Positions 1 to 63,302 of a DNA stretch of 63,302 bases are shown piece by piece. Below the pieces are notes generated by a model, which did no database searches, was not told where the DNA came from, and was given only the letters and a program-made list of their open reading frames with translations. Numbering within the stretch: position 1 is the first letter of the stretch; each line of letters starts with the position of its first letter. The stretch is taken from NCBI GenBank assembly GCA_002701845.1, contig NZXG01000042.1:1-63302 (forward strand), given 5' to 3'. The DNA is from Pseudomonadales bacterium (GTDB lineage Bacteria; Pseudomonadota; Gammaproteobacteria; Pseudomonadales; Ketobacteraceae). The position numbers and the translations under genes are program-made.

Positions 1-118
1 CACTGGAAATTTGAAAAGGTTTTGGTTTGCGCATAATAAATGGATAATACACTCATTTGCCCATGAGTTACATTATTTTCCGCTCCAACCACTAGTGCGC
101 CACCGCCCCGGAAGCCTG

Positions 119-613
119 CTAAATTCCCAACATTCTAGCCGTTGCAATCAGATCAATAGGCCGGTCCATCCCTTTGACCGATTCGATCAGATCACGCTGA
201 ATTTTGGATATTTTAAAATACTCTTGTCTTAATTTTGTTAGTTTGATTCGATCCCGAAGAATCAGCTCCGATGTCGCTGATGATTGTTTCTCCTGGTTCG
301 GTGAAGCGATTGATAGCATCTGCGAGTATATAATCAACTGGTCAGCCTGGGATTGGCTGCATATCACAAGGTTCTTGAGATAGTGATACTCCAACGCATC
401 TTTTAACTCGGATTCAGTAAGTCCGATTTCCTGCAGAGCAATGGCTGGTAATTTTTTTTTGCTTTCCATGCATCGTTCTTCCTGCTCGGCGAAAGCAACA
501 AGTGCATCGGAAACCTGACCTCGAATTTCTTCGATAACAGCTCTCTGTGGTATCTGCTCAGCGTACAGATAACTTGGTATTAGGGAAGCTGCAAGCAATA
601 TTATTCTGACCAT
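119..613 (-). CDS. Hypothetical exported protein, AT-rich unit
   Basis: No family recognised. The 164-residue product starts with a typical Sec signal peptide (M-V-R then a hydrophobic stretch ending near Y-A-E at about residue 19), so a periplasmic or secreted location is likely. The rest is mostly helical and charged, with two cysteines (about residues 48 and 84). The ATG follows a strong AGGAGG ribosome binding site by 4-5 bases. Its start overlaps the end of the next upstream gene (601-954) by 13 bases, so the two are co-translated. Base composition is clearly more AT-rich than the genes from 1.1 kb onward, which suggests acquired DNA. Real gene: likely. Function: unknown. Confidence 0.6.
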   Translation of the reverse strand: MVRIILLAASLIPSYLYAEQIPQRAVIEEIRGQVSDALVAFAEQEERCMESKKKLPAIALQEIGLTESELKDALEYHYLKNLVICSQSQADQLIIYSQMLSIASPNQEKQSSATSELILRDRIKLTKLRQEYFKISKIQRDLIESVKGMDRPIDLIATARMLGI

Positions 614-954
614 TTGGCCTCCTGGTTAATCGAGCATCCATAGCTAACAGCAGCCCAAAATTGCTTTTCCTTATGGTCGCTTACGCGCAGGTAAGTCATA
701 TCGGCTATTTTTTCGACCATTGCTTGGGTGATGCGGGGCACTGTAGCCATATTCTTGGCCATATCTTCAAAATCAGTGTGGGTTAAAGAATACGACATTT
801 CTAGCATGCCGTTGCCAACAAAAATATTTGCCCAAGTACCCATGCTAATCGACACGACAGCGACATCAGCAAGAAGCTGCTTCTTTCTGATTTCTTCTAT
901 TGCATCGATGCTGACCTGACTGAAAGTCAGACCATCGATGTTCGGGCAATCCAA
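601..954 (-). CDS. Hypothetical cytosolic protein with probable TTG start
   Basis: No family recognised. There is no ATG at the front. A TTG at 954 sits six bases after a near-perfect GGAGGTTGAT-type ribosome binding site and is preferred over the TTG at 960, which directly abuts that site. The product of about 117 residues is soluble, has no signal peptide or membrane segment, and looks like a mixed alpha/beta fold. It overlaps the downstream exported protein gene (119-613) by 13 bases, so they form a two-gene unit. Low GC relative to the following genes suggests horizontal transfer. A cytosolic/exported pair of this kind can be many things, and nothing here identifies it. Confidence 0.5.
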   Translation of the reverse strand: MDCPNIDGLTFSQVSIDAIEEIRKKQLLADVAVVSISMGTWANIFVGNGMLEMSYSLTHTDFEDMAKNMATVPRITQAMVEKIADMTYLRVSDHKEKQFWAAVSYGCSINQEAKWSE

Positions 955-1090
955 AATCAACCTCCTTGTCTAATGCTTGTTCACTTCTTAAAGCATTTGA
1001 TTCTCATGTTAAAAAGACAAACCGTTATTAAAGAATTAGCGGGAAACGGGGGCTATGGTGCTTAGTGATTCAGAAAATCGACTCCCGCCC

Positions 1091-2251
1091 TCAAGGCCGG
1101 CACTCGGGCGGCCGGTATTTCGCCGCCAGGGTGCCCCCGGTGCAGTCCCAGATCAGGGCTTCCCCTTCCAGATAGGGCTCCAGGGTCAGTCTCTGACCCT
1201 GCAGGGATTCAGCGCCGGTAAAATTGAGGGTAATCACGCCCCGGTCGTCCAGCCGCCAGCTGGCGTATTGCAGTTCTCCGGCGCCGGGGCGGCCGATGTC
1301 GCTGCCCGACGCGGGCGCCGTCTGATGGCGGACGATGTAATCTTCGATGTCCCGCTGCAGATCGGTGGTATCCGACAGGGTCTGGTGCACCTGGGCCCGG
1401 ATCTGATACTCCTGATAGGCGGGAATGGCAATGGCGGCCAGGATGCCCACAAACATCACCATGAACAGCACCACCGGCAACAGCCAGAGCCAGGGGCTGA
1501 CCTTGGACTTGTGGCCGTATTTGCGGTCCCAGGTTTCGCGACCGGTGCAGAGGAACACCACGAATTCCACCAGTGACACCAGGCTGGGAATGCCGGTGAA
1601 GCTGAACAGGAAATAGAAAATGCCCCACCATTGCCCCAGGTAAAAGCGGTGAATGCCCCAGGCGCCGGTGGGCAGCAGGGCCAGGACCGCCGCCACTTCC
1701 CGGCTGCGGCCCAGGGTGGGCAGGCGGCGCTGGCAGTGGGGGCAGATGCGGGCCAGGCGGGGTGCCTCACCGCCACACTGGCTGCAGTAGCGCACTGCCT
1801 GCGGGTGCAGTGAGGTATCCGCCGGCGTGGCGTAGGGGGTGTCATGGTCCGGAGGCAGGGTGGGTTCCAGTGTGGGCTGCATGCCGGAGTTGGCTTGCCG
1901 GCCGGTGGGGGGCAGCGGCATTGCGGCGCTGTCCACGGCGGTGTTCGATGCCGGGCCGGGAGAGTTTGTTGACTCCAGCCCGCCTTCGGGCTTGGGTCCG
2001 CTAGAGGCTGCCCGGGGGGCCACCGGATCCAGGCGCACCCGGGCGCCGGTTTTGGCCAGGGCGGCTTGATAGCGCTCCGCAGTGGCTGAATCCACATCGG
2101 CCTTGACCCGGTTGGCGCGGCCCTGCACCAGGGCCCGGGCCTGTTCCGCCGACAGCTTCATCAGCGCCGCCAGGCGGGCGGCCACGGCGGTGGGGTCCTG
2201 ATCGGGTTCGACCTCACCGGTCAATACCACATGGAATTGTTGTTGGTTCAT
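1091..2251 (-). CDS. Zinc-ribbon / TM2 / type IV pilin-like fusion protein
   Basis: The 386-residue protein has four parts. Residues 1-77 form a small domain of the type FHVVLTGE...RYQAALAKTGARVRLDP, found at the front of other proteobacterial membrane proteins. Residues 78-150 are a Pro/Gly/Ser-rich linker. A zinc ribbon follows at about 155-172 (CSQCG...CPHC). A TM2 domain spans about 180-250, with hydrophobic pairs around the polar G-x-H-R-F-Y-L-G turn. The last 135 residues begin with a hydrophobic helix ending in ILAAIAIPAYQEY, the hallmark of the type IV pilin N-terminal helix, followed by a pilin-like globular part with a late Cys pair (about 367 and 384). There is no prepilin peptidase site directly before the helix, so it is probably a membrane-anchored pilin-like sensor or scaffold and not an assembled pilin. 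It lies 40 bases downstream of the RND permease gene. Function unknown. Confidence 0.75.
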   Translation of the reverse strand: MNQQQFHVVLTGEVEPDQDPTAVAARLAALMKLSAEQARALVQGRANRVKADVDSATAERYQAALAKTGARVRLDPVAPRAASSGPKPEGGLESTNSPGPASNTAVDSAAMPLPPTGRQANSGMQPTLEPTLPPDHDTPYATPADTSLHPQAVRYCSQCGGEAPRLARICPHCQRRLPTLGRSREVAAVLALLPTGAWGIHRFYLGQWWGIFYFLFSFTGIPSLVSLVEFVVFLCTGRETWDRKYGHKSKVSPWLWLLPVVLFMVMFVGILAAIAIPAYQEYQIRAQVHQTLSDTTDLQRDIEDYIVRHQTAPASGSDIGRPGAGELQYASWRLDDRGVITLNFTGAESLQGQRLTLEPYLEGEALIWDCTGGTLAAKYRPPECRP

Positions 2252-2291
2252 GAGGTTCCTTAATCTGGTTTCAATCCTTACTCCGGGCGCT

Positions 2292-5200
2292 TCAGTCTTT
2301 CCATTTGGCTTTGACCCGTTCCCGGATCGATTGCACGATGGCGTAGAACACCGGAATCATGGGGGTACCCACCAACAGTGCCGCCAGCATGCCCCAGAGT
2401 ACGGTATGCCCCAGGGATAACTGACCGAACATGCCCGCCCCGGAGGCCAGGGCCAGGGGCAGAATCCCCAGCACAAAGGACAGGGCGGTCATGCACACGG
2501 CGCGGAATCGTAGCCGGCCGCCGGCTTCGGCAGCCTCGCGGATGGACATGCCTTCGTTTTCCCGGCGCTCGCGGGCGAACTCCACGATCAGAATGGCGTT
2601 CTTGGCTGCCAGCCCGATCAGCAGAATCAGCCCCACCTGGGCAAACAGGTTGAGGGCCCCCAGTTGGGGAATGCCGATTTGCCCCACCAGCAGCAGGCCG
2701 CCGATGGCCCCCGCCACCGCCACCGGCACCACCAGAATGATGGCCACGGGAATGGACCAGCTTTCATACTGGGCCACCAGGAACAGGTAGATGAATACCA
2801 TGGCCAGGGCGAACGCCAGCAGTGCCTGGCTGCCGGCCTTGGCCTCCTGATAGCTGACCCCGGTCCACTCCACCTGATAGCCCTCCGGCAGGGTGTCGGC
2901 GGCGATCTGTTCCATGGCGGCCATGGCCGCGCCGCTGGCAACGCCCTCGGCGGTGCTGGCCCGCAGGGTGGCGGAGCGGTACATGTTGTAGCGGTTGGCC
3001 ACGTCCGGCCCCAGTACCGGTTCCACCTGCACCAGGGTGGCCAGGGGTATCATATTGCCGGTGGTGGAGCGTACATACAGGCTTTCGATATCCCGCAGGT
3101 CGGAGCGGTACTCCGGCTGCGCCTGCATCATCACCCGGTAGGTTTGCCCGAACAGGGAAAAGTCGTTGATATAGCGGGAGCCCAGCTGGCTCTGCAGGGT
3201 GGAGAAGATATTGGACAGGGGCACCTGCAGAATCTTGGCCTTGTTGCGATCCACGTCCACCAGGTACTGGGGCACGTTAGCGCGGAAGGTGGTGTAGGCA
3301 TCCCGGATCAGGGGTGACTCATTGGCCGCCGCCGCCAGATTGCGCACGGCGCCGGCCAGTTCTTCATGGCTGCGGCCCTGGGTATCCTCCACCACCAGTT
3401 CCAGGCCCCCCACCAGGCCCATGCCGGGGATGGAGGGGGGTGGAAACGCCTGCACCAGGGCCTCGGGAATCTGGCGGTAGGCGGCCTGGTTGATGCGGGC
3501 GGACACCGCCAGGGACAGATCCCGCAGGCTGGTGCGCTGATCCCAGTGTTTGAGCACCACAAAGCCGGCACCGCCGTTACTCTGGGCGGCCCCGGCCAGC
3601 ACTGAATAGCCCGACAGGATAGTGGCGGATTCCACCGCCGGATCGTCCTCGATGATGTTCTCCAGCTTGGCCATCACTCCCCGGGTGCGGGTGATGGAGG
3701 CGGCATCCGGCAGTTGCACGTTGACGATCAGCACGCCTTTGTCCTCCACCGGCACGAAGCCGCCGGGAATCACCCGGGTGCCGGCCCACAGGCCCCCCAG
3801 GATCAGGGCCCAGAGCAGGGCGATCAACACCCGCCGCCCCAGCATTTTCGCCACCAGACCGGTATAGGCGCCGGTGACGGCGCCAAAGCCCCGGTTGAAC
3901 CAGCGAAACCAGGTGTGCTCCCGCTCCCGCCGCCGCAGCACCAGGCTGGCCACCGCCGGGCTCAGGGACAGGGCGCAGACCGAGGACAGCACCACCGCCA
4001 CGCAAATGGTCACGGCAAACTGGTTGTACATCACCCCGGTAATCCCCGGCAGCATGGCCACCGGCACAAACACCGCCAGCAGCACCAGGGTGGTGGCGAT
4101 AATGGGGCCGGTCACCTCCCCCATGGTGTTAAGCACCGCGTCCCGGGTACTGAGATCGGGATCCTCCCGCAGATGGCGGTCGGTGTTTTCCACCACCAGA
4201 ATGGCGTCATCCACCACGATGCCGATGGCCAGGATCAGACCGAACAGGGTTATGGTGTTAATGGACATATCCAGCAGCAGCATGACCGCGAAGGTGCCGA
4301 TCAGGGATACCGGAATGGCCACCGCCGGCACCAGGGTCGGGCGCCAGTCACCGAGAAAAATAAAGGTGATCAGCACCACCAGCCCCACCGCCTGCAACAG
4401 CGCCATGCCCACCTGATTGGTGGCCGCCTCCACGTAACGGGTGGTGTCGTAGCCAATGGCATATTCCAGCCCGGCGGGGAAGCCGCGGGACATATTCTCC
4501 AGCGCCTGTTTCACCGCCTCGCCGGTGATCAGAGCGTTGGCCCCCGGCAGCAGGTACACCGCCATCACCGTGGTGGGATGATCCCGGAAGGTGCCGCTGA
4601 CTTTGTAATCCAGTTGCCCCAGCTCCACCCGGGCCACGTCCCGCAGCCGCACCACCGCCCCTTCGTCGGAAACCCGCAGCACGATATTGCCGAACTCCTC
4701 GGCGCTCTGCAGCCGGCCCTTCAGCCGCAGGTTGTATTCCGTGGTGATATTGCCCTCGTAGGGTGGGGCCCCGATCTTGCCCGCTGGGGCCAGCACATTC
4801 TGTTCCTGTACCGCCTGGAAAATATCGTCCGGGGTGATGCCCAGGGAGGTCATGCGGGGCGGGTCCAGCCACAGTCGCATGGAATAGTCGGCGGTGCTGA
4901 ACACCACCGCGTTGGAGACCCCGGGGACCCGTTTCAGCTGGTTCTGGATATTGATCAGGGCATAGTTGGCAATGAACAGCTCGTCCAGGCTTTCATCGGG
5001 GGAATACAGATTGATGGTGAACAGAATATCCGGCGAGATCTTTTCGATGGTCAGGCCCCGGGTTCTGACTTCCGCCGGCAGCGAGGGCTCCGCCAGCTTC
5101 ACCCGGTTCTGCACCCGCACCAGAGCCATGTCCGGGTCGTCCCCCACGCCGAAGGTGATACTCAGCGTGTAGCTGCCATCGTTGGCGGAGCTGGAGGACA

Positions 5201-5435
5201 TGTACTCCATCCCCTGGACCCCGTTCACCGCGTCCTCGACAATCTGGCCCACGCTCTCTTCCATCACCTGGGCCGAGGCCCCGGGCCACTGGGCGGACAC
5301 CTGCACACGGGGCGGCGCCACTTCCGGGTACTCGGAGATAGGCAGCAGGTTCAGGGCGATCAGGCCCCCCAGAGTGATCACCAGGGCGATCACCATGGCG
5401 AATTTCGGGCGCTGGATAAAGACGGAGCTGATCAC
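2292..5435 (-). CDS. RND efflux permease, HAE1 (AcrB/MexB) family
   Basis: Inner-membrane drug:proton antiporter of the hydrophobe/amphiphile efflux family, the pump of a tripartite efflux system. At 1047 residues it is family-sized. It starts with the usual cytosolic helix (FIQRP.FA.VIAL..), has the AcrB-like GPNVANRYN.. and porter-domain segments, and carries the paired transmembrane aspartates of the proton relay (IVVDDAI, about residues 406-409). Its start overlaps the stop of the adaptor gene by four bases (ATGA), so the two are translationally coupled. No outer-membrane TolC/OprM gene is present nearby, so the pump probably borrows one from elsewhere. Exact substrates cannot be read from sequence. 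Confidence 0.95.
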
Positions 5436-6574
5436 TGGCTGTCATCCCGGGCCGGCTGCGAGGGTGGGGTACCGGGCTGGTAGGGGGTCACCTTGGCCTC
5501 GGCGCCGGGACGGGCTTTCTGTACCCCCCGCACGATTACCCGGGCCCCCGGTTGCAGACCGGTGTTCACCAGCACTTGTTCCCCCACCCGGTCGCCGGTT
5601 TCCAGGTTGCGCCTTTGCACCACGTTGCTGTCATTGACCGTGAACACATAGGTGCCGCGCTGATCCACCTGCAGGGCCGCCTGGGGAATCATCAGCCCTT
5701 CCCGGGGCTCCTTGAGCTGAACTTCCGCCTGCACGTAGAGCCCGGGGCGCAGAATATCATTGGGGTTGGGCATGCCCGCGCGCACCTCCACGGTGCCGGT
5801 GGCGGCGTCCACCCGGTTGGATACATAGTCGATATTGCCGGTGTGGGGATAGCGTTTGCCGTTGGGCATGATCAGCGCCACCTTGAAATCCTCCGGCCGC
5901 ACCCGGGCATCGGGGCCCTGGGTGGTGAGCAGCAACCGCTCCGGCACCTGGAATACCACTTCCATGCCTTCCTTGCCCACCAGAGTGGTGAGGGGCCCGG
6001 AGTTAGGCCCCACCACGTCACCCACGGCGGGTCGGGCCCGGCCCAGGCGGCCGGCCTGGGGGGCTTTGATGGTGGTGTACTCCAGGTCCACCTGGGCGCT
6101 TTCCAGAGCGGCTTTGGCCGCTTCCACCGCCGCTTCCGCTTCCAGTTTTCGGGCCTCCAGGGAATCAAACTCGGAGGCGGAGATATAGCCGTCCTTCACC
6201 AGCTTTTCGGCCCGTGAGAAATTGCGGCTGGCGCTGGTGCGGTTGGCCTCCGCCTGGGCCAGTTCCGCCCGGGCCCGGGACACGGCAGCCTTGTACGGTG
6301 CCGGATCGATTTCGAACAGGGGCGTACCGGCTTCCACTTCGTCCCCTTCCCGGAAATGGATAGCCACCAGTTTGCCGGACACTTCGGCGCTGATGGCCAC
6401 GTCACTCTTGGAGTCAATATGCGCGTTAAAGGTGCGATTGGGGTAATAGGGCTGCACCCTGGCCTCGGTCACGAACACTTCCGGCGGCGGTTTGGTTGGG
6501 GTGGGCTTGTCTTCGCAGCCAGAGAGCAGCACTGGAGCCGCCAGCAGGCCGGTAAGGATGACGCGTCGCAACAT
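5432..6574 (-). CDS. RND efflux periplasmic adaptor (AcrA/MexA type lipoprotein)
   Basis: Membrane fusion protein linking the RND permease to an outer-membrane channel. The 380-residue product has a lipoprotein signal peptide with lipobox LSGC (Cys20). It then shows the split lipoyl domain ([18 protein letters not shown].., and later [12 protein letters not shown]), a coiled-coil hairpin at about residues 100-165 and the beta-barrel and membrane-proximal parts. It is first in a two-gene acrAB-type operon, overlapping the permease by four bases. The gamma-glutamyltransferase gene ends 24 bases upstream on the same strand, so read-through from it is possible. No dedicated repressor gene is adjacent. 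Confidence 0.93.
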
Positions 6575-6598
6575 CGGGAATCTCCGTGGGGCTTGAAC

Positions 6599-8284
6599 TT
6601 AAGGTTGGGGTTCGCCCAGCAATGCCTGACCCAGGCGGCGGCGGTCGGAACCGGCCTCCACATTACCATTTTTCAGGTACCAGCGGATGGCGTGCATATC
6701 GCCGTAGGTGCGGCCCAGGTCTTTCAGGGTATGGCCGCGCTCCCGCAGTTTGGCCGCCAGGGTGGGGTCAAAGGCTTCCGGCTCGTGCTGAATCTCGTCG
6801 GGAACGTATTGATGATGGAAGCGGGGCCGGTCCACCCAGGCCTGGGGGCCTCGGCCCTCCAGGGCTTCCAGCAGGCCCAGAAGCACCATGGTGATGATGC
6901 GGCTGCCGCCGGGGGTGCCAATCAGGGCGAACTGGCGGTTATCTTTGGGGCCGTACTGCATGAACGTGGGGGTCATGCTGGACAGGGGGCGCTTGCCGGG
7001 GGCAATGGCGTTGGCGGCGGAGCCGATCAGGCCATAGGCATTGGGGCTGCCTGGTTTGGCGGAAAAATCGTCCATCTCGTTGTTGAGCACCACGCCGGTG
7101 CCGGCCACGGTGACCCCGGAGCCGAAGGGCAGATTAATGGACAGGGTGGCGGCCACCCGGTTGCCGGCGGTGTCGATCACGGAAAAGTGGGTGGTGTGGG
7201 TGCCGCTGCCGGACTGCACCGGGCTGCCCAGTTGCGAGCTGGGGGTGGCATGGGCCATGGAGATGGAGCTGGCCAGATCATCCAGATAAGGCGGGCTGGT
7301 GATCCTGTCGATGGGAATCTCCACAAAATCCGGATCCCCCAGATAGAGGGCCCGGTCCCGGTAGGCCCGGCGCATCACTTCCACCAGTAAATGGGTGCGT
7401 TCGGCGGCGGGCTTTGGCTCCAGGTTAAATAGCGACAGCATGCCGAACATCTGCGCCAGGGCCACGCCGCCGGAGGAGGGCGGCGCCGCCGACCAGATCA
7501 CCGCGTCCTGATACTGGAAGCGGATGGGGTCACGCTCCACCACTTTATACTCCGCCAGATCCTCCAGCGTCCAGATGCCGCCGGCGGCTTTGGCCCCCGC
7601 CACCAGTCGTTCCGCCACCGGGCCCCGGTAGAAGCCGTCCCGGCCCTTGGCCGCCAGCCGCGTCAGGGTTTGCGCCAGATCCGCCTGTACGATCACGCCG
7701 TCGGTGGGGGCTTCGCCATCCCGCAGAAAAATATCGGCACTGGCGGGGTAGCGGCGCAGGGTATCGGCCCGCATTTGCGCCAGGTGCTGATACACCTGGT
7801 TGACCGGAAAGCCTTCATTGGCGTAGCGGATGGCCGGTGCCAGAGTCTGTGTCAGGGGCAGCTTGCCGTACTGCTCCGCCAGATGCACAAACGCCGCCGG
7901 CTGCCCCGGAATGCCGGCGGCCAGGGCGGTATTCACCGCTTTGTCCCGGTCCACATTGCCGTCCTGGTCCAGAAACAGGTCCTTGTGGGCGCCGGCCGGG
8001 GCCCGTTCCCGGGCGTCCAGCATCACCGGTTCAGGGTCGCCGGCCCGCTGCAGCAGCCAGAAGCCGCCACCGCCAATGCCGGCGCTGTAGGGTTCCACCA
8101 CCCCCAGCACCGCCGCCACGGTGATTGCCGCGTCGAAGGCATTACCGCCCTGGGCCATCACTTCGATGCCAGCGCGGCTGGCCAGGGGGTGGGCGCTGGC
8201 CACGGCCGCCTGGCGCGGGGCGGTGGCCGCCAGGGCCAGTGGACTGAGCAGCAGTGACAGCAAAAAGCAGAGTCGAATCAACAT
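6599..8284 (-). CDS. ggt: Gamma-glutamyltransferase (glutathione hydrolase)
   Basis: Periplasmic enzyme that cleaves the gamma-glutamyl bond of glutathione and transfers the glutamyl group to water or amino acids. It is made as a precursor that self-cleaves into two subunits. The start at 8284 is chosen because a clean signal peptide follows it (MLIRLCFLLSLLLSPLALA), AGGAAC lies just ahead, and a longer reading would run back through a terminator. The 561-residue length is normal. The self-cleavage and nucleophile threonine is in HTTHFSVID (about residue 363). Substrate-pocket segments such as the early GGNAFDAA and later PLSSMTPT and GTPGGSRI are present. It is followed closely by the RND pump genes. 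Confidence 0.93.
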   Translation of the reverse strand: MLIRLCFLLSLLLSPLALAATAPRQAAVASAHPLASRAGIEVMAQGGNAFDAAITVAAVLGVVEPYSAGIGGGGFWLLQRAGDPEPVMLDARERAPAGAHKDLFLDQDGNVDRDKAVNTALAAGIPGQPAAFVHLAEQYGKLPLTQTLAPAIRYANEGFPVNQVYQHLAQMRADTLRRYPASADIFLRDGEAPTDGVIVQADLAQTLTRLAAKGRDGFYRGPVAERLVAGAKAAGGIWTLEDLAEYKVVERDPIRFQYQDAVIWSAAPPSSGGVALAQMFGMLSLFNLEPKPAAERTHLLVEVMRRAYRDRALYLGDPDFVEIPIDRITSPPYLDDLASSISMAHATPSSQLGSPVQSGSGTHTTHFSVIDTAGNRVAATLSINLPFGSGVTVAGTGVVLNNEMDDFSAKPGSPNAYGLIGSAANAIAPGKRPLSSMTPTFMQYGPKDNRQFALIGTPGGSRIITMVLLGLLEALEGRGPQAWVDRPRFHHQYVPDEIQHEPEAFDPTLAAKLRERGHTLKDLGRTYGDMHAIRWYLKNGNVEAGSDRRRLGQALLGEPQP

Positions 8285-8305
8285 GTTCCTTCCCGGTTCA
8301 GACAC

Positions 8306-8329
8306 AAAAAAAGGCCCAGAGGCCTTTTT
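8306..8329 (-). terminator. Rho-independent terminator behind the ferredoxin gene
   Basis: Reading the minus strand, AAGGCC pairs with GGCCTT around a CTCTG-type loop, flanked by A and T runs, with seven T after the stem. It sits between the ferredoxin stop and the ggt start and so separates the coaD/ferredoxin unit from ggt. The A/T symmetry means it could also work on the plus strand. Confidence 0.8.
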
Positions 8330-8390
8330 AGTGGTTCCTAACTCAGAAGTCCAGCTCAGAAGTCCAGCCCACATCTCCAGGCGTTGGTCT

Positions 8391-8720
<330 letters not shown>

Positions 8721-8773
8721 TCATCCACAGATGGAATGTGGGGGTATCAGAACGACTTGAAAGGCCGCAGCGG

Positions 8774-9370
<597 letters not shown>

Positions 9371-9418
9371 CTATTCTGAAATAATCCCAGGTGTGTAATC
9401 AGGGCCGATGGCGGCAGG

Positions 9419-12200
9419 ATGGAAGTGCGACTCAAAGAATTGCGTAGCGGGTTGGGCCGCAAGTTTTTTTTGCTGGTGTTTCTGGCGGCGCTGGTTCCCA
9501 TGCTGTTGTTTGCCTCGTTTGCTTTTAACTATGTGGCCAACCTGTTGTTGCAGCAGGCCCGGCAGGCGGTGGCGCAGGAGGCGGCGCTGTCGGCCACGGT
9601 AATCGCCGAGCAGTTGTTGCTGGCCGCTGACCAACTGCAGCTGGCCGCAGCCAACCCGGAAGTCCTTGAATTCCGCCCCGGCAATCCGTTGCAGCAGGTG
9701 CAGGCGGTGGATTGGGAGAGCGCCGCCGGGCTGGGGCTGGCACTGACACCGGCCGTTCGGCAACGGCTGAGCCAGGGGCAGACGCAACTGCTGCTGGATG
9801 GGGAGCAGCGGCCTGTGCTGCTGCGCCTCACCGCTGGCAATCCCGAGCGCCCGCTATTGCTGGCCCGGCTGGATCCGGCGCGGCTGCTGGCCGCCGGCCA
9901 GCGCCACTCCCGATTGACCGCCTGTCTGTATATGGCCGGTGTCAGCGATCTTGTGTGTACCGACACCCCTCCCTTGTCCGCGGATCAGCTGGCCGCGCAG
10001 CTGGTTTCCGCCGGGCAGCGGGGGGCTATCAGCACGCAGTGGCAGTATGCCGGGCGCACCCTTGATGCCAGCCTGCAGCGGCTGGATCTGACGCCGGGTT
10101 TCGGTGGCGGGCAGGATTGGTGGCTGTGGGCCAGTCAACCCCAGGCGCCGGTGCTGGATTCCCTCTCCGGATTGCAACGGGCGTTGTCTTTGCTGGTGGC
10201 GGTGACGGTGCTGTTGGCAGCCCTGATCAGTGTGTTGTTGATTCGCCGGTTGTTGCGGCCACTGCGGCAATTGATGGACGCCACCCGGGCCGTGGCCAAC
10301 CGTCATTTCGAGGTGAATCTTGCGGTGACCAGCAGTGACGAATTGGGCCAACTGGCCCAGGCCTTCACCACCATGGCCCGGCAGATCGGCAAACAGTTTC
10401 AATTGCTGGATGGGCTGTCCCGGATTGACCAGTTGATCCTGAATGTGCCGGACCTGGATCAGGTGGCCCAGTCCAGTCTCAGTATTCTGCAGCAGCTGGT
10501 GGACAGTGATGGCGCCGCCGTGGCCCTGCGCAACCCGGACGATGGCAGTGAGATCTGGCGTTTCGGGGTGCAACAGGGCAGCGCCCGGCCTGCCTCTGAG
10601 CGCCTGCAGCTGAACGAGGATGAAAGCCATTGGCTGGGGGTGTTGGCGCCCAGTCATCGGGCCAGTCTCAGTGACGCCCGTTACCTGGGCTGGCTCTGGC
10701 CGGGCCAACCCGCCCTGCCTGGGGGGGAATACTTACCTGTTTCCCATTACCGCCGGCGGCAAGAACCGGGGTGTACTGGCCCTGGCCTGGGAGAAATCCC
10801 ATAAACTGCCGGATTACGAACGGGGACTGCTGAAAGATTTTGCCGACCGGTTGGCGGTGGCCATCACCGCCGTGCGGCGGGAGCAAAAACTGTATCGCCA
10901 CGCCCACTTTGATCTGCTGACCCAACTTCCCAACCGGCAACTGTTGAAGGACCGGCTGGATCAGGCCATCAAACACAGCCTGAAGAATCAGACTGCAGGG
11001 GCAGTGATGTTTGTGGACCTGGATAAATTCCAACAGGTGAACGATGCCGACGGCCATGCCCTGGGGGATCAGATTCTGATTCGCACCGCTGAACGACTGC
11101 AGGTGTGTGTTACATTGGAGGATACGGTGGCGCGCCAGGGGGGTGATGAGTTTGTTGTAGTGCTGCGGAATATTGAGTCCCCCATGCGGGCCACCCGGGT
11201 GGCGGACAAAATTATCACCATGCTGTCATCACCGTTCACGGTGGAACACAAAAAATATTTTCTCAACGCCAGTATCGGTATCGCGGTGTTTCCCAGCGAT
11301 GGCATGGATGTGGATACTCTGCTGCGCAAGGCCGACACCGCCATGCACCGGGCCAAGTCCGAAGGCGGTGGTCAATACCGTTATTACGAGGAGGAAATGA
11401 ACCGGGCCTCCCAGCGGCGGATACTGGCGGAGCACCGGATTCGCAGCGCCCTGGAAACCAATCACGTGGAATTGCGTTACCAGCCGCAGTGGTTTTTAAA
11501 CAGCAATGAGTTCAGTGTGGAAGCCCTGGTGCGAATTCGTGATCGTGACGCGGGCCTGCTCTTACCGGAGGCATTCATTGATGTGGCGGAGGATACCGGA
11601 CTGATTCTGGACATGGGGGAATGGGTGCTGCGGGAGGCCTGTCTGCAGATGGCCCGCTGGCGACTGGGCGAACTGCAGGTAAAACGGGTCTCGGTGAATG
11701 TGTCAGGGGTTCAGCTGGCGCGAATGGATTTCGTGGCGCTGGTGGAATCCGCGGTGCGGCAGGCGGGTATTGAGTTCAGCGACCTGGAGTTGGAAGTGAC
11801 AGAATCCATTTTGATTTCCGATGCCGACAGCGCGGCCCGCAAGCTGGGCCAGTTGAGTCAGCTGGGGGTGACCATTGCCATCGACGATTTCGGCACCGGC
11901 TATTCCTCATTAAGTTACCTGCATCGCCTGCCCTTTGATTTGCTCAAGATTGATCACCAGTTTGTGGCCGGCATTGGCGCCAACGAGTTAAGTCAATCCA
12001 TCACCCACAGTATCGTGGAGCTGGCCAAATCCTTTCATAAATCGGTGATTGCTGAAGGCGTGGAAACCCGGGAACAGTTACAGGTACTGAAACAAATGGG
12101 TTGTGATGCCATGCAGGGCTATTTGCTGGCGCGGCCATTGACCGCGGACAATCTGGAAAACTTTATCCGCCAGGCAAGGCCGGCCACCGAATTTTCCTGA
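9419..12200 (+). pseudogene. HAMP-GAF-GGDEF-EAL cyclic-di-GMP protein, frameshifted at a G7 run
   Basis: Membrane sensor that would make and/or degrade cyclic-di-GMP. The first frame (from 9419) gives a transmembrane helix at about residues 16-40, a periplasmic sensor region, a second helix near 255-275, a HAMP segment and a GAF-like domain. Reading breaks at a run of seven G (10721-10727). Removing one G continues smoothly into YLFPITAGGKNRGVLAL, then a GGDEF domain (intact GGDEF motif, no RxxD inhibitory site) and an EAL domain (VEALVRIRD), ending at 12200. Repaired length is about 926 residues. The break is either an assembly error in the homopolymer or a real recent mutation. Without repair only a sensor without its output domains would be made. 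Confidence 0.85.
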
Positions 12201-12219
12201 AGTTTGTAAAGCAAGGGCT

Positions 12220-12762
12220 TCAGAGGTTTCCCAGCGTAAACAGCTCCGGCTGCTGGCGAATCCGGTCCAGCATGCGCAGTGTCAGACCCCATAACACCTT
12301 TTCCCCGTAATGATAACAGGGCAACTGCAAGGCAAAGTGTCCCTGCTGCCAGGTCAGAGAGTTGCGCTGTTCCAGTTGATTGAAAAAGGCCAGCGGAATC
12401 CACAAGGCATCGTCGCATTCATGATTCAGGTTGATGTCATCACCCCCCTGCCACAGGAACAGATGCGGCACCACTACCATCAGACCGTTATTGCGGTGGC
12501 GGCGGGTGATTTGATGGGGCAACCGGTGTTGAAACTGACCGTAGTGATGCAGGTCCAGCCCGGTTTCCTCCCAGGTTTCGCGAATGGCGGTATGCAACAG
12601 GCTGGCGTCTTCGGTCTGCTTGCGGCCACCGGGAAACGCCATATCACCGGACCAGGGATCACCGGGCCGTTTGGCCCGCTGGATAAAAAACAGTTCCACT
12701 CCCTGGGGTCCGGGCCGGTAAATTACCGCCACCGCCGCCTGATCAAGCCAACCTCCCAGCAT
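12220..12762 (-). CDS. Nudix hydrolase, probable CoA pyrophosphatase (NudL-like)
   Basis: Hydrolyses a nucleoside-diphosphate-linked substrate, by family probably CoA or acyl-CoA to phosphopantetheine and 3',5'-ADP. The 180-residue protein has the Nudix box from about residue 46 (GGRKQTED...RETWEETGL) and, just before it, SGDMAFPGG, which fits the CoA-specific extension seen in NudL-type proteins. A soluble protein. It ends 20 bases from the end of the convergent cyclic-di-GMP gene and lies 9 bases downstream of the acyltransferase gene, so it is probably co-transcribed with it. The substrate assignment is inferred from the motif. Confidence 0.85.
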   Translation of the reverse strand: MLGGWLDQAAVAVIYRPGPQGVELFFIQRAKRPGDPWSGDMAFPGGRKQTEDASLLHTAIRETWEETGLDLHHYGQFQHRLPHQITRRHRNNGLMVVVPHLFLWQGGDDINLNHECDDALWIPLAFFNQLEQRNSLTWQQGHFALQLPCYHYGEKVLWGLTLRMLDRIRQQPELFTLGNL

Positions 12763-12771
12763 GATTTCACC

Positions 12772-13674
12772 TCAATACAATTTCGGCTCGCCCGGAGGGC
12801 GGCTTTTAAAACGGCGGTGTTGCCACAGATACTGGGCAGGGTAACGGCGAATGTTCTGTTCGATGCACTGATTCATAATGCTGGCATCGGCCACGGTATC
12901 ACCGGTGGGATACGTCAGCGGCGGTTGCACTGCAATATGGTAGCCGTCCGCCTCGCGGCCGAAGATCACCGGCATGGCCAGGGCCCCGGTAATATTGATA
13001 AATTCCGGGGTCTTGGCGATGGTGGCGGTGGGCACGCCGAAAAACGGGGCGAACACACTGATCTTTGAGCCGTAATGCTGGTCCGGCAGATAAAAGCCGA
13101 TGCCGCCTTTGCGCATATGGCTGAGAAAGGGCCGGATACTGCGATTGGGCACGGGAATGGTGTAGCGGGCGCGCTTGAGGGCACTGTACTGCTCGAACAA
13201 GTCGTTGTGGGCCGGCTTGTACATGGCGGCGGTGGATACGCGCTCCGAGAACAACCGCAGGCACAGTTCCAGGGAGGTCATGTGCGCGGCAATCAACATG
13301 ACGCCGCGACCCTCCGCCTGCGCCCGCTCTATATGTTCCAGCCCACTGAGGTGGCACAGCGGGTCCACCTTGGAGGGCTTACCCCAGTACGCCAGGCCGA
13401 TTTCAATAAAACCGATGCCAAGCTCATCAAAGGCGTCGTGGAATAATTGTTTACGCTGGGGCCAGTCGAGCTCCGGGAAACACAGTTCCAGATTGCGCCG
13501 GGTCACATGCCGGCGTTCCGGGCTGATCAATTTGATCAACCGGCCCAGCACCCGCCCCAGACTCAGTTGCCAGTGGAACGGCAGTTGCGCCACGCACCAG
13601 CCCAGGCCCAGCAAACACCACACGGGCCAGTAACGGGGGTGGTAGTGGCGGCGTTGAATCTGGTAGGCGCTCAT
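12772..13674 (-). CDS. LpxL/HtrB-type lysophospholipid/lipid A acyltransferase
   Basis: Inner-membrane acyltransferase that places a secondary acyl chain on the lipid A precursor or a related lipid. The 300-residue protein has one N-terminal hydrophobic segment and the catalytic H-x4-E motif (AHMTSLE, about residue 130), followed by the family's conserved FLPDQ-like stretch (here FYLPDQHYG) and a C-terminal P-x-Q-Y-x-W-x-H-R-R-F-K. Length matches LpxL/LpxM. A Nudix gene follows directly. Which acyl position it fills cannot be said from sequence alone. Confidence 0.88.
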   Translation of the reverse strand: MSAYQIQRRHYHPRYWPVWCLLGLGWCVAQLPFHWQLSLGRVLGRLIKLISPERRHVTRRNLELCFPELDWPQRKQLFHDAFDELGIGFIEIGLAYWGKPSKVDPLCHLSGLEHIERAQAEGRGVMLIAAHMTSLELCLRLFSERVSTAAMYKPAHNDLFEQYSALKRARYTIPVPNRSIRPFLSHMRKGGIGFYLPDQHYGSKISVFAPFFGVPTATIAKTPEFINITGALAMPVIFGREADGYHIAVQPPLTYPTGDTVADASIMNQCIEQNIRRYPAQYLWQHRRFKSRPPGEPKLY

Positions 13675-13786
13675 GATGGCGGTAAGGGCTCCAAACTGGC
13701 TGATAAAAGGCGTGATGATAACACAGGGCCAGAGGTGTATCAGAGCCGGAGGGTTGCGTCATGGGTGGGAGTAACTCAGGAGTAGC

Positions 13787-13809
13787 GTGCAGGCGGGAAC
13801 CGCCTGCAC
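13787..13809. repeat. Perfect 10-bp inverted repeat with 3-base loop
   Basis: GTGCAGGCGG and CCGCCTGCAC flank a GAA loop in the 170-base stretch between the acyltransferase start and the GMC oxidoreductase stop. There is no T run on either side, so it is not a clear Rho-independent terminator. It could end the transcript of neither neighbour efficiently, act as an RNA-stabilising hairpin, or be a solitary REP-like element. No second copy was noticed in the window. Confidence 0.6.
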
Positions 13810-13844
13810 TAGTCGAGTAAGGATGACGCCCTGACACCCGGCAC

Positions 13845-15455
13845 CTAAACCAATAATTGCTCCCCTAACGCCGTGGCCTGGCGCGCTACCATGCCATAGA
13901 TGGAAAGCTGCGGATTGGCGCCGATACTGGTGGGGAAGGTGGAGCCGTCCATAATATGCAGGCCCTCCAGATGATGGAATTTGCCGTTGCTGTCCACCAC
14001 CGAAGTGGCCGGGTCCTCCCCCATGGCACAGCCACCCATCACGTGGGCGCTGCCCACCCGCATCTGGTTCACCGCCAGATCCAGTTGCTCAATATGGGCC
14101 ACGGTGTCCGCCAGGTTGGTCTGATACCGGCTCATGCTGTGTACCGGACGCACGGCGTTGGCGCCGGCGGCGAACTGAATCTCCGCCATGGTCTTCCAGG
14201 CCCGCACAATGGCTTCCCGCAGATAGTCGTTGATCTCGTAATGAATGCCGGGCAGTTCGTCATCCCGCAGAAACACCTCGCCACCAGGACTCTGCTCCAC
14301 AAAGCCATCCCGGATCAGGGCAATCATCATATTCAGATGCCGCAGGCGATTCATCTGCGCCGAATGGGCCTCCCCATGCAGCATGCCGATGGAGGCCACA
14401 AAGCCCGGATGCATGGGAGGTACTTCCACCTTGAAACCGGCCGGGCCGGCGACCCCGTCCCGCCACTGGAAATGATCGGAATACACCGACTGCGGGGCGC
14501 CATAAAAGCCATCGATGCGCTCCGGGAAATCCGCCAGGGTGGCGGGTACCGGATGCAAGAAGGTGCGCTTGCCGATTCGGTTGTGGGGGTCGGGCGCATT
14601 GGACCGCAACAGCAGACCGGGGCCGTTGATGCCGCCGCAGGCCATCACCGTATGCCGGGCGCGTACCTCAATGGGCTGGGTGCGGTCAATGCCGTTTTCC
14701 GCCAGGCCGTAGCCGCTGATACCCCGCACCTGATCGCCGTCGATAATGAGTTGATGGGCTCGCGCCCGGTGCACCAGCTGCGCGCCTTTGGCCAGGGCCG
14801 CGGGCACGGTGGTCACCAGCATGCTCTGCTTGGCGTTGGTGGGGCAGCCGGTACCGCAGTAACCCAGGTTCCAGCAGCCGCTGACATTGCGGGGAATGAT
14901 GTCCCATTCATAACCCAGGCGCTCGCACCCCTTGGCAATCACATTGTTATTGGCGTTGGGCGCCTGCTGCCACTTGCTGATATTCAGCCGCTGCTCCATG
15001 CGCTCGAACCAGGGCGTCATCTCCGCCTCGGTAAAACCTTTCAGGCCATGCACCCGGGTCCAGTGCTCCAGGGTCTGGGGCGGGGTGCGGAAGCTGGCGG
15101 TCCAGTTCACCGTGGTGGAACCGCCCACCGCCCGGCCCTGCAAAATGGCGAAGGCGCCGTCGGCGGTGCCCCGGGTCAGCCCCTCCTGATACAGGCTGCT
15201 GTAGGCTTTGTTCTCCTGCATATCGAAATCGTTGGAACTGCGCAGGGGGCCTTCCTCCAGCATCACCACCTGCAGCCCCTGATTGGCAAAGATCTCCGCG
15301 GCGGTGCCGCCCCCGGCGCCGGTGCCGATCACCAGCACGTCGCATTCCAGCGTCAGCGGCTGCTCGAGGCTGGCCCCATTGTAGGTGATCCAGCCACCGG
15401 CCATGCCGGCGCGGAAGATATCCGGAATATCCTTAACGATAATTTTGTTGTTCAT
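13845..15455 (-). CDS. GMC-family oxidoreductase (alcohol oxidase/dehydrogenase)
   Basis: FAD enzyme oxidising an alcohol to an aldehyde. The 536-residue protein carries the FAD-binding VLVIGTGAGGGTAAE (about residues 39-53). A Cys-rich segment GCWNLGYCGTGCPTNAKQS resembles that of long-chain alcohol oxidases, and the C-terminal GMC signature includes HVMGGCAMGEDP and NPQLSIYGM. No signal peptide is seen. It is the third gene of a row with a Tat-exported partner (10 bases upstream) and an aldehyde dehydrogenase, which suggests stepwise oxidation of an alcohol to an acid. A long-chain aliphatic or an aromatic alcohol are both possible; the lipid-use context favours the former. Confidence 0.85.
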   Translation of the reverse strand: MNNKIIVKDIPDIFRAGMAGGWITYNGASLEQPLTLECDVLVIGTGAGGGTAAEIFANQGLQVVMLEEGPLRSSNDFDMQENKAYSSLYQEGLTRGTADGAFAILQGRAVGGSTTVNWTASFRTPPQTLEHWTRVHGLKGFTEAEMTPWFERMEQRLNISKWQQAPNANNNVIAKGCERLGYEWDIIPRNVSGCWNLGYCGTGCPTNAKQSMLVTTVPAALAKGAQLVHRARAHQLIIDGDQVRGISGYGLAENGIDRTQPIEVRARHTVMACGGINGPGLLLRSNAPDPHNRIGKRTFLHPVPATLADFPERIDGFYGAPQSVYSDHFQWRDGVAGPAGFKVEVPPMHPGFVASIGMLHGEAHSAQMNRLRHLNMMIALIRDGFVEQSPGGEVFLRDDELPGIHYEINDYLREAIVRAWKTMAEIQFAAGANAVRPVHSMSRYQTNLADTVAHIEQLDLAVNQMRVGSAHVMGGCAMGEDPATSVVDSNGKFHHLEGLHIMDGSTFPTSIGANPQLSIYGMVARQATALGEQLLV

Positions 15456-15465
15456 GATCGTGTAC

Positions 15466-16032
15466 TCAGCTGGGAATATGTTGCGGCGGACCCGGATAAA
15501 TGTCGTCGGTCCAGTTGGCGGGCTGATCGTAGTACATCAGGGTGGGCAACTGGGTCAGCAGCACATAGCCCTGGCGTAGGGTGTTGAAGCGGCTGGTCTG
15601 CCAGCGTTCCAGAAACCCCAGCACCTGGGCTTCGGAAGCTGCTTCCCAACGGGGCCAGATTCCGGCCACCAGCATCCGGAAAGGCGCCAGATAGAGCAGG
15701 TCGAACAGCTCATGCACCAGTTTTTGGGTCTCGGCGCTGGTGTGTTGAATAAAGCGGTCGATGTCCACCAGCAACCGGTCCAGCACTGGCTGTCGGGTGG
15801 CGGGATCCGTGGGGAAGTTGCCCTGCAGCACCGCCGGTGCCACGGCGCTGAGGATGATGGCATCCTTCTGCCGTAGAAAGCCCAGGGGCTCGGCGCTGAC
15901 AGCGCTGCTTTGATGGGGCTCACAGCCCTGCAGGGAGCCCAGCACGCCGGCGCCGGCCAGAACGCTGGAGCCCACCAGGCTCAGGCGCAAAAATGCCCGG
16001 CGATTGAGTTCCGGTGGTTGATCAGGTCGCAT
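15466..16032 (-). CDS. Tat-exported partner protein (gluconate dehydrogenase subunit 3-like)
   Basis: The 188-residue protein begins with a twin-arginine signal (NRRAFLRLSLVGSS, Arg11-Arg12) and a hydrophobic stretch ending LQGC, so it may be a Tat-exported lipoprotein anchored through Cys37. The mature part is a helical domain of the type that accompanies GMC oxidoreductases as a small subunit (gluconate 2-dehydrogenase subunit 3-like, with hydrophobic and aromatic spacing such as LLTQLPTLMYYDQP). Since the GMC partner has no signal of its own, it may be exported folded with this subunit as a hitchhiker. This is inferred from family behaviour. Ten bases separate the two genes. Confidence 0.75.
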   Translation of the reverse strand: MRPDQPPELNRRAFLRLSLVGSSVLAGAGVLGSLQGCEPHQSSAVSAEPLGFLRQKDAIILSAVAPAVLQGNFPTDPATRQPVLDRLLVDIDRFIQHTSAETQKLVHELFDLLYLAPFRMLVAGIWPRWEAASEAQVLGFLERWQTSRFNTLRQGYVLLTQLPTLMYYDQPANWTDDIYPGPPQHIPS

Positions 16033-16091
16033 GGAAGGGTCCTGTTGTTATTGTTAATTTGATTAATAATGCGACGATTAAATCAGATTCA

Positions 16092-17540
16092 TTAATCCGG
16101 TTTCAATGCAATTTTTAGTGCAATTTTGTGAATGCGGCGGTTCCAGGGCGGAAACAGCAGTTTGGTGCCGTTCACCTTGCCCTTGCTCAGCACCCCCTTG
16201 GCCTTGGTGAAGGTGAGGAAGCCCTCTTTGCCGTGATAGTGCCCCATGCCCGAGGGCCCCACACCGCCAAAGGGCATGTCGTCCACCGCCACATGGGACA
16301 GGGTATCGTTGATGCAGGCGCCCCCGGAATGGGTGTGATTGAGCACAAAGTCCGACCGTTCCCGGTTGTAGTCAAAATAGTACAGCGCCAGGGGGCGGGG
16401 TTGCTGATTGATATGGGCGATGGCCTGTTCCAGGGTGTCATAGGGTTTGACGATCAAGAGAGGACCAAAAATCTCCTCCTGCTCGATCAACATGTCCGGC
16501 GTGGTATCCAGCACCAGGGTAATGGGCAGCTTGCCGGAGCCGGCGAAATCCTCCCGCGCCGGATTGATGGGTACAATCCTCGCCCCCTTGGCCTCGGCGT
16601 CGTCCAGGTAGCGTTGCAGCCGTTGCATCTGGCGTTCATTGATCACCGCGGTGTAGTCGTCGTTGTCGCGCTTGCTGGGATACCAGTTGGAGACCACCCG
16701 GCTGAAGGCCTGGGTGAAGGCGTCCACCTGATGGCGGGGCACCAACACATAGTCCGGCGCCACGCAGGTCTGACCGGCGTTCAGGCATTTGCCCCAGGAC
16801 ATACGCTCTGCCGCCTCCTGCAAAGGATAGGATTCATGAATCAGGGCCGGGGACTTGCCCCCCAGCTCCAGGGTCACCGGGGTCAGATTCTCCGCCGCCG
16901 CCGCCATCACATGCCGGCCCACGGCGGTGGAGCCGGTAAACAGCAGGTGGTCGAAGGCCAGCCGGGAAAAGGCGATGCTCACCTCCGCCTCACCGGTGAC
17001 CACCGCCACCTGATCCTCGGTGTAGATCTCCGCCAGCATGGTCTTCAGGGCCTCCGCCGCGTGGGGTGTGTACTCCGACATTTTGATCATCACCCGGTTG
17101 CCGGCGGCCAGAGCGGCGATCATGGGCCCCAGGGCCAGAAAATACGGATAATTCCAGGGTACGATAATGCCCACCACCCCCAGGGGTTGATGAATCACAT
17201 GGGCCCGGGCCGGGCGCACATTCATGGAGGTATGCCGGCGCTGGGGCCGCATCCAGCGGCGGATATTACGGGTGTTGTACTTAATGGAATCCACCAGGCT
17301 GGCCAGCTCCAGAAACCGGGTTTCCGTTGGGCAGCGCACCCCAAAATCCCGGTTCACCGCCTCCACCAGGGCATCCTGATGGTAGTAGAGGGGGGATTTA
17401 AGCCGCTTGAGCAGGCCAATGCGCTCCTCGGCGCTGGGCATGGGATGTTGCTGAAAGGCGGACTTCTGCTCGTGAAAACAGCGTTCCATGGCCTCAATCA
17501 GCGGAGTCTGGTCGATCATTGGCGCGGCGGTGGCAGTCAT
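16092..17540 (-). CDS. Aldehyde dehydrogenase (coniferyl aldehyde dehydrogenase-like)
   Basis: NAD(P)-dependent oxidation of an aldehyde to its acid. The 482-residue protein has the ALDH signatures PWNYP (cofactor site), LELGGKSPAL with the general-base Glu (about 220) and NAGQTCVAPDY with the catalytic Cys (about 254), plus EEIFGPLL and the C-terminal PFGGVGPSGMG. Similarity of layout is to the class-3-like coniferyl aldehyde dehydrogenase group, members of which accept long-chain aldehydes too. The C-terminus is basic and hydrophobic (IHKIALKIALK), possibly a membrane contact. First gene of the alcohol-oxidation row, with a palindrome-containing promoter upstream. Confidence 0.9.
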   Translation of the reverse strand: MTATAAPMIDQTPLIEAMERCFHEQKSAFQQHPMPSAEERIGLLKRLKSPLYYHQDALVEAVNRDFGVRCPTETRFLELASLVDSIKYNTRNIRRWMRPQRRHTSMNVRPARAHVIHQPLGVVGIIVPWNYPYFLALGPMIAALAAGNRVMIKMSEYTPHAAEALKTMLAEIYTEDQVAVVTGEAEVSIAFSRLAFDHLLFTGSTAVGRHVMAAAAENLTPVTLELGGKSPALIHESYPLQEAAERMSWGKCLNAGQTCVAPDYVLVPRHQVDAFTQAFSRVVSNWYPSKRDNDDYTAVINERQMQRLQRYLDDAEAKGARIVPINPAREDFAGSGKLPITLVLDTTPDMLIEQEEIFGPLLIVKPYDTLEQAIAHINQQPRPLALYYFDYNRERSDFVLNHTHSGGACINDTLSHVAVDDMPFGGVGPSGMGHYHGKEGFLTFTKAKGVLSKGKVNGTKLLFPPWNRRIHKIALKIALKPD

Positions 17541-17623
17541 GGGGCAAACCTCTTGAGCATTATTATCGGTGTGGATGTGGGGGCGCCGGTGGCGGTACCT
17601 CGGCGGAGCCCTGGGATTGGCCC

Positions 17624-17653
17624 AGTATTAGAGCTTTTGCTCTAATCTGTCAA
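17624..17653 (-). promoter_or_regulatory. Promoter with 20-bp palindromic operator ahead of the aldehyde dehydrogenase
   Basis: On the minus strand a perfect -35 TTGACA is followed after 18 bases by AATACT as a -10. The spacer contains the perfect palindrome ATTAGAGC-AAAA-GCTCTAAT (17627-17646). A dyad lying between -35 and -10 with a slightly long spacer is the layout of MerR-family activated promoters; a TetR- or MarR-type repressor is the alternative. The predicted leader to the ATG at 17540 is about 77 bases. No regulator gene lies beside it. Confidence 0.55.
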
Positions 17654-17693
17654 TCAATTGGGAGGTTTGGGTGGTCATTATGACTCTCAATCC

Positions 17694-17736
17694 TGATGAG
17701 GAAATAATCGACACCTCATCATGAAAGTCAAATAAT
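17694..17736 (+). promoter_or_regulatory. Promoter of the TonB receptor with inverted-repeat operator
   Basis: TCGACA (17708-17713) and AATAAT (17731-17736) are spaced by 17 bases, a good sigma-70-like match. An inverted repeat, TGATGAGG (17694-17701) and CCTCATCA (17714-17721), brackets the -35 box, so a dimeric regulator bound there would control transcription. It does not match the Fur consensus. Transcription would start near 17743, leaving an 84-base leader. Confidence 0.45.
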
Positions 17737-17778
17737 ATAAACAGTAATTATTCGTATTAATATTTACATGTGAAAGCG

Positions 17779-17822
17779 CCCCCAATACAATGGCGATCAA
17801 TTTTGCATCGCTGTATTGGGGG
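17779..17822 (+). promoter_or_regulatory. Leader hairpin that buries the ribosome binding site of the TonB receptor
   Basis: CCCCCAATACA (17779-17789) pairs perfectly with TGTATTGGGGG (17812-17822). The stem continues above a 3-base bulge with GCGAT (17793-17797) and ATCGC (17807-17811), closed by a 9-base loop. The 3' strand holds the GGGGG(A) ribosome binding site, four bases before the ATG at 17827. In the folded state ribosome entry should be blocked, so this is a candidate RNA switch, thermometer or protein-binding site. Confidence 0.6.
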
Positions 17823-17826
17823 ATTT

Positions 17827-19956
17827 ATGAAAAAGCCGCTGTCGCTGGCCCTGTCCAACACCTCTCTGGTCGCATCATTTTTGTTCGCCGCCCCGGCGGT
17901 TCAGGGGCAGGCGCCCACCGCCGTGGTGATGGAGGAAGTCACCATCACCGCCATAAGGGAGGATCGCAAAAGCCGGGGCGCCACCGGGCTGGATCTGAGC
18001 CTGTGGGAAACGCCGCAGTCGCTGACCATCGTCGACTCCGACACCATCCACGATTTTGGGCTCACCGACATTAACTCGCTGTTGCAGCTGACCACCGGCG
18101 TCAATGTGGACGCCACGGAAACCGACCGCACCTATTACAACGCCCGGGGTTTCGATATCACCAGTATGCACGTGGACAGTATCGGCATCCCCTTTGGCAA
18201 TCTGATTGTGGGGGCTCTGGATACCGCCATTTACGAGAAGGTGGAGATCATTCGCGGTTCCAACGGTTTGATCACCGGTCTGGGTAACCCCTCCGGCACC
18301 ATTAACTATGTGCGCAAACGGCCCACCAACCAGCGGCAGGGCTCTATCGAGTTGAGCGGCGGGCGCTGGGACTTTCGTCGCCTGGAGGCGGACGTTTCAA
18401 CGCCGTTGACGGACTCCGGCAACTGGGCGGCGCGGGCGGTGGTGGCCTATCAGGAGAAGGACAGCTGGCTGGATCATTACAGAAACGATCGCCAAATCGG
18501 CTATCTGGTGGTGGATGGCCAGTTGACCGACAGCCTCACGTTGGCGGTGGGCTATACCCACCAGGATAACAACAGTGATGGCGTCACCTGGGGTGCGGTG
18601 CCGGTGCTGTACAGTAATGGGGAGCAGGCGCATTTTGATGTGTCCACCAGTATCGCTATGGACTGGACCTACTGGGACACTCAGACCGATGAGGCCTTTG
18701 TGGAACTGGGCTGGCAGATCAACAACCACTGGCGCCTGACCAGTACCGTCATGCACACCGATTACGAAGAATACTCCGAGCTGTTTTACGTCTATACCAA
18801 TACCGGGTTTGATCAGGCCACCGGCCTGGGGTTGGAAAGCAATCCCGGCAAATACGATGTGGAGCGGGAGGATTTAATCCTGGACGCCAATCTGAACGGC
18901 CGCTTTCGCATCTGGGGCCGGGAGCATCAGTTGCAGTTGGGGGTGAGCGCCGCCAACAGCGACTCCGTTTCCTTTGCCCACCCGGCGCCGGCGGACAGCT
19001 TTATCGCCATGCCCCCCTTCCCCGGCTGGAGTGGTAATGAAGTCCCCCGCCCCGCCTGGCAGCCAGCCTATCGTTCCGCGCACGAGGATATCGACCTGAA
19101 TCGGGTCTATGGTTCGCTGTTGCTGGCGGCCACCGATCACCTCAATCTGGTGCTGGGGCTGAATAAAGTGGACTACAACAATGACGGAGAAAGTTATGGT
19201 GTATCCACCGATTCCGACGAGGATGGCACCAGCCCGTATATCGGTTTTACCTGGGAAGTGATGCAGGGGCTTAACACCTACGCCAGCTACAGCGACATTT
19301 ATCAACCTCAATACGTGTTGGGTGAGGACCTGCAGTCATTGGGTTCTGCCGAAGGGGAAAGTTACGAGGTGGGGGTTAAAAAATCATTTTCCAGCGGTGC
19401 TCTGGTTAGTCTGGCCCTGTTCCGCACCGAGCAATCCAATTTGCAGGAATTCGTTGCCTACGACGACGGCGACGGCGTGGATGATACCGACTTCAGTGAC
19501 GACTTTGACTATGCACTCTACCGCGGCATCAACGTGGAATCCGAAGGGGTGGAAGTTGAGGTGGCGGGCAACCTGACCGATGTCTTGCAATTGCAGGCAG
19601 GCATCACTCATCTGACCCTGGAAGATGAAACCGGGGAAGAGGCGCGCACCTTTATTCCCCGCAACACGGTAAAGCTGTTGCTGTCCTGGAACCCCGTGGC
19701 GATGCCGAAGCTGGCGCTGGGTGCTTCCGGCCGCTGGCAGGACGAAACCTATTACGGCCCTGCGGGGGCGCGCATCACTCAGGAGGATTACGCAGTGATC
19801 GGGGGCTTTGCCCGCTACGCTGTAACGCCGGACCTGAGTGTGCGCCTGAATCTGGATAATCTGACCGATGAGAAATACTTCAGCTCAGTCAAGTATGAGC
19901 AGGCATACTACGCGGCACCGCGCAATGCCCGGTTGTCGGTGGCCTGGTCGTTTTAA
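17827..19956 (+). CDS. TonB-dependent siderophore receptor (FpvA/FhuE type)
   Basis: Outer-membrane gated channel that imports a ferric siderophore using TonB energy. The 709-residue protein has a signal peptide (MKKPLSLALS...AVQGQ), a TonB-box-like EEVTITA, a plug domain (TPQSLTIVDSDTI.., ..YNARGFDI.., VEIIRGSNGLITGLGNPSGTINYVRKRP) and a long beta-barrel ending in a terminal Phe (SVAWSF). The start at 17827 is preferred over 17770 because the signal peptide begins there and the longer reading would translate through the leader hairpin. It is followed 43 bases later by a PepSY membrane protein gene, a common partner of such receptors. No siderophore synthesis genes are in the window, so the ligand is probably a foreign siderophore. 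Confidence 0.93.
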   Translation: MKKPLSLALSNTSLVASFLFAAPAVQGQAPTAVVMEEVTITAIREDRKSRGATGLDLSLWETPQSLTIVDSDTIHDFGLTDINSLLQLTTGVNVDATETDRTYYNARGFDITSMHVDSIGIPFGNLIVGALDTAIYEKVEIIRGSNGLITGLGNPSGTINYVRKRPTNQRQGSIELSGGRWDFRRLEADVSTPLTDSGNWAARAVVAYQEKDSWLDHYRNDRQIGYLVVDGQLTDSLTLAVGYTHQDNNSDGVTWGAVPVLYSNGEQAHFDVSTSIAMDWTYWDTQTDEAFVELGWQINNHWRLTSTVMHTDYEEYSELFYVYTNTGFDQATGLGLESNPGKYDVEREDLILDANLNGRFRIWGREHQLQLGVSAANSDSVSFAHPAPADSFIAMPPFPGWSGNEVPRPAWQPAYRSAHEDIDLNRVYGSLLLAATDHLNLVLGLNKVDYNNDGESYGVSTDSDEDGTSPYIGFTWEVMQGLNTYASYSDIYQPQYVLGEDLQSLGSAEGESYEVGVKKSFSSGALVSLALFRTEQSNLQEFVAYDDGDGVDDTDFSDDFDYALYRGINVESEGVEVEVAGNLTDVLQLQAGITHLTLEDETGEEARTFIPRNTVKLLLSWNPVAMPKLALGASGRWQDETYYGPAGARITQEDYAVIGGFARYAVTPDLSVRLNLDNLTDEKYFSSVKYEQAYYAAPRNARLSVAWSF

Positions 19957-19999
19957 TGAGCCTCAGAGCAAGCCTCTGCCTTAACAATCGGGTGAAAGC

Positions 20000-21115
20000 G
20001 TGAATAAACCCTTGTTTAAAATTCATAGTTGGACTGCGTTGCTGGCGTTTGTGCCGCTGCTGGTGATTTGCATCACCGGCAGCATCCTGGTGTTCAAACA
20101 CGAGATTGATGCGTTACTCCGGCAGGAGCAGGTGCGGGTGACGCCCCAGGCCGAGCGGTTACCCCTGGACCGGCTGTTGAGCAAGGTCCACCAGTCCTAT
20201 TTCGATTATGAAGTGGTGGGCTGGGTACTGTTTCAGGATCCGGGCCGGGCGGATGTGGTCTACGTGATTGAGAAGGGCACGGATCAGTGGTCGTACCTGA
20301 CCCTCAATGGTTATACCGGGGCGTTGTTGGCAAAGCCCGTGCCTCACGACCATCATCTGACGGATTGGCTGCTGGAGCTGCACTACACATTTTTGCTGCA
20401 CGATGCCGGCCTGCTGATCACCAGCCTGTTTGCCATCATGCTGATATTACTGGGCATTACCGGTTTTATTCTGCACCGGAAATTCTGGAAGAATTTTTTT
20501 ACCCTGCGTTGGCGCAGTCGGTTGGTGGTGTACTTTTCGGATCTGCATAAAATGCTGGGAATTATCAGTGCGCCGGTGTTGTTGATTTTGGGGTTCACCG
20601 GTGCCTGGTGGAACATCGCCGGCTACCTGCACGAACTGGAGGAACACGCCGATGGGCACGAGCACCACATGATGCAGGCGCGCCTGTACAGCGTTGACAT
20701 TTCACTGGATGCCATGATCCACCAGGCACAGACGGCTGTGCCGGAGTTTACCACCACTTATATTTCGTTGCCCTGGGAGCCCGGGGTGGGGATCACGCTG
20801 TGGGGCAATGTGCCTACGGGCAATATCCTTTCCAGCCAATACTCCAGCAGCGTCAGTTTTGACGCCCAAACCGGTGCCAGAATAGCCCGTTACGATATCC
20901 GGGAGGCCGGCGCTGGGGCCTTTATTGTGGATACCTATCGCCGGCTACATTTCGGTGATTTCGCCGGCCTTGCCTCCCGCATCCTCTGGTGTGTGCTGGG
21001 GGCCGCGCCCCTGATACTGGCCATTACCGGGCTGACCCTTTGGGTCAAGCGCCGCAAGCAACGGGCCCGGGCCCGGTATAAGCGGCGACAGGGTGCCGGT
21101 GCCTGGTCCGGCTGA
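20000..21115 (+). CDS. PepSY-associated transmembrane protein
   Basis: Inner-membrane protein of the PepSY_TM family, often found beside siderophore receptors and thought to reduce ferric siderophores or otherwise help release iron. The 371-residue protein has four main membrane spans (about residues 11-33, 138-160, 186-208 and 320-342), the family FKIHSW..GSILVFKHEID start and periplasmic PepSY-type loops. His-rich stretches (HDHH near the second helix, then HADGHEHHMM) could bind metal or haem. The ATG is 43 bases after the receptor stop and the two are probably one transcript. Confidence 0.88.
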   Translation: MNKPLFKIHSWTALLAFVPLLVICITGSILVFKHEIDALLRQEQVRVTPQAERLPLDRLLSKVHQSYFDYEVVGWVLFQDPGRADVVYVIEKGTDQWSYLTLNGYTGALLAKPVPHDHHLTDWLLELHYTFLLHDAGLLITSLFAIMLILLGITGFILHRKFWKNFFTLRWRSRLVVYFSDLHKMLGIISAPVLLILGFTGAWWNIAGYLHELEEHADGHEHHMMQARLYSVDISLDAMIHQAQTAVPEFTTTYISLPWEPGVGITLWGNVPTGNILSSQYSSSVSFDAQTGARIARYDIREAGAGAFIVDTYRRLHFGDFAGLASRILWCVLGAAPLILAITGLTLWVKRRKQRARARYKRRQGAGAWSG

Positions 21116-21177
21116 CAATGGCGAGTTTAAAACATGAATTGATTTGTGCAGCGATTGAGTCTGCGTCTGACAGCAGG

Positions 21178-21687
21178 CTACTCGGGTCGCCGGCGTCTGT
21201 ACCGGAGGAACCACCGAACCACGAAGTAAAGCCCGGCACCCACCAGCCCCGAATAAAGGCAGAGCTTATGCAAAGCCGGGATGGACATGAATCCCTGCAA
21301 GCGGTTGTCGGTGAAAAACGGATAAAAAGGCTGTACGTCAGTATGCATAATAGCGTCCAGTATCAAATGACTGAAACTGCCAATGAATGCACTGGCAAAC
21401 GCTACCCACCACCGAATTCGCAAGCCATTGTCCCGCACCATGGCCAGCCGGTTGAGCCCGTATTCCGACAGATGCTTGCCAGTCAGAGCCGCCAGCACCG
21501 CAATCAGTGATGCCCCCAAATAAGTGTGACTGAAGCCTTGCAGATGGCCCTCGCCGGTGATCATCACCAACAGAGGCTGAATATCCATCAGAATCTGGGT
21601 CCAGCCGAATATCATGAGGCTAAAGCTGCCTTGCAGCAGGGCTTTAATAAACAGCCCCGGTCCCACGTGCAGTGGTGTGAATGGCAT
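21178..21687 (-). CDS. Membrane protein of the DUF4184 / YdjM-like family
   Basis: The 169-residue protein is all membrane helices, about five spans. It has the polar pattern of membrane-bound metal-dependent hydrolase-like proteins: MPFTPLHVGPG at the front, D-I-Q-P and GFSHTYLGA in the middle and SHLILDAIMHTD later. These His/Asp residues could form a metal site within the membrane. Relation to the YdjM/DUF4184 group is judged from this motif order and is moderately sure. It lies on the minus strand with an unrelated small membrane protein gene 57 bases upstream. Confidence 0.65.
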   Translation of the reverse strand: MPFTPLHVGPGLFIKALLQGSFSLMIFGWTQILMDIQPLLVMITGEGHLQGFSHTYLGASLIAVLAALTGKHLSEYGLNRLAMVRDNGLRIRWWVAFASAFIGSFSHLILDAIMHTDVQPFYPFFTDNRLQGFMSIPALHKLCLYSGLVGAGLYFVVRWFLRYRRRRPE

Positions 21688-21744
21688 TTGGGCGGGTCAC
21701 TCCCGGGGTAACCGATAGTGGTGTTCGGTGTCAGTCAATATCAC

Positions 21745-22089
21745 TCAATCTCCCCCGCCATCACCACCACCATCGCCGTCGCCATCACCACCCCAGTCAC
21801 GCCAGTCGATATCAATGCCCCAGTCGGTGTCCCGCCCCAGTGACCGCGACCGGGTGGAGGCCATCAGGAATCCCACCAGCAACAGGAGCAGCACCACCTC
21901 AGTGAATTCGTAGTGGTAGCCATAGGCCAGGGCCAATAGTAACACCATGACACCGGCACTGCGGATGCTGAGAGACATGCGCTGCGCCAGCATGCCGCCG
22001 GCAAATACCAGTACGCCACCCAGCACCAGGACGTTGGTGTACAGAAAAGTCAGGCCGGCGAGCAGTAGCAAATAACCCACCAGATTCAT
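21745..22089 (-). CDS. Small membrane protein with Gly/Asp-repeat tail
   Basis: Family not recognised. The 114-residue protein has three or four closely packed hydrophobic segments over residues 1-80, then a polar tail. The tail contains DTDWGIDIDWRDW and ends in a repetitive stretch of Gly and Asp only (about the last 15 residues). The repeat is encoded by a near-simple tract of CCATCA/CCACCA units at 21755-21795, prone to length change. Asp-rich glycine loops often bind calcium, but that is only a suggestion. It may share a transcript with the 169-residue membrane protein downstream. Confidence 0.6.
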   Translation of the reverse strand: MNLVGYLLLLAGLTFLYTNVLVLGGVLVFAGGMLAQRMSLSIRSAGVMVLLLALAYGYHYEFTEVVLLLLLVGFLMASTRSRSLGRDTDWGIDIDWRDWGGDGDGDGGGDGGGD

Positions 22090-22357
22090 AATGCGGTACT
22101 CATCGGTTGCCCGGAAAGATGCTCAGGCTTGGTCACTGTTTCGGTCCCAGTCTTCTGATTACTTTAAAACCAGTTTGAGTATAGCGCAGGTTGGCGTCCC
22201 TTGGTCTGGTTGCGCCCTGTTTTGGGGCGCACAAAAAGGGGGCGGACCCGGGGCTTTTTTACCTGGGGAAAAGCCGCAAAAAACCGTGAAAAAACGATGA
22301 ACTTTCACAATAAAGGATTACAATTCCGCCCCACCAACACAGGGAGACAGAAAAATA

Positions 22358-23164
22358 ATGAATCAGCCTCAGTCACAATTTGAATTGCAAAACCAACCGC
22401 AACTGACTCTGAATGGATGCGCTTATCGAATCGCTGGCGATCGTGTCGTTGTTACCATTGGTGCCATCAGTAACCAGCGCGATTTCGGAGATCTCAGCGG
22501 TACGTTGTCGGTGGAGCTGTGGGCACTGCGTCAGCCCTATCAGGGCGGATTTTTCGAGGGTGTGGCGCTGGCCGGCACTCAGATCGGTGAAATTTCCGGT
22601 CAGCATTATATCAGCGACTGTTGCTATGACCTGAATTTTCAGGAGCCTCCCGCCGGTACCTGGTATCTGGCCCTCATGGTGCGGGAGTGGACTGACGCCG
22701 GCTTTGTGACCCGGGACTATGTGAATTTCGCGGTGCCTTATGTGGTCACCTGGGCGCCCACGGTGATTCAAGCGGAGCCGGCCAAGGTGATCAGTGTGCA
22801 TTTTGCCGAGACGGAAACGACTGGGAAAACCCGTGGTGCCGAACCCAAGGCCATCACCAAAGCACTACCCAAGGCCGACACCAAGGCTGAAATTAAGGCT
22901 GAAACCACAACGGCAAAACCCAGTGTGCAGGCCTCCAAAGCACCGGCGCAACCGCGCAAGGCCAAGGCGCCAACCCAGGCAGTAGGCGCGGTTTCCATCA
23001 ATGACGCCAGTGTGGATGAAATTGCCAGCATCAAGGGCGTATCCAGAAAAGTGGCCGCCAAGATCGTGGAGTCGCGCCCCTTTGAAACCCTGGAGCAATT
23101 ACTGAAAGTCCGCGGTGTGGGCGAGAAGTTGTTCAAGCGAATTCGCAGTCATGTGACTCTGTAA
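22358..23164 (+). CDS. Helix-hairpin-helix protein with N-terminal beta domain
   Basis: The 268-residue protein joins a beta-rich N-terminal domain (about residues 10-145; aromatic and Val-rich strands, no signal peptide), a long Ala/Lys/Pro/Thr linker (about 155-210) and a C-terminal helix-hairpin-helix pair of the ComEA type (SINDASVDEIASIKGVSRKV.., LLKVRGVGEKLFKRI). The last part usually binds DNA without sequence preference. The basic linker supports nucleic-acid contact. The start is backed by AGGGAGACAG ahead of the ATG. The 268 bases in front hold no gene. The role of the N-terminal domain is unknown. Confidence 0.75.
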   Translation: MNQPQSQFELQNQPQLTLNGCAYRIAGDRVVVTIGAISNQRDFGDLSGTLSVELWALRQPYQGGFFEGVALAGTQIGEISGQHYISDCCYDLNFQEPPAGTWYLALMVREWTDAGFVTRDYVNFAVPYVVTWAPTVIQAEPAKVISVHFAETETTGKTRGAEPKAITKALPKADTKAEIKAETTTAKPSVQASKAPAQPRKAKAPTQAVGAVSINDASVDEIASIKGVSRKVAAKIVESRPFETLEQLLKVRGVGEKLFKRIRSHVTL

Positions 23165-23213
23165 TTGTCGTTTCTAATTACAGTTTGTTGTTGGGCGGCC
23201 GGCAATTCCGTCA

Positions 23214-23244
23214 CTGACCCCCGGTACTCAGGGCCGGGGGTCAG
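23214..23244. terminator. Perfect 11-bp hairpin between convergent genes
   Basis: CTGACCCCCGG and CCGGGGGTCAG flank a 9-base loop and overlap the stop codon of the SDR gene. It sits exactly between two convergent genes, so it probably ends or protects both transcripts, although there is no T run on either strand. Confidence 0.5.
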
Positions 23245-24044
23245 TCCGGCATTACCAACTGAATCAGGCGGCCCATCATGCGGATGGTGGTGGTGGGCAG
23301 CAGTCGATACAGCAGGCCCAGAAATCTGGAGTCCAGGCCAATAACCACCCGAAACTGATTCTTTTCCATGGCGCGAACGATGCGCCGTGCCACCTTCGCT
23401 GGGGATATACCCGGATGGAAGCGTTCGAACTTTTCCATTTTTTCCGGATGGGCATCGCAATTGTGGCTGATGTTGGTTTTTACCGCGCCGGGATAAACCA
23501 CCGATACCCCGATATTGCTGCGGCGCAGTTCCGCGTACAATCCTTCGCTGAGTAACTTCACCGCCGCTTTGCTGGCGCCATAGAGTGTTTGTTTGGGAAA
23601 GGCAAACAGGCCACCCATGCTGGACACATTGACGATGTGGGCCTCCGGCCGCGCCAGTAACAACGGCATAAAAGCCCGGATCATATGGATGGTGCCGTGC
23701 AGATTGACATTGAGCACCCGGTCGATGGCGGCGTCGTCCAGGCGGTGAAAGGACGCGAACGGATGGATCACACCGGCATTATTCACAATGGCGTCCACCT
23801 GGCCGTGTTGCTCCACCACCGTAGTGGCCAGTTGCTGCACGGATTCACGGCTGGAGATATCCCCCGTATGCAGGCTTAAGCGGGAAGCCTGCGCACCGGC
23901 CGCGGTCCAGGTTGCATCCAGGGCCGTTGAATTGATATCGGCGGCGGCGACAATGGCGTCTTTGGCCAGCAGGGCCAGCACGATCTGTTGGCCGATACCG
24001 TTCCCGCCACCGGTGACGACAACCACTTTGTCCGCTAACTGCAT
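23241..24044 (-). CDS. SDR-family oxidoreductase
   Basis: Classical short-chain dehydrogenase/reductase, NAD(P)(H)-dependent. The 267-residue protein has TGGGNGIG near residue 11 (cofactor), D-I-S at about 62, NNAG at about 88, VSS and the catalytic YGASK (about residues 152-156). The C-terminal 35 residues are hydrophobic (LLYRLLPTTTIRMMGRLIQLV), as in fatty acyl or sterol-acting members. It is the last of a row with the WS/DGAT gene 60 bases upstream, so a role in fatty aldehyde or alcohol handling for wax esters is plausible but unproven. Confidence 0.85.
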   Translation of the reverse strand: MQLADKVVVVTGGGNGIGQQIVLALLAKDAIVAAADINSTALDATWTAAGAQASRLSLHTGDISSRESVQQLATTVVEQHGQVDAIVNNAGVIHPFASFHRLDDAAIDRVLNVNLHGTIHMIRAFMPLLLARPEAHIVNVSSMGGLFAFPKQTLYGASKAAVKLLSEGLYAELRRSNIGVSVVYPGAVKTNISHNCDAHPEKMEKFERFHPGISPAKVARRIVRAMEKNQFRVVIGLDSRFLGLLYRLLPTTTIRMMGRLIQLVMPD

Positions 24045-24104
24045 AGGTGTAATTTACACTCCGGTTCGACTGGCAATCACTGGGCTCAGGCGCCAATTAA
24101 AATC

Positions 24105-25495
24105 TCAGTTGGGAATCACCGTGGCGTGGATGGTTGCCTCCAGTTCCAGCAGCGCATCCTCCAGATATTGTAACAGCCGTTGCACCTGGGGCACCGCCTT
24201 GCGGCAGGCGATCAGCCCCACATCCACAAAATCATGGCGGCTGATCAGGGTGATATTGAGGGCCCCGCTGTCCACCACCAGGGAGGCGGGATACAGGCCG
24301 CAAAGTTTAGCGCCCTGCCAGTATAGAGGACGTCGGGGCCCCGGCACGTGAGAAATAATCACATTGGCCAGTGCCGAGTTATCCACCAGTCGGGTCACCG
24401 CGTTGAGGGCGCCGGGCAACAGCTTGAACGCGCTGCACACCAGGGACTGGTCCGGGGACAACCGCTGCAGATGGGCCTTGTTGTAGTCCATGCAGCTATT
24501 AATGGCCCGCAGCCGCGCTTCCGGGTTGTAAAGGTGGGTGGCCAGGTGGCAAAAAGTAAAGGATACCTCGTTGGCATGGTCGGAACCCTCCCGCCGTACG
24601 GACACCGGCACCGCGGCCACCAACGGACGTTTGGGCAGCTCCCCCAGGTCCAGCAGATAGCGACGCAGGGCACCGGCACACATGGCCAGGACCACATCGT
24701 TGGCGGTGGCGCCATAGGCCTCCGCCACCGCTTTGATGCGGGGCGTGGAATAGGATTGCGCGGCAAAGCGCCGGGTGGCGCTGACCTTCTGATTGAATAT
24801 GGTACGAGGGGCCTGGCCGGCAAACACAAAGTCCGGATTGCGGCGAATAATATCGCGGACATTACTGCGCAACTCCCGCACCACCGGCACCACCGAGCCC
24901 ACATGTTCCCGGGCCAGGGAGCGCAACGCAGAAAGCCCGCCACTGGTGGGGCTGGGCAGAGGCAAATGACGGGGCTTGGAGCGTTGGGTGGGGACCTCCC
25001 AGGGCGGCGGCAGGGTGAGCGAAGTATCCAGGTTGGTGGACATGGAGCGCATCAGCAGACGAATCCCGGCGATGCCGTCCATCAGGGCGTGATGCACCTT
25101 GATGTAGACCGCAAACCGGCCGTCCGCCAGACCCTCAATTAAATACATCTGCCACAGGGGGTAAGCGCGGTCCAGATGGCCACAGTGCACCCGGGATACC
25201 ATGGCCAGCAACTCCCGAATACGGCCGGGTTTGGGCAGCGCCACGTGGACGAAGTGATGGGCCAGATCAAAATCCTCCGATTGCATCCAGTAATGCAACC
25301 CTCCCTTGGACACCAAGCGCTGATTGAAGGGGGGGCAGCCCGGTGGGAGTGCCGGGCCTGTTCCACCATGCGTTCCACAAAGTGATCCGGATCCCCCACC
25401 TGGGGCTCAAACAGCATCAGGGCCCCAACGTGCAGGGGCTGACGCCGGCTTTCGAAGCGTAAAAACGAATCATCGATCCAGCTTAGCTTTTCCAT
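24105..25495 (-). pseudogene. Wax ester synthase / diacylglycerol acyltransferase (WS/DGAT), frameshifted
   Basis: Makes wax esters or triacylglycerol from acyl-CoA and an alcohol or diacylglycerol at the inner membrane. The protein starts MEKLSWIDDSFLRFES at 25495 with AGGGAG ahead of it. After about 55 residues the frame breaks in a run of seven C on the coding strand (25329-25335). Adding one C gives AAPPFNQRLVSKGGLHYW, the expected family sequence, and reading continues to 24105. The repaired length of 463 residues is normal. The catalytic HHALMDG (HHxxxDG) lies in the second part, as do the conserved NDVVLAMCAGALR and NVIISHVPGPR. Either the assembly lost a base or the gene is recently broken. 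Confidence 0.87.
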
Positions 25496-25709
25496 GGCGC
25501 TAGGCTCCCTGGGCGGCGGTGGCGATGCATTGGCTGGCAATCAGCGTACACCATGGTCAGCGGCGGTGAGGGCGATGCAGAAACTGCTGGATAGGCTGCA
25601 GGGGCTTCAACGGGAATGTTTCGCTGTCACACGCGGCTGTTTTTGTTGTTATGCCAGCGGCAGATACTGGGAGTATACCCCTATTGGTTGGAAACGCACA
25701 GGCCGGGTC

Positions 25710-26865
25710 TTAATCCAGGAATTCGATCTGTTCCAGGAACGCTTGTTTGATGCAATTGGTCTGCTCCAGCTGGCGGGGAATGGCATGGGCGCCGGCATAC
25801 CAGTGCAGGGCACAGTTCCCCCAGTGCTGTTGCAGGGTTTCCACGTGCCGGGGGCTGGCCAGGCGGTCCCCCATGCCGGCAATAATCATCAGCCGCTCCG
25901 GCGGCAGCCGGGCAGGTCGCGACAGGGGGACTGTGGAAGGCCGTGGTGGAACGAATATCCTGCATGCTGACCCGATACCAGCGCATGGCGCCCTGGATAA
26001 TCAGGTTCAGAGGTTTCCACTCCATCATGGCATCCGGCAGGCTCACCATGGGCATCAGCGGCATGGCAAACTCAAACCGCGAGTCCAGCCCCGCCAGCAG
26101 CGCACTGGTATAGCCCCCGAGACTGACCCCGGTGATCCCCATGCGCTCCACTCCCTGCCGTTGCAGATAATCCAGCAGGGTGCGAATGTCATAGGTGCTT
26201 TGCACCACGTTGTGATTGAGGGCGTCGATACCCCGGGACACGAAATCCATGCCGCTGACATTCTTGGCATTGCGACTGCGGGGGCCGTGGTGGGGCAGGG
26301 TCTTCAGAACCACATCGCAACCCAGCTCATACAAAAACCGGGAGCCCAGGTAGTATTCGTTCACCTCCCACCAGGGAGTGAGAAAGCCGTGCACCCGGAC
26401 GATGGTGGGGCGTGGTCGATCCCCGTGGTGCCAATACCAGGCCACCACTTCATCATTGTTGAAATGGGAGCGGTGATCCTCAGCGCGGTAAACCGATGGC
26501 CACAGGATTTTCTCGAAAACACCGCCCTCCACTTCCCGGGGGCGGGGCGCTTCGGTGACTGTGAATTCCGGCAGCGGCCGGGGTTGATGAAAAATATCAT
26601 CGTCGTCACCGACATGAGAGCAGCGTTCCCCCCGCAGTGTGGCCGCCAGGGAAGCGCCCGTGTAGCCGGCGGGAAAGCTGATTCCGGCCATCCAGGTGGC
26701 GAGGCCGGAGCGCACCGCCAGATCCACCAGTGCGGTGGCACTCATGGCCGGGTCAAAGGGAATCTTTAACTTTTGCGGCTGGCGATAGAAGTCATCGGGC
26801 AGGGTGCGGATCCAGTCCGGTTGATGGGCGACTGGGGACGACGGCATAAGGGCGGCCGTTTCCAT
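25710..26865 (-). pseudogene. Alpha/beta hydrolase (ABHD18-like), frameshifted near the C-terminus
   Basis: Serine hydrolase, probably esterase- or lipase-like. The protein begins METAALMPSS with AGAGGAG ahead of the ATG and has the nucleophile elbow GVSLGG (about residue 245). Reading goes out of frame at a run of five C on the coding strand (plus-strand G run 25925-25929). Removing one C continues as SPLSRPARLPPERLMIIAG, then GMGDRLAS and YAGAHAIP, which supply the catalytic Asp and His, and stops at 25710. The repaired length is 384 residues. As it stands the product would lack both residues and have an unrelated tail. It lies between the WS/DGAT and PhoD-like genes on the same strand. Confidence 0.8.
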
Positions 26866-27056
26866 GGAGCACTCCTCTCTTTTTGTTCGGAGCGAATTTA
26901 TATCCTTAGTATAACCCCGGGAAATCGCAATTGCCGACCGCTAAACAGACGCACGGTGCGCTAATTGCGGCGGGTTGGTGAAATTCTGTGGCAATATTCA
27001 AGGTATTGAAGGCCTTATGCGGTTTGCTGCCCGGATGCCGGATCCCGGCAGGCTAA

Positions 27057-28928
27057 TCAGGTGGGGCGCCGAAAGTGCACTTCTTTGCCATCACTGCTGT
27101 AAAACACCACCCGCGTCTCTTCCACGGTGGCGCCGATTTGCAGTACGCCCATTCCACTGTGGTTATACAGGGCGTGGAGCTCACCCGCATCCGGGCGACG
27201 GGCACGAATGAGCATACGTCGGCGTTTGGTCAGCCAGTTCAGGGGGGAGCGACTGGCGAACAGCCAGCGGTTGCACACATCGAACCATTGCAACAGTCGG
27301 GGAGGAAACCGGTTTTTCAGGCCGCTGGCGGTCACCTGCAGTATGCGGGAACTGTGCTTATGAAATCTCAGGGTCACGTCAAAGGCAAAAGAGTAATGTA
27401 CGTCGCCGGATAAAATAATGAACTGGGGCGGCGTTTTGCTGTGGCGGAATATATTCAGCATCACCGCGGCGGCACCGGGGTGGGCCATCCAGTTTTCCGC
27501 GTCCACGGTCAGGGCCTGGCCGAAAAACGTAAATATCCGCTGCACGGTCTCAATCAGCTTCACTCCGAACACCGGCGCGGCGGATACCAGAATAACCCGC
27601 GGCTCGCCGATCAGCTCCTGCTGCAGTGCCGACAACGATTCCCAGTCCATCAGGCCGGAGGGGCGGCCCGGACTGGTTTCGGAACGCCAGCGGTGGGTGC
27701 GGGTATCGGCCACCACCAGTTTGGGGCTGGTGGGTAGCCGGTAATGCCAGTTTTCCCAGGCCAGAAGTTGATCCACCAGTTGGTCGTGATTGCGGATACC
27801 ATGGGGCGTAAAGCATGGCTGCACCGCTTTCTGGAGTGTGGCGAACTGGCCGCTTTGATTGCCCCAACCCTGGCACAGCCAGTAGCCGGCCAGGGCATTG
27901 CCGATGATACCGCGGGAGAACGCATTACCATAGGCGGCTTCCTCCCAACCCCGGGTCAGGTTCCAGTCATCGGTGACGTCGTGGTCGTCAAAGATCATAT
28001 ACACCGGAACATGCGCCAGCAGCCGGCGTACCCGGGGCAACCCCCGACGAAAATCATCGATCGCTTCCAGTTCCTGCACAAAGCGCCGCTGGTATCCTTC
28101 CGGAATCTGAGACCGGCCCCATTCCCAGTCCACCCATTGCCAGGGGGTGTCGGACCACACCAGCAGATACATGGCAATCACTTCGCTGAAGGTGATAAGG
28201 TGGTTGAAGGCGCCGGCGGCGGTAATAATGGGTTTGCGCACGCCCCGGAAAAATGTTTCCAACACCGCCTGATTGGCTTTGTTTCGGGGCAGCAATTGCT
28301 CTCGTTGGTAGTAACAACGATCACTGGCGCGCAACTGACGGCTGTTGTTCACCCGGGCGCCGTCCCAGGTCTCGTCGCACAACCCCAACCGGTCAATCAC
28401 CTGGTGGATCGCGCTGAGCATGGGGCCCGCCACATCATCCGCGTAAATCTGATCGCCGCTGAACAACAACAAAGCCGGACGTTGCTGTGGCTGCTCCAGA
28501 ACCGCGGCCAGTTTTTCCGCCACCGGGGGCAGGGCATCCGGCTGGGGACAGTGGGGTTTGCGGCAGGAACCGTGGTAGAGCAGATCCAGCTTTGGTTTAT
28601 AGCAGAACACCGGCCGTTCCTGGTCCGTGTAGCAGAGCTCGGGATGCAGTTGCCGCAGGCCCGGTGACCCGGCTTCCGGGCCCAGGTGGATATCGTATTC
28701 CAACAGTTCCGCCGCCGGTAAGGGCCGGTTCGGGGTGACCCTTATCAGGTTGATCACGCAGTGCTGACCCACGGCAAAGGCGCTGAGTCCGGTGTTATCC
28801 AGTGCCCCATCGAAATACAGTTCTCCGCGGCGATCACGGAGGCTCAGTCGCAGGGGAAAGCGCTCGCGGGTGACCAGCCACAGATGCAGGGCATCGGCAC
28901 TGACGTGACGCAGAATGGGGCCGGCCAA
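27057..28928 (-). CDS. PhoD-like metallophosphatase
   Basis: Metal-dependent phosphatase of the alkaline phosphatase D family. Metal-ligand motifs are GDQIYADD (about residue 158), FDDHDVTDDWN (about 315) and GDVHYSF (about 490). There is no signal peptide, unlike secreted PhoD, so a cytosolic role is likely; related proteins sit in lipid-storage gene rows. The open frame begins only with TTG at 28928. A better start is the ATG at 28952-28954, which reads MPDSQLPP and joins LLAGPILRHVS if one base is added to the six-base C run at 28931-28936. This would make 632 residues, so a homopolymer error is suspected here too. Confidence 0.8.
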   Translation of the reverse strand: MAGPILRHVSADALHLWLVTRERFPLRLSLRDRRGELYFDGALDNTGLSAFAVGQHCVINLIRVTPNRPLPAAELLEYDIHLGPEAGSPGLRQLHPELCYTDQERPVFCYKPKLDLLYHGSCRKPHCPQPDALPPVAEKLAAVLEQPQQRPALLLFSGDQIYADDVAGPMLSAIHQVIDRLGLCDETWDGARVNNSRQLRASDRCYYQREQLLPRNKANQAVLETFFRGVRKPIITAAGAFNHLITFSEVIAMYLLVWSDTPWQWVDWEWGRSQIPEGYQRRFVQELEAIDDFRRGLPRVRRLLAHVPVYMIFDDHDVTDDWNLTRGWEEAAYGNAFSRGIIGNALAGYWLCQGWGNQSGQFATLQKAVQPCFTPHGIRNHDQLVDQLLAWENWHYRLPTSPKLVVADTRTHRWRSETSPGRPSGLMDWESLSALQQELIGEPRVILVSAAPVFGVKLIETVQRIFTFFGQALTVDAENWMAHPGAAAVMLNIFRHSKTPPQFIILSGDVHYSFAFDVTLRFHKHSSRILQVTASGLKNRFPPRLLQWFDVCNRWLFASRSPLNWLTKRRRMLIRARRPDAGELHALYNHSGMGVLQIGATVEETRVVFYSSDGKEVHFRRPT

Positions 28929-29023
28929 CAGGGGGGTAGTTGGGAATCAGGCATGGGTTCCGGCGTCCAAAGCAAAGGCGAATGTGGCTTTGGATGGCGG
29001 CCCGCTTGGGTGGTTCCCGTCGG

Positions 29024-29401
29024 TCACTGGTTCAGGTTGCGCACGTAGCTTTCGCGCAGTAGAAAAAACAGCACCCGGGTGGAGGCCTCGGCATCCAACT
29101 GGCAACTGGAGACCGCGTAATAGTCGCAGAGGCTGTCGCGGGAGTAACGGCACTGCTCCACCCCGGATTCATAGGCGTCGCCGGCTCTCTGGCCCGCATC
29201 CAGCGCCTGCTCCCAGTGGGTGTTGAGACAGCCCTGATAGTGATCGTAGAGTGGGCCGGAATGCCCCAGTCGTTCCGCTTCGGCGCGGGCGGCATCGGTT
29301 TGCTGGTGGCTGTACGGGGCCCCCGGGCTGGCGCAGCCGGTGAGCGCCAGGCCCAGGACCATCAACAGTGCAGCCCCTACCGGCAGCTGGTTTCGCAACA
29401 T
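29024..29401 (-). CDS. Small lipoprotein of unknown function
   Basis: The 125-residue product has a lipoprotein signal with lipobox LTGC (Cys23) and residues ASPG after it, which do not match the inner-membrane retention rule, so outer-membrane sorting is likely. The mature part contains four more cysteines (C-L-N-T, E-Q-C-R-Y, L-C-D-Y-Y, S-S-C-Q), probably two disulfides. No family recognised. It is divergent from eutB, sharing the 182-base region between them. Confidence 0.65.
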   Translation of the reverse strand: MLRNQLPVGAALLMVLGLALTGCASPGAPYSHQQTDAARAEAERLGHSGPLYDHYQGCLNTHWEQALDAGQRAGDAYESGVEQCRYSRDSLCDYYAVSSCQLDAEASTRVLFFLLRESYVRNLNQ

Positions 29402-29470
29402 AAGCAGGTCCGTTTCACCAAGTGAGAGAGTATTCAGTATAGTGCCATACTACTATAGCCGGGGCGGGGA

Positions 29471-29583
29471 CACTAAACGGAAGCCGGCACGGAACTTGCT
29501 GCCCAGCATGGTGTTGGCTGAAGCAAGGCTACGGACCGGCGGAGTGCCACGCCGTCCCGGTCAGCAGCGACGGAGGTCTGTCA
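29471..29583 (+). promoter_or_regulatory. Structured leader ahead of eutB, possible cobalamin-responsive RNA
   Basis: The GC-rich leader shows CTTGCT with AGCAAG (around 29494-29526) and GACCGG with CCGGTC (around 29534-29561) as stems, and the ribosome binding site GGAGG just before the ATG. GGAAGCCGG...GCTGCCCAGC and the final GGAGGTCTGTC faintly resemble the cobalamin riboswitch core and its 3' end, and EutBC needs adenosylcobalamin. The match is partial, and the usual conserved CCCGCAACTG-type core is not present. Treat it as a structured leader only. Confidence 0.25.
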
Positions 29584-31026
29584 ATGTCGGCAAAGTACCG
29601 TTATACCCTGGGTGACCGGACCTACCGGTTCAAGGATCTGGCCACCCTGATGGCCCGCGCCACCCCTGCCCGCAGCGGTGACCGACTGGCCGGGGTGATG
29701 GCGGAGACCGCGGAACAACGGGTGGTGGCGCAGATGGCGCTGGCGGAACTGCCGCTGCGGCAGTTTCTGCAGGAGCCGCTGGTGCCCTACGAAGAGGATG
29801 AGGTCACCCGCCTGATCCTGGACAGCCACGACCGGGAGGCGTTTGCGCCGATTGCCCACCTCACCCTGGGCGATTTTCGCAACTGGTTGCTGAGCAGCAG
29901 TGCCACTCCGGCAGCACTGACGGCCCTGCGGTCGGGGCTGACTCCGGAAATGGTGGCTGCCGTCAGCAAGCTGATGCGTAATCAGGACCTGATACTGGTG
30001 GCGCAAAAGTGCCGGGTCACAACGGCGTTTCGTAACACCATCGGCCTGCCCGGGCGCTTTTCCACCCGGCTGCAACCCAATCATCCCACTGATGATGCCA
30101 CCGGTATCGCCGCCAGTATTCTGGATGGCCTGATGTACGCTAACGGCGACGCCGTCATCGGAATCAATCCGGCTACCGATAACCTGGCCCAGTGCAAGCG
30201 CCTGTTGCAGTTGCTGGATGAGGTGATCCAGCATTATCAGATCCCCACTCAGGCCTGCGTGCTGACCCATGTCACTACCGCGCTGGAAGCCATGGCGCAG
30301 GGGGCGCCGCTGGATCTGGTGTTTCAGTCCATCGGTGGTACCGAAGCCACCAACCGCAGTTTCGGCGTGGATCTGGGGCTGCTGGCGGAGGCGCGGGATG
30401 CCGCGCTGCAGCTGAAACGGGGCACCCTGGGTAATAATGTGATGTATTTCGAAACCGGTCAGGGCAGTGCGCTGTCGGCAAACGCCCATCATGGTCTGGA
30501 TCAGCAGACCTGTGAGGCTCGGGCCTATGCCGTGGCGCGACACTTTCAGCCGCTGCTGGTGAATTCGGTGGTGGGTTTTATCGGCCCGGAGTATCTGTTC
30601 GATGGCCGGGAAATTATCCGCGCCGGTCTGGAGGATCATTTTTGTGGCAAGCTGCTGGGGCTGCCCATGGGCGTGGACGTTTGCTACACCAATCACGCCG
30701 AGGCGGATCAGAACGATATGGATAATCTGCTGACGTTGCTGGCGGTGGCGGGTTGTACTTATATCATGGGGGTGCCCGGGGCCGATGACATCATGCTGAA
30801 TTATCAGACCACTTCATTCCATGACGCGTTGTACGTTCGGGAGGCGCTGGGGCTGAAGCCGGCCCCGGAGTTTGAGCAGTGGCTGCTGCGGATGCAGATT
30901 ATGGATGAGCAGGGCTCCGCCGGCCTGCATCGCGGTTTGGCGCCGGGGTTTGCCCCCGCTCTGGCCCGGGTGCTGGATGCTGACTCTGATGTTGGTGAAT
31001 CGCACCCTGGGGGATCGGGCAAATGA
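29584..31026 (+). CDS. eutB: Ethanolamine ammonia-lyase large subunit
   Basis: Adenosylcobalamin-dependent cleavage of ethanolamine to acetaldehyde and ammonia, with EutC. The 480-residue protein is family-sized with a slightly long C-terminus. It contains TIGLPGRFSTRLQPNHPTDD, GDAVIGINPATDN, FQSIGGTEATNRSFGVD and FETGQGSALSANAHHGLDQQT, the conserved substrate and barrel segments. GGAGG precedes the ATG by seven bases. It overlaps eutC by four bases. No eutA reactivase, microcompartment shell or aldehyde dehydrogenase of the eut type is nearby, so this is the simple cytosolic two-gene version, supplying nitrogen and acetaldehyde. Confidence 0.95.
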   Translation: MSAKYRYTLGDRTYRFKDLATLMARATPARSGDRLAGVMAETAEQRVVAQMALAELPLRQFLQEPLVPYEEDEVTRLILDSHDREAFAPIAHLTLGDFRNWLLSSSATPAALTALRSGLTPEMVAAVSKLMRNQDLILVAQKCRVTTAFRNTIGLPGRFSTRLQPNHPTDDATGIAASILDGLMYANGDAVIGINPATDNLAQCKRLLQLLDEVIQHYQIPTQACVLTHVTTALEAMAQGAPLDLVFQSIGGTEATNRSFGVDLGLLAEARDAALQLKRGTLGNNVMYFETGQGSALSANAHHGLDQQTCEARAYAVARHFQPLLVNSVVGFIGPEYLFDGREIIRAGLEDHFCGKLLGLPMGVDVCYTNHAEADQNDMDNLLTLLAVAGCTYIMGVPGADDIMLNYQTTSFHDALYVREALGLKPAPEFEQWLLRMQIMDEQGSAGLHRGLAPGFAPALARVLDADSDVGESHPGGSGK

Positions 31027-31856
31027 ATGACAACTCCCCGGTGATTGAAAATCCCTGGCAGCGGTTGCGCCGTCATACCAGCGCCCGGATCGGCCTGGGG
31101 CGGGCGGGCATCAGTCTGCCCACCTCGCGCTTACTGGAGTTTCAGCTGGCCCACGCCCGGGCCCGGGATGCGGTGCACCTGCCGTTGGATGTGCCGGCAT
31201 TGTTGGCGGCGCTGCCCCCGTGGGGCGGTGATGCACTGCGGTTGCAATCGCGAGCCGGAGACCGTACCACCTATTTGCAGCGTCCGGACTGGGGCCGGCA
31301 ACTGGCGGACCCATCCCGGCAACGGCTGCAACAGTGGGCTGAGGATAACCGCCATAGCCAACCTGACCTGGCGGTGGTGGTGGTGGATGGTCTGTCCTCC
31401 CGCGCGGTCCAGAACCACACGGCGAATCTGCTGCGGGCGCTGCAAGGCGTGTTAAGCAGGGCGCGGGAAAGCTGGTGCCTGGCACCGCTTTGCGTAGTGG
31501 AGCAGGGGCGGGTGGCCCTTGGCGATGAAATCGGCGCGCTGCTGCGGGCCAATGCGGTGCTGATCTGTATTGGCGAGCGCCCCGGCCTCAGCTCGCCGGA
31601 CAGCCTGGGGCTGTACCTGACCTGGCAACCCCGCCGCGGCCGCACCGATGCTGAACGCAATTGCATTTCCAATGTGCGGCCGGAGGGATTGTCATGCCGG
31701 GACGCCGTGACGCGTTTGCTGTATCTGCTACAAGAGTCACGACGGCAGAGGCTGACCGGTGTGGGGCTGAAAGATCGCACCGATGATGGGGGTAAGACTC
31801 TCACGGCCGCCGGCACGGCGGAGACCGGTAGCAACTTCCTGCTGGGTAGAGAATGA
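31023..31856 (+). CDS. eutC: Ethanolamine ammonia-lyase small subunit
   Basis: Partner of EutB that completes the cobalamin-binding enzyme. The 277-residue protein has the conserved ARIGLGRAG.SLPT start region, LDFQ-like LEFQLAHARARDAVH, VVVDGLSSRAVQNHT and GEIGALL..-like DEIGALLRANAVLICIGERPGLSSPDSLG..LTW, then ERNCISNVRPEGL. The four-base ATGA overlap with eutB means translational coupling. The last 25 residues (after about 250) are not conserved in type. The next gene is on the opposite strand. Confidence 0.94.
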   Translation: MNDNSPVIENPWQRLRRHTSARIGLGRAGISLPTSRLLEFQLAHARARDAVHLPLDVPALLAALPPWGGDALRLQSRAGDRTTYLQRPDWGRQLADPSRQRLQQWAEDNRHSQPDLAVVVVDGLSSRAVQNHTANLLRALQGVLSRARESWCLAPLCVVEQGRVALGDEIGALLRANAVLICIGERPGLSSPDSLGLYLTWQPRRGRTDAERNCISNVRPEGLSCRDAVTRLLYLLQESRRQRLTGVGLKDRTDDGGKTLTAAGTAETGSNFLLGRE

Positions 31857-31883
31857 CCCGGCAGGAAGGCCGCAACCGTCCGC

Positions 31884-32768
31884 TTAGGCCCGTACCCCGT
31901 GGAGCAGCGGCACGAAGCCTACCAGCAACAGCGTGGTGCCCATAACCATCAGCGGCAGCAGCAGGCGCTCATGACGGTAGTAAAACGTATCGCCTTCCTT
32001 GCTGGCGGCGCTGGCTTCCTCCTCGCCCACCACCTGGCGAGCAAAGATGTGACTCAAAGCTACTGGTGGGCTGAGATAGCCCAATTCCAGGGCCACCAGG
32101 CAGGTCATCCAGAAATGCACCGGATGAATCCCCTGGGCATAGGCGATGGGGGCGATGGCAATGGTCACCAGGCCCACCGCCGCCATGGATTCCATAAACA
32201 TCCCGATCAGCACGAACATCACCATCAGTGCCGCCATGATCAGGTAGGGGCTTTCCATATCGTAGAGGAAACTGGCGGTGACGGTCTCGCCCCCCAGGCT
32301 GGTGATGATCATAAAACTGGACATCAGCATCAGCAGGCCGCCAATGTGAATCGAGGCATCCATCATGGGTTTGGTCAGGGAGCCGGGCAGAGTGGGAATG
32401 CGCTCCGGTTCGTCATACAAGGGCTCATCCTTGCTCAGGAGGCGTTCGTAAACAATAAACCAGAATAAAATCACCGGCAGAATGAAGGGCGCGGAGAACT
32501 GATCCAGCCGGGCATCCAGCACCCAGTAGTAGGCACCTGCCACCAGAATGAACACGATGACATAGGGAATCAGAGGGCGGGCATGGCTGAGGGAAACCGG
32601 CAGCGCCTCCCGCATGGGGGCGATGCGCAGGGGATCCCGCCGGGTAATCATGGCGTAGATGAAGAATACCAGGGCCGTGAGCAGGAACACCCGGACACCC
32701 CAATAGAACAAATCATCGGTGACCACTTCTTTGTTCAGAATCGCCACAATGATCACAATCAGGCAGGG
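31884..32768 (-). pseudogene. TRAP transporter large permease, N-terminus deleted
   Basis: The readable 290 residues are the C-terminal part of a DctM-type or fused TRAP permease: repeated hydrophobic helices with FMITSLGG.., LMVMFVLIGMFMESMAAVGLVTIAIAP and GCLVALELGYLSPPVALS-like segments (here CLVALELGYLSPPVALSHIFA). A complete large subunit has about 430 or more residues and starts well before this point. Family-like residues continue to about 32768, where an in-frame TAG appears and no ribosome binding site or start codon of quality is seen (only GTG at 32756). The DctP and DctQ partner genes are absent. This looks like the remaining half after a deletion. Confidence 0.7.
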
Positions 32769-32985
32769 CTAAGATTAAGCGGTTATTGGTTTTTGTGTTG
32801 CAGGCCGGCCTGAATTTAAAGTGACTCCAAGGCTCTGCCTTCGATGGCTTGCTGCGATTATGGTTGCAGAGTGTCGCCTCAGTTGCAGGCGGTGGAGTCG
32901 TGGTCCTATGTGGCCCTGGTAGGCGTTAGAGGGTTTTTGTGCGAAGGTTGGTGGCAGAGGATGGAGATTAGATGGGTAATAAAGC

Positions 32986-33791
32986 GTGAAGAAGATCCGT
33001 CGAATAATATGCTGTCTGAGCTGGCTGGGGGTGGCGGGTCTGGCCGGCTGTCACCAGAGCGTTGATACCCCGCACTTCACCGGCTATATCGAAGCCAGAT
33101 CTCTGCAGGTCATCAGTTCCCAGTCAGGCCGGATACTGGAACAGGCAGTGACCGAAGGTCAGGAAGTGGGGGAGCGGGCGTTTTTCGTTCATATACCGGC
33201 GGGCTTCACCCGTGAGCTGGTCCGGGGCGAGCGGCCCCAGTTGCTGGTGACCGCGGATGCCACAGACCCGGCGGCGCCTCCAACGCGGTAAGCCAGTTGC
33301 AGGGGATTGTGGATAGCGCGCTGCGGACTGAATTGAAAGGGCCATTGGCATCGCTGCGGGCCACCCCATCGCCGGTGGAGGTGATCACCCACGCCAAATA
33401 CAACCCTGAGGCCATTACGCAATACAATATTGTTCCCGGTCTGTTGGGGGTGATATTGACCATGACCTCGGTGATGATTACCGCCATGGCCACGACCCGG
33501 GAGCAGGAGCGGGGTAATCTGGAGAATCTGCAGGCCATGCAAATGACCTTCTTTTTCTTTCTCCCTTCCATTCTGTTGTCCGGCTTTATGTTCCCGTTCC
33601 GGGGCATGCCGCATTGGGCGCAGATGGTGGGGGAGTGCCTGCCGCTGACCCATTTTCTGCGGGTGGTGCGGGGTATAATGCTAAAAGGCAATGATCTGGC
33701 CCAGCTGCAATCGGAATATCTGGTGCTGGTGTTGTTCATTCTGGCATTCGGCCTGCTGGCCCTGTCCCGCTATCGCCGCACTCTGGATTAG
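32986..33791 (+). pseudogene. Collapsed HlyD/ABC-2 exporter locus
   Basis: Residues 1-65 from a GTG at 32986 are the start of an HlyD-type adaptor lipoprotein (lipobox LAGC; GYIEARSLQVISSQSGRILEQ..EGQEVGE). They run directly into FFVHIPAGFTRELVRGERPQLLVTADATDP, the middle of an ABC-2 permease. The adaptor's remainder, any ATPase gene and the permease's front are gone. A frameshift follows at about 33270, after which QGIVDSALR.. to ..LALSRYRRTLD (33791) continues the permease. There, ATTREQERGNLENL is joined to QAMQMTFFFFLPSILLSGFMFP, skipping about two membrane helices. At least two deletions and one frameshift are therefore visible. Confidence 0.75.
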
Positions 33792-33887
33792 GCAGCGCAC
33801 ACCGCGGCGCGGGAGCCGGGCCAGCCTTCAGGGTTGGCTTCTGATACAATGGGGGCAATGTCATGGCTCGAGGGTGGTTGCCGGCTC

Positions 33888-34601
33888 ATGAAAACCAAAG
33901 ACCGTATTCTGGCCGCCGGCCTGCGCTTGTTCAACGAGCGGGGTGAGCGCAACGTTTCGACCAATCATATCGCGACGGATCTGGGTATCAGTCCCGGCAA
34001 TCTGTATTACCATTTTCGCAACAAGAATGAGATCGTGCGGCAGCTGTTTGAGCAGTACCAGAGTGAGGTTCAGGGGTTCCTGGTGATTCCCCAGGGACGA
34101 CCCATCAGCTTTCAGGACAAGGTGCAGTACCTTGAGTCCATCCTCAACAGTATGTGGGCGTTTCGGTTCCTGCATCGGGATCTGCCTCACCTGCTGGCGG
34201 AGAATGCGCCGCTGCGGGATGCCTACCAAAAGTTTGCCTCTGATACGTTGCGGTCGGGGCGGGAGGTGCTGCAATCCCTGGTGGATGTGGGCGTCATGGT
34301 GGCCAGTGGTGAGCAACTGGATGCTCTGGTGGTGAATATCTGGGTGGTGGTAACCGCCTGGGGTTCATTGCTGCAGGCCGTGGCCCACCCGCAGCAATCC
34401 GACCCCGATATCGGCAGGGCCCTGTTACAACGGGCTATTTATCAGGTGATCGCCCTGGAGGAACCGTATCTGTGTGAAGCCCTGCGTCCCATGGTGCCTG
34501 AGCTGAAGCAGCGCTATCTCGGCGCAAACAGTAGCGATCCCCTGCTGCTGTTCTCCTTCCCCGCGCTCCGGCAGGATACCGGATCCGAGTGCTCAGATTG
34601 A
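33888..34601 (+). CDS. TetR-family transcriptional regulator
   Basis: DNA-binding regulator of 237 residues with the TetR helix-turn-helix at about 5-50 (KDRILAAGLRLFNERGERNVSTNHIATDLGISPGNLYYHFRNKNEIVRQLF) and an all-helical ligand-binding part of the kind in PhaD-like regulators. The ATG at 33888 is chosen because the HTH follows at the normal distance; the longer reading adds 18 unconserved residues. It converges on the DUF3365 gene with a nine-base overlap. It may control the PHA-synthase-like gene nearby or once controlled the decayed exporter just upstream; neither is shown by the sequence. Confidence 0.88.
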   Translation: MKTKDRILAAGLRLFNERGERNVSTNHIATDLGISPGNLYYHFRNKNEIVRQLFEQYQSEVQGFLVIPQGRPISFQDKVQYLESILNSMWAFRFLHRDLPHLLAENAPLRDAYQKFASDTLRSGREVLQSLVDVGVMVASGEQLDALVVNIWVVVTAWGSLLQAVAHPQQSDPDIGRALLQRAIYQVIALEEPYLCEALRPMVPELKQRYLGANSSDPLLLFSFPALRQDTGSECSD

Positions 34602-35162
34602 TTTTTCCAGACTGAAGGCCCCGCGCAATTCACCTTTCTGGAAGCCGGTGGCTGCATCGTTGGGGTAGAGCAACTTGATTTGTTCCGCCACCGCCGGTGA
34701 CAACCGGCTTCCATGACAGTTAAGGCAGACCTCGCCGGTGGGGATGGCTCGCATGTAACGGAAGGTTTGCTCGCCGTCGCGGTCCAGCACCGTACTGGCT
34801 TCGAGCTTGCCAACTGGAGCGCCCCGCTCAATTTTATCCTGCCATTGTTGCAGAATCTGCTGTTCCCACTCGTCAGCGGCGTTGCTGGGATTGCGTACCC
34901 GGGTGCTGGTGCGGGCCACGGTCCAGCCCTGCTCCCGGGACAGGCGTTGGGCGATCTCCGGGGCTGACGTATGGCAGACTTTGATCGCTTCCACCGGGCC
35001 GCCGGCCAGCATGGTGGCCTGCAGTACCCCCTTTAATTGCTTGCCAAAGCTGGCGCTGATGGTGCGGGCCTCCTGTTCCAGCCGGGCAAGATCCTCTGCC
35101 GGTGGCGTTGCCGCCAGCACCGCGCCGGCCCAGGCTGAAAGTGCAAGAGTGAAAATGCGCAT
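34593..35162 (-). CDS. Periplasmic DUF3365 one-haem protein
   Basis: The 189-residue protein has a signal peptide (MRIFTLALSAWAGAVLAA) and the Tll0287-like/DUF3365 fold seen in haem-PAS sensors. Key features are VCHTSAPEIAQRLS (about residue 62), a conserved RTSTRVRNPSNAADEWE, and CLNCHGS with the covalent c-type haem motif CxxCH (about 146). The C-terminal segment has GELRGAFSLEK. It likely binds one haem and acts as a redox or gas-sensing periplasmic protein. It overlaps the TetR gene end by nine bases on the opposite strand. Signalling partners are not evident. Confidence 0.82.
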   Translation of the reverse strand: MRIFTLALSAWAGAVLAATPPAEDLARLEQEARTISASFGKQLKGVLQATMLAGGPVEAIKVCHTSAPEIAQRLSREQGWTVARTSTRVRNPSNAADEWEQQILQQWQDKIERGAPVGKLEASTVLDRDGEQTFRYMRAIPTGEVCLNCHGSRLSPAVAEQIKLLYPNDAATGFQKGELRGAFSLEKSI

Positions 35163-35431
35163 GGGTGTCTCCTTTCTTTAATTTAGAAAATACTAATATA
35201 AAGGCCGGAGCATTGCAAAGCATTGAGCCAGTTTCATCAACTGCGGTAAGAAGGTGAAATAGTGACTTATTTGCGATCCTGACCCTGGCTTAGCCTGAGG
35301 CGAATCGGACCCATAGCGACAGCAGCGGGGAAGCAGTCATGGAGCGTAGGCAATTTGTTTCCCTGAACATGGTGGCCACGGCGGGGTGACCGCTGCTACC
35401 CTTTGATGAGTGGTTTCGGTTCGGTGGCGCC

Positions 35432-36574
35432 TCAGTCCGAGCGGCTGGCCAGCCATTGGGCGGTAATGACCCAGGTATGCTCCTGGGCCCGGCCGCCGGC
35501 AAAGACGCCAGCGTGACCACCGGGGAGGACCTTGAAACTTTTGTCGGCCATGGTGGCCAGGCTCATGATGTGCCTGGCCGCAGGAACGCTGACGATTTTG
35601 TCGCTGGCGCCGGCGATGGCCAACAGGTTGCTGCCGATGGCCCCCAGGTTGCAGTGCCGCTCGCCGATCTGCATATGGCCGTCCGCCAGGTCATTGCGAA
35701 TACCAAAGTCATAGACCAGTTGTTGCACGGTGGCACCAGGATAATCGGGCATGTTATTGAACCACTCCCGGGTGGTCAGATGGGCTTTCACGTAGTCCCG
35801 GTCAGACAGGTTACGCACCAGATCAAAATAACTCATCACCCCGGCCAGCGGATTGGTGAGCTGAAACAATACCGACAGCATGTCCCCGGGGACATGGAAG
35901 CGGCGGGCATCGGTCAGGACCTCGGGTACCGGCAGGCCCCGGGTGGAACGGCGCACCCAGCGCAGGACCTTGCCGTAGACACGACTGGCGTGAAAATCGA
36001 TAGGGCTGGCAATGGTAACAATGTTGCGAATCTGGCCCTGGTCGTGGGTGCCGGCGTACAGCAAAGTCAGTAAACCGCCCATACAATATCCCACCAGCGA
36101 CACCTGGGCCTGACGACTGTGGGCCTGCACCTCGGCCACGGCCTTGGGCAGCCAGTAGTTCACATAGGTATCAATGGCCAGATCGGCATGCTGGCGGGAG
36201 GGGTCACCCCAGTTTACCAGGTAGACCTGAAAGCCCCGGGCATTGAGAAAGCGTACCCAGCTGCGCTCCGCCATCAGGTCGTATACCCAATGGTAAACCC
36301 CCAGCGGCGGCACCAGCAGCACCGGGATCCGATGCTGGCGCAGTTGCGGGGTGACCGCATCACCATCCAGATCGAAAGTGGCCTGATCCTGATGGGGATA
36401 GTAACGCAGCTCCATCAGCCCGTCGGAGTACAGCAGTTGATGGGGAGCTTTGTCAGAGACGATAAAGCGTTCAGGGTGAGTGCGGCGCTCGATGGCGTTG
36501 CGAACGAAGGATACGGCCTGCTGCAGACCCATAAACGATGAACCCGGATTCTGGCTTTGATTGCGGCTGGCCAA
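35432..36574 (-). CDS. PHA synthase-like alpha/beta hydrolase (PhaC class III size)
   Basis: Polyhydroxyalkanoate synthase-type enzyme, joining hydroxyacyl-CoA units into polymer, or a related thioesterase. The 380-residue protein carries the synthase lipase-like box with Cys nucleophile, GYCMGG (about residue 163), and catalytic Asp and His in GASDKIV (about 323) and PGGHAGVF (about 353). Its size fits class III PhaC, but no PhaE partner is present, and the N-terminus lacks the long synthase N-domain. A TetR regulator of the PhaD kind is 0.8 kb away. Real polymer synthesis is therefore uncertain. Confidence 0.75.
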   Translation of the reverse strand: MASRNQSQNPGSSFMGLQQAVSFVRNAIERRTHPERFIVSDKAPHQLLYSDGLMELRYYPHQDQATFDLDGDAVTPQLRQHRIPVLLVPPLGVYHWVYDLMAERSWVRFLNARGFQVYLVNWGDPSRQHADLAIDTYVNYWLPKAVAEVQAHSRQAQVSLVGYCMGGLLTLLYAGTHDQGQIRNIVTIASPIDFHASRVYGKVLRWVRRSTRGLPVPEVLTDARRFHVPGDMLSVLFQLTNPLAGVMSYFDLVRNLSDRDYVKAHLTTREWFNNMPDYPGATVQQLVYDFGIRNDLADGHMQIGERHCNLGAIGSNLLAIAGASDKIVSVPAARHIMSLATMADKSFKVLPGGHAGVFAGGRAQEHTWVITAQWLASRSD

Positions 36575-36649
36575 TATACTACATCGCGCCGAAAAATCAA
36601 GGGATGGCGGTGATTGCCAAGCGATCGGTGCTTAGCCGCTTAGGCGCCT

Positions 36650-36686
36650 GTTGGTGCCTGGTGTCAAACTTCAGGCAGGGACCAAC
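36650..36686. repeat. Imperfect hairpin in the leader region of the first DISM cyclase
   Basis: GTTGGT-GCCTG pairs with CAGGC-(AGGG bulge)-ACCAAC around an 11-base loop, about 95 bases before the ATG at 36782, in the divergent gap between the PHA-synthase-like gene and the cyclase. There is no T run. It may be a leader structure; it does not match the cyclic-di-GMP (GEMM) riboswitch consensus. Confidence 0.35.
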
Positions 36687-36781
36687 AATGTTTACGAAAC
36701 GCTACAGAGTGCAATGGAGGAAACCGGTATCTGCACCTATATTTAGTATTTAGTCCAGTTTATCACAGAAATGCCCCTCCC

Positions 36782-38710
36782 ATGCGCTTGATTGGTAAGG
36801 CGGCCCTGTCCTCGCTCTGGTGTCAGGGGGTGGGGTTGCTGCTTGGATTGTTGATGCTGTCTGCCCCCGTCTCCGCCCAACTGGTGGTGCTGGACAGCGC
36901 GTTGCAGGGCCACTACCTGGGAGACTATCTACAGGGTTGGGAGGATGTCGATAGGGATGCCGATCTGGCGGTGGCTCAGCGCCAGGACTACAGCGCGCTG
37001 CGCGGCTCCATACCCAATTTGGGTCATACTGGGGCGGCGTACTGGTTTCGGCTGGAGCTGCAGTCGGGCTTCCAGTCGGAAAGCTGGGTGGCTGTGGTGT
37101 CAAACAAGCTGCTGGATCAGGTGGATGTGTATACGGTGGCGGCCGACGGCACTTTGCTGGATCTTTACCGCGGCGGGGCCTCCCGGCCGCAGACCGGCCG
37201 CTCCATACCGCACCGGCACACTGTTATTCCCATACGACTGCAGGGTCACCATAACGTCACTCTCTATTTTCGGGTAACGTCCTCAAGTTCCCTGCAGTTT
37301 CCCCTGCAGATCTGGCCCCTAAGCGAGTTTATTGAGCAGGACGAAGGCCAGACGCTACTGACCGGACTGTTGATCGGCACCCTGGTCATTATGCTGCTCT
37401 ATAACTTTTTCCTCTACACCGCCCTGCGCGATCCTCTGTATTTAGTGTATGTAGGCTCGGTCACTGGCTTTACCCTGCTGCAGTTGTGTACCAAGGGTTT
37501 TGGCTATCGCTTTCTTTGGGCCCAGTATCCCCAACTCAGCGCCATGGCGGTGTTTATCGCCGGCTTTGCTACTGTCTTTTTTGCCACCACCTTTGTCAGT
37601 GGCTTTTTGCGGTTGAAACAACGCCGCTTTTTTCTGCTGCCAGTGGTGAACCTGTGTCGCTGGGGGGCACTGCTGCAACTGGTGCTGTGCTGGTTTGTGC
37701 CGGATCTGGTGAATGTCGTGTTACTGGTGGGATTGGCGACGCTGGCTATTACCCTGGGCTTTATTGCGATTGCCAATTACTACCAGGCCGGTGACCGGCC
37801 GGTACAGATTTTTACTGCGGCCTGGCTGGTGCTGCTGTTGGGGACACTGTTGTTTCTGGCCAACAAGCTGGGGGTGATTCCCATCAACGACTTCACGGAG
37901 CAGACCATGGCCGTGGGCTTGCTGATCGAGGTGATCCTGTTTTCCATGGCTCTGGGTGACCGGATCAATAACGAAAAAGACCAGGCCCTGCGCGCCCGGC
38001 AACAGGAACTGCAGGCATTGAATGCGGAACGGGTGCAACAGCAGAACATACTGCGGGCGGAGGCAACGGCGCGACAGGCCAGAGAGGCCACTAATGCGCT
38101 GCAACTGGAAAACAACCAGCGGTTGGAAGCGGAGGTGGCACAACGCACGGCGGAACTGGAACAAGTCAACCGGGAATTGGAGCAATTGGTGCGGATTGAT
38201 CCCCTCACCGGCGCTTTCAATCGCCGATGTTTTAATGAGTCTTTGCCGGCGCTGCTGAATCGCGCTCAGCAAGATGAGTGCGGCTTGAGTCTGTTGATGA
38301 TCGACCTGGACCATTTTAAATCCATCAACGATACCTACGGCCATGGCGCTGGCGACCAGTGCCTGATGCAAGTGGCCCAATGTATTCAGCGGCTACTGCC
38401 GCCGGAACGGGCAGATCTGTTTCGGTACGGGGGCGAAGAATTTGCCGTGATTTTGTCGGCGAGCGACATGCAAGGGGCGCTGGAGCTTGCGGAAAGGCTG
38501 CGCCTGGCGGTGACCCGGATTCAATTACAGGGGGATGCCATGCCGGAGCGCATATCACTGAGCATCGGTGTCGCCAGCTCGGTGCCGGGGCAGGCGACGA
38601 CACCCGGGAATCTGCTGGCACAGGCGGATGCGGCCCTGTATCGGGCCAAGGCCGGGGGCCGCAATCAGGTACAGGTGCAAACGGGTGAGCAGGAGCGTTC
38701 CCTTGGGTAA
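36782..38710 (+). CDS. 7TMR-DISM diguanylate cyclase (first of a tandem pair)
   Basis: Inner-membrane sensor that makes cyclic-di-GMP. The 642-residue protein has a signal peptide (cut near residue 33), a periplasmic DISM extracellular domain (about 40-170; WFRLELQS..., LYFRVTSSSSLQFPL), seven membrane helices (about 195-395; LYNFFLYTALRDPLYLVYV), a coiled coil (about 400-475) and a GGDEF domain with GGEEF at 550-554. There is no RxxD inhibitory site before it (PERAD instead). The DISM domain in relatives binds carbohydrates or small organic ligands. Overlaps the next, paralogous gene by eight bases if that gene starts at TTG. Confidence 0.92.
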   Translation: MRLIGKAALSSLWCQGVGLLLGLLMLSAPVSAQLVVLDSALQGHYLGDYLQGWEDVDRDADLAVAQRQDYSALRGSIPNLGHTGAAYWFRLELQSGFQSESWVAVVSNKLLDQVDVYTVAADGTLLDLYRGGASRPQTGRSIPHRHTVIPIRLQGHHNVTLYFRVTSSSSLQFPLQIWPLSEFIEQDEGQTLLTGLLIGTLVIMLLYNFFLYTALRDPLYLVYVGSVTGFTLLQLCTKGFGYRFLWAQYPQLSAMAVFIAGFATVFFATTFVSGFLRLKQRRFFLLPVVNLCRWGALLQLVLCWFVPDLVNVVLLVGLATLAITLGFIAIANYYQAGDRPVQIFTAAWLVLLLGTLLFLANKLGVIPINDFTEQTMAVGLLIEVILFSMALGDRINNEKDQALRARQQELQALNAERVQQQNILRAEATARQAREATNALQLENNQRLEAEVAQRTAELEQVNRELEQLVRIDPLTGAFNRRCFNESLPALLNRAQQDECGLSLLMIDLDHFKSINDTYGHGAGDQCLMQVAQCIQRLLPPERADLFRYGGEEFAVILSASDMQGALELAERLRLAVTRIQLQGDAMPERISLSIGVASSVPGQATTPGNLLAQADAALYRAKAGGRNQVQVQTGEQERSLG

Positions 38711-40520
38711 AGCAGCATGCCTTCTGTTACTTTTTTGGTTGGTCACGGCGTTGAATCCGGCCTGGGGACGTGAGATCAATGCCGGTGACTGGGTGTATTT
38801 GCAGGATCAGAACTACGATATCGATAAAGTGCGTGGTATCAGTTCCGGTTGGCAGCGGTCGCACTGGGCAGGGCCCAATCTGGGTTTTACTTTTAACCCG
38901 TACTGGTTTCGGCTGACATTGCCGGCTAACAGTCTGGCAAGCGGTAGTTGGTATTTGTGGGTTCACAACGCCATATTGACGGATTTGCGTTTCTATTTGG
39001 AACGGGACGGCAGGCTGATGCCGGTGGATTCCAGCCTCGACACCCGCCTGCCGGCTTTTCGCTTTCAGGTGAATCCGGATTCGGAGTACCGACTGTATTT
39101 GTGGGTGAATTCCGCCACCGCCCTGCAGTTACCCACTGAGCTAGTCACTGAACAGACGCTGCTATCGCAACGAGAAACCCAGGATGCCATCCTTGGCGTG
39201 TTTCTTGGCGTGCTGCTGGCAATGATGCTGTATAACCTGGTGCTGTACATTATTGTCCGCGACAGAAATTTCATACTTTATGTGTTGCATGCCGGCGCGC
39301 TGATGTTGTTTGTCTGCAGCTGGCAGGGGGTGGGAGCCCAGTATCTGTGGCCGGGGTGGCCGGGGTTCCAGGATCGTAGCGTGGGTATGTCCACCTTCGC
39401 GGTCATCGCCTTTTCCATGTGGTTTTGTGGCGGCTTTCTGAACATAAAGAAGGATAACTTCAAGCCGATTCGCTGGTTTTGGTTGGTCCGCAATCTGGGT
39501 TTTGCGGGTATGGCAATCACGCCCTGGGTGCCGCCGCACTGGTCCATTTTCAGCGCCTCATTGCTGAGCTTTTTCGCCGTGCTGATGGTGGTCAGGGCGA
39601 TGATCGAGCGGGCATCATTACGTTACCGGCCGGCCCGTCTGTTTGTCATGGGCTGGTCTATTTACGTGACCGGGGCCCTGATGATGGGGTTGAACAAATT
39701 CGGTTTGATCGAGGTGACACTGGCATCAGAGAATCTGTTGTTGTGGGGTGCGGTGGCGGATATGGTGCTTTTATGCATTGCCCTGGGGGATAAGTTTCAC
39801 GAGGAGCGTAATCTTAAACTGCGGGCACAAAGTCTGGCTATCCGGGCCGTGGCCAGGGAGAAGCACGCCAAAGAACAAGCCATTGCCAGTGAGCGGACAG
39901 CTCAGGCGGCCCTGGAAGAAACGGCCCACGCCCAGTGGCGGTATCAGCAGTTGCTGGAACGACGGGTGAGCGACAGAACGCTGGAGTTGACCCGTTTGCG
40001 ACAGGAGTTGCAACATGCCAGTGAGCACGATGGCTTGACGCAACTGAAGAACCGACGTCACTTTATGACTCAATTGGCCTCAGCTGTCGCCCGGTCCGCT
40101 GCGGGCGCCGAGACTTTTGCCCTGTTGATGGTGGATATTGATCATTTCAAAACCATCAATGATACCTACGGCCACCTGGCGGGAGATGAGTGTATTCGTG
40201 GCGTGGCCAGATTGATGCAGGAACAACTTCAGTGGGCGGCAGTCTCCCTGTGTCGTTATGGGGGCGAGGAATTTGTGGCGTTGGTCCCGGTGCGGAATGA
40301 AGCCCAGGCACAGAGCATTGCCGACGAACTGCGGGCCCGGGTCGCCAACTGCCCTATTGCCTGTGGTCAGGATCGGGTCTTGTTGACCATCAGCATAGGA
40401 GTGGTGATGGTGCCGGCCGCCACTCCAAAACCGGTAGACCGGCTGCTGCAGCAAGTGGACGCCGCGCTATATCAGGCGAAAGATCAGGGTCGCAACTGCG
40501 TGGCGCTGGCCACCGGCTGA
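38703..40520 (+). CDS. 7TMR-DISM diguanylate cyclase (second of a tandem pair, TTG start)
   Basis: Second cyclase with the same plan: signal peptide, DISM extracellular domain (WFRLTLPANS..), seven helices (LYNLVLYIIVRDRNFILYVLHAG), coiled coil, GGDEF domain with GGEEF and no RxxD. No ATG lies near the front. TTG at 38703 is preferred: AGGAG lies seven bases before it and MGKAACLLLLFWLVTALNPAWG is a clean signal peptide. GTG at 38685 is the alternative. With the TTG, the gene overlaps the previous stop by eight bases, so the pair is translationally coupled and probably responds to related ligands. 605 residues. Confidence 0.88.
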   Translation: MGKAACLLLLFWLVTALNPAWGREINAGDWVYLQDQNYDIDKVRGISSGWQRSHWAGPNLGFTFNPYWFRLTLPANSLASGSWYLWVHNAILTDLRFYLERDGRLMPVDSSLDTRLPAFRFQVNPDSEYRLYLWVNSATALQLPTELVTEQTLLSQRETQDAILGVFLGVLLAMMLYNLVLYIIVRDRNFILYVLHAGALMLFVCSWQGVGAQYLWPGWPGFQDRSVGMSTFAVIAFSMWFCGGFLNIKKDNFKPIRWFWLVRNLGFAGMAITPWVPPHWSIFSASLLSFFAVLMVVRAMIERASLRYRPARLFVMGWSIYVTGALMMGLNKFGLIEVTLASENLLLWGAVADMVLLCIALGDKFHEERNLKLRAQSLAIRAVAREKHAKEQAIASERTAQAALEETAHAQWRYQQLLERRVSDRTLELTRLRQELQHASEHDGLTQLKNRRHFMTQLASAVARSAAGAETFALLMVDIDHFKTINDTYGHLAGDECIRGVARLMQEQLQWAAVSLCRYGGEEFVALVPVRNEAQAQSIADELRARVANCPIACGQDRVLLTISIGVVMVPAATPKPVDRLLQQVDAALYQAKDQGRNCVALATG

Positions 40521-40747
40521 TTCATATGTCGCCTGGTGCCAGAGCTGGTGTTTTTGCAGGGATTACAAGTGATCTGTAAACACCGCCGGTGATCATCCTT
40601 ATTCCCTTCCCGTGGCCCGCTATAAGGCGTTGGTCAGAGGTGGTCCGGTAGATGCATGGTGGTGTCCAAGCATTGAACATGAAACCCGGTCCAACCATCA
40701 GAGCCGATTTACGGATTGCAGCAGCCGCCGGCAGCAGGGAGCTAACA

Positions 40748-41005
40748 ATGTCAGATCAGAAATTTTATCAGTCACGGGAAGAGTTTGACAAACTGCGCAA
40801 GAGTAAAAATTATGACCAGCGGCAGGAACCCAGGGAAACACCGGCGCAACAGGGGCCCGGCGGTCGGGGTTATCAGAAGCCGGCATTTGCCAACTGGACC
40901 CGGGAGGAGCTGTTGCAGCACGCTCGTACCCTGGAGGCGCCGGTGAACTCTAAAATGAGCCGGGATCAGATCGAGCGCATTCTCGAACAACACATTATTA
41001 ACTGA
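40748..41005 (+). CDS. Small basic protein with Rho-N/SAP-like C-terminus
   Basis: Family not named. The 85-residue protein starts at 40748, where GGGAG precedes the ATG; a longer reading from 40652 has no ribosome binding site. The first half is very polar and probably disordered (YQSREEFDKLRKSKNYDQRQEPRETP, split by Gln/Pro/Gly). The second half, WTREELLQHARTLEAPVNSKMSRDQIERILEQ, looks like the helical fold of Rho N-terminal or SAP domains, which bind nucleic acids. It is followed 13 bases later by the YrhK gene. The 227 bases before it hold no other gene. Confidence 0.6.
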   Translation: MSDQKFYQSREEFDKLRKSKNYDQRQEPRETPAQQGPGGRGYQKPAFANWTREELLQHARTLEAPVNSKMSRDQIERILEQHIIN

Positions 41006-41018
41006 CGCAATACCGATT

Positions 41019-41234
41019 ATGATTAACCCGTTAAGAACACTGGTACAACGCTATGGCTGGGTTCATCTGTCACTGGGTTTGATCGGCAATGTAGCCTTTT
41101 TCGTTGGCAGCGTGCTATTTTTACCGCAACTGGAGCCCTGGAAAGTCGTTGGAACCTGGCTGTTTATCGTTGGTTCCTTTCTGATGATGATTGGTTCCAT
41201 CGGTCGCCTGCTGGTGGACATCTGGGAGGAATAA
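41019..41234 (+). CDS. YrhK-domain small membrane protein
   Basis: The 71-residue protein has two membrane helices (WVHLSLGLIGNVAFFVGSVLFL and VGTWLFIVGSFLMMIGSIGRLL), joined by a short PQLEPWK loop, which is the YrhK domain. The family has no proven function; single-domain copies are common in marine gammaproteobacteria. It is 13 bases after the Rho-N-like protein gene and likely on the same transcript. Confidence 0.75.
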   Translation: MINPLRTLVQRYGWVHLSLGLIGNVAFFVGSVLFLPQLEPWKVVGTWLFIVGSFLMMIGSIGRLLVDIWEE

Positions 41235-41299
41235 CCTCCCAGCCACGCAGACGGTGGCGATCATAAAAATCAATGTAAGACCGATCAGGAGAAACAACA

Positions 41300-41701
41300 A
41301 TGACAATCATTTATCGTAGGATGGGCGTTGCCCGTTGGGCAGGTCTGCTGAGTGCGCTGGCTGTTACCCAGGCCTGTACCATTCACTGGAGCGGGCACAT
41401 TGAAAATGCCTCGGCGACCGATATTGTGGTCACTGGCGGTGATACCGGCAGCCCGGCCAGCTGGCGGATACAGGCGGATGAAGCAGTGAAGATCAAATGG
41501 AAGTTTCCCTGTCTGGAAGTGGAAGAGGCCGGTGGTGACGCCTACTACTTTGATGCGGAAGAGCCACCCCGTTCCGCAATGAAACTCACCGGCATCACTT
41601 ACACGGTGTATGCCCGGTATTTGGATCACCAGCTGTATTACCGGCTGGAAAATGGTGATGACCAACCATTGCCGGCACTGGAAGCCTGTCCCACCCAATA
41701 A
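41300..41701 (+). CDS. Hypothetical lipoprotein
   Basis: The 133-residue product has a basic start and hydrophobic signal ending VTQAC, a weak lipobox (Cys26), so it may be a lipoprotein or a cleaved periplasmic protein. The mature part is beta-rich with further cysteines (FPCLEV, EACPTQ) and looks like a small immunoglobulin-like or C-terminal sandwich domain. GGAGAAAC precedes the ATG. Family not recognised. It converges with the histidine kinase gene, 24 bases away. Confidence 0.6.
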   Translation: MTIIYRRMGVARWAGLLSALAVTQACTIHWSGHIENASATDIVVTGGDTGSPASWRIQADEAVKIKWKFPCLEVEEAGGDAYYFDAEEPPRSAMKLTGITYTVYARYLDHQLYYRLENGDDQPLPALEACPTQ

Positions 41702-41725
41702 CCCGGTGACCGCTGCGGTCTCTTG

Positions 41726-43105
41726 TCATTCCCCCGGCTGCCACTGCAGGTGGAACCGGGTGGGATTGCTGTGATTGATGCTGAGGTCTGCTTCCAATTG
41801 ATCACTGAGGGCTTCCACCAACCGTAACCCAAGGGAGTCGTCACGGTGAAAGTCGTGGGGCAGGCCGATGCCATCGTCCGCTACAGTCAGTGCCAGTTTG
41901 CCGTCCGGGCATTGCTGTAATTGCACCAGGATCTCACCACTGTGTCCGGCGGGGAATGCATGCTCCAGGGCGTTGGCCACCAGTTCATTCAGCACCAGGC
42001 CAAGGGGAATGCTGGTTTCCAGCGGCAGCAGCAACTCATCGGTCTCCACTTTAACCTGAACGGCCGTCTGGCTGGGAACCCCGAACGAGTGAGCCAGGTG
42101 ATTGACGATACTGTTCACCACCCCGGCCATGTCCACTTCGGAAAGATCCCGGGACTGATACAGAGTCTGATGAATAATGGCCATGGACCGCACCCGGTTG
42201 CGGCTTTCTTCAATCAGAGTCCGGGCCCGGTCGTCGGTAAGGTTGTCCAATTGCATGCCTAACAGGCTGTCGATGATTTGCAGATTGTTTTTCACCCGGT
42301 GGTGGATCTCTGAAAGCATGACCTCTTTTTCTTCCAGGGACGCTTTCAGTTTCTGTTCCTGTTTCTTGCGCTCGGTGATATCCACCACCGAGGCCAGAAT
42401 CATCAGGCCATCCTGGGTGGTGATGGGATTCAGGCCTATTTCCACGGGAAATTCCCGGCCGTCCCGGTGGCGGGCGTTTAAGTCCCGGCCGGCGCCCATG
42501 GCCCGGGATATCGGCTTCTGCATATAAGCCTGATGCAGTTGCGGGTGATGCTGACGGTTTCGTTCCGGAATCAGCAGGCTGATATTCGCCCCCACCAGCT
42601 GCTCCCGTGGGTAACCGAACTGGCGGGTGGCCATGGTGTTTGCCATAACGATAGTGCCGTGGACATCAGTCAACAACATACCATTGGGTGCCGCCTCCAC
42701 CGCCAGCCGCATCATTTCCTGGGCCCGGTAGCGCTCGGTGATATCCACAATGGAAGCCAGCACCAGGGTGCCGCGATGGGTATGAATCGGGTTCAGGCCG
42801 ATCTCCACCGGAAACTCGTGGCCGTCCTTGTGGCGGGCAAACAGATCGCGGCCCTGGCCCATGGCGCGGGCCTGGGGTCGGGTGAAATACCCGCCACGCA
42901 GTTGCGGATGACGCGGCCGATACCGTTCCGGCACCAGCTGTTCGATGGAGCACTCCAGCAGCTCGCTGCGTTGGTAGCCGAACATGGTTTCAATGGCGGA
43001 ATTGACCATGACGATAATACCCTGTTGGTCGGTGAGTACCATGCCGTTGGGCGAGGCCTCCACCGCCAGCCCCATGATGGTGTTGCTGTCGTCGACAAAA
43101 TCCAT
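41726..43105 (-). CDS. Cytosolic PAS-PAS-HisKA_2 histidine kinase
   Basis: Two-component kinase with no membrane helix, so it senses a cytosolic signal. The 459-residue protein has two PAS domains of the same type (about 10-125 and 130-250; GMVLTDQQGIIVMVNSA and GMLLTDVHGTIVMANTM). It then has the HisKA_2 phospho-acceptor helix (EIHHRVKNNLQIIDSLLGMQ, about residue 268) and an HATPase domain (VLNELVANALEHAF, DDGIGLP). The kinase gene is 17 bases downstream of a REC-PAS-GGDEF-EAL gene, its evident partner. The near-duplicate PAS domains suggest redox or cofactor sensing. Confidence 0.9.
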   Translation of the reverse strand: MDFVDDSNTIMGLAVEASPNGMVLTDQQGIIVMVNSAIETMFGYQRSELLECSIEQLVPERYRPRHPQLRGGYFTRPQARAMGQGRDLFARHKDGHEFPVEIGLNPIHTHRGTLVLASIVDITERYRAQEMMRLAVEAAPNGMLLTDVHGTIVMANTMATRQFGYPREQLVGANISLLIPERNRQHHPQLHQAYMQKPISRAMGAGRDLNARHRDGREFPVEIGLNPITTQDGLMILASVVDITERKKQEQKLKASLEEKEVMLSEIHHRVKNNLQIIDSLLGMQLDNLTDDRARTLIEESRNRVRSMAIIHQTLYQSRDLSEVDMAGVVNSIVNHLAHSFGVPSQTAVQVKVETDELLLPLETSIPLGLVLNELVANALEHAFPAGHSGEILVQLQQCPDGKLALTVADDGIGLPHDFHRDDSLGLRLVEALSDQLEADLSINHSNPTRFHLQWQPGE

Positions 43106-43122
43106 GGCCTGGCTCCAGCGAT

Positions 43123-45564
43123 TTATGGGTGGGTGTGAGTCAGCCTTGCCGGAGTTTGCGGTGCCGTCAGATGCTGGTCAATTTCCAGCGCGGGTACCGG
43201 CTCGGAGTACAGGTAACCCTGAAACTCATCGCAGCCGGCCTGGCGTAGCAAATCGGCCTGCAGCGCTGCCTCGATGCCTTCAGCCACGGTACGCAACGAC
43301 ATCTGCTGGGCCAGAGCGATAATGGCGTTGGCAATAGCGCGGGAGCCGGTGTCGGTGTGGATGTCAGCCACAAAACTGCGATCAATCTTCAGGGTGTTAA
43401 TGGGCAGGGTTTTCAGTGAACTCAAACAGGAGAAGCCGGTACCAAAGTCATCGATGCTGATATTGAGCCCCATTTTTTTCAGTAGTCGAAGATTGTGAAG
43501 GCCGATTTCACTGTTCTGCAGACAGGACTCCGTCACCTCGATTTCCAGTGCGCTCAACGGCACTTGATGCCGTTGAGCCGTTTGCACCAGCTGGTTGGCA
43601 AAGTGTCGGCTTTCCAGCTGGCGAGCGGACACGTTGATGGCCACCCGGCCGGGATTGAAACCCGCGTCCAGCCAGGCTCGCAGTTGGCGGCACACTTCTT
43701 CAATCACCCATCGCCCGATGCTGATGATCAGGGCGCTGGTCTCCGCAATGGGGACAATATCGCTGGGCCCCAGTAAACCCAATTTCGGATGTTGCCAGCG
43801 AATCAGCGCCTCCAGTCCCACCAGATGCCCGCAGCGGCTGTCATACTGGGGCTGGTAGTAGAGCAGGAATTCGCGATTTTTCAGCCCCTGGCGCAGATCC
43901 TGATCGCGACGGAAGTACTGTGCCACATGTTCGTACATGTCCGCCTGATAGACCATGTAACTGGTTTGGGTATTATTCTTGGCAGCGTACATGGCGGTGT
44001 CCGCCATCTTGATCATTTCATCACGATCCCGGGTGTGGTCGGGGTAGATACAGATACCGATGCTGGCACTGGGCACCAGTTCCACATTACCCAGCGGCAG
44101 CGGTTGGTCCAGCAGACCGGTGAGTTTGGCCGCCAGTTGCTCTAGATCCTGTTGTGAGTTGATGGATTCGGCAATGACGATGAACTCATCCCCGCCGATA
44201 CGACAGAGGGTGTCGGAAAGCCTGAGCTGGGCTTTCAGGCGCTGTGCCACCGCGCTCAGCAGGTTGTCTCCCATTTGATGGCCAAGCGTGTCGTTGACCC
44301 GTTTGAAATGATCCAGATCCAGAAACAACAGGCCGAAGCGGGTGCCCTCCCGCTTGGCCTTGGCCACGCACATGTCCAGACGATCCATAAACAGATTGCG
44401 GTTGGGCAAACCCGTGAGTGTATCGTAATACGCAATATGAGACAGTTTCTGCTGGGCTTCCCGCACGGCGGTAATATCGGAAATCACCACCACGTACTGT
44501 GCCTGTTGACTGTCGGGATCGGGCGTGGCGGCGATATTCACCAGGGCATGAATCCAGGTGTTGGCCGTATTGGGAAAGCTCACTTCCCCCTGCCAACTGC
44601 CGTTCTGCTGCAAAGCCCGCCACAGACTCTGGCTGGTATGATCGCCCAGACTGTCAGCATCCAGCAGTGACAACTCCTGGCCGTAACACTGATCCTGCTC
44701 CTGGCCGGTGATCCGGGAAAATGCCCGGTTGACGCTCCTGACTTTGCGGTCCTGGTCCAGCACCACAATGCCATCAGCGCTGAACCGGAACGCCGTGGCC
44801 GCCTGCCGTAACTGTTCCCGGGCGGCGTGTTGGTCGGTGACATCCTGCAACACGCCGACCACCCGATGGTGACCGGTGTTGCCGTTGAAAGACTTGCCAT
44901 GCAGGGTGAACCAGCGTTGCCCCAGCGAGTCGGAGTGGACACAGAATTCGACACTGATTTCCCGGTCCGCATGTCGGCGCAACTGATCCAGGGCCCGGGT
45001 GACCCGGGCCCGGTCCGGCTCAATAATGGCGCCGGCCAGCTGCTCCCAGTTTTTCAGCCGGGTCAGCTCGCCGGAAGGTGAGTAACCCAGCATCACCGGT
45101 CCACTGGCGGTCTCCATTTCCCAGGTCCCCAGTTGGGCGGCATTCAGTGCCAGCTTAAAATGGGCTTCCCACTTGGCCAGTTGGCGATCGGCCTGATGCC
45201 GCTCCAGTGCCACCTGGATGGCCACGTGCAGCTCACGTTCCGAGAACGGCTTTAACAGGTAGCCATAGGGGCGGGTGACCCGGGCCCGGGCCAGGGTGGA
45301 ATCCTCGGAATAGGCGGTAAGGAAGATAATGGGAATCTGGTGGTATTGGTTGATATAGTCCGCCAGCTCAATACCGTCCCTGTTGCCTTTGATATGGATG
45401 TCCATCAGGATCACATCGGGTTTCCGGTCAGCCATCAGTTGCAGGGCACGGTGGGCGGAGGGGGCGGTACCCACGACCTGGTAGCCTAGCCGGGTCAGGG
45501 TGCGGGACAGGTCCAGCGCAACGATATTTTCGTCTTCTACAATTAATACGTTTTTAACTTCCAT
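43123..45564 (-). CDS. Response regulator with PAS, GGDEF and EAL domains
   Basis: Response regulator whose output is cyclic-di-GMP turnover. From a start at 45564 (MEVKNVLIVEDE, with AGGA upstream; an ATG at 45576 is the alternative) the 813-residue protein has a receiver domain (phospho-acceptor Asp about residue 53 in LMDIHIKGNRDG), two PAS domains, a GGDEF domain with intact GGDEF and an RxxD inhibitory site (RLSD), and an EAL domain with LEALIRWQ and DDFGTGFS. Both cyclase and phosphodiesterase activities are possible. The kinase gene follows 17 bases later. Confidence 0.92.
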   Translation of the reverse strand: MEVKNVLIVEDENIVALDLSRTLTRLGYQVVGTAPSAHRALQLMADRKPDVILMDIHIKGNRDGIELADYINQYHQIPIIFLTAYSEDSTLARARVTRPYGYLLKPFSERELHVAIQVALERHQADRQLAKWEAHFKLALNAAQLGTWEMETASGPVMLGYSPSGELTRLKNWEQLAGAIIEPDRARVTRALDQLRRHADREISVEFCVHSDSLGQRWFTLHGKSFNGNTGHHRVVGVLQDVTDQHAAREQLRQAATAFRFSADGIVVLDQDRKVRSVNRAFSRITGQEQDQCYGQELSLLDADSLGDHTSQSLWRALQQNGSWQGEVSFPNTANTWIHALVNIAATPDPDSQQAQYVVVISDITAVREAQQKLSHIAYYDTLTGLPNRNLFMDRLDMCVAKAKREGTRFGLLFLDLDHFKRVNDTLGHQMGDNLLSAVAQRLKAQLRLSDTLCRIGGDEFIVIAESINSQQDLEQLAAKLTGLLDQPLPLGNVELVPSASIGICIYPDHTRDRDEMIKMADTAMYAAKNNTQTSYMVYQADMYEHVAQYFRRDQDLRQGLKNREFLLYYQPQYDSRCGHLVGLEALIRWQHPKLGLLGPSDIVPIAETSALIISIGRWVIEEVCRQLRAWLDAGFNPGRVAINVSARQLESRHFANQLVQTAQRHQVPLSALEIEVTESCLQNSEIGLHNLRLLKKMGLNISIDDFGTGFSCLSSLKTLPINTLKIDRSFVADIHTDTGSRAIANAIIALAQQMSLRTVAEGIEAALQADLLRQAGCDEFQGYLYSEPVPALEIDQHLTAPQTPARLTHTHP

Positions 45565-45761
45565 GTGCGACTTCATCCTGAAGTTGTGTTCTCGGTCTGC
45601 CAGGGGGCTACCCCGGGCAGGTACTGATGTGCTGATATGGTGTGAGTTCCATGCGGCCTGACGCCCCGGGGGCTGACCAGGTCTTTTCGACATTATGATG
45701 AATATTAGAACAGGTTCACAATTTTAGTTAGATCGATTGCTAATGATAACGGTGTTTAATA

Positions 45762-46436
45762 TCAGCGAACGGCCCAGCCGCCACTGAGGGGAAACACCTG
45801 CCCCACATGACAATCCGCCAGCTTGCTGCAGAGGTAGGCCACCAGCCCGGCATCCTCCTCCGGGGTCACCAATCGCCCCAGGGGCACCTCCCTGTGCAGG
45901 CGGGCCCGGAAGCGCTCATCCTGCTGCACGGAAGCGGGAAAATAGGTGGGGTTGTCGACAAAATTCTGGGCGATGGCATTGACCTGGATATTGTGTCGGG
46001 CCACCTCCACTCCCAGGGCCTGGACGTAAGCCAGCTGGGCGCCCCGGGCGGCGCTGTAGGTGGCGGTGCGTTTCATGCCCCGCAGGGCGGCGGCGCTGCC
46101 GATCACCAGGATTTTGCCGGCCTGACGCTGGATCATGCCGGGCAGAACGGCCTTGCAAAGCCGTGGCAGCGGGTCCACAAGGCGGGTAAAGGTATCCCGC
46201 CATTCCGCCTCGGAGATGTCAGTGGCCGCCGTCACCGGGGCGGGGATGGACAGGTTGACGATCAGAATATCCAGCTCCCCGGCCCCGGTAATCACCCGGG
46301 CGGGTTCAGCGGTGTCCGTCAGGGGCGCGGTGCTGGCAATGACCTCCGCGCCACACTGGCGCAGGTGCTGACAGATGGCCGGCCCCATAAAGGCATCGGC
46401 GTGGGTGACCAGAATGCGTCTGCTGGACAAATCCAT
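45762..46436 (-). CDS. Probable halohydrin dehalogenase (SDR-derived)
   Basis: This would easily be labelled an SDR, but the key residues differ. The SDR cofactor motif TGxxxGxG is replaced by T11-HADA-F16-M-G18, matching T-x4-F-x-G. The catalytic YxxxK is replaced by S114-x12-Y127-x3-R131, matching S-x12-Y-x3-R. These two patterns together define halohydrin dehalogenases, which convert vicinal haloalcohols to epoxides plus halide without NAD(P). NNAG is also lost (VNLSIPA). Later NAIAQNFVDNPTYFP and GQVFPLSGGW fit D/E/G-type members. The 224-residue length is right. It is a single gene, divergent from the DUF2244 gene. Substrate unknown. Confidence 0.82.
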   Translation of the reverse strand: MDLSSRRILVTHADAFMGPAICQHLRQCGAEVIASTAPLTDTAEPARVITGAGELDILIVNLSIPAPVTAATDISEAEWRDTFTRLVDPLPRLCKAVLPGMIQRQAGKILVIGSAAALRGMKRTATYSAARGAQLAYVQALGVEVARHNIQVNAIAQNFVDNPTYFPASVQQDERFRARLHREVPLGRLVTPEEDAGLVAYLCSKLADCHVGQVFPLSGGWAVR

Positions 46437-46501
46437 GGCAGCTCCTTAGACAGGGATGGGAATAGCAGTTTAGGGGCTGCCCTCCACGGCAGCACAATGC
46501 T

Positions 46502-47071
46502 ATGGTATCGCAAAATCAGGCTCGCTACCCATTACCTGAGGCTATCCATTGCCAGAGACGAGGGCTGTTATTGGTCACCTGTCAGCGCCAGGGCGCGGAA
46601 ATTCTCATTACCCTGGAACCCAACCGCTCCGCCACCCGGCGTCAGACCTGGTGGTTTTTGTTGTTGGTGGCCGGGGTGACTTTTTCCGTGGCACTGTTCT
46701 GGGCGCTGTTCGGCGCCTGGGTGGTGTTGCCGTTTGCCGGCCTGGAAATCGCCGTGCTCAGCTATGTGATGCTGCGGGTGTCCCGCGCCACCTATCGGAT
46801 GCAGGTGATCCGTATCCGCGACGATGTGGTGGAAGTGGAGGAGGGGGAATTCTATCCGGTGCGACGCTGGCGCTTTCCGCGACCGGACACCCACGTGAAC
46901 GTGCGGGATGCCACCACTCCGGTGGACCCCATCGATCTGCAACTGCATGACGGCCGACAGTATCTCGCACTGGGTACCTTTCTCAATCAGGCGGATCGGA
47001 TCCAGGCCCGGGATGCGCTGCAGCATGCCGGCCTGATGATTTGCAATGACCGCTGGTGGCGGAGCCGGTGA
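46502..47071 (+). CDS. DUF2244 membrane protein
   Basis: The 189-residue protein has two central membrane helices (WWFLLLVAGVTFSVALFWALFGAWVVLPFAGLEIAVLSY, about residues 50-90, as one hairpin) between two cytosolic parts. LEPNRSA at the front and RVSRATYRMQVIRI..DDVVEVEEG, FPRPDTHVNV later fit DUF2244, which has no known role. It is divergent from the dehalogenase-like gene with 65 bases between, and ends 54 bases before ureG on the same strand. Confidence 0.8.
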   Translation: MVSQNQARYPLPEAIHCQRRGLLLVTCQRQGAEILITLEPNRSATRRQTWWFLLLVAGVTFSVALFWALFGAWVVLPFAGLEIAVLSYVMLRVSRATYRMQVIRIRDDVVEVEEGEFYPVRRWRFPRPDTHVNVRDATTPVDPIDLQLHDGRQYLALGTFLNQADRIQARDALQHAGLMICNDRWWRSR

Positions 47072-47125
47072 CACAAGTGTTGTCGGCATGCTACCGACGC
47101 TTTAGTAACAGAGGAACCGTAAACC

Positions 47126-47734
47126 ATGAGTAAACAATCCCTGCGGGTAGGCATTGGCGGGCCGGTGGGCTCCGGCAAGACCGCGTTGACCCTGCGGCTG
47201 TGCGAATCGCTGCGTCAGGATTTCAATATCGCCGTGGTCACCAACGATATCTATACCCGGGAGGACGCCGAGTTCCTTACCCGCCACCAAGCGCTGGCAG
47301 CTGACCGCATCATGGGTGTGGAAACCGGGGGCTGCCCTCACACCGCCATACGCGAAGACGCGTCCATGAACCTGGCGGCGGTGGCGGAGTTGAATGAGCG
47401 GCACCCGGACCTGGATCTGGTATTAATAGAGAGCGGAGGGGACAATCTGGCGGCCACCTTCAGCCCGGAGCTGTCGGACCTTACTTTGTACGTGATCGAC
47501 GTTTCTGCCGGGGATAAGATTCCCCGCAAGGGCGGCCCGGGAATCACCAAGTCCGATTTGCTGGTGATCAATAAAATCGACCTGGCGCCACTGGTGGGGG
47601 CGTCCCTGGAAGTGATGGAGCGGGATGCCAGGCGTATGCGGGGGGACAAGCCTTTTGTGTTTGCCAATATGAAGAGCCAGGAGGGGCTGGAAACCATTCG
47701 TCAGTTTATCTGCCAGCAGGGTATGCTCGTCTGA
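47126..47734 (+). CDS. ureG: Urease accessory GTPase UreG
   Basis: GTPase that drives nickel delivery to apo-urease with UreD/F/E. The 202-residue protein is complete: P-loop [19 protein letters not shown], metal-binding C-P-H in [80 protein letters not shown] precedes the ATG. It stands without ureDABCEF in this window: upstream is the DUF2244 gene and downstream, 382 bases later, the urea transporter. Urease structural genes may be elsewhere, or this copy is what is left of a larger locus. Confidence 0.95.
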
Positions 47735-47838
47735 ACCACTGGGATGGGTTCAGCGCTTCCTTAACGTCCGGAGCCAGGGGCAGGTGCGTTAAAACGGGGC
47801 GGTCGCCTGCGGTGCCCGACACTGTATGCAGGTTGGTT

Positions 47839-47864
47839 GTGGGTCAGGGTGCACACTGACCCAC
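47839..47864 (+). repeat. 9-bp inverted repeat downstream of ureG
   Basis: GTGGGTCAG and CTGACCCAC flank an 8-base loop holding GGTGCA. No T run follows. It could end the ureG transcript poorly, but the GGTGCA in its loop also fits an upstream activator site. Confidence 0.5.
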
Positions 47865-47980
47865 TGGTTCACTTTCGGCACCCTACATATTTGCACCGGA
47901 TTGGCACTCATCCACCACTTGTTACAGTTTGCTGCTTTTTTGTGGGGCGTCGCTTCATTTTGGTGCGCGCTGGTGGTGCA
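47848..47980 (+). promoter_or_regulatory. Cluster of GGTGCA/TGCACC motifs, candidate NtrC activator region for urtA
   Basis: GGTGCA at 47848-47853 and 47975-47980, TGCACC at 47892-47897 and GGTGCG at 47962-47967 all match half-sites of the NtrC operator. Three exact copies in 130 bases is more than expected by chance (about 0.1). They lie 70-205 bases upstream of the sigma-54 promoter at 48053, the normal distance for NtrC enhancers. This fills most of the 382-base gap between ureG and urtA, which holds no gene. Confidence 0.45.
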
Positions 47981-48052
47981 TCCTGTGTGCGTCTGAGGTT
48001 AATGTCCCGGTGGAACTGCCCATTCCCCCCGCAAAAACCCGAATATTTTCCA

Positions 48053-48068
48053 TGGCATGGAAAATGCT
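48053..48068 (+). promoter_or_regulatory. urtA: Sigma-54 promoter of urtA
   Basis: TGGCATGGAAAATGCT fits the -24/-12 consensus TGGCACR-N4-TTGCW, with GG and GC correctly spaced by ten bases and two mismatches. The ATG of urtA is 49 bases downstream. Sigma-54 use fits nitrogen-controlled urea uptake. Confidence 0.6.
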
Positions 48069-48116
48069 TTCCCCCGCATGCGTTCACAAAATCAATAACT
48101 CACTGGGGGAGTTCCC

Positions 48117-49421
48117 ATGAAACAAACCAAACCCAAATGGATGAAGGTCATGGCCGGCGCGGCCGTGGCGGCTTCGGTGTCAATGATGTCCACGTTCGCT
48201 GTGGCGGCCGACACCATTAAAGTTGGGGTACTGCATTCACTGTCCGGCACCATGGCCATCAGTGAAACCACGCTGAAAGACACTGTACTGATGCTGATTG
48301 AAGATCAGAACAAGAAAGGCGGTTTGCTGGGTAAGAAGCTGGAACCGGTGGTGGTAGACCCCGCTTCCAACTGGCCGTTGTTTGCGGAAAAGGCCAAAGA
48401 ACTGCTGGAGAAAGAAAAAGTCGACGTGATTTTCGGTTGCTGGACATCCGTGTCCCGTAAGTCCGTACTGCCGGTTATCGAAGAACTGAACGGCATGCTG
48501 TTCTATCCGGTACAGTACGAAGGGGAAGAGTCTTCCAAAAATGTATTTTACACCGGTGCCGCACCGAACCAGCAGGCGATTCCCGCCGTGGACTACCTGA
48601 TGAATGAAATCGGTGTGGAGCGCTGGGTGTTGGCGGGTACCGATTACGTGTATCCCCGCACCACCAACAAGATTCTGGAATCCTACCTCAAGCAAAAAGG
48701 GGTGGATGACAAAGACATCATGATCAACTACACCCCGTTTGGTCATTCCGACTGGCAGACTATTGTCTCCGACATCAAGAAGTTCGGTGCCGCCGGTAAG
48801 AAAACCGCCGTGGTGTCCACCATCAATGGTGACGCCAACGTCCCCTTCTACAAGGAATTGGCCAACCAGGGGGTTTCCGCCGAGGACATTCCGGTGGTGG
48901 CATTCTCCGTGGGTGAAGAAGAACTTTCCGGGTTTGACACCGGTCCCCTGGTGGGTCACCTGGCGGCCTGGAACTACTTCATGAGCGCCGATTCCGAGGC
49001 TAACGAGAAGTTCATCAAGAAGTGGCACGCTTTTATCAAGGATAAAGACCGCGTCACCAACGACCCCATGGAAGCCACTTACATTGGTTTCAATATGTGG
49101 GCCAAAGCGGTGGAAAAAGCCGGTACCACCGACGTGGACAAAGTGCGTCAGGCCATGTACGGCATTGAGGTGCCCAATCTTACCGGTGGCACCGCCAAGA
49201 TGCTGCCCAATCATCACTTGACCAAGCCGGTATTGATCGGTGAAATCCAGGATGACGGCCAGTTCGTGATCGTCTGGCAGACCGAAGACGAGGTGCCGGG
49301 AGATGCCTGGACGGATTACCTGCCGGAGAGCTCGAAGATCATCTCCAACTGGAAGGATCCCAAGATCAACTGCGGTAACTACAACACCGAAACCAAAAAG
49401 TGTTCAGGCCAGAACTATTAA
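48117..49421 (+). CDS. urtA: Urea ABC transporter, substrate-binding protein
   Basis: Periplasmic urea receptor that delivers to UrtBC. The 434-residue protein has a signal peptide (MKQTKPKWMKVMAGAAVAASVSMMSTFAVAA) and typical UrtA sequence: IKVGVLHSLSGTMAISE, DPASNWPLFAEKAKELL, GCWTSVSRKSVLPV, LFYPVQYEGEESSKNVFYTGAAPNQQAIPAVDYLM and a late NCGNYN..KKCSGQN, with two conserved Cys. GGGGGAG is five bases ahead of the ATG. First gene of urtABCDE; a sigma-54 promoter lies upstream and a strong hairpin with T run directly follows, so much more of this protein than of the permeases should be made. Confidence 0.97.
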   Translation: MKQTKPKWMKVMAGAAVAASVSMMSTFAVAADTIKVGVLHSLSGTMAISETTLKDTVLMLIEDQNKKGGLLGKKLEPVVVDPASNWPLFAEKAKELLEKEKVDVIFGCWTSVSRKSVLPVIEELNGMLFYPVQYEGEESSKNVFYTGAAPNQQAIPAVDYLMNEIGVERWVLAGTDYVYPRTTNKILESYLKQKGVDDKDIMINYTPFGHSDWQTIVSDIKKFGAAGKKTAVVSTINGDANVPFYKELANQGVSAEDIPVVAFSVGEEELSGFDTGPLVGHLAAWNYFMSADSEANEKFIKKWHAFIKDKDRVTNDPMEATYIGFNMWAKAVEKAGTTDVDKVRQAMYGIEVPNLTGGTAKMLPNHHLTKPVLIGEIQDDGQFVIVWQTEDEVPGDAWTDYLPESSKIISNWKDPKINCGNYNTETKKCSGQNY

Positions 49422-49460
49422 TCAGGTAATAGTTTTCAAATACTGAATACATCCACCTAA

Positions 49461-49504
49461 AAGCCCCACCGGTTATGTGTCGCCATGATTGGTGGGGCTT
49501 TTTT
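49461..49504 (+). terminator. Terminator/attenuator between urtA and urtB
   Basis: AAGCCCCACC (49461-49470) pairs perfectly with GGTGGGGCTT (49491-49500) and a T run follows (49499-49504), with ATG/CAT pairing possible within the 20-base loop. The urtB ATG is only 17 bases after. It fits a Rho-independent terminator that lets part of the transcription through, lowering urtBCDE relative to urtA. Confidence 0.8.
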
Positions 49505-49521
49505 CAAAGAAGCCGAATCTT

Positions 49522-51168
49522 ATGACCAGACAACCAAAGCGAGCGTGGTGGGTACGAGCGTGGCTGGCGCTGCTGATACTGGCCTGTTCGCAAACCCTGT
49601 GGGCCCAGCAGCAGGCGCCGGATTTCACAGCCAAAATCGCTGATTTAACCACCTCCAGCTTCAGTAAACGGGCCAAGGCCATCGAGGCGGTAGTGGCGCT
49701 GGACGACGAGCGGGTCCTGCCGGTGTTGGAAGCCCTGCTGGAAGGAGATTTGTATTACCGGAAATCCGATGACCGGGTGGTGATTGCCGTCGATGCCGAG
49801 TCCGGCTATCGGATCACTGATGTCATCAGCGGCGAGGATCTGGGTGCTGTGGGCAAGCGTGACGTGAAGAAGATCGCCACCAACAACCGTATGCGCAAGA
49901 ATCTTCGGGTGCAGATCGCCGCCTACAAGCTGGTGAATAAAAACCCCGATGTGCGACGCACCGCGGCGGGCGATCTGATCAAAACCCCCAGCCCGGAGTT
50001 TCTGCCGATTCTGCAAAAGGCGATTGCCAACGAAGAAGAGCCGGCGGTGCGGGAGGCGTTGAAAGTGGCCCGCGCGGTGATTCTGCTGGACAGCGACCAG
50101 GAAGTGGATCGGCTGCAGGCCATCAAGGACATGGATGGTTACCCCAATAAATACACCTTGGCGATGTTGAAACAGCTGGTGCGCCAGAATGACGATGGCA
50201 GCTATAACGAGCCCAGTGAACTGGTGCGCGAGGAGGCCATTGCCGTATTAAAGGGCCTGGAGGCTCAGGAAACCTGGTACAAGTTTGTCGAGGACCTGTT
50301 TTTTGGCTTGAGCGCAGGGTCCGTTCTGCTGCTGGCGGCGGTGGGCCTGGCCATCACCTTTGGGGTGATGGGCGTGATCAATATGGCGCACGGCGAGATG
50401 ATTATGCTGGGGGCCTATACCACCTATGTGGTGCAATTACTGATGCCCAATCTGATTGAAGCCTCCCTGATCGTGGCCATTCCGGCGGCCTTTGTGGTAT
50501 CGGGTCTGATGGGGATTATCATCGAGCGTACCGTCATTCGACATTTGTATGGGCGGCCGCTGGAAACCCTGCTGGCCACCTTTGGTATCAGCCTGATTCT
50601 GCAACAGCTGGTACGGACTATCTTCTCGCCACTGAACCGTTCGGTCATTACCCCGGATTGGATGAGTGGTTCGTTGCAGGTCAATGGGTTTCTGTCACTG
50701 ACCTATAACCGGCTCTACATTATTGTCTTTGCCCTGTTGGTACTGTTCGGCCTGATGTTGCTGCTCAAGCGCAGTTTCTTCGGTCTGCAAATGCGGGCGG
50801 TGACCCAGAACCGGGCCATGGCCAGTTCCATGGGTATCCGTACCGGCTGGGTGGATGCCATGACCTTTGGCCTGGGCTCGGGGATTGCCGGAATTGCCGG
50901 GGTGGCGCTGTCTCAGCTCACCAATGTGGGCCCCAATCTGGGCCAATCCTACATTATCGATTCCTTCCTGGTGGTGGTGTTCGGTGGTGTGGGCAGTCTG
51001 TGGGGTACCTTTGTGGCCGCCATGGGCCTGGGGGTTGCCAATAAGTTTGTGGAACCCATGGCTGGCGCGGTACTGGCGAAGATTTTGATTCTGGTATTTA
51101 TCATTCTGTTTATTCAACGGCGGCCCCGTGGCTTGTTTGCCATCAAAGGCCGGTTTGTGGAGGGCTGA
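49522..51168 (+). CDS. urtB: Urea ABC transporter, permease UrtB
   Basis: Inner-membrane channel subunit. The 548-residue protein starts at 49522 with a signal-like segment (MTRQPKRAWWVRAWLALLILACSQTLWAQQ), has the UrtB-specific periplasmic helical region (about 30-255, HEAT-like repeats, RTAAGDLIKTPSPEFLP) and then the BPD_transp_2/LivH-type permease (AVGLAITFGVMGVINMAHGEMIMLGAYTTYV, ...). A start at 49489 would lie in the terminator stem and is rejected. It is 3 bases from urtC. The ..QFVE/RRPRGLFAIKGRFVEG end is usual. Confidence 0.95.
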   Translation: MTRQPKRAWWVRAWLALLILACSQTLWAQQQAPDFTAKIADLTTSSFSKRAKAIEAVVALDDERVLPVLEALLEGDLYYRKSDDRVVIAVDAESGYRITDVISGEDLGAVGKRDVKKIATNNRMRKNLRVQIAAYKLVNKNPDVRRTAAGDLIKTPSPEFLPILQKAIANEEEPAVREALKVARAVILLDSDQEVDRLQAIKDMDGYPNKYTLAMLKQLVRQNDDGSYNEPSELVREEAIAVLKGLEAQETWYKFVEDLFFGLSAGSVLLLAAVGLAITFGVMGVINMAHGEMIMLGAYTTYVVQLLMPNLIEASLIVAIPAAFVVSGLMGIIIERTVIRHLYGRPLETLLATFGISLILQQLVRTIFSPLNRSVITPDWMSGSLQVNGFLSLTYNRLYIIVFALLVLFGLMLLLKRSFFGLQMRAVTQNRAMASSMGIRTGWVDAMTFGLGSGIAGIAGVALSQLTNVGPNLGQSYIIDSFLVVVFGGVGSLWGTFVAAMGLGVANKFVEPMAGAVLAKILILVFIILFIQRRPRGLFAIKGRFVEG

Positions 51169-51171
51169 GGT

Positions 51172-52317
51172 ATGACATCACAAGCGCGCCTGGCCTGGTT
51201 GCAAAGCGATGTGGGTGGCAAACGGGTGTTGGCCATCATTCTGGCGGTGATTATCGTGCTGCCGTTGTTAAACCTGCTGGTGCCACCGGATTCGGTATTT
51301 CATGTTTCGTCCTACACCATTGGCCTGTTGGGCAAATATTTATGTTACGCCCTGTTGGCCCTGGCGGTGGACCTGATCTGGGGTTACTGCGGCATCCTCA
51401 GTCTGGGGCACGGTGCCTTCTTTGCCCTGGGCGGCTATGCCATGGGTATGTACCTGATGCGCCAGATTGGCGAGCGCGGTGTTTACGGCCATCCGGTGCT
51501 GCCGGATTTTATGGTGTTCCTGAACTGGGATGCATTGCCCTGGTATTGGTACGGTTTCGATAACTTTTACTTTGCCATGTTGATGGTATTGGTGGCGCCG
51601 GGGCTGCTGGCTTTTGTGTTTGGTTGGCTGGCGTTCCGCTCCCGGGTCACCGGGGTGTACCTGTCGATCATTACCCAGGCCATGACCTATGCCCTGATGC
51701 TGGCGTTCTTTCGTAATGACATGGGATTTGGCGGCAATAACGGGCTGACGGATTTCAAGGATATCCTGGGCTTCAGTCTGCAGGCGGATACCACCAAGGT
51801 GGGCCTGTTTGTGGCTTCCGGCGTGGCCTTGATTCTGGGTTATCTGCTGTGCCGTTATGTAGTCTCTTCCAAGTTGGGCCGGGTGTTGATTTCCATTCGC
51901 GATGCCGAAAGCCGATCCCGCTTTATCGGTTACCGGGTGGAGCATTTCAAACTGTTTGTGTTTGTGCTGAGTGCGGTGCTGGCGGGCGTGGCCGGGGCTT
52001 TGTACGTGCCTCAGGTGGGCATCATCAATCCCGGTGAATTCTCCCCCATTAATTCCATCGAGATTATTGTCTGGGTGGCGCTGGGGGGGCGTGGGTTCCT
52101 CTATGGCGCGATTATCGGTGCGGTGTTGGTGAACTACGGCAAAACCTTTTTCACCGGTGCCTTCCCGGAAGTCTGGTTGTTCATGCTGGGCGGTTTGTTT
52201 GTGGTGTCCACCCTGTTTCTGCCCCAGGGCGTGGTGGGCATTGTTCAACAATGGAAAGACAAGCGGGCGGAACAGAAGGCTCACGCTCAGGGTAAAACCG
52301 GGGAGGCGGTACCATGA
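51172..52317 (+). CDS. urtC: Urea ABC transporter, permease UrtC
   Basis: Second inner-membrane channel subunit, LivM-like. The 381-residue protein has about nine helices and motifs such as LLALAVDLIWGYCGILSLGHGAFFALGGYAMGMYLM, LAFRSRVTGVYLSIITQAMTYAL, FFRNDMGFGGNNGLTDFK and VALGGRGFLYGAIIGAVLVNYGKT. It starts three bases after urtB and overlaps urtD by four bases (ATGA), so the urt genes downstream of the attenuator form one coupled unit. Confidence 0.96.
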   Translation: MTSQARLAWLQSDVGGKRVLAIILAVIIVLPLLNLLVPPDSVFHVSSYTIGLLGKYLCYALLALAVDLIWGYCGILSLGHGAFFALGGYAMGMYLMRQIGERGVYGHPVLPDFMVFLNWDALPWYWYGFDNFYFAMLMVLVAPGLLAFVFGWLAFRSRVTGVYLSIITQAMTYALMLAFFRNDMGFGGNNGLTDFKDILGFSLQADTTKVGLFVASGVALILGYLLCRYVVSSKLGRVLISIRDAESRSRFIGYRVEHFKLFVFVLSAVLAGVAGALYVPQVGIINPGEFSPINSIEIIVWVALGGRGFLYGAIIGAVLVNYGKTFFTGAFPEVWLFMLGGLFVVSTLFLPQGVVGIVQQWKDKRAEQKAHAQGKTGEAVP

Positions 52318-53075
52318 AGATGATACCCAAGCATATTCCCCAACACATTCTTTATGTGGATGGCGTCACCAAGTCCTTTGACGGTTTCAAGGCCCTCAAT
52401 GATCTGTCCTTCACGGTCAAGCCCGGGGAGCTGCGGGCCATCATCGGTCCTAACGGTGCCGGTAAGACCACCATGATGGATGTGATCACCGGCAAGCTGA
52501 AACCGGATGTGGGTGACGTGTTCTTTCGCGACTCGGTGGATCTGACCAAGCACGATGAGGCGGAGATCGCCAATATGGGCATCGGTCGCAAGTTTCAGAA
52601 GCCGACGGTGATCGAAAGCCTGACGGTGTTCCAGAACCTGGAGCTGGCCCTGAGTGGTAATCGCGGGGTGTTCAAATCGTTGTTCCACAAACTCAGTGGC
52701 GAGCAGCGGACACAGATCGATGAAGTCATCGAACTGGTGGGGTTGACGGAAAAACGCCAGGAGCTGGGGGGCGCCCTGTCTCACGGTCAGAAACAATGGC
52801 TGGAGATTGGTATGCTGTTGAATCAGGATCCCGATCTGCTACTGGTGGACGAGCCGGCGGCGGGGATGACCGATCACGAAACCGAATTGACCGCCAAATT
52901 GCTGCGGGATATCAGTGGTGAACATTCGGTGGTGGTGGTGGAACACGATATGGAGTTTATCAAGGCCCTGGATTGTCCGGTGACCGTGCTGCATGAAGGT
53001 TACGTGCTGGCGGAGGGCACACTGGAGCAGGTGCAGGCCGACGACAAAGTCATTGAAGTGTATCTGGGCCGTTGA
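52314..53075 (+). CDS. urtD: Urea ABC transporter, ATPase UrtD
   Basis: First ATPase of the importer, LivG-like. The 253-residue protein has Walker A GPNGAGKTTMMD (about residue 45), ABC signature LSHGQKQWLEIGM (a slightly divergent LSGGQ), Walker B LLLVDEPAAGM and the H-loop EHDMEFIK. A four-base overlap with urtC couples translation. A second in-frame ATG three codons in gives nearly the same product. Confidence 0.96.
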   Translation: MKMIPKHIPQHILYVDGVTKSFDGFKALNDLSFTVKPGELRAIIGPNGAGKTTMMDVITGKLKPDVGDVFFRDSVDLTKHDEAEIANMGIGRKFQKPTVIESLTVFQNLELALSGNRGVFKSLFHKLSGEQRTQIDEVIELVGLTEKRQELGGALSHGQKQWLEIGMLLNQDPDLLLVDEPAAGMTDHETELTAKLLRDISGEHSVVVVEHDMEFIKALDCPVTVLHEGYVLAEGTLEQVQADDKVIEVYLGR

Positions 53076-53106
53076 TCTGTGGACAGGATAAGTTAGCGAG
53101 AACATT

Positions 53107-53802
53107 ATGTTGAAGATCGACAATGTGGACCTTTTTTATGGCGCCAGCCAGGCCCTGAAGCACGTCAGCTTTACTGCGGAGCTGGGTCAGGTGGCCTGCG
53201 TCATGGGCCGTAACGGCGTGGGCAAAACCTCCCTGTTGCGGGCCGTTGCCGGACAGCATCCCATTCGCAGCGGGCAGATACTCTGGGACGGCACTGAGAT
53301 CAGTAAGCAGCCAGCCTATGAGCGGGCGAAAAATGGCATCGCCTACGTGCCTCAGGGCCGCGATGTGTTTTCCCAATTGACGGTGTTGGAGAATCTGAAG
53401 ACCGGCTTTTCGGTGCTGCCCCGGGCCGAGCGTAAAATCCCGGATGAAATTTACGAGCTTTTCCCGGTATTGCACAAAATGCTGAAGCGGCGGGGCGGGG
53501 ATCTGTCCGGTGGTCAGCAACAGCAGCTGGCTATCGCCAGGGCCCTGGTCACCCGGCCCAAACTTTTGATTTTGGACGAGCCCACGGAAGGCATTCAGCC
53601 GTCCATCATCAAGGATATTCAGAAGGTGATTGCCCTGTTACGGGATCGGGGGGAGATGGCCATTCTGCTGGTGGAGCAGTATTTCGATTTCGCCCGGGCT
53701 CTGGCCGACAATTATGCGGTGATGGATCGGGGTGAAATAGTGTTGGCGGGGGCCGGCAGTGAAATGGAAGAGGACAAAGTGCGGGGCTATATCGCCGTAT
53801 AA
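53107..53802 (+). CDS. urtE: Urea ABC transporter, ATPase UrtE
   Basis: Second ATPase, LivF-like. The 231-residue protein has Walker A GRNGVGKTSLLRA, QGRDVF Q-loop region, signature LSGGQQQQLAIARAL, Walker B LLILDEPTEGIQPSI and the switch segment VEQYFDFARALADN. TTAGCGAGAAC precedes the ATG. Last of urtABCDE; it converges with egtD, 22 bases away, with no clear terminator between. Confidence 0.96.
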   Translation: MLKIDNVDLFYGASQALKHVSFTAELGQVACVMGRNGVGKTSLLRAVAGQHPIRSGQILWDGTEISKQPAYERAKNGIAYVPQGRDVFSQLTVLENLKTGFSVLPRAERKIPDEIYELFPVLHKMLKRRGGDLSGGQQQQLAIARALVTRPKLLILDEPTEGIQPSIIKDIQKVIALLRDRGEMAILLVEQYFDFARALADNYAVMDRGEIVLAGAGSEMEEDKVRGYIAV

Positions 53803-53824
53803 CCCCGCACGGCACGATCTGCTC

Positions 53825-54811
53825 TCAGCAGGCGGTCAGATAATGCAGACTGAACAGGCGCTCCGGGTCCTGCCACACCTGGTCGGTTGTGAACCCCGTG
53901 GCCAGCGCCAGCCGGTTGAAATCCTCCAGACTGTACTTGTAAGAGTTTTCGGTATGGATGGTCTCCCCCTGGCGGAAGCCAAAACGGTGGCCCTCTATCT
54001 CAACGACCTGATCCCGCCGGCTCACCAGGTGCATTTCAATACGGGATTGCTCCGCGTTGAAAAACGCGTGATGGAAGAAGTGCTGGGGCCGCAGGTTGGT
54101 ATGGAAGGTGGAGGCAATCCGCTCCAGCAGATTGAGGTTAAAGGCGGCAGTGACGCCGGCGGCGTCATTATAGGCAGCGTTCAGGATGGTGGCCGGTTTC
54201 ACACAGTCCACCCCAATCAGAAAACCATCGCCCGGGTTCAGAATGTCCCGAATCCGGCTTAGAAAGCCCAGGGCCTCCTCCGGGGTGAAATTGCTGATGG
54301 TGGAACCGGGGAAAAACACCAGCTTACGGTGGTGGCTGCCCTGGCGAAACTCCTCAGGCAAAATGATCGGCTTGTGATAGTCCCCCACCACCGGCACCAC
54401 CTGCACCCCGGGAAACTGCCCCGCCAGCTCGGCGGCGGACTGCTCCAGAATCTCGGACGAAATGTCCAAGGGAATATAACAACGGGGTTGGTGCAGCCCC
54501 TCCAGCAGCAGGCGTATTTTGATGCCGGCACCGGAGCCAAACTCCACGATATCGCAGGCGGGCCCCACCCGCCGGGCTATTTCCGGCAGGGCCTGGGCCA
54601 GAATCGCCAGCTCTGTACGGGTGATGTAGTATTCCTCGGTCTCGCAAATGGCGGCAAACAACTTTGAGCCGCGCTCATCGTAAAAATATTTGCAGGGCAG
54701 GGTTTTCTGCGGTTGGGAAAAGCCCTCGATCACATCCAGCAAGAACTCCTGGGCGGGGGTGGCGCGATGTTCAACAAGGGGGAGGGCAGCGTTGCTTTGA
54801 AGCTCAGACAT
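53825..54811 (-). CDS. egtD: L-histidine N-alpha-methyltransferase (ergothioneine biosynthesis)
   Basis: Trimethylates histidine with S-adenosylmethionine to hercynine, the first step of ergothioneine synthesis. The 328-residue protein starts at 54811, overlapping egtB by eight bases; the longer frame adds unconserved residues. Family segments include LPCKYFYDERGSKLFAAICETEEYYITRTE, IVEFGSGAGIKIRLLLE (SAM site), YIPLDISSEILEQSA, VFFPGSTISNFTPEEA and NAAYNDAAGVTAAFNLNLL. With EgtB it covers the pathway's signature steps; no egtC or egtE is in the window. Confidence 0.95.
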   Translation of the reverse strand: MSELQSNAALPLVEHRATPAQEFLLDVIEGFSQPQKTLPCKYFYDERGSKLFAAICETEEYYITRTELAILAQALPEIARRVGPACDIVEFGSGAGIKIRLLLEGLHQPRCYIPLDISSEILEQSAAELAGQFPGVQVVPVVGDYHKPIILPEEFRQGSHHRKLVFFPGSTISNFTPEEALGFLSRIRDILNPGDGFLIGVDCVKPATILNAAYNDAAGVTAAFNLNLLERIASTFHTNLRPQHFFHHAFFNAEQSRIEMHLVSRRDQVVEIEGHRFGFRQGETIHTENSYKYSLEDFNRLALATGFTTDQVWQDPERLFSLHYLTAC

Positions 54812-56057
54812 AATCGGCCAACCTGATACCGGTGAATTGCCACTGGGCGTGGGCGGGGAAAAAGTTGCGATAAGTAAGACGGGCGTGGCCCGGTGGGGTA
54901 GCGCAGGAGCTGCCCCGCAGCACCAGTTGATTGCACATGAATTTGCCGTTGTATTCCCCCACCGCACCGGGGGCCGGCTGGAAACCCGGGTAGCCGTGAT
55001 AGGCGCTCTGGGTCCACTGCCAGCAGTGGCCGAAAAGTTGTTGCAAACCCTGTCCTTGCGCGGTGGCGGGGGCGGGATGCAGGCGGGTCAGGTCCAGGGC
55101 GGTCTGCTCTCTGGCGTCCGCCTGCTGACGGGCGGCCACCTCCCATTCGAATTCCGTGGGCAGGCGCTTACCGCACCAGCGGGCGTAGGCGTCGGCCTCG
55201 TAATAATTCAAATGACAGGCCGGCTCTGCTGGTGCCAGGGGCTGCAGCCCGGCCAGGGAGTATTGATGCCAGCCACCGTCCCCGGGACGCCAGTAAAGGG
55301 GGTGACCCAGGCCCTGTTGCTGGCGCCAGGCCCAGCCATCGGAAAGCCACAACAATGGATTTTCGTAGCCACCATCGGCCACGAAATGCTCATACTCCTC
55401 ATTGCTAACCAGTCGGCTGGCCAGGGCGAAGGGTTGTAGCAATACCTCGTGAGCGGGGGCTTCGTTGTCAAAATGAAAGCCCTCCGTCCGGTGACCGATG
55501 CTGTGGATGCCGCCCGGGAATGAGTGCCAGGTCAGTGTTGGAGCGCTGGCCGGGGTGTCAGCGGCGGTTACCAGGGCCGGATGCAGCGGATTGAAGGAAA
55601 AGGCGTGTTTCAGATCCGTAAGCATCAGCTCCTGATGTTGTTGCTCATGATGAACACCCAACTCCAGCAGCGCCAGGGCCGCATCGGTTGCTGCGCCGGA
55701 CTCCACGAAACGAATCAGATGATCGTCTACATATTGTCGATATTCAGCCACTTCCGCCACCCCGGGACGGGAGATCAGGCCCCGCTGTGGGCGCAGATAT
55801 TGCGGCCCCACATGGTTGTAATACGAATTGCAGAGATAGGCGTACTGCGGCGCAAATTCGCGGTAATCCGCTGCCTCCGGTTTCAGAATAAACGTCTCAA
55901 AAAACCAGGTGGCGTGGGCCAGATGCCATTTGATGGGGCTGGCGTCAGGCATGGACTGAATCACCTGATCCTCTGGCTGCAGGGGTTCAGTGAGGTCGGT
56001 GGACAGTTTGCGGGTGCGCTGGAAGGCGGTCAGTAGTGATTGGGTGCGAGAATCCAT
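54804..56057 (-). CDS. egtB: Ergothioneine biosynthesis sulfoxide synthase EgtB
   Basis: Non-haem iron enzyme joining hercynine to a thiol (gamma-glutamylcysteine or cysteine) with oxygen. The 417-residue protein has the DinB-like N-terminal part with metal ligands (HLAHATWFFETF and HHEQQHQELMLTD) and a C-terminal FGE-sulfatase (SUMF1) domain (FDNEAPAHEVLLQPF, RLPTEFEWEVAAR, GHCWQWTQSAYHGYPGF, LRGSSCATP). First gene of egtBD, transcribed toward urtE. The regulation is not apparent from the sequence. Confidence 0.95.
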   Translation of the reverse strand: MDSRTQSLLTAFQRTRKLSTDLTEPLQPEDQVIQSMPDASPIKWHLAHATWFFETFILKPEAADYREFAPQYAYLCNSYYNHVGPQYLRPQRGLISRPGVAEVAEYRQYVDDHLIRFVESGAATDAALALLELGVHHEQQHQELMLTDLKHAFSFNPLHPALVTAADTPASAPTLTWHSFPGGIHSIGHRTEGFHFDNEAPAHEVLLQPFALASRLVSNEEYEHFVADGGYENPLLWLSDGWAWRQQQGLGHPLYWRPGDGGWHQYSLAGLQPLAPAEPACHLNYYEADAYARWCGKRLPTEFEWEVAARQQADAREQTALDLTRLHPAPATAQGQGLQQLFGHCWQWTQSAYHGYPGFQPAPGAVGEYNGKFMCNQLVLRGSSCATPPGHARLTYRNFFPAHAQWQFTGIRLADYV

Positions 56058-56219
56058 CTCAATGGCCTTGTGGTTGCATGATTGTTATTTCCGGCTCCAT
56101 GAGGCTTTAAGAGTCACTCTATCACGTTAGGTTCCAGGATTCCTGCCAGCGGATTCTTATTGCCCGGCAAACTCGCTAAGATGGCCGCACGAAATACTGA
56201 ACAGGACCAAGGACACATT

Positions 56220-57188
56220 ATGATTCGATTGCTCGCAGCGTTACTGGTGTTGGCCACTCACTTGGTACAGGCCCAGGATGTCATTCATGTGAAAGCGGGG
56301 GAAACCCGTGAACTGGCGCCGGCGGATGGGGTGCTTTCTTTGCAGCGGCTGGTGCTGGAAGACAACGCCGTACTGAGCCTGGCGCCGGGTCTGGGGCAGG
56401 TACAAATTGATGTGGCCCGGGCGGAAATTGGCCGCAACGTGAAAATTGTGGCCCGGGGGGAGGCGGGTGCCGATGGTCAGCCCGGTGCCAGTATTCCCGG
56501 CCAGGCGCCAACCTGCAGCGCAGGAAAACCCGGTACCGCAGGCACGGACGGCCAGCCTGGAGACGATGGTGGCTCCCTGATACTGAATGTCGGCATCGCC
56601 GAACTGGGGTCACTCACCGTGGACACCCGGGGTGGCGCCGGCGGTGATGGCGGAACTGGTGGCGCCGGGCAACGCGGCGGGGAGATCGACAAGTGCAATG
56701 CGCCGGCGGGCGGAGCTGGTGGCGCTGGTGGGAATGGGGGTGATGGGGGTGATGGGGGGCAGATCAGGATCAGCTATCGGTTGCTCTCGGGCTACTCGCC
56801 GGACCGGCCCATCCGCCAATTAATTCGTCTGCGTTCCGATGGCGGTCCTGGTGGTGCCTTAGGTGAAGGTGGCGAAGGGGGAGCCGGCGTGGAGGGGCAA
56901 TATGTGAATATGCGGACTCTGACCGGCAACCGGAAATGGATAGGCGGAGGTGATAAGGGGCCGATCGGTGCAGTCGGTGAACTCGGAGCAAAAGGCTCGC
57001 CGGGACAGGCATTGTTACAGCGGGTTGAAACTGGAAGCACGGCGAGCAGGCTAGAGGCTTTAAAGCCCGCTGAGTCCGGTGGCGAGACCGGCGGGTCCAA
57101 ATTGGAGCAGACAGTGCGAGCTCTAGAGGCGCGAATCAAGACCCTCGAAGAGCAGGTTGAGGCACTAAGCCGAAAGATCAGGCCCTAA
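56220..57188 (+). CDS. Secreted collagen-like protein with C-terminal coiled coil
   Basis: The 322-residue protein has a signal peptide (MIRLLAALLVLATHLVQAQ), a beta-rich N-terminal part (about 20-90), then long glycine-rich tracts of Gly-X-Y and GG-x-GG type (GEAGADGQPGAS; AGKPGTAGTDGQPGDDGG; GGAGGDGGTGGAGQRGG; GGAGGNGGDGGDGGQ). Two cysteines within them (APTCSAG, DKCNAP) could pair. The end is a heptad coiled coil (LEQTVRALEARIKTLEEQV). AAGGA precedes the ATG at 56220. A trimer with collagen-like or PGII-type glycine helices is plausible. Possibly a surface or periplasmic fibre or adhesin. No family name recognised. Confidence 0.7.
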   Translation: MIRLLAALLVLATHLVQAQDVIHVKAGETRELAPADGVLSLQRLVLEDNAVLSLAPGLGQVQIDVARAEIGRNVKIVARGEAGADGQPGASIPGQAPTCSAGKPGTAGTDGQPGDDGGSLILNVGIAELGSLTVDTRGGAGGDGGTGGAGQRGGEIDKCNAPAGGAGGAGGNGGDGGDGGQIRISYRLLSGYSPDRPIRQLIRLRSDGGPGGALGEGGEGGAGVEGQYVNMRTLTGNRKWIGGGDKGPIGAVGELGAKGSPGQALLQRVETGSTASRLEALKPAESGGETGGSKLEQTVRALEARIKTLEEQVEALSRKIRP

Positions 57189-57223
57189 CCCAGATCATTA
57201 AACAAACAGATAGCTGTCAATGT

Positions 57224-57266
57224 ATCAATTTAGTGCGCCCGCTTTTGGTGCGCGCACTAAATTGAT
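57224..57266 (+). promoter_or_regulatory. 15-bp perfect inverted repeat upstream of the porin gene
   Basis: ATCAATTTAGTGCGC (57224-57238) and GCGCACTAAATTGAT (57252-57266) flank 13 bases. The 13-mer TTTTGGTGCGCGC (57243-57255) inside it also occurs at 47958-47970 upstream of urtA. The dyad is about 80-120 bases upstream of a sigma-54 promoter, as expected for an activator site. No T run follows, so it is not a simple terminator for the preceding gene. Confidence 0.6.
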
Positions 57267-57343
57267 GCGCAGGTTGCAAAATTGTGACAAGATGCCCCCC
57301 CGTAGAGCCCAGAATTGCGAAGGATTTCGCGGGTTTGCCTTGT

Positions 57344-57359
57344 TGGCATACTCGTTGCT
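57344..57359 (+). promoter_or_regulatory. Sigma-54 promoter of the TorF-like porin gene
   Basis: TGGCATACTCGTTGCT matches TGGCACR-N4-TTGCW with GG and GC spaced by ten bases and a single mismatch (C to T in the -24 part). The start of transcription would be near 57370 and the ATG is at 57428. Confidence 0.75.
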
Positions 57360-57427
57360 TTTGCATCCGGGAGTTCGTAAACCAAGGTGTAAACCTTAAT
57401 CGTCTAACCTCTGGGGGTTACTTTCCT

Positions 57428-58147
57428 ATGCTTAACAAACAAACCAAAATGCTTCGTTTGAGTGCTCTGTCACTGGCCGCAGCCGGGGCCATGGCTGTTG
57501 CACCCACGGTTGCCAATGCCGAAGTCGCGGCCTCTGTCAGTGTTGCCAACATGTATCTGTGGCGCGGTGTCGATCTCGGTGCTTATGACAAAATAGTATA
57601 CAACGCAGATGACGACGTACTTGAAGAATCCGGCGGCGGTGGCGTGGGAGCCATTTCCGGCGACCTGACTTACTCCGACAGCGGTTTCTATACCGGCATC
57701 TGGGGTTCATCAGGTGACTCCAACGCTGGAACTGAATATGACCTGTTCGCCGGTTACGGCGCAGAGTTCAGTGGCGTCAGCATGGATCTGAGCGTTTGGA
57801 CCTACGTTTATCCCAGCAGCCCCGATGGTAGCCTGGATAACCCTGGCGAGCTGTCTGAAGTTATTCTTTCCGTCGGTTTTGCAGGGTTCGCTCTGACCGG
57901 CTATGATAACATCGCCGGTGGATCTGGCTACGGTTACTACACACTGAGCTATGGCTATGATGCGTTTTCAGTGTTGGTTGGTAAGCACGACGTGCCTGAT
58001 ACTCGTGATGAAGACATGGTCCATATCGATCTGTCCTATGCCTACAACGATAACCTGAGCTTTACCCTGAGTCAGCAGATCGAGGAAGAGATCGACAACA
58101 AGAAAGCGAAGTTTGTTGTTGCTTACAGTCTGCCGATTGAAATGTAA
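57428..58147 (+). CDS. TorF/gcw-type outer-membrane porin (TIGR02001-like)
   Basis: The 239-residue protein has a signal peptide (MLNKQTKMLRLSALSLAAAGAMAVAPTVANAE) and family sequence from the first strand (VSVANMYLWRGVDLGA), followed by alternating beta strands ending in Met (KAKFVVAYSLPIEM). Proteins of this type are described as putative porins of unknown substrate and are often found near glnK/amtB in gammaproteobacteria. The start follows a ribosome binding site region GGGGGTTACTTTCCT. A sigma-54 promoter and a dyad lie upstream, so nitrogen limitation is the likely cue. A terminator follows. Confidence 0.85.
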   Translation: MLNKQTKMLRLSALSLAAAGAMAVAPTVANAEVAASVSVANMYLWRGVDLGAYDKIVYNADDDVLEESGGGGVGAISGDLTYSDSGFYTGIWGSSGDSNAGTEYDLFAGYGAEFSGVSMDLSVWTYVYPSSPDGSLDNPGELSEVILSVGFAGFALTGYDNIAGGSGYGYYTLSYGYDAFSVLVGKHDVPDTRDEDMVHIDLSYAYNDNLSFTLSQQIEEEIDNKKAKFVVAYSLPIEM

Positions 58148-58174
58148 TTTATAGCAAAGATTTTCTCTCCGAGT

Positions 58175-58201
58175 GGGCCGGCATCATGCCGGCCCTTTTT
58201 T
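58175..58201 (+). terminator. Rho-independent terminator behind the porin gene
   Basis: GGGCCGGCAT and ATGCCGGCCC form a 10-bp stem around one C, followed by six T. It ends the porin transcript; the stem also lies just past the stop of the convergent N-ATPase operon. Confidence 0.9.
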
Positions 58202-58228
58202 GTGGCGGTCTATTACAAAGCCTGCCCG

Positions 58229-59044
58229 CTAATCAAACCGTTGCTCCGCCAGTATCACCTCAATTTCCTCCACGATCTGCTGCTGGCGCTGGGCGTTAAT
58301 CCGCAGGCGCAGCTCTTGGGTTAGTTCCTCCAGGTGATCCCGGGCGCCCTCCATTTGCTGCAGTCGCATATGATTTTCAACACTGAGCGATTGCAGCAGG
58401 TAATACATCAGGCCCTGTTGCAGGCACTGCCATCGCAAAAGACCCGACAGTTCGGCGGGGTCGAGGTTGAGTGCCAGGGAGGCACTGGGCTTTGTTGGGG
58501 TGGATCTTTCGGGGTCCGGTGGTTCCGGAAAGGGCCAGAGCTGGCGACAGCTTACCCCGGCTTTAGTATGGCTTAGCACCTGTATTTGTGCCGGCAGACG
58601 GGTTTCCCGCAGAGTGTCCAGGATGCTTTGCATGCCGGGGAGCAGTTCATCAATGGTGGTGGGGGCTGGCAGATTGTTGGCTTCTGCGTCTGGCGGCCAT
58701 TTGGCCAAAAGTCGTGACCCCACCACCAGCGAAGGTTGCTGATTCACCGGTTCCAGAGTTGTCACGGCCCGACTAATCTGCTCATTGAAGCCCCCACAAA
58801 AGCCCCGTTCTGAGCCAAGCGCCAGCAACAGGCTCTGGCCGTTATCCGCCACCGGCGGCAGGGCATAATGCCGGGCCAGGGTTTGCAGCGCCGCGACGCT
58901 GTCCTGAAACATGGACTGTTGCCGGCCCAGGGCCTTTTCCAGCCGCACCAGCTCCACCTGGGCCAGGTTCTTCATGGCGCCGACGATCTCGTCCAGTTCC
59001 TGATACAGTGCCAGGCGGGCGTTGTTTTCCGCCGCCGAACTCAT
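58229..59044 (-). CDS. atpG: N-type ATPase F1 gamma subunit
   Basis: Central rotor shaft of the second F-type ATPase. The ATG at 59044 overlaps the stop of atpA by four bases (ATGA), so this start is preferred over an upstream TTG. About 271 residues, with N-terminal helix ([23 protein letters not shown]) and C-terminal helix ([34 protein letters not shown]) of the gamma coiled coil and [14 protein letters not shown] in the middle. As in N-ATPase operons, there is no delta subunit gene in the set. Last gene of the operon. Confidence 0.9.
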
Positions 59045-60495
59045 GGCGTGTGTAGCCAATGGTCAATGGCTTTCAGCCATTGTTCCCGGGGGCTGTCCAG
59101 GGTCAGGTCGCTGCCGTCGGCGCCGCTCTGCAGCTGGCCCAGGGCGGCGCCGATTTGCTTCGGGGGCCAGTCATCCAGGCGCTGTTCGTTGTAGGCGATC
59201 AACCAGGCCAACTGGGCGCCGGCGTCAACCGGTGACAACCGGTCCTGAATCATGATTTCACGCAGTACCCGGCCCCGCTTCAGCTTGGCCTCCATGGCCG
59301 GTTCCAGCCGGGTGCCAAAGCGGGTAAACGCCTCCAGTTCCAGAAACTGCAGATAATCCAGGCGGATGCGCCCGGCCTCTTTTTTGATGGCCGGGTGCTG
59401 GGCTTTGCCGCCGATGCGTGATACTGAACGGGTGACATCAATGGCCGGCAGTATACCGGCGGCAAACAGTTTCTGGTCCAGATAAATCTGGCCGTCGGTA
59501 ATGGAAATCAGGTTGGTGGGAATATACGAGGAAATTTCCCCCTGTTTGGTTTCCACCACCGGCAGGGCCGTCATGGAGCCACCGCCGTATTGCGGCGCCA
59601 GCACCGTGGAGCGTTCCAGCAGGCGGGAATGCAGATAAAAAATATCACCGGGGTAGGCTTCGCGTCCGGGCGGCCGGTGCAGCAACAGCGAAAGCTCGCG
59701 GTAAGCCTGCGCATGTTGGGTGAGGTCGTCATAAATGATCAGGGTGTCGCGACCTTTCTGCATCCAGTGTTCGGCAATGGCGCAGCCGGCAAACGGCGCC
59801 AGATAACGACAACCACAGAGCTCGTTGGCCTCCGCCACCACCAGAGTGGTATAACTCAGGGCGTCGTGTTCCCGCAGGGTTTCAATCACGGTGGCCACAT
59901 TGCTGCGAGTCTGGCCCACGGACACGTAGATGCAAATTACATCCTCGCTTTGTTGCCGCAATATACAGTCGATGGCCAGGGAGGTCTTGCCCAGGCCACT
60001 GTCGCCCACGATCAGTTGCCGTTGACCTTTGCCGATAGGGATCTGGGAGTCGATGATGCGGTTGCCGGTATACAGGGGCCGGCTGACGAAGTCCCGATTG
60101 AGAATGGGGGGGGAGGGGACCTCCAGTAAACCCCGCTCGCCATTGGCGGGGGCGGGCTGTCCGTCCAGGGGTTGACCCAGGGGGTCCAGCACCCGACCCA
60201 GCAAGCTGTCGCCGGTGTGAATATCCAGCCGGCGACCGGAGCGGCGGGCGCTGATGCCTGAGGAGAGGGTGGCCTTTTGTTCCAGGACGATGGCCCCCAG
60301 TTTTTCCGGGTCCAGCAAAAACACCAGAGCCCGGCTGCCGTCCTCCAGCTCCAGTACTTCATCCATCATGGCCGACGGCAACCCCTGCACCCAGATAATG
60401 CCGTCACCGACACTGATGACCGTGCCCTCTTCACTGACCCGCAGCCCCAATTGATAGTCTTCAGGAATGTCCAGTAGTGGCTTATCGGGCGTCAT
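59041..60495 (-). CDS. atpA: N-type ATPase F1 alpha subunit
   Basis: Non-catalytic nucleotide-binding F1 subunit. The 484-residue protein has [22 protein letters not shown] at the front, Walker [14 protein letters not shown] (about residue 167), [40 protein letters not shown] and the arginine-finger segment [14 protein letters not shown]. It ends in a shorter C-terminal domain than the housekeeping alpha. Overlaps atpF by 14 bases and atpG by four. Confidence 0.94.
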
Positions 60496-61234
60496 CGGCG
60501 GACTCCGTCGTGAAGTGCTTTAGCTCATCCGCCAGATTGGTATGCAGCAACCGGGAGCCGATTTTGATTCGCAGGCCGCTGATCAGATCCGGATCGGTTC
60601 GGTATTGCGGCTGTAACGATGGCCCCAGCAGATTGTTCAATCCACCTTCCAGAGTTTGTTTGAGCCCGTCATTGGCGGAGTGGGCCACTGTGATCACCAG
60701 CGGCTTATGATCGCTGGCAGCCACCTGTTTCAACTCCTGCAGCTCGGTTGCCGGTAACTGCCGTAGATCTTCCAGCAGGATGCGGGCTAACGCATGATCC
60801 AGTTCCGGGCCCGCCAGCCGTCGCAGCATTGTGGCGGTCAGTTGCGCTGCGGTGGCGCTGGCCTGTTGTCTTAATTGCTGTTGTAGCTGCGCCGCATCCT
60901 GTTGCCGCAGGGACTCCAGGCGGGTTTTCTCCGCGGCGGCCGCTTCCTGCACCCGGGTCAGTATCTTTGCTTTTTCCTGTTGCAGTTGCGTCTGTAACTC
61001 CTGCTGGCGGCGGGCGGCGTTTTGCTCCCATTGCGTCAGTTCGGTCTGCAGCCGCTGTTCCAGTTCCGCCGCCTTTTGCTCGCGGGATTCCGCCTCCTGC
61101 AATGCCTGGGCCTGTTGTTCCTGACGTCGGGCCAGGGCGTTGCGGATCGGTTTGAACAAAAACCGCTGCAGTATCCACAGCAGCACCAGGAAATTAATGA
61201 TTTCCAGAATAATAGTGAGGGGGTCCAGTTCCAT
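60482..61234 (-). CDS. atpF: N-type ATPase F0 b subunit
   Basis: Peripheral stalk. The 250-residue protein is longer than housekeeping b (about 156), with one N-terminal membrane helix ([23 protein letters not shown]), a long Gln/Glu/Ala coiled coil (about 35-140) and a C-terminal part resembling delta, which this operon lacks as a separate gene. This b-delta-like layout is typical of N-ATPases. It ends inside the start of atpA (14-base overlap). Glutamine-rich coiled coil is otherwise normal. Confidence 0.92.
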
Positions 61235-61260
61235 AATGAGTAATCGCCCGGTGCTCGGTT

Positions 61261-61527
61261 TTATTGCAGCATATATTCCAGCAGCGGATTGCGAAACAGG
61301 ATAATCAGCACGATCACCAGGGTGTAAATGGCCAGGGATTCGATCATGGCCAGGCCAATAAACAGGGTGCGGGTAATGATTTTTTCCGCTTCCGGCTGCC
61401 GCGCCAGGGCATCCAGTGCCTGGGCGATGGCTTTACCCATGGCCCAGGCCGGTAGGGCTGCGCCAATGGCAATAGCCAGAGCGGCCACCACCGTGGAAAT
61501 TGTGCTGAACCAGTGTAGATCAGTCAT
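61261..61527 (-). CDS. atpE: N-type ATPase F0 c subunit, atypical ion site
   Basis: Rotor-ring subunit carrying the transported ion. The start at 61527 (MTDLHW) is favoured over longer frames. In the 88 residues, helix 2 has the carboxylate E63 with S64 and Y68 (IESLAIY), which matches the sodium-type set. Helix 1 reads LPAWAMGKAI: at the position aligned to the Gln/Glu ion ligand of sodium-type and other N-ATPase c subunits stands Met30. Alignment is by the conserved ARQPEA loop (42-47). It overlaps atpB by eight bases. Ion specificity may be altered. Confidence 0.93.
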   Translation of the reverse strand: MTDLHWFSTISTVVAALAIAIGAALPAWAMGKAIAQALDALARQPEAEKIITRTLFIGLAMIESLAIYTLVIVLIILFRNPLLEYMLQ

Positions 61528-62215
61528 GTTGCGTGTCCCCATCAGGTTGGTGATTCGAATGAGTGGTGTCATTGGTTTCCAGTCCACTGCCAATGTACAG
61601 CAGCGCCAGAACCCCGAAGATATACGCCTGCACCAGGGCCTCGACGATGTGCAGCATCAGCAGCGGAATGGGCACCAGAAATCCCGCCACCAACAGTACC
61701 AGCAGGGCGGCCATTTCCAGGCTCATGATGTTGCCGAACAGGCGAATGGCCAACGCCAGAGTGCGGGTGATTTCACTGATCAGATGAAACGGCAACAGAA
61801 TGGGGCTGGGAGAAATGTAATGTCTGAGGTGTGCCTTGAGGCCACGGTTGCGAATCCCGAACCAGTGCACGGCGACGAACACCAGCAGGGCCAGCGCGGC
61901 GGTTACCGAGAGGTCGCCGGTGGGGGAGTGCAATCCGGGAACCAGCCCCAACAGGTTTGCCAGCACCAGAAAAATCCATAGGCTGGCGATAAAGGGAGTG
62001 ACCTGACGGTAATAATTGGGTACCGCATCCCGCACCGCGTTTTCCATCATCAGGTAGAGGGTTTCCGCCAGGGTGCGCCAGAGATTGTCCGGCTGCCGCA
62101 GGCGCCCTTGTAACCACCAGGACATTCCCCACAGCAGCAGCATCACGCCCCAGGTGGTCAGTACGGCCCGGCTGATACTGACCGGCCCCCAATGCAACAT
62201 GATCACCTCGTTCAC
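61520..62215 (-). CDS. atpB: N-type ATPase F0 a subunit
   Basis: Stator channel subunit. The 231-residue protein has five to six helices and the essential Arg in LALAIRLFGNIMSLEM (about residue 163), with PFHLISEITRTLA before it. The start is GTG at 62215 (four-base overlap with atpQ) or ATG at 62200, which has GAGGTGATC directly ahead; both are reasonable, the latter five residues shorter. Overlaps atpE by eight bases. No atpR precedes it, unlike the described N-ATPase operon order. Confidence 0.93.
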   Translation of the reverse strand: MNEVIMLHWGPVSISRAVLTTWGVMLLLWGMSWWLQGRLRQPDNLWRTLAETLYLMMENAVRDAVPNYYRQVTPFIASLWIFLVLANLLGLVPGLHSPTGDLSVTAALALLVFVAVHWFGIRNRGLKAHLRHYISPSPILLPFHLISEITRTLALAIRLFGNIMSLEMAALLVLLVAGFLVPIPLLMLHIVEALVQAYIFGVLALLYIGSGLETNDTTHSNHQPDGDTQHD

Positions 62216-62483
62216 AGGCGCTCCCGGATATACCAGACCACATTAAAGATTCCCGCCACTACCCCCAGAATAATCAGGCTCACGGTCCAGCGGGTACCGA
62301 ATTCCGGACTCAGGGAATCCAGCCAGCGCCCCAGGTAGGCGCCCGCTACCATGGGAATGGCCAGTAGCAGGCCCACCACGCCGCCGTACATAAACAACCC
62401 CACCAGACCGGCCCGCTCCCGCTCGCCGTTTTGTTCCCGCTCGGTATCCCGTTGTACCGAACGACGGAAGTCATCCTGCTGAT

Positions 62484-62487
<4 letters not shown>
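62212..62487 (-). CDS. atpQ: N-type ATPase accessory membrane protein AtpQ (AtpI/AtpZ-like)
   Basis: Small protein with two membrane helices (LVGLFMYGGVVGLLLAIPMVAGAYLG and WTVSLIILGVVAGIFNVVWYI), related to AtpI/AtpZ, which helps assemble the c ring or supply ions. The ATG at 62487 is chosen: GGGGAGG lies five bases ahead and it overlaps the stop of atpC as ATGA. 91 residues. In typical N-ATPase operons it is followed by atpR, which is absent here. Confidence 0.85.

Positions 62488-63302
<815 letters not shown>

Follow-up and report, generated by a model that had tools for sequence, protein, structure and literature searches.

One question raised by this locus is whether the gene at positions 45762..46436 (minus strand) of the window, that is, of the whole 63,302-nucleotide stretch of Pseudomonadales bacterium DNA that was analysed, encodes a short-chain dehydrogenase/reductase (SDR) or a halohydrin dehalogenase (HHDH). 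The open reading frame is intact, starts with ATG and yields a product of 224 aa. On the basis of homology, tree and structural model this product was assigned to the D-type HHDHs, and it is very probable that the gene encodes a cofactor-independent enzyme of this subtype.

The HHDHs have been described by the motifs T-X4-F/Y-X-G, near the N terminus (PMC11976700), and S-X12-Y-X3-R (PMC4989007; PMC11976700), and the classical SDRs by T-G/A-X3-G/A-X-G and S-X10-14-Y-X3-K (PMC11976700; PMC4989007). Both HHDH motifs were found in the window protein. Motif 1, T11-x4-F16-x-G18 (46383..46406, minus strand), replaces the SDR glycine motif and would form the nucleophile-pocket loop, and motif 2, S114-x12-Y127-x3-R131 (46044..46097, minus strand), contains the predicted catalytic triad. 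The preliminary description had pointed to these six residues as HHDH fingerprints and to the loss of both SDR hallmarks; all six are located at those positions in the open reading frame and in the alignment, and neither SDR motif was matched. Its wording of motif 1 holds for the residues present, but the published form takes F or Y and not F alone (PMC11976700). In a 41-row alignment with the window protein as row 1, the columns of T11, G18, S114, Y127 and R131 are invariant and that of F16 is nearly so.

Seven SDRs encoded in the same genome, taken from its 18 other matches (the remaining 11 being without a locus), were used as control. None of the seven showed either HHDH motif and all of them contained S-x10-14-Y-x3-K. 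A loose version of SDR motif 1, with the first residue optional, matched five of these seven proteins and also the D-type rows L011, L012 and 8xxb, and is therefore not diagnostic. A genome scan at the loose cut-off of E 1e-3 provided at least 524 relatives among 593 stretches, which may include ordinary SDRs, and conclusions on relatives were hence drawn from the best 80 of these. Both HHDH motifs were present in all of these best 80, with F in motif 1 throughout, and the strict SDR motifs in none of them. This indicates that the HHDH motifs of the window gene exceed chance expectation.

Regarding family placement, Pfam returned adh_short_C2 and adh_short alone, both of them broad SDR families, and the 25 NCBIfam models shown, out of 195 matched, all stayed below their cut-offs; this bears out the expectation that the gene would be annotated as an SDR. 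The top sequence match in the PDB was 7b73 (E 5e-91, residues 3-223), which corresponds to HheD2, a characterised halohydrin dehalogenase (PMC9629495) deposited with the molecule name "Short-chain dehydrogenase/reductase SDR". Further matches were 8xxb (8.6e-80) and HheB (1.9e-50), and FabG-type SDRs appeared from about 1e-21. In a tree of 101 rows, the window gene and the copies from its genus formed a group of seven rows (support 100/99), nested in a D clade of 87 rows (99/99) together with HheD2, 8xxb and the Halopseudomonas pelagia CL-AP6 protein (L091). References of types A, B and C lay outside this clade, as did the SDRs of the same genome, and the window protein thus did not group with the Y-x3-K SDRs in a reference set covering types A to D. 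The bootstrap was unsettled and long branches meet in this tree, the long rows being those of the A, B and C types, the SDRs and other distant rows.

HheD2 is the closest known system. It shares with the window protein both motifs, the length, a missing segment of 29 alignment columns (see below), the fold (TM 0.92) and 62.9% identity, and differs in 37% of the residues and in its gene neighbours; over 221 residues it is identical to the product of a gene from the marine gamma proteobacterium HTCC2207 (L071), which has a GNAT gene upstream. The H. pelagia protein is very probably HheD12, the name given in PMC6922532 to the HHDH of strain CL-AP6. It has the same motifs and 62.4% identity; unlike the window gene, its gene is immediately preceded by one for an epoxide hydrolase. 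HheD8 (8xxb, a triple mutant with chloride) shares motifs and fold and is further off (56.8% in the same alignment, the deposited sequence having three substitutions). HheB (4zd6; 42.7%) has the motifs, with Y for F in motif 1, and the same missing segment, but forms its own separate clade. Identity decreased to 31.8% for a HheC mutant, 31.5% for HheA and 27.4-30.4% for four SDRs of the same genome; classical SDRs such as FabG share the Rossmann fold and the Ser-Tyr pair, but retain Y-x3-K and the segment at the adenosine site.

A structural model of the monomer was obtained with AlphaFold from 41 sequences (pLDDT 90.5, pTM 0.89), superseding an earlier one from 7 sequences (pLDDT 77.2). In a Foldseek search with this model HheD2 was retrieved first and, together with HheB and the chloride-bound HheD8, filled ranks 1-9; a dehalogenation enzyme came at rank 10, HheC at rank 11 and the first FabG at rank 12. 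Compared with L004, an SDR of the same genome, the window protein has a gap of 29 alignment columns following residue 44; the codons of E44 and P45 flanking this gap are at 46302..46307 (minus strand). The segment is also absent from HheD2, 8xxb, the H. pelagia protein and HheB, and most of it is retained in the A and C references. We take it to be the alpha-B/beta-3 region, which meets the adenosine half of NAD in SDRs. An intact NAD pocket had been named as the observation that would speak against an HHDH; judging from the alignment, the window protein appears to have lost both the adenosine-site segment and the glycine motif. That it is a divergent SDR still binding NAD(P) and acting as an oxidoreductase is extremely unlikely, since the Pfam and NCBIfam assignments to the SDRs and the fold common to SDRs and HHDHs are outweighed by the loss of the glycine motif and of Y-x3-K, the missing adenosine-site segment and the tree placement among HHDHs.

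Sequence, tree and predicted structure thus identify the window protein as a subtype D HHDH, and the family proposed in the preliminary description was upheld by motifs, PDB match, tree and model. The novelty that it implied was not, because D-type HHDHs are a known type, described in 2014-2016 and characterised and crystallised since, nor are the HHDHs a small enzyme family any longer. The window gene is new as a sequence and not as a kind.

Taking the reaction steps from the family account in PMC4989007, S114 would hold the hydroxyl group of the substrate, and R131 would lower the pKa of Y127, which would take the proton. The resulting alkoxide would displace the adjacent halide, closing the epoxide, and T11, F16 and G18 would line the pocket that houses the halide. 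In the reverse direction an epoxide would be opened with halide, azide, cyanide or nitrite. Catalysis, halide binding and a tetrameric state are accordingly attributed to the window protein by analogy with the family, whereas motifs, homology, tree position, loss of the adenosine-site segment and an intact frame under purifying selection are directly supported.

The gene might instead be the decaying relic of a formerly active HHDH, which we regard as very unlikely. This would fit with the genus genome G002, where the same site is found without an HHDH gene, and with the end branch of the window copy, which at 0.42 is the longest in the seven-row clade. Against it, the frame is intact, the motif residues are retained, and dN/dS between the window gene and the genus copies was 0.20, 0.13 and 0.16 in the three measurable pairs out of four (dS was saturated in the fourth), these estimates being rough since the dS values are high.

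At 1e-40, matches to the HHDH were detected in 7 of 57 related genomes. Besides the genome of the window itself, these were 4 of the 5 further genomes of its genus, none of the 9 from the rest of the family and 2 of the 42 from the rest of the order. In the class sample at least 5 of 369 genomes matched, counting that of the window, where scoring was limited to 8 candidates in each genome. The best 80 of the at least 524 relatives carry mostly beta- and gamma-proteobacterial labels, together with some of Thermodesulfobacteriota, Myxococcota, alphaproteobacteria and Bacteroidota; many of them are MAGs and the labels were taken as given.

The gene neighbourhood was then considered as a guide to the substrate. 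In the window, the HHDH gene is divergent from a gene for a DUF2244 membrane protein (46502..47071, plus strand; PF10003, E 1.4e-31), as had been described, and is followed by a gene encoding a response regulator-PAS-GGDEF-EAL protein (43123..45693, minus strand); neither showed any sign of a functional link. It is also divergent from a CobW/HypB/UreG-family gene, and a histidine kinase gene is located on the HHDH strand after the GGDEF-EAL gene. A PLD-like gene (PF13091) is situated just before the HHDH gene in three of the four other HHDH-bearing genomes of the genus (G001, G004 and G005), overlapping it by 4 bases in one locus (L016); such genes were seen at L016:7306-7995 and L108:845-1645. 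The window does not contain this gene, nor did a search find it elsewhere in the same genome. In G003 the HHDH gene is divergent from a UreG-family-like gene (named by eye from likeness) with no PLD-like gene beside it, and in G002 the PLD-like gene occupies the same site and the HHDH gene is absent. The PLD-like gene was consequently rejected as a fixed partner of HHDH, and the surroundings of the window gene name no substrate.

Among the best 80 of the at least 524 relatives, the commonest neighbour cluster comprised 11 loci and no more, all of one clade; the same upstream gene was present in all 11 (GNAT by Pfam where tested, L071) and the same downstream gene in 9 of them (DnaT domain where tested, L041). 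Neighbourhood was therefore discarded as a substrate guide. The absence of a neighbour is weak evidence here, because the simple gene caller was unreliable in G+C-rich loci (the HHDH gene itself was missed in 14 of 80 and then forced in) and many of the 80 loci are cut by contig ends. In four loci (L032, L063, L076 and L077; Pfam for L077) the HHDH gene adjoins a gene for a methylcrotonyl-CoA carboxylase subunit, and these loci look as if HHDH had been set into a row of leucine-degradation genes. In a Desulfatitalea MAG, a formate/nitrite transporter gene (L020:89-901; PF01226, E 2.5e-68) lies directly upstream of HHDH; nitrite is a known HHDH nucleophile (PMC4989007).

Epoxide hydrolases and dehalogenases were also searched for. 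The preliminary description reported no haloalkane dehalogenase or epoxide hydrolase genes nearby. This was correct within the window, where four epoxide hydrolase queries (two at E up to 1 and two up to 1e-4) detected nothing, but not for the genome, which encodes a haloalkane dehalogenase and an epoxide-hydrolase-like protein elsewhere. The former is on contig C50 (L105:1420-2313); it scores 460 bits with NF002043, whose cut-off is 265, and matches the PDB at E 1.3e-115, and no second one was matched in this genome at 1e-20. The latter, on contig C1, has its best PDB match at E 1.5e-28, and related fluoroacetate dehalogenases match it more weakly, so that its assignment as an epoxide hydrolase is tentative. 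No PF06441 epoxide hydrolase was found in the genome, and of its eight matches to the type II haloacid dehalogenases (TIGR01428) none exceeded the cut-off. Four of the five other genus genomes carry a haloalkane dehalogenase, but they are a different four from those with HHDH (G002 has the dehalogenase without HHDH, and G003 the reverse). The haloalkane dehalogenase was hence rejected as an obligate partner, its presence not tracking that of HHDH in the genus.

Among the 80 relatives (the best of at least 524), the HHDH gene lies directly after an epoxide hydrolase gene in two, L091 and L075, and with the queries used no epoxide hydrolase was detected in most of the 80 loci; two query sets were used, and L036, L038 and L039, where alpha/beta-hydrolase matches were partial and weak, were not scored as having an epoxide hydrolase. 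The hydrolases of L091 and L075 share 79% identity, and that of L091 matches EphA at E 5.9e-80. These EphA-like genes (L091:7012-7992, H. pelagia; L075:1376-2374, a Pseudomonas MAG) would make, together with HHDH, a ready two-step pair from halohydrin to diol. In L019 the gene before HHDH encodes an alpha/beta hydrolase whose type is uncertain. Two plasmid genes served as catabolic controls, one of A type from Microbacterium (HheA match E 1.7e-160) and a more distant one from Novosphingobium, and each has an epoxide hydrolase gene immediately in front of it. The Novosphingobium protein (L096:2989-3666), annotated as an SDR, contains S-x12-Y-x3-R, lacks motif 1 as searched, and is joined to HheB by long branches in the tree. 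According to the account in PMC4989007, only two of the HHDH genes then known had an epoxide hydrolase gene in the same operon.

What the enzyme does in the cell can be stated with less confidence than its family. Halohydrin or epoxide chemistry is the best reading, because of the enzymes encoded in the same genome and the two of 80 loci with an epoxide hydrolase; the protein may plausibly, if tentatively, clear halohydrins or epoxides, perhaps in concert with the haloalkane dehalogenase and the epoxide-hydrolase-like protein encoded elsewhere. It is also possible, with somewhat less conviction, that fold and chemistry are those of an HHDH and the cellular job is not dehalogenation, halide release being a side activity; examples would be the use of nitrite, cyanide or some other anion to open a metabolic epoxide, or a different reaction that needs no cofactor. 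The lack of any fixed partner or neighbour cluster beyond 11 of the best 80 loci is consistent with this, as are the transporter gene directly before HHDH in the Desulfatitalea MAG and the statement in PMC4989007 that physiological functions other than dehalogenation cannot be excluded. The two relatives placed directly after an epoxide hydrolase gene argue in the opposite direction, as do catalytic and pocket residues equal to those of tested enzymes. The question of the native role of HHDHs is not new, since that account of the family already raises other functions.

The window gene is another HHDH concealed under an SDR annotation. D-type HHDHs occur on 80 contigs (the best of at least 524 relatives), mostly of Proteobacteria, with no fixed partner gene, and we tentatively suggest that their native task might be other than clearing man-made halohydrins, acting instead on a natural halohydrin or on a metabolic epoxide opened by an anion, of which the window gene would be one instance.
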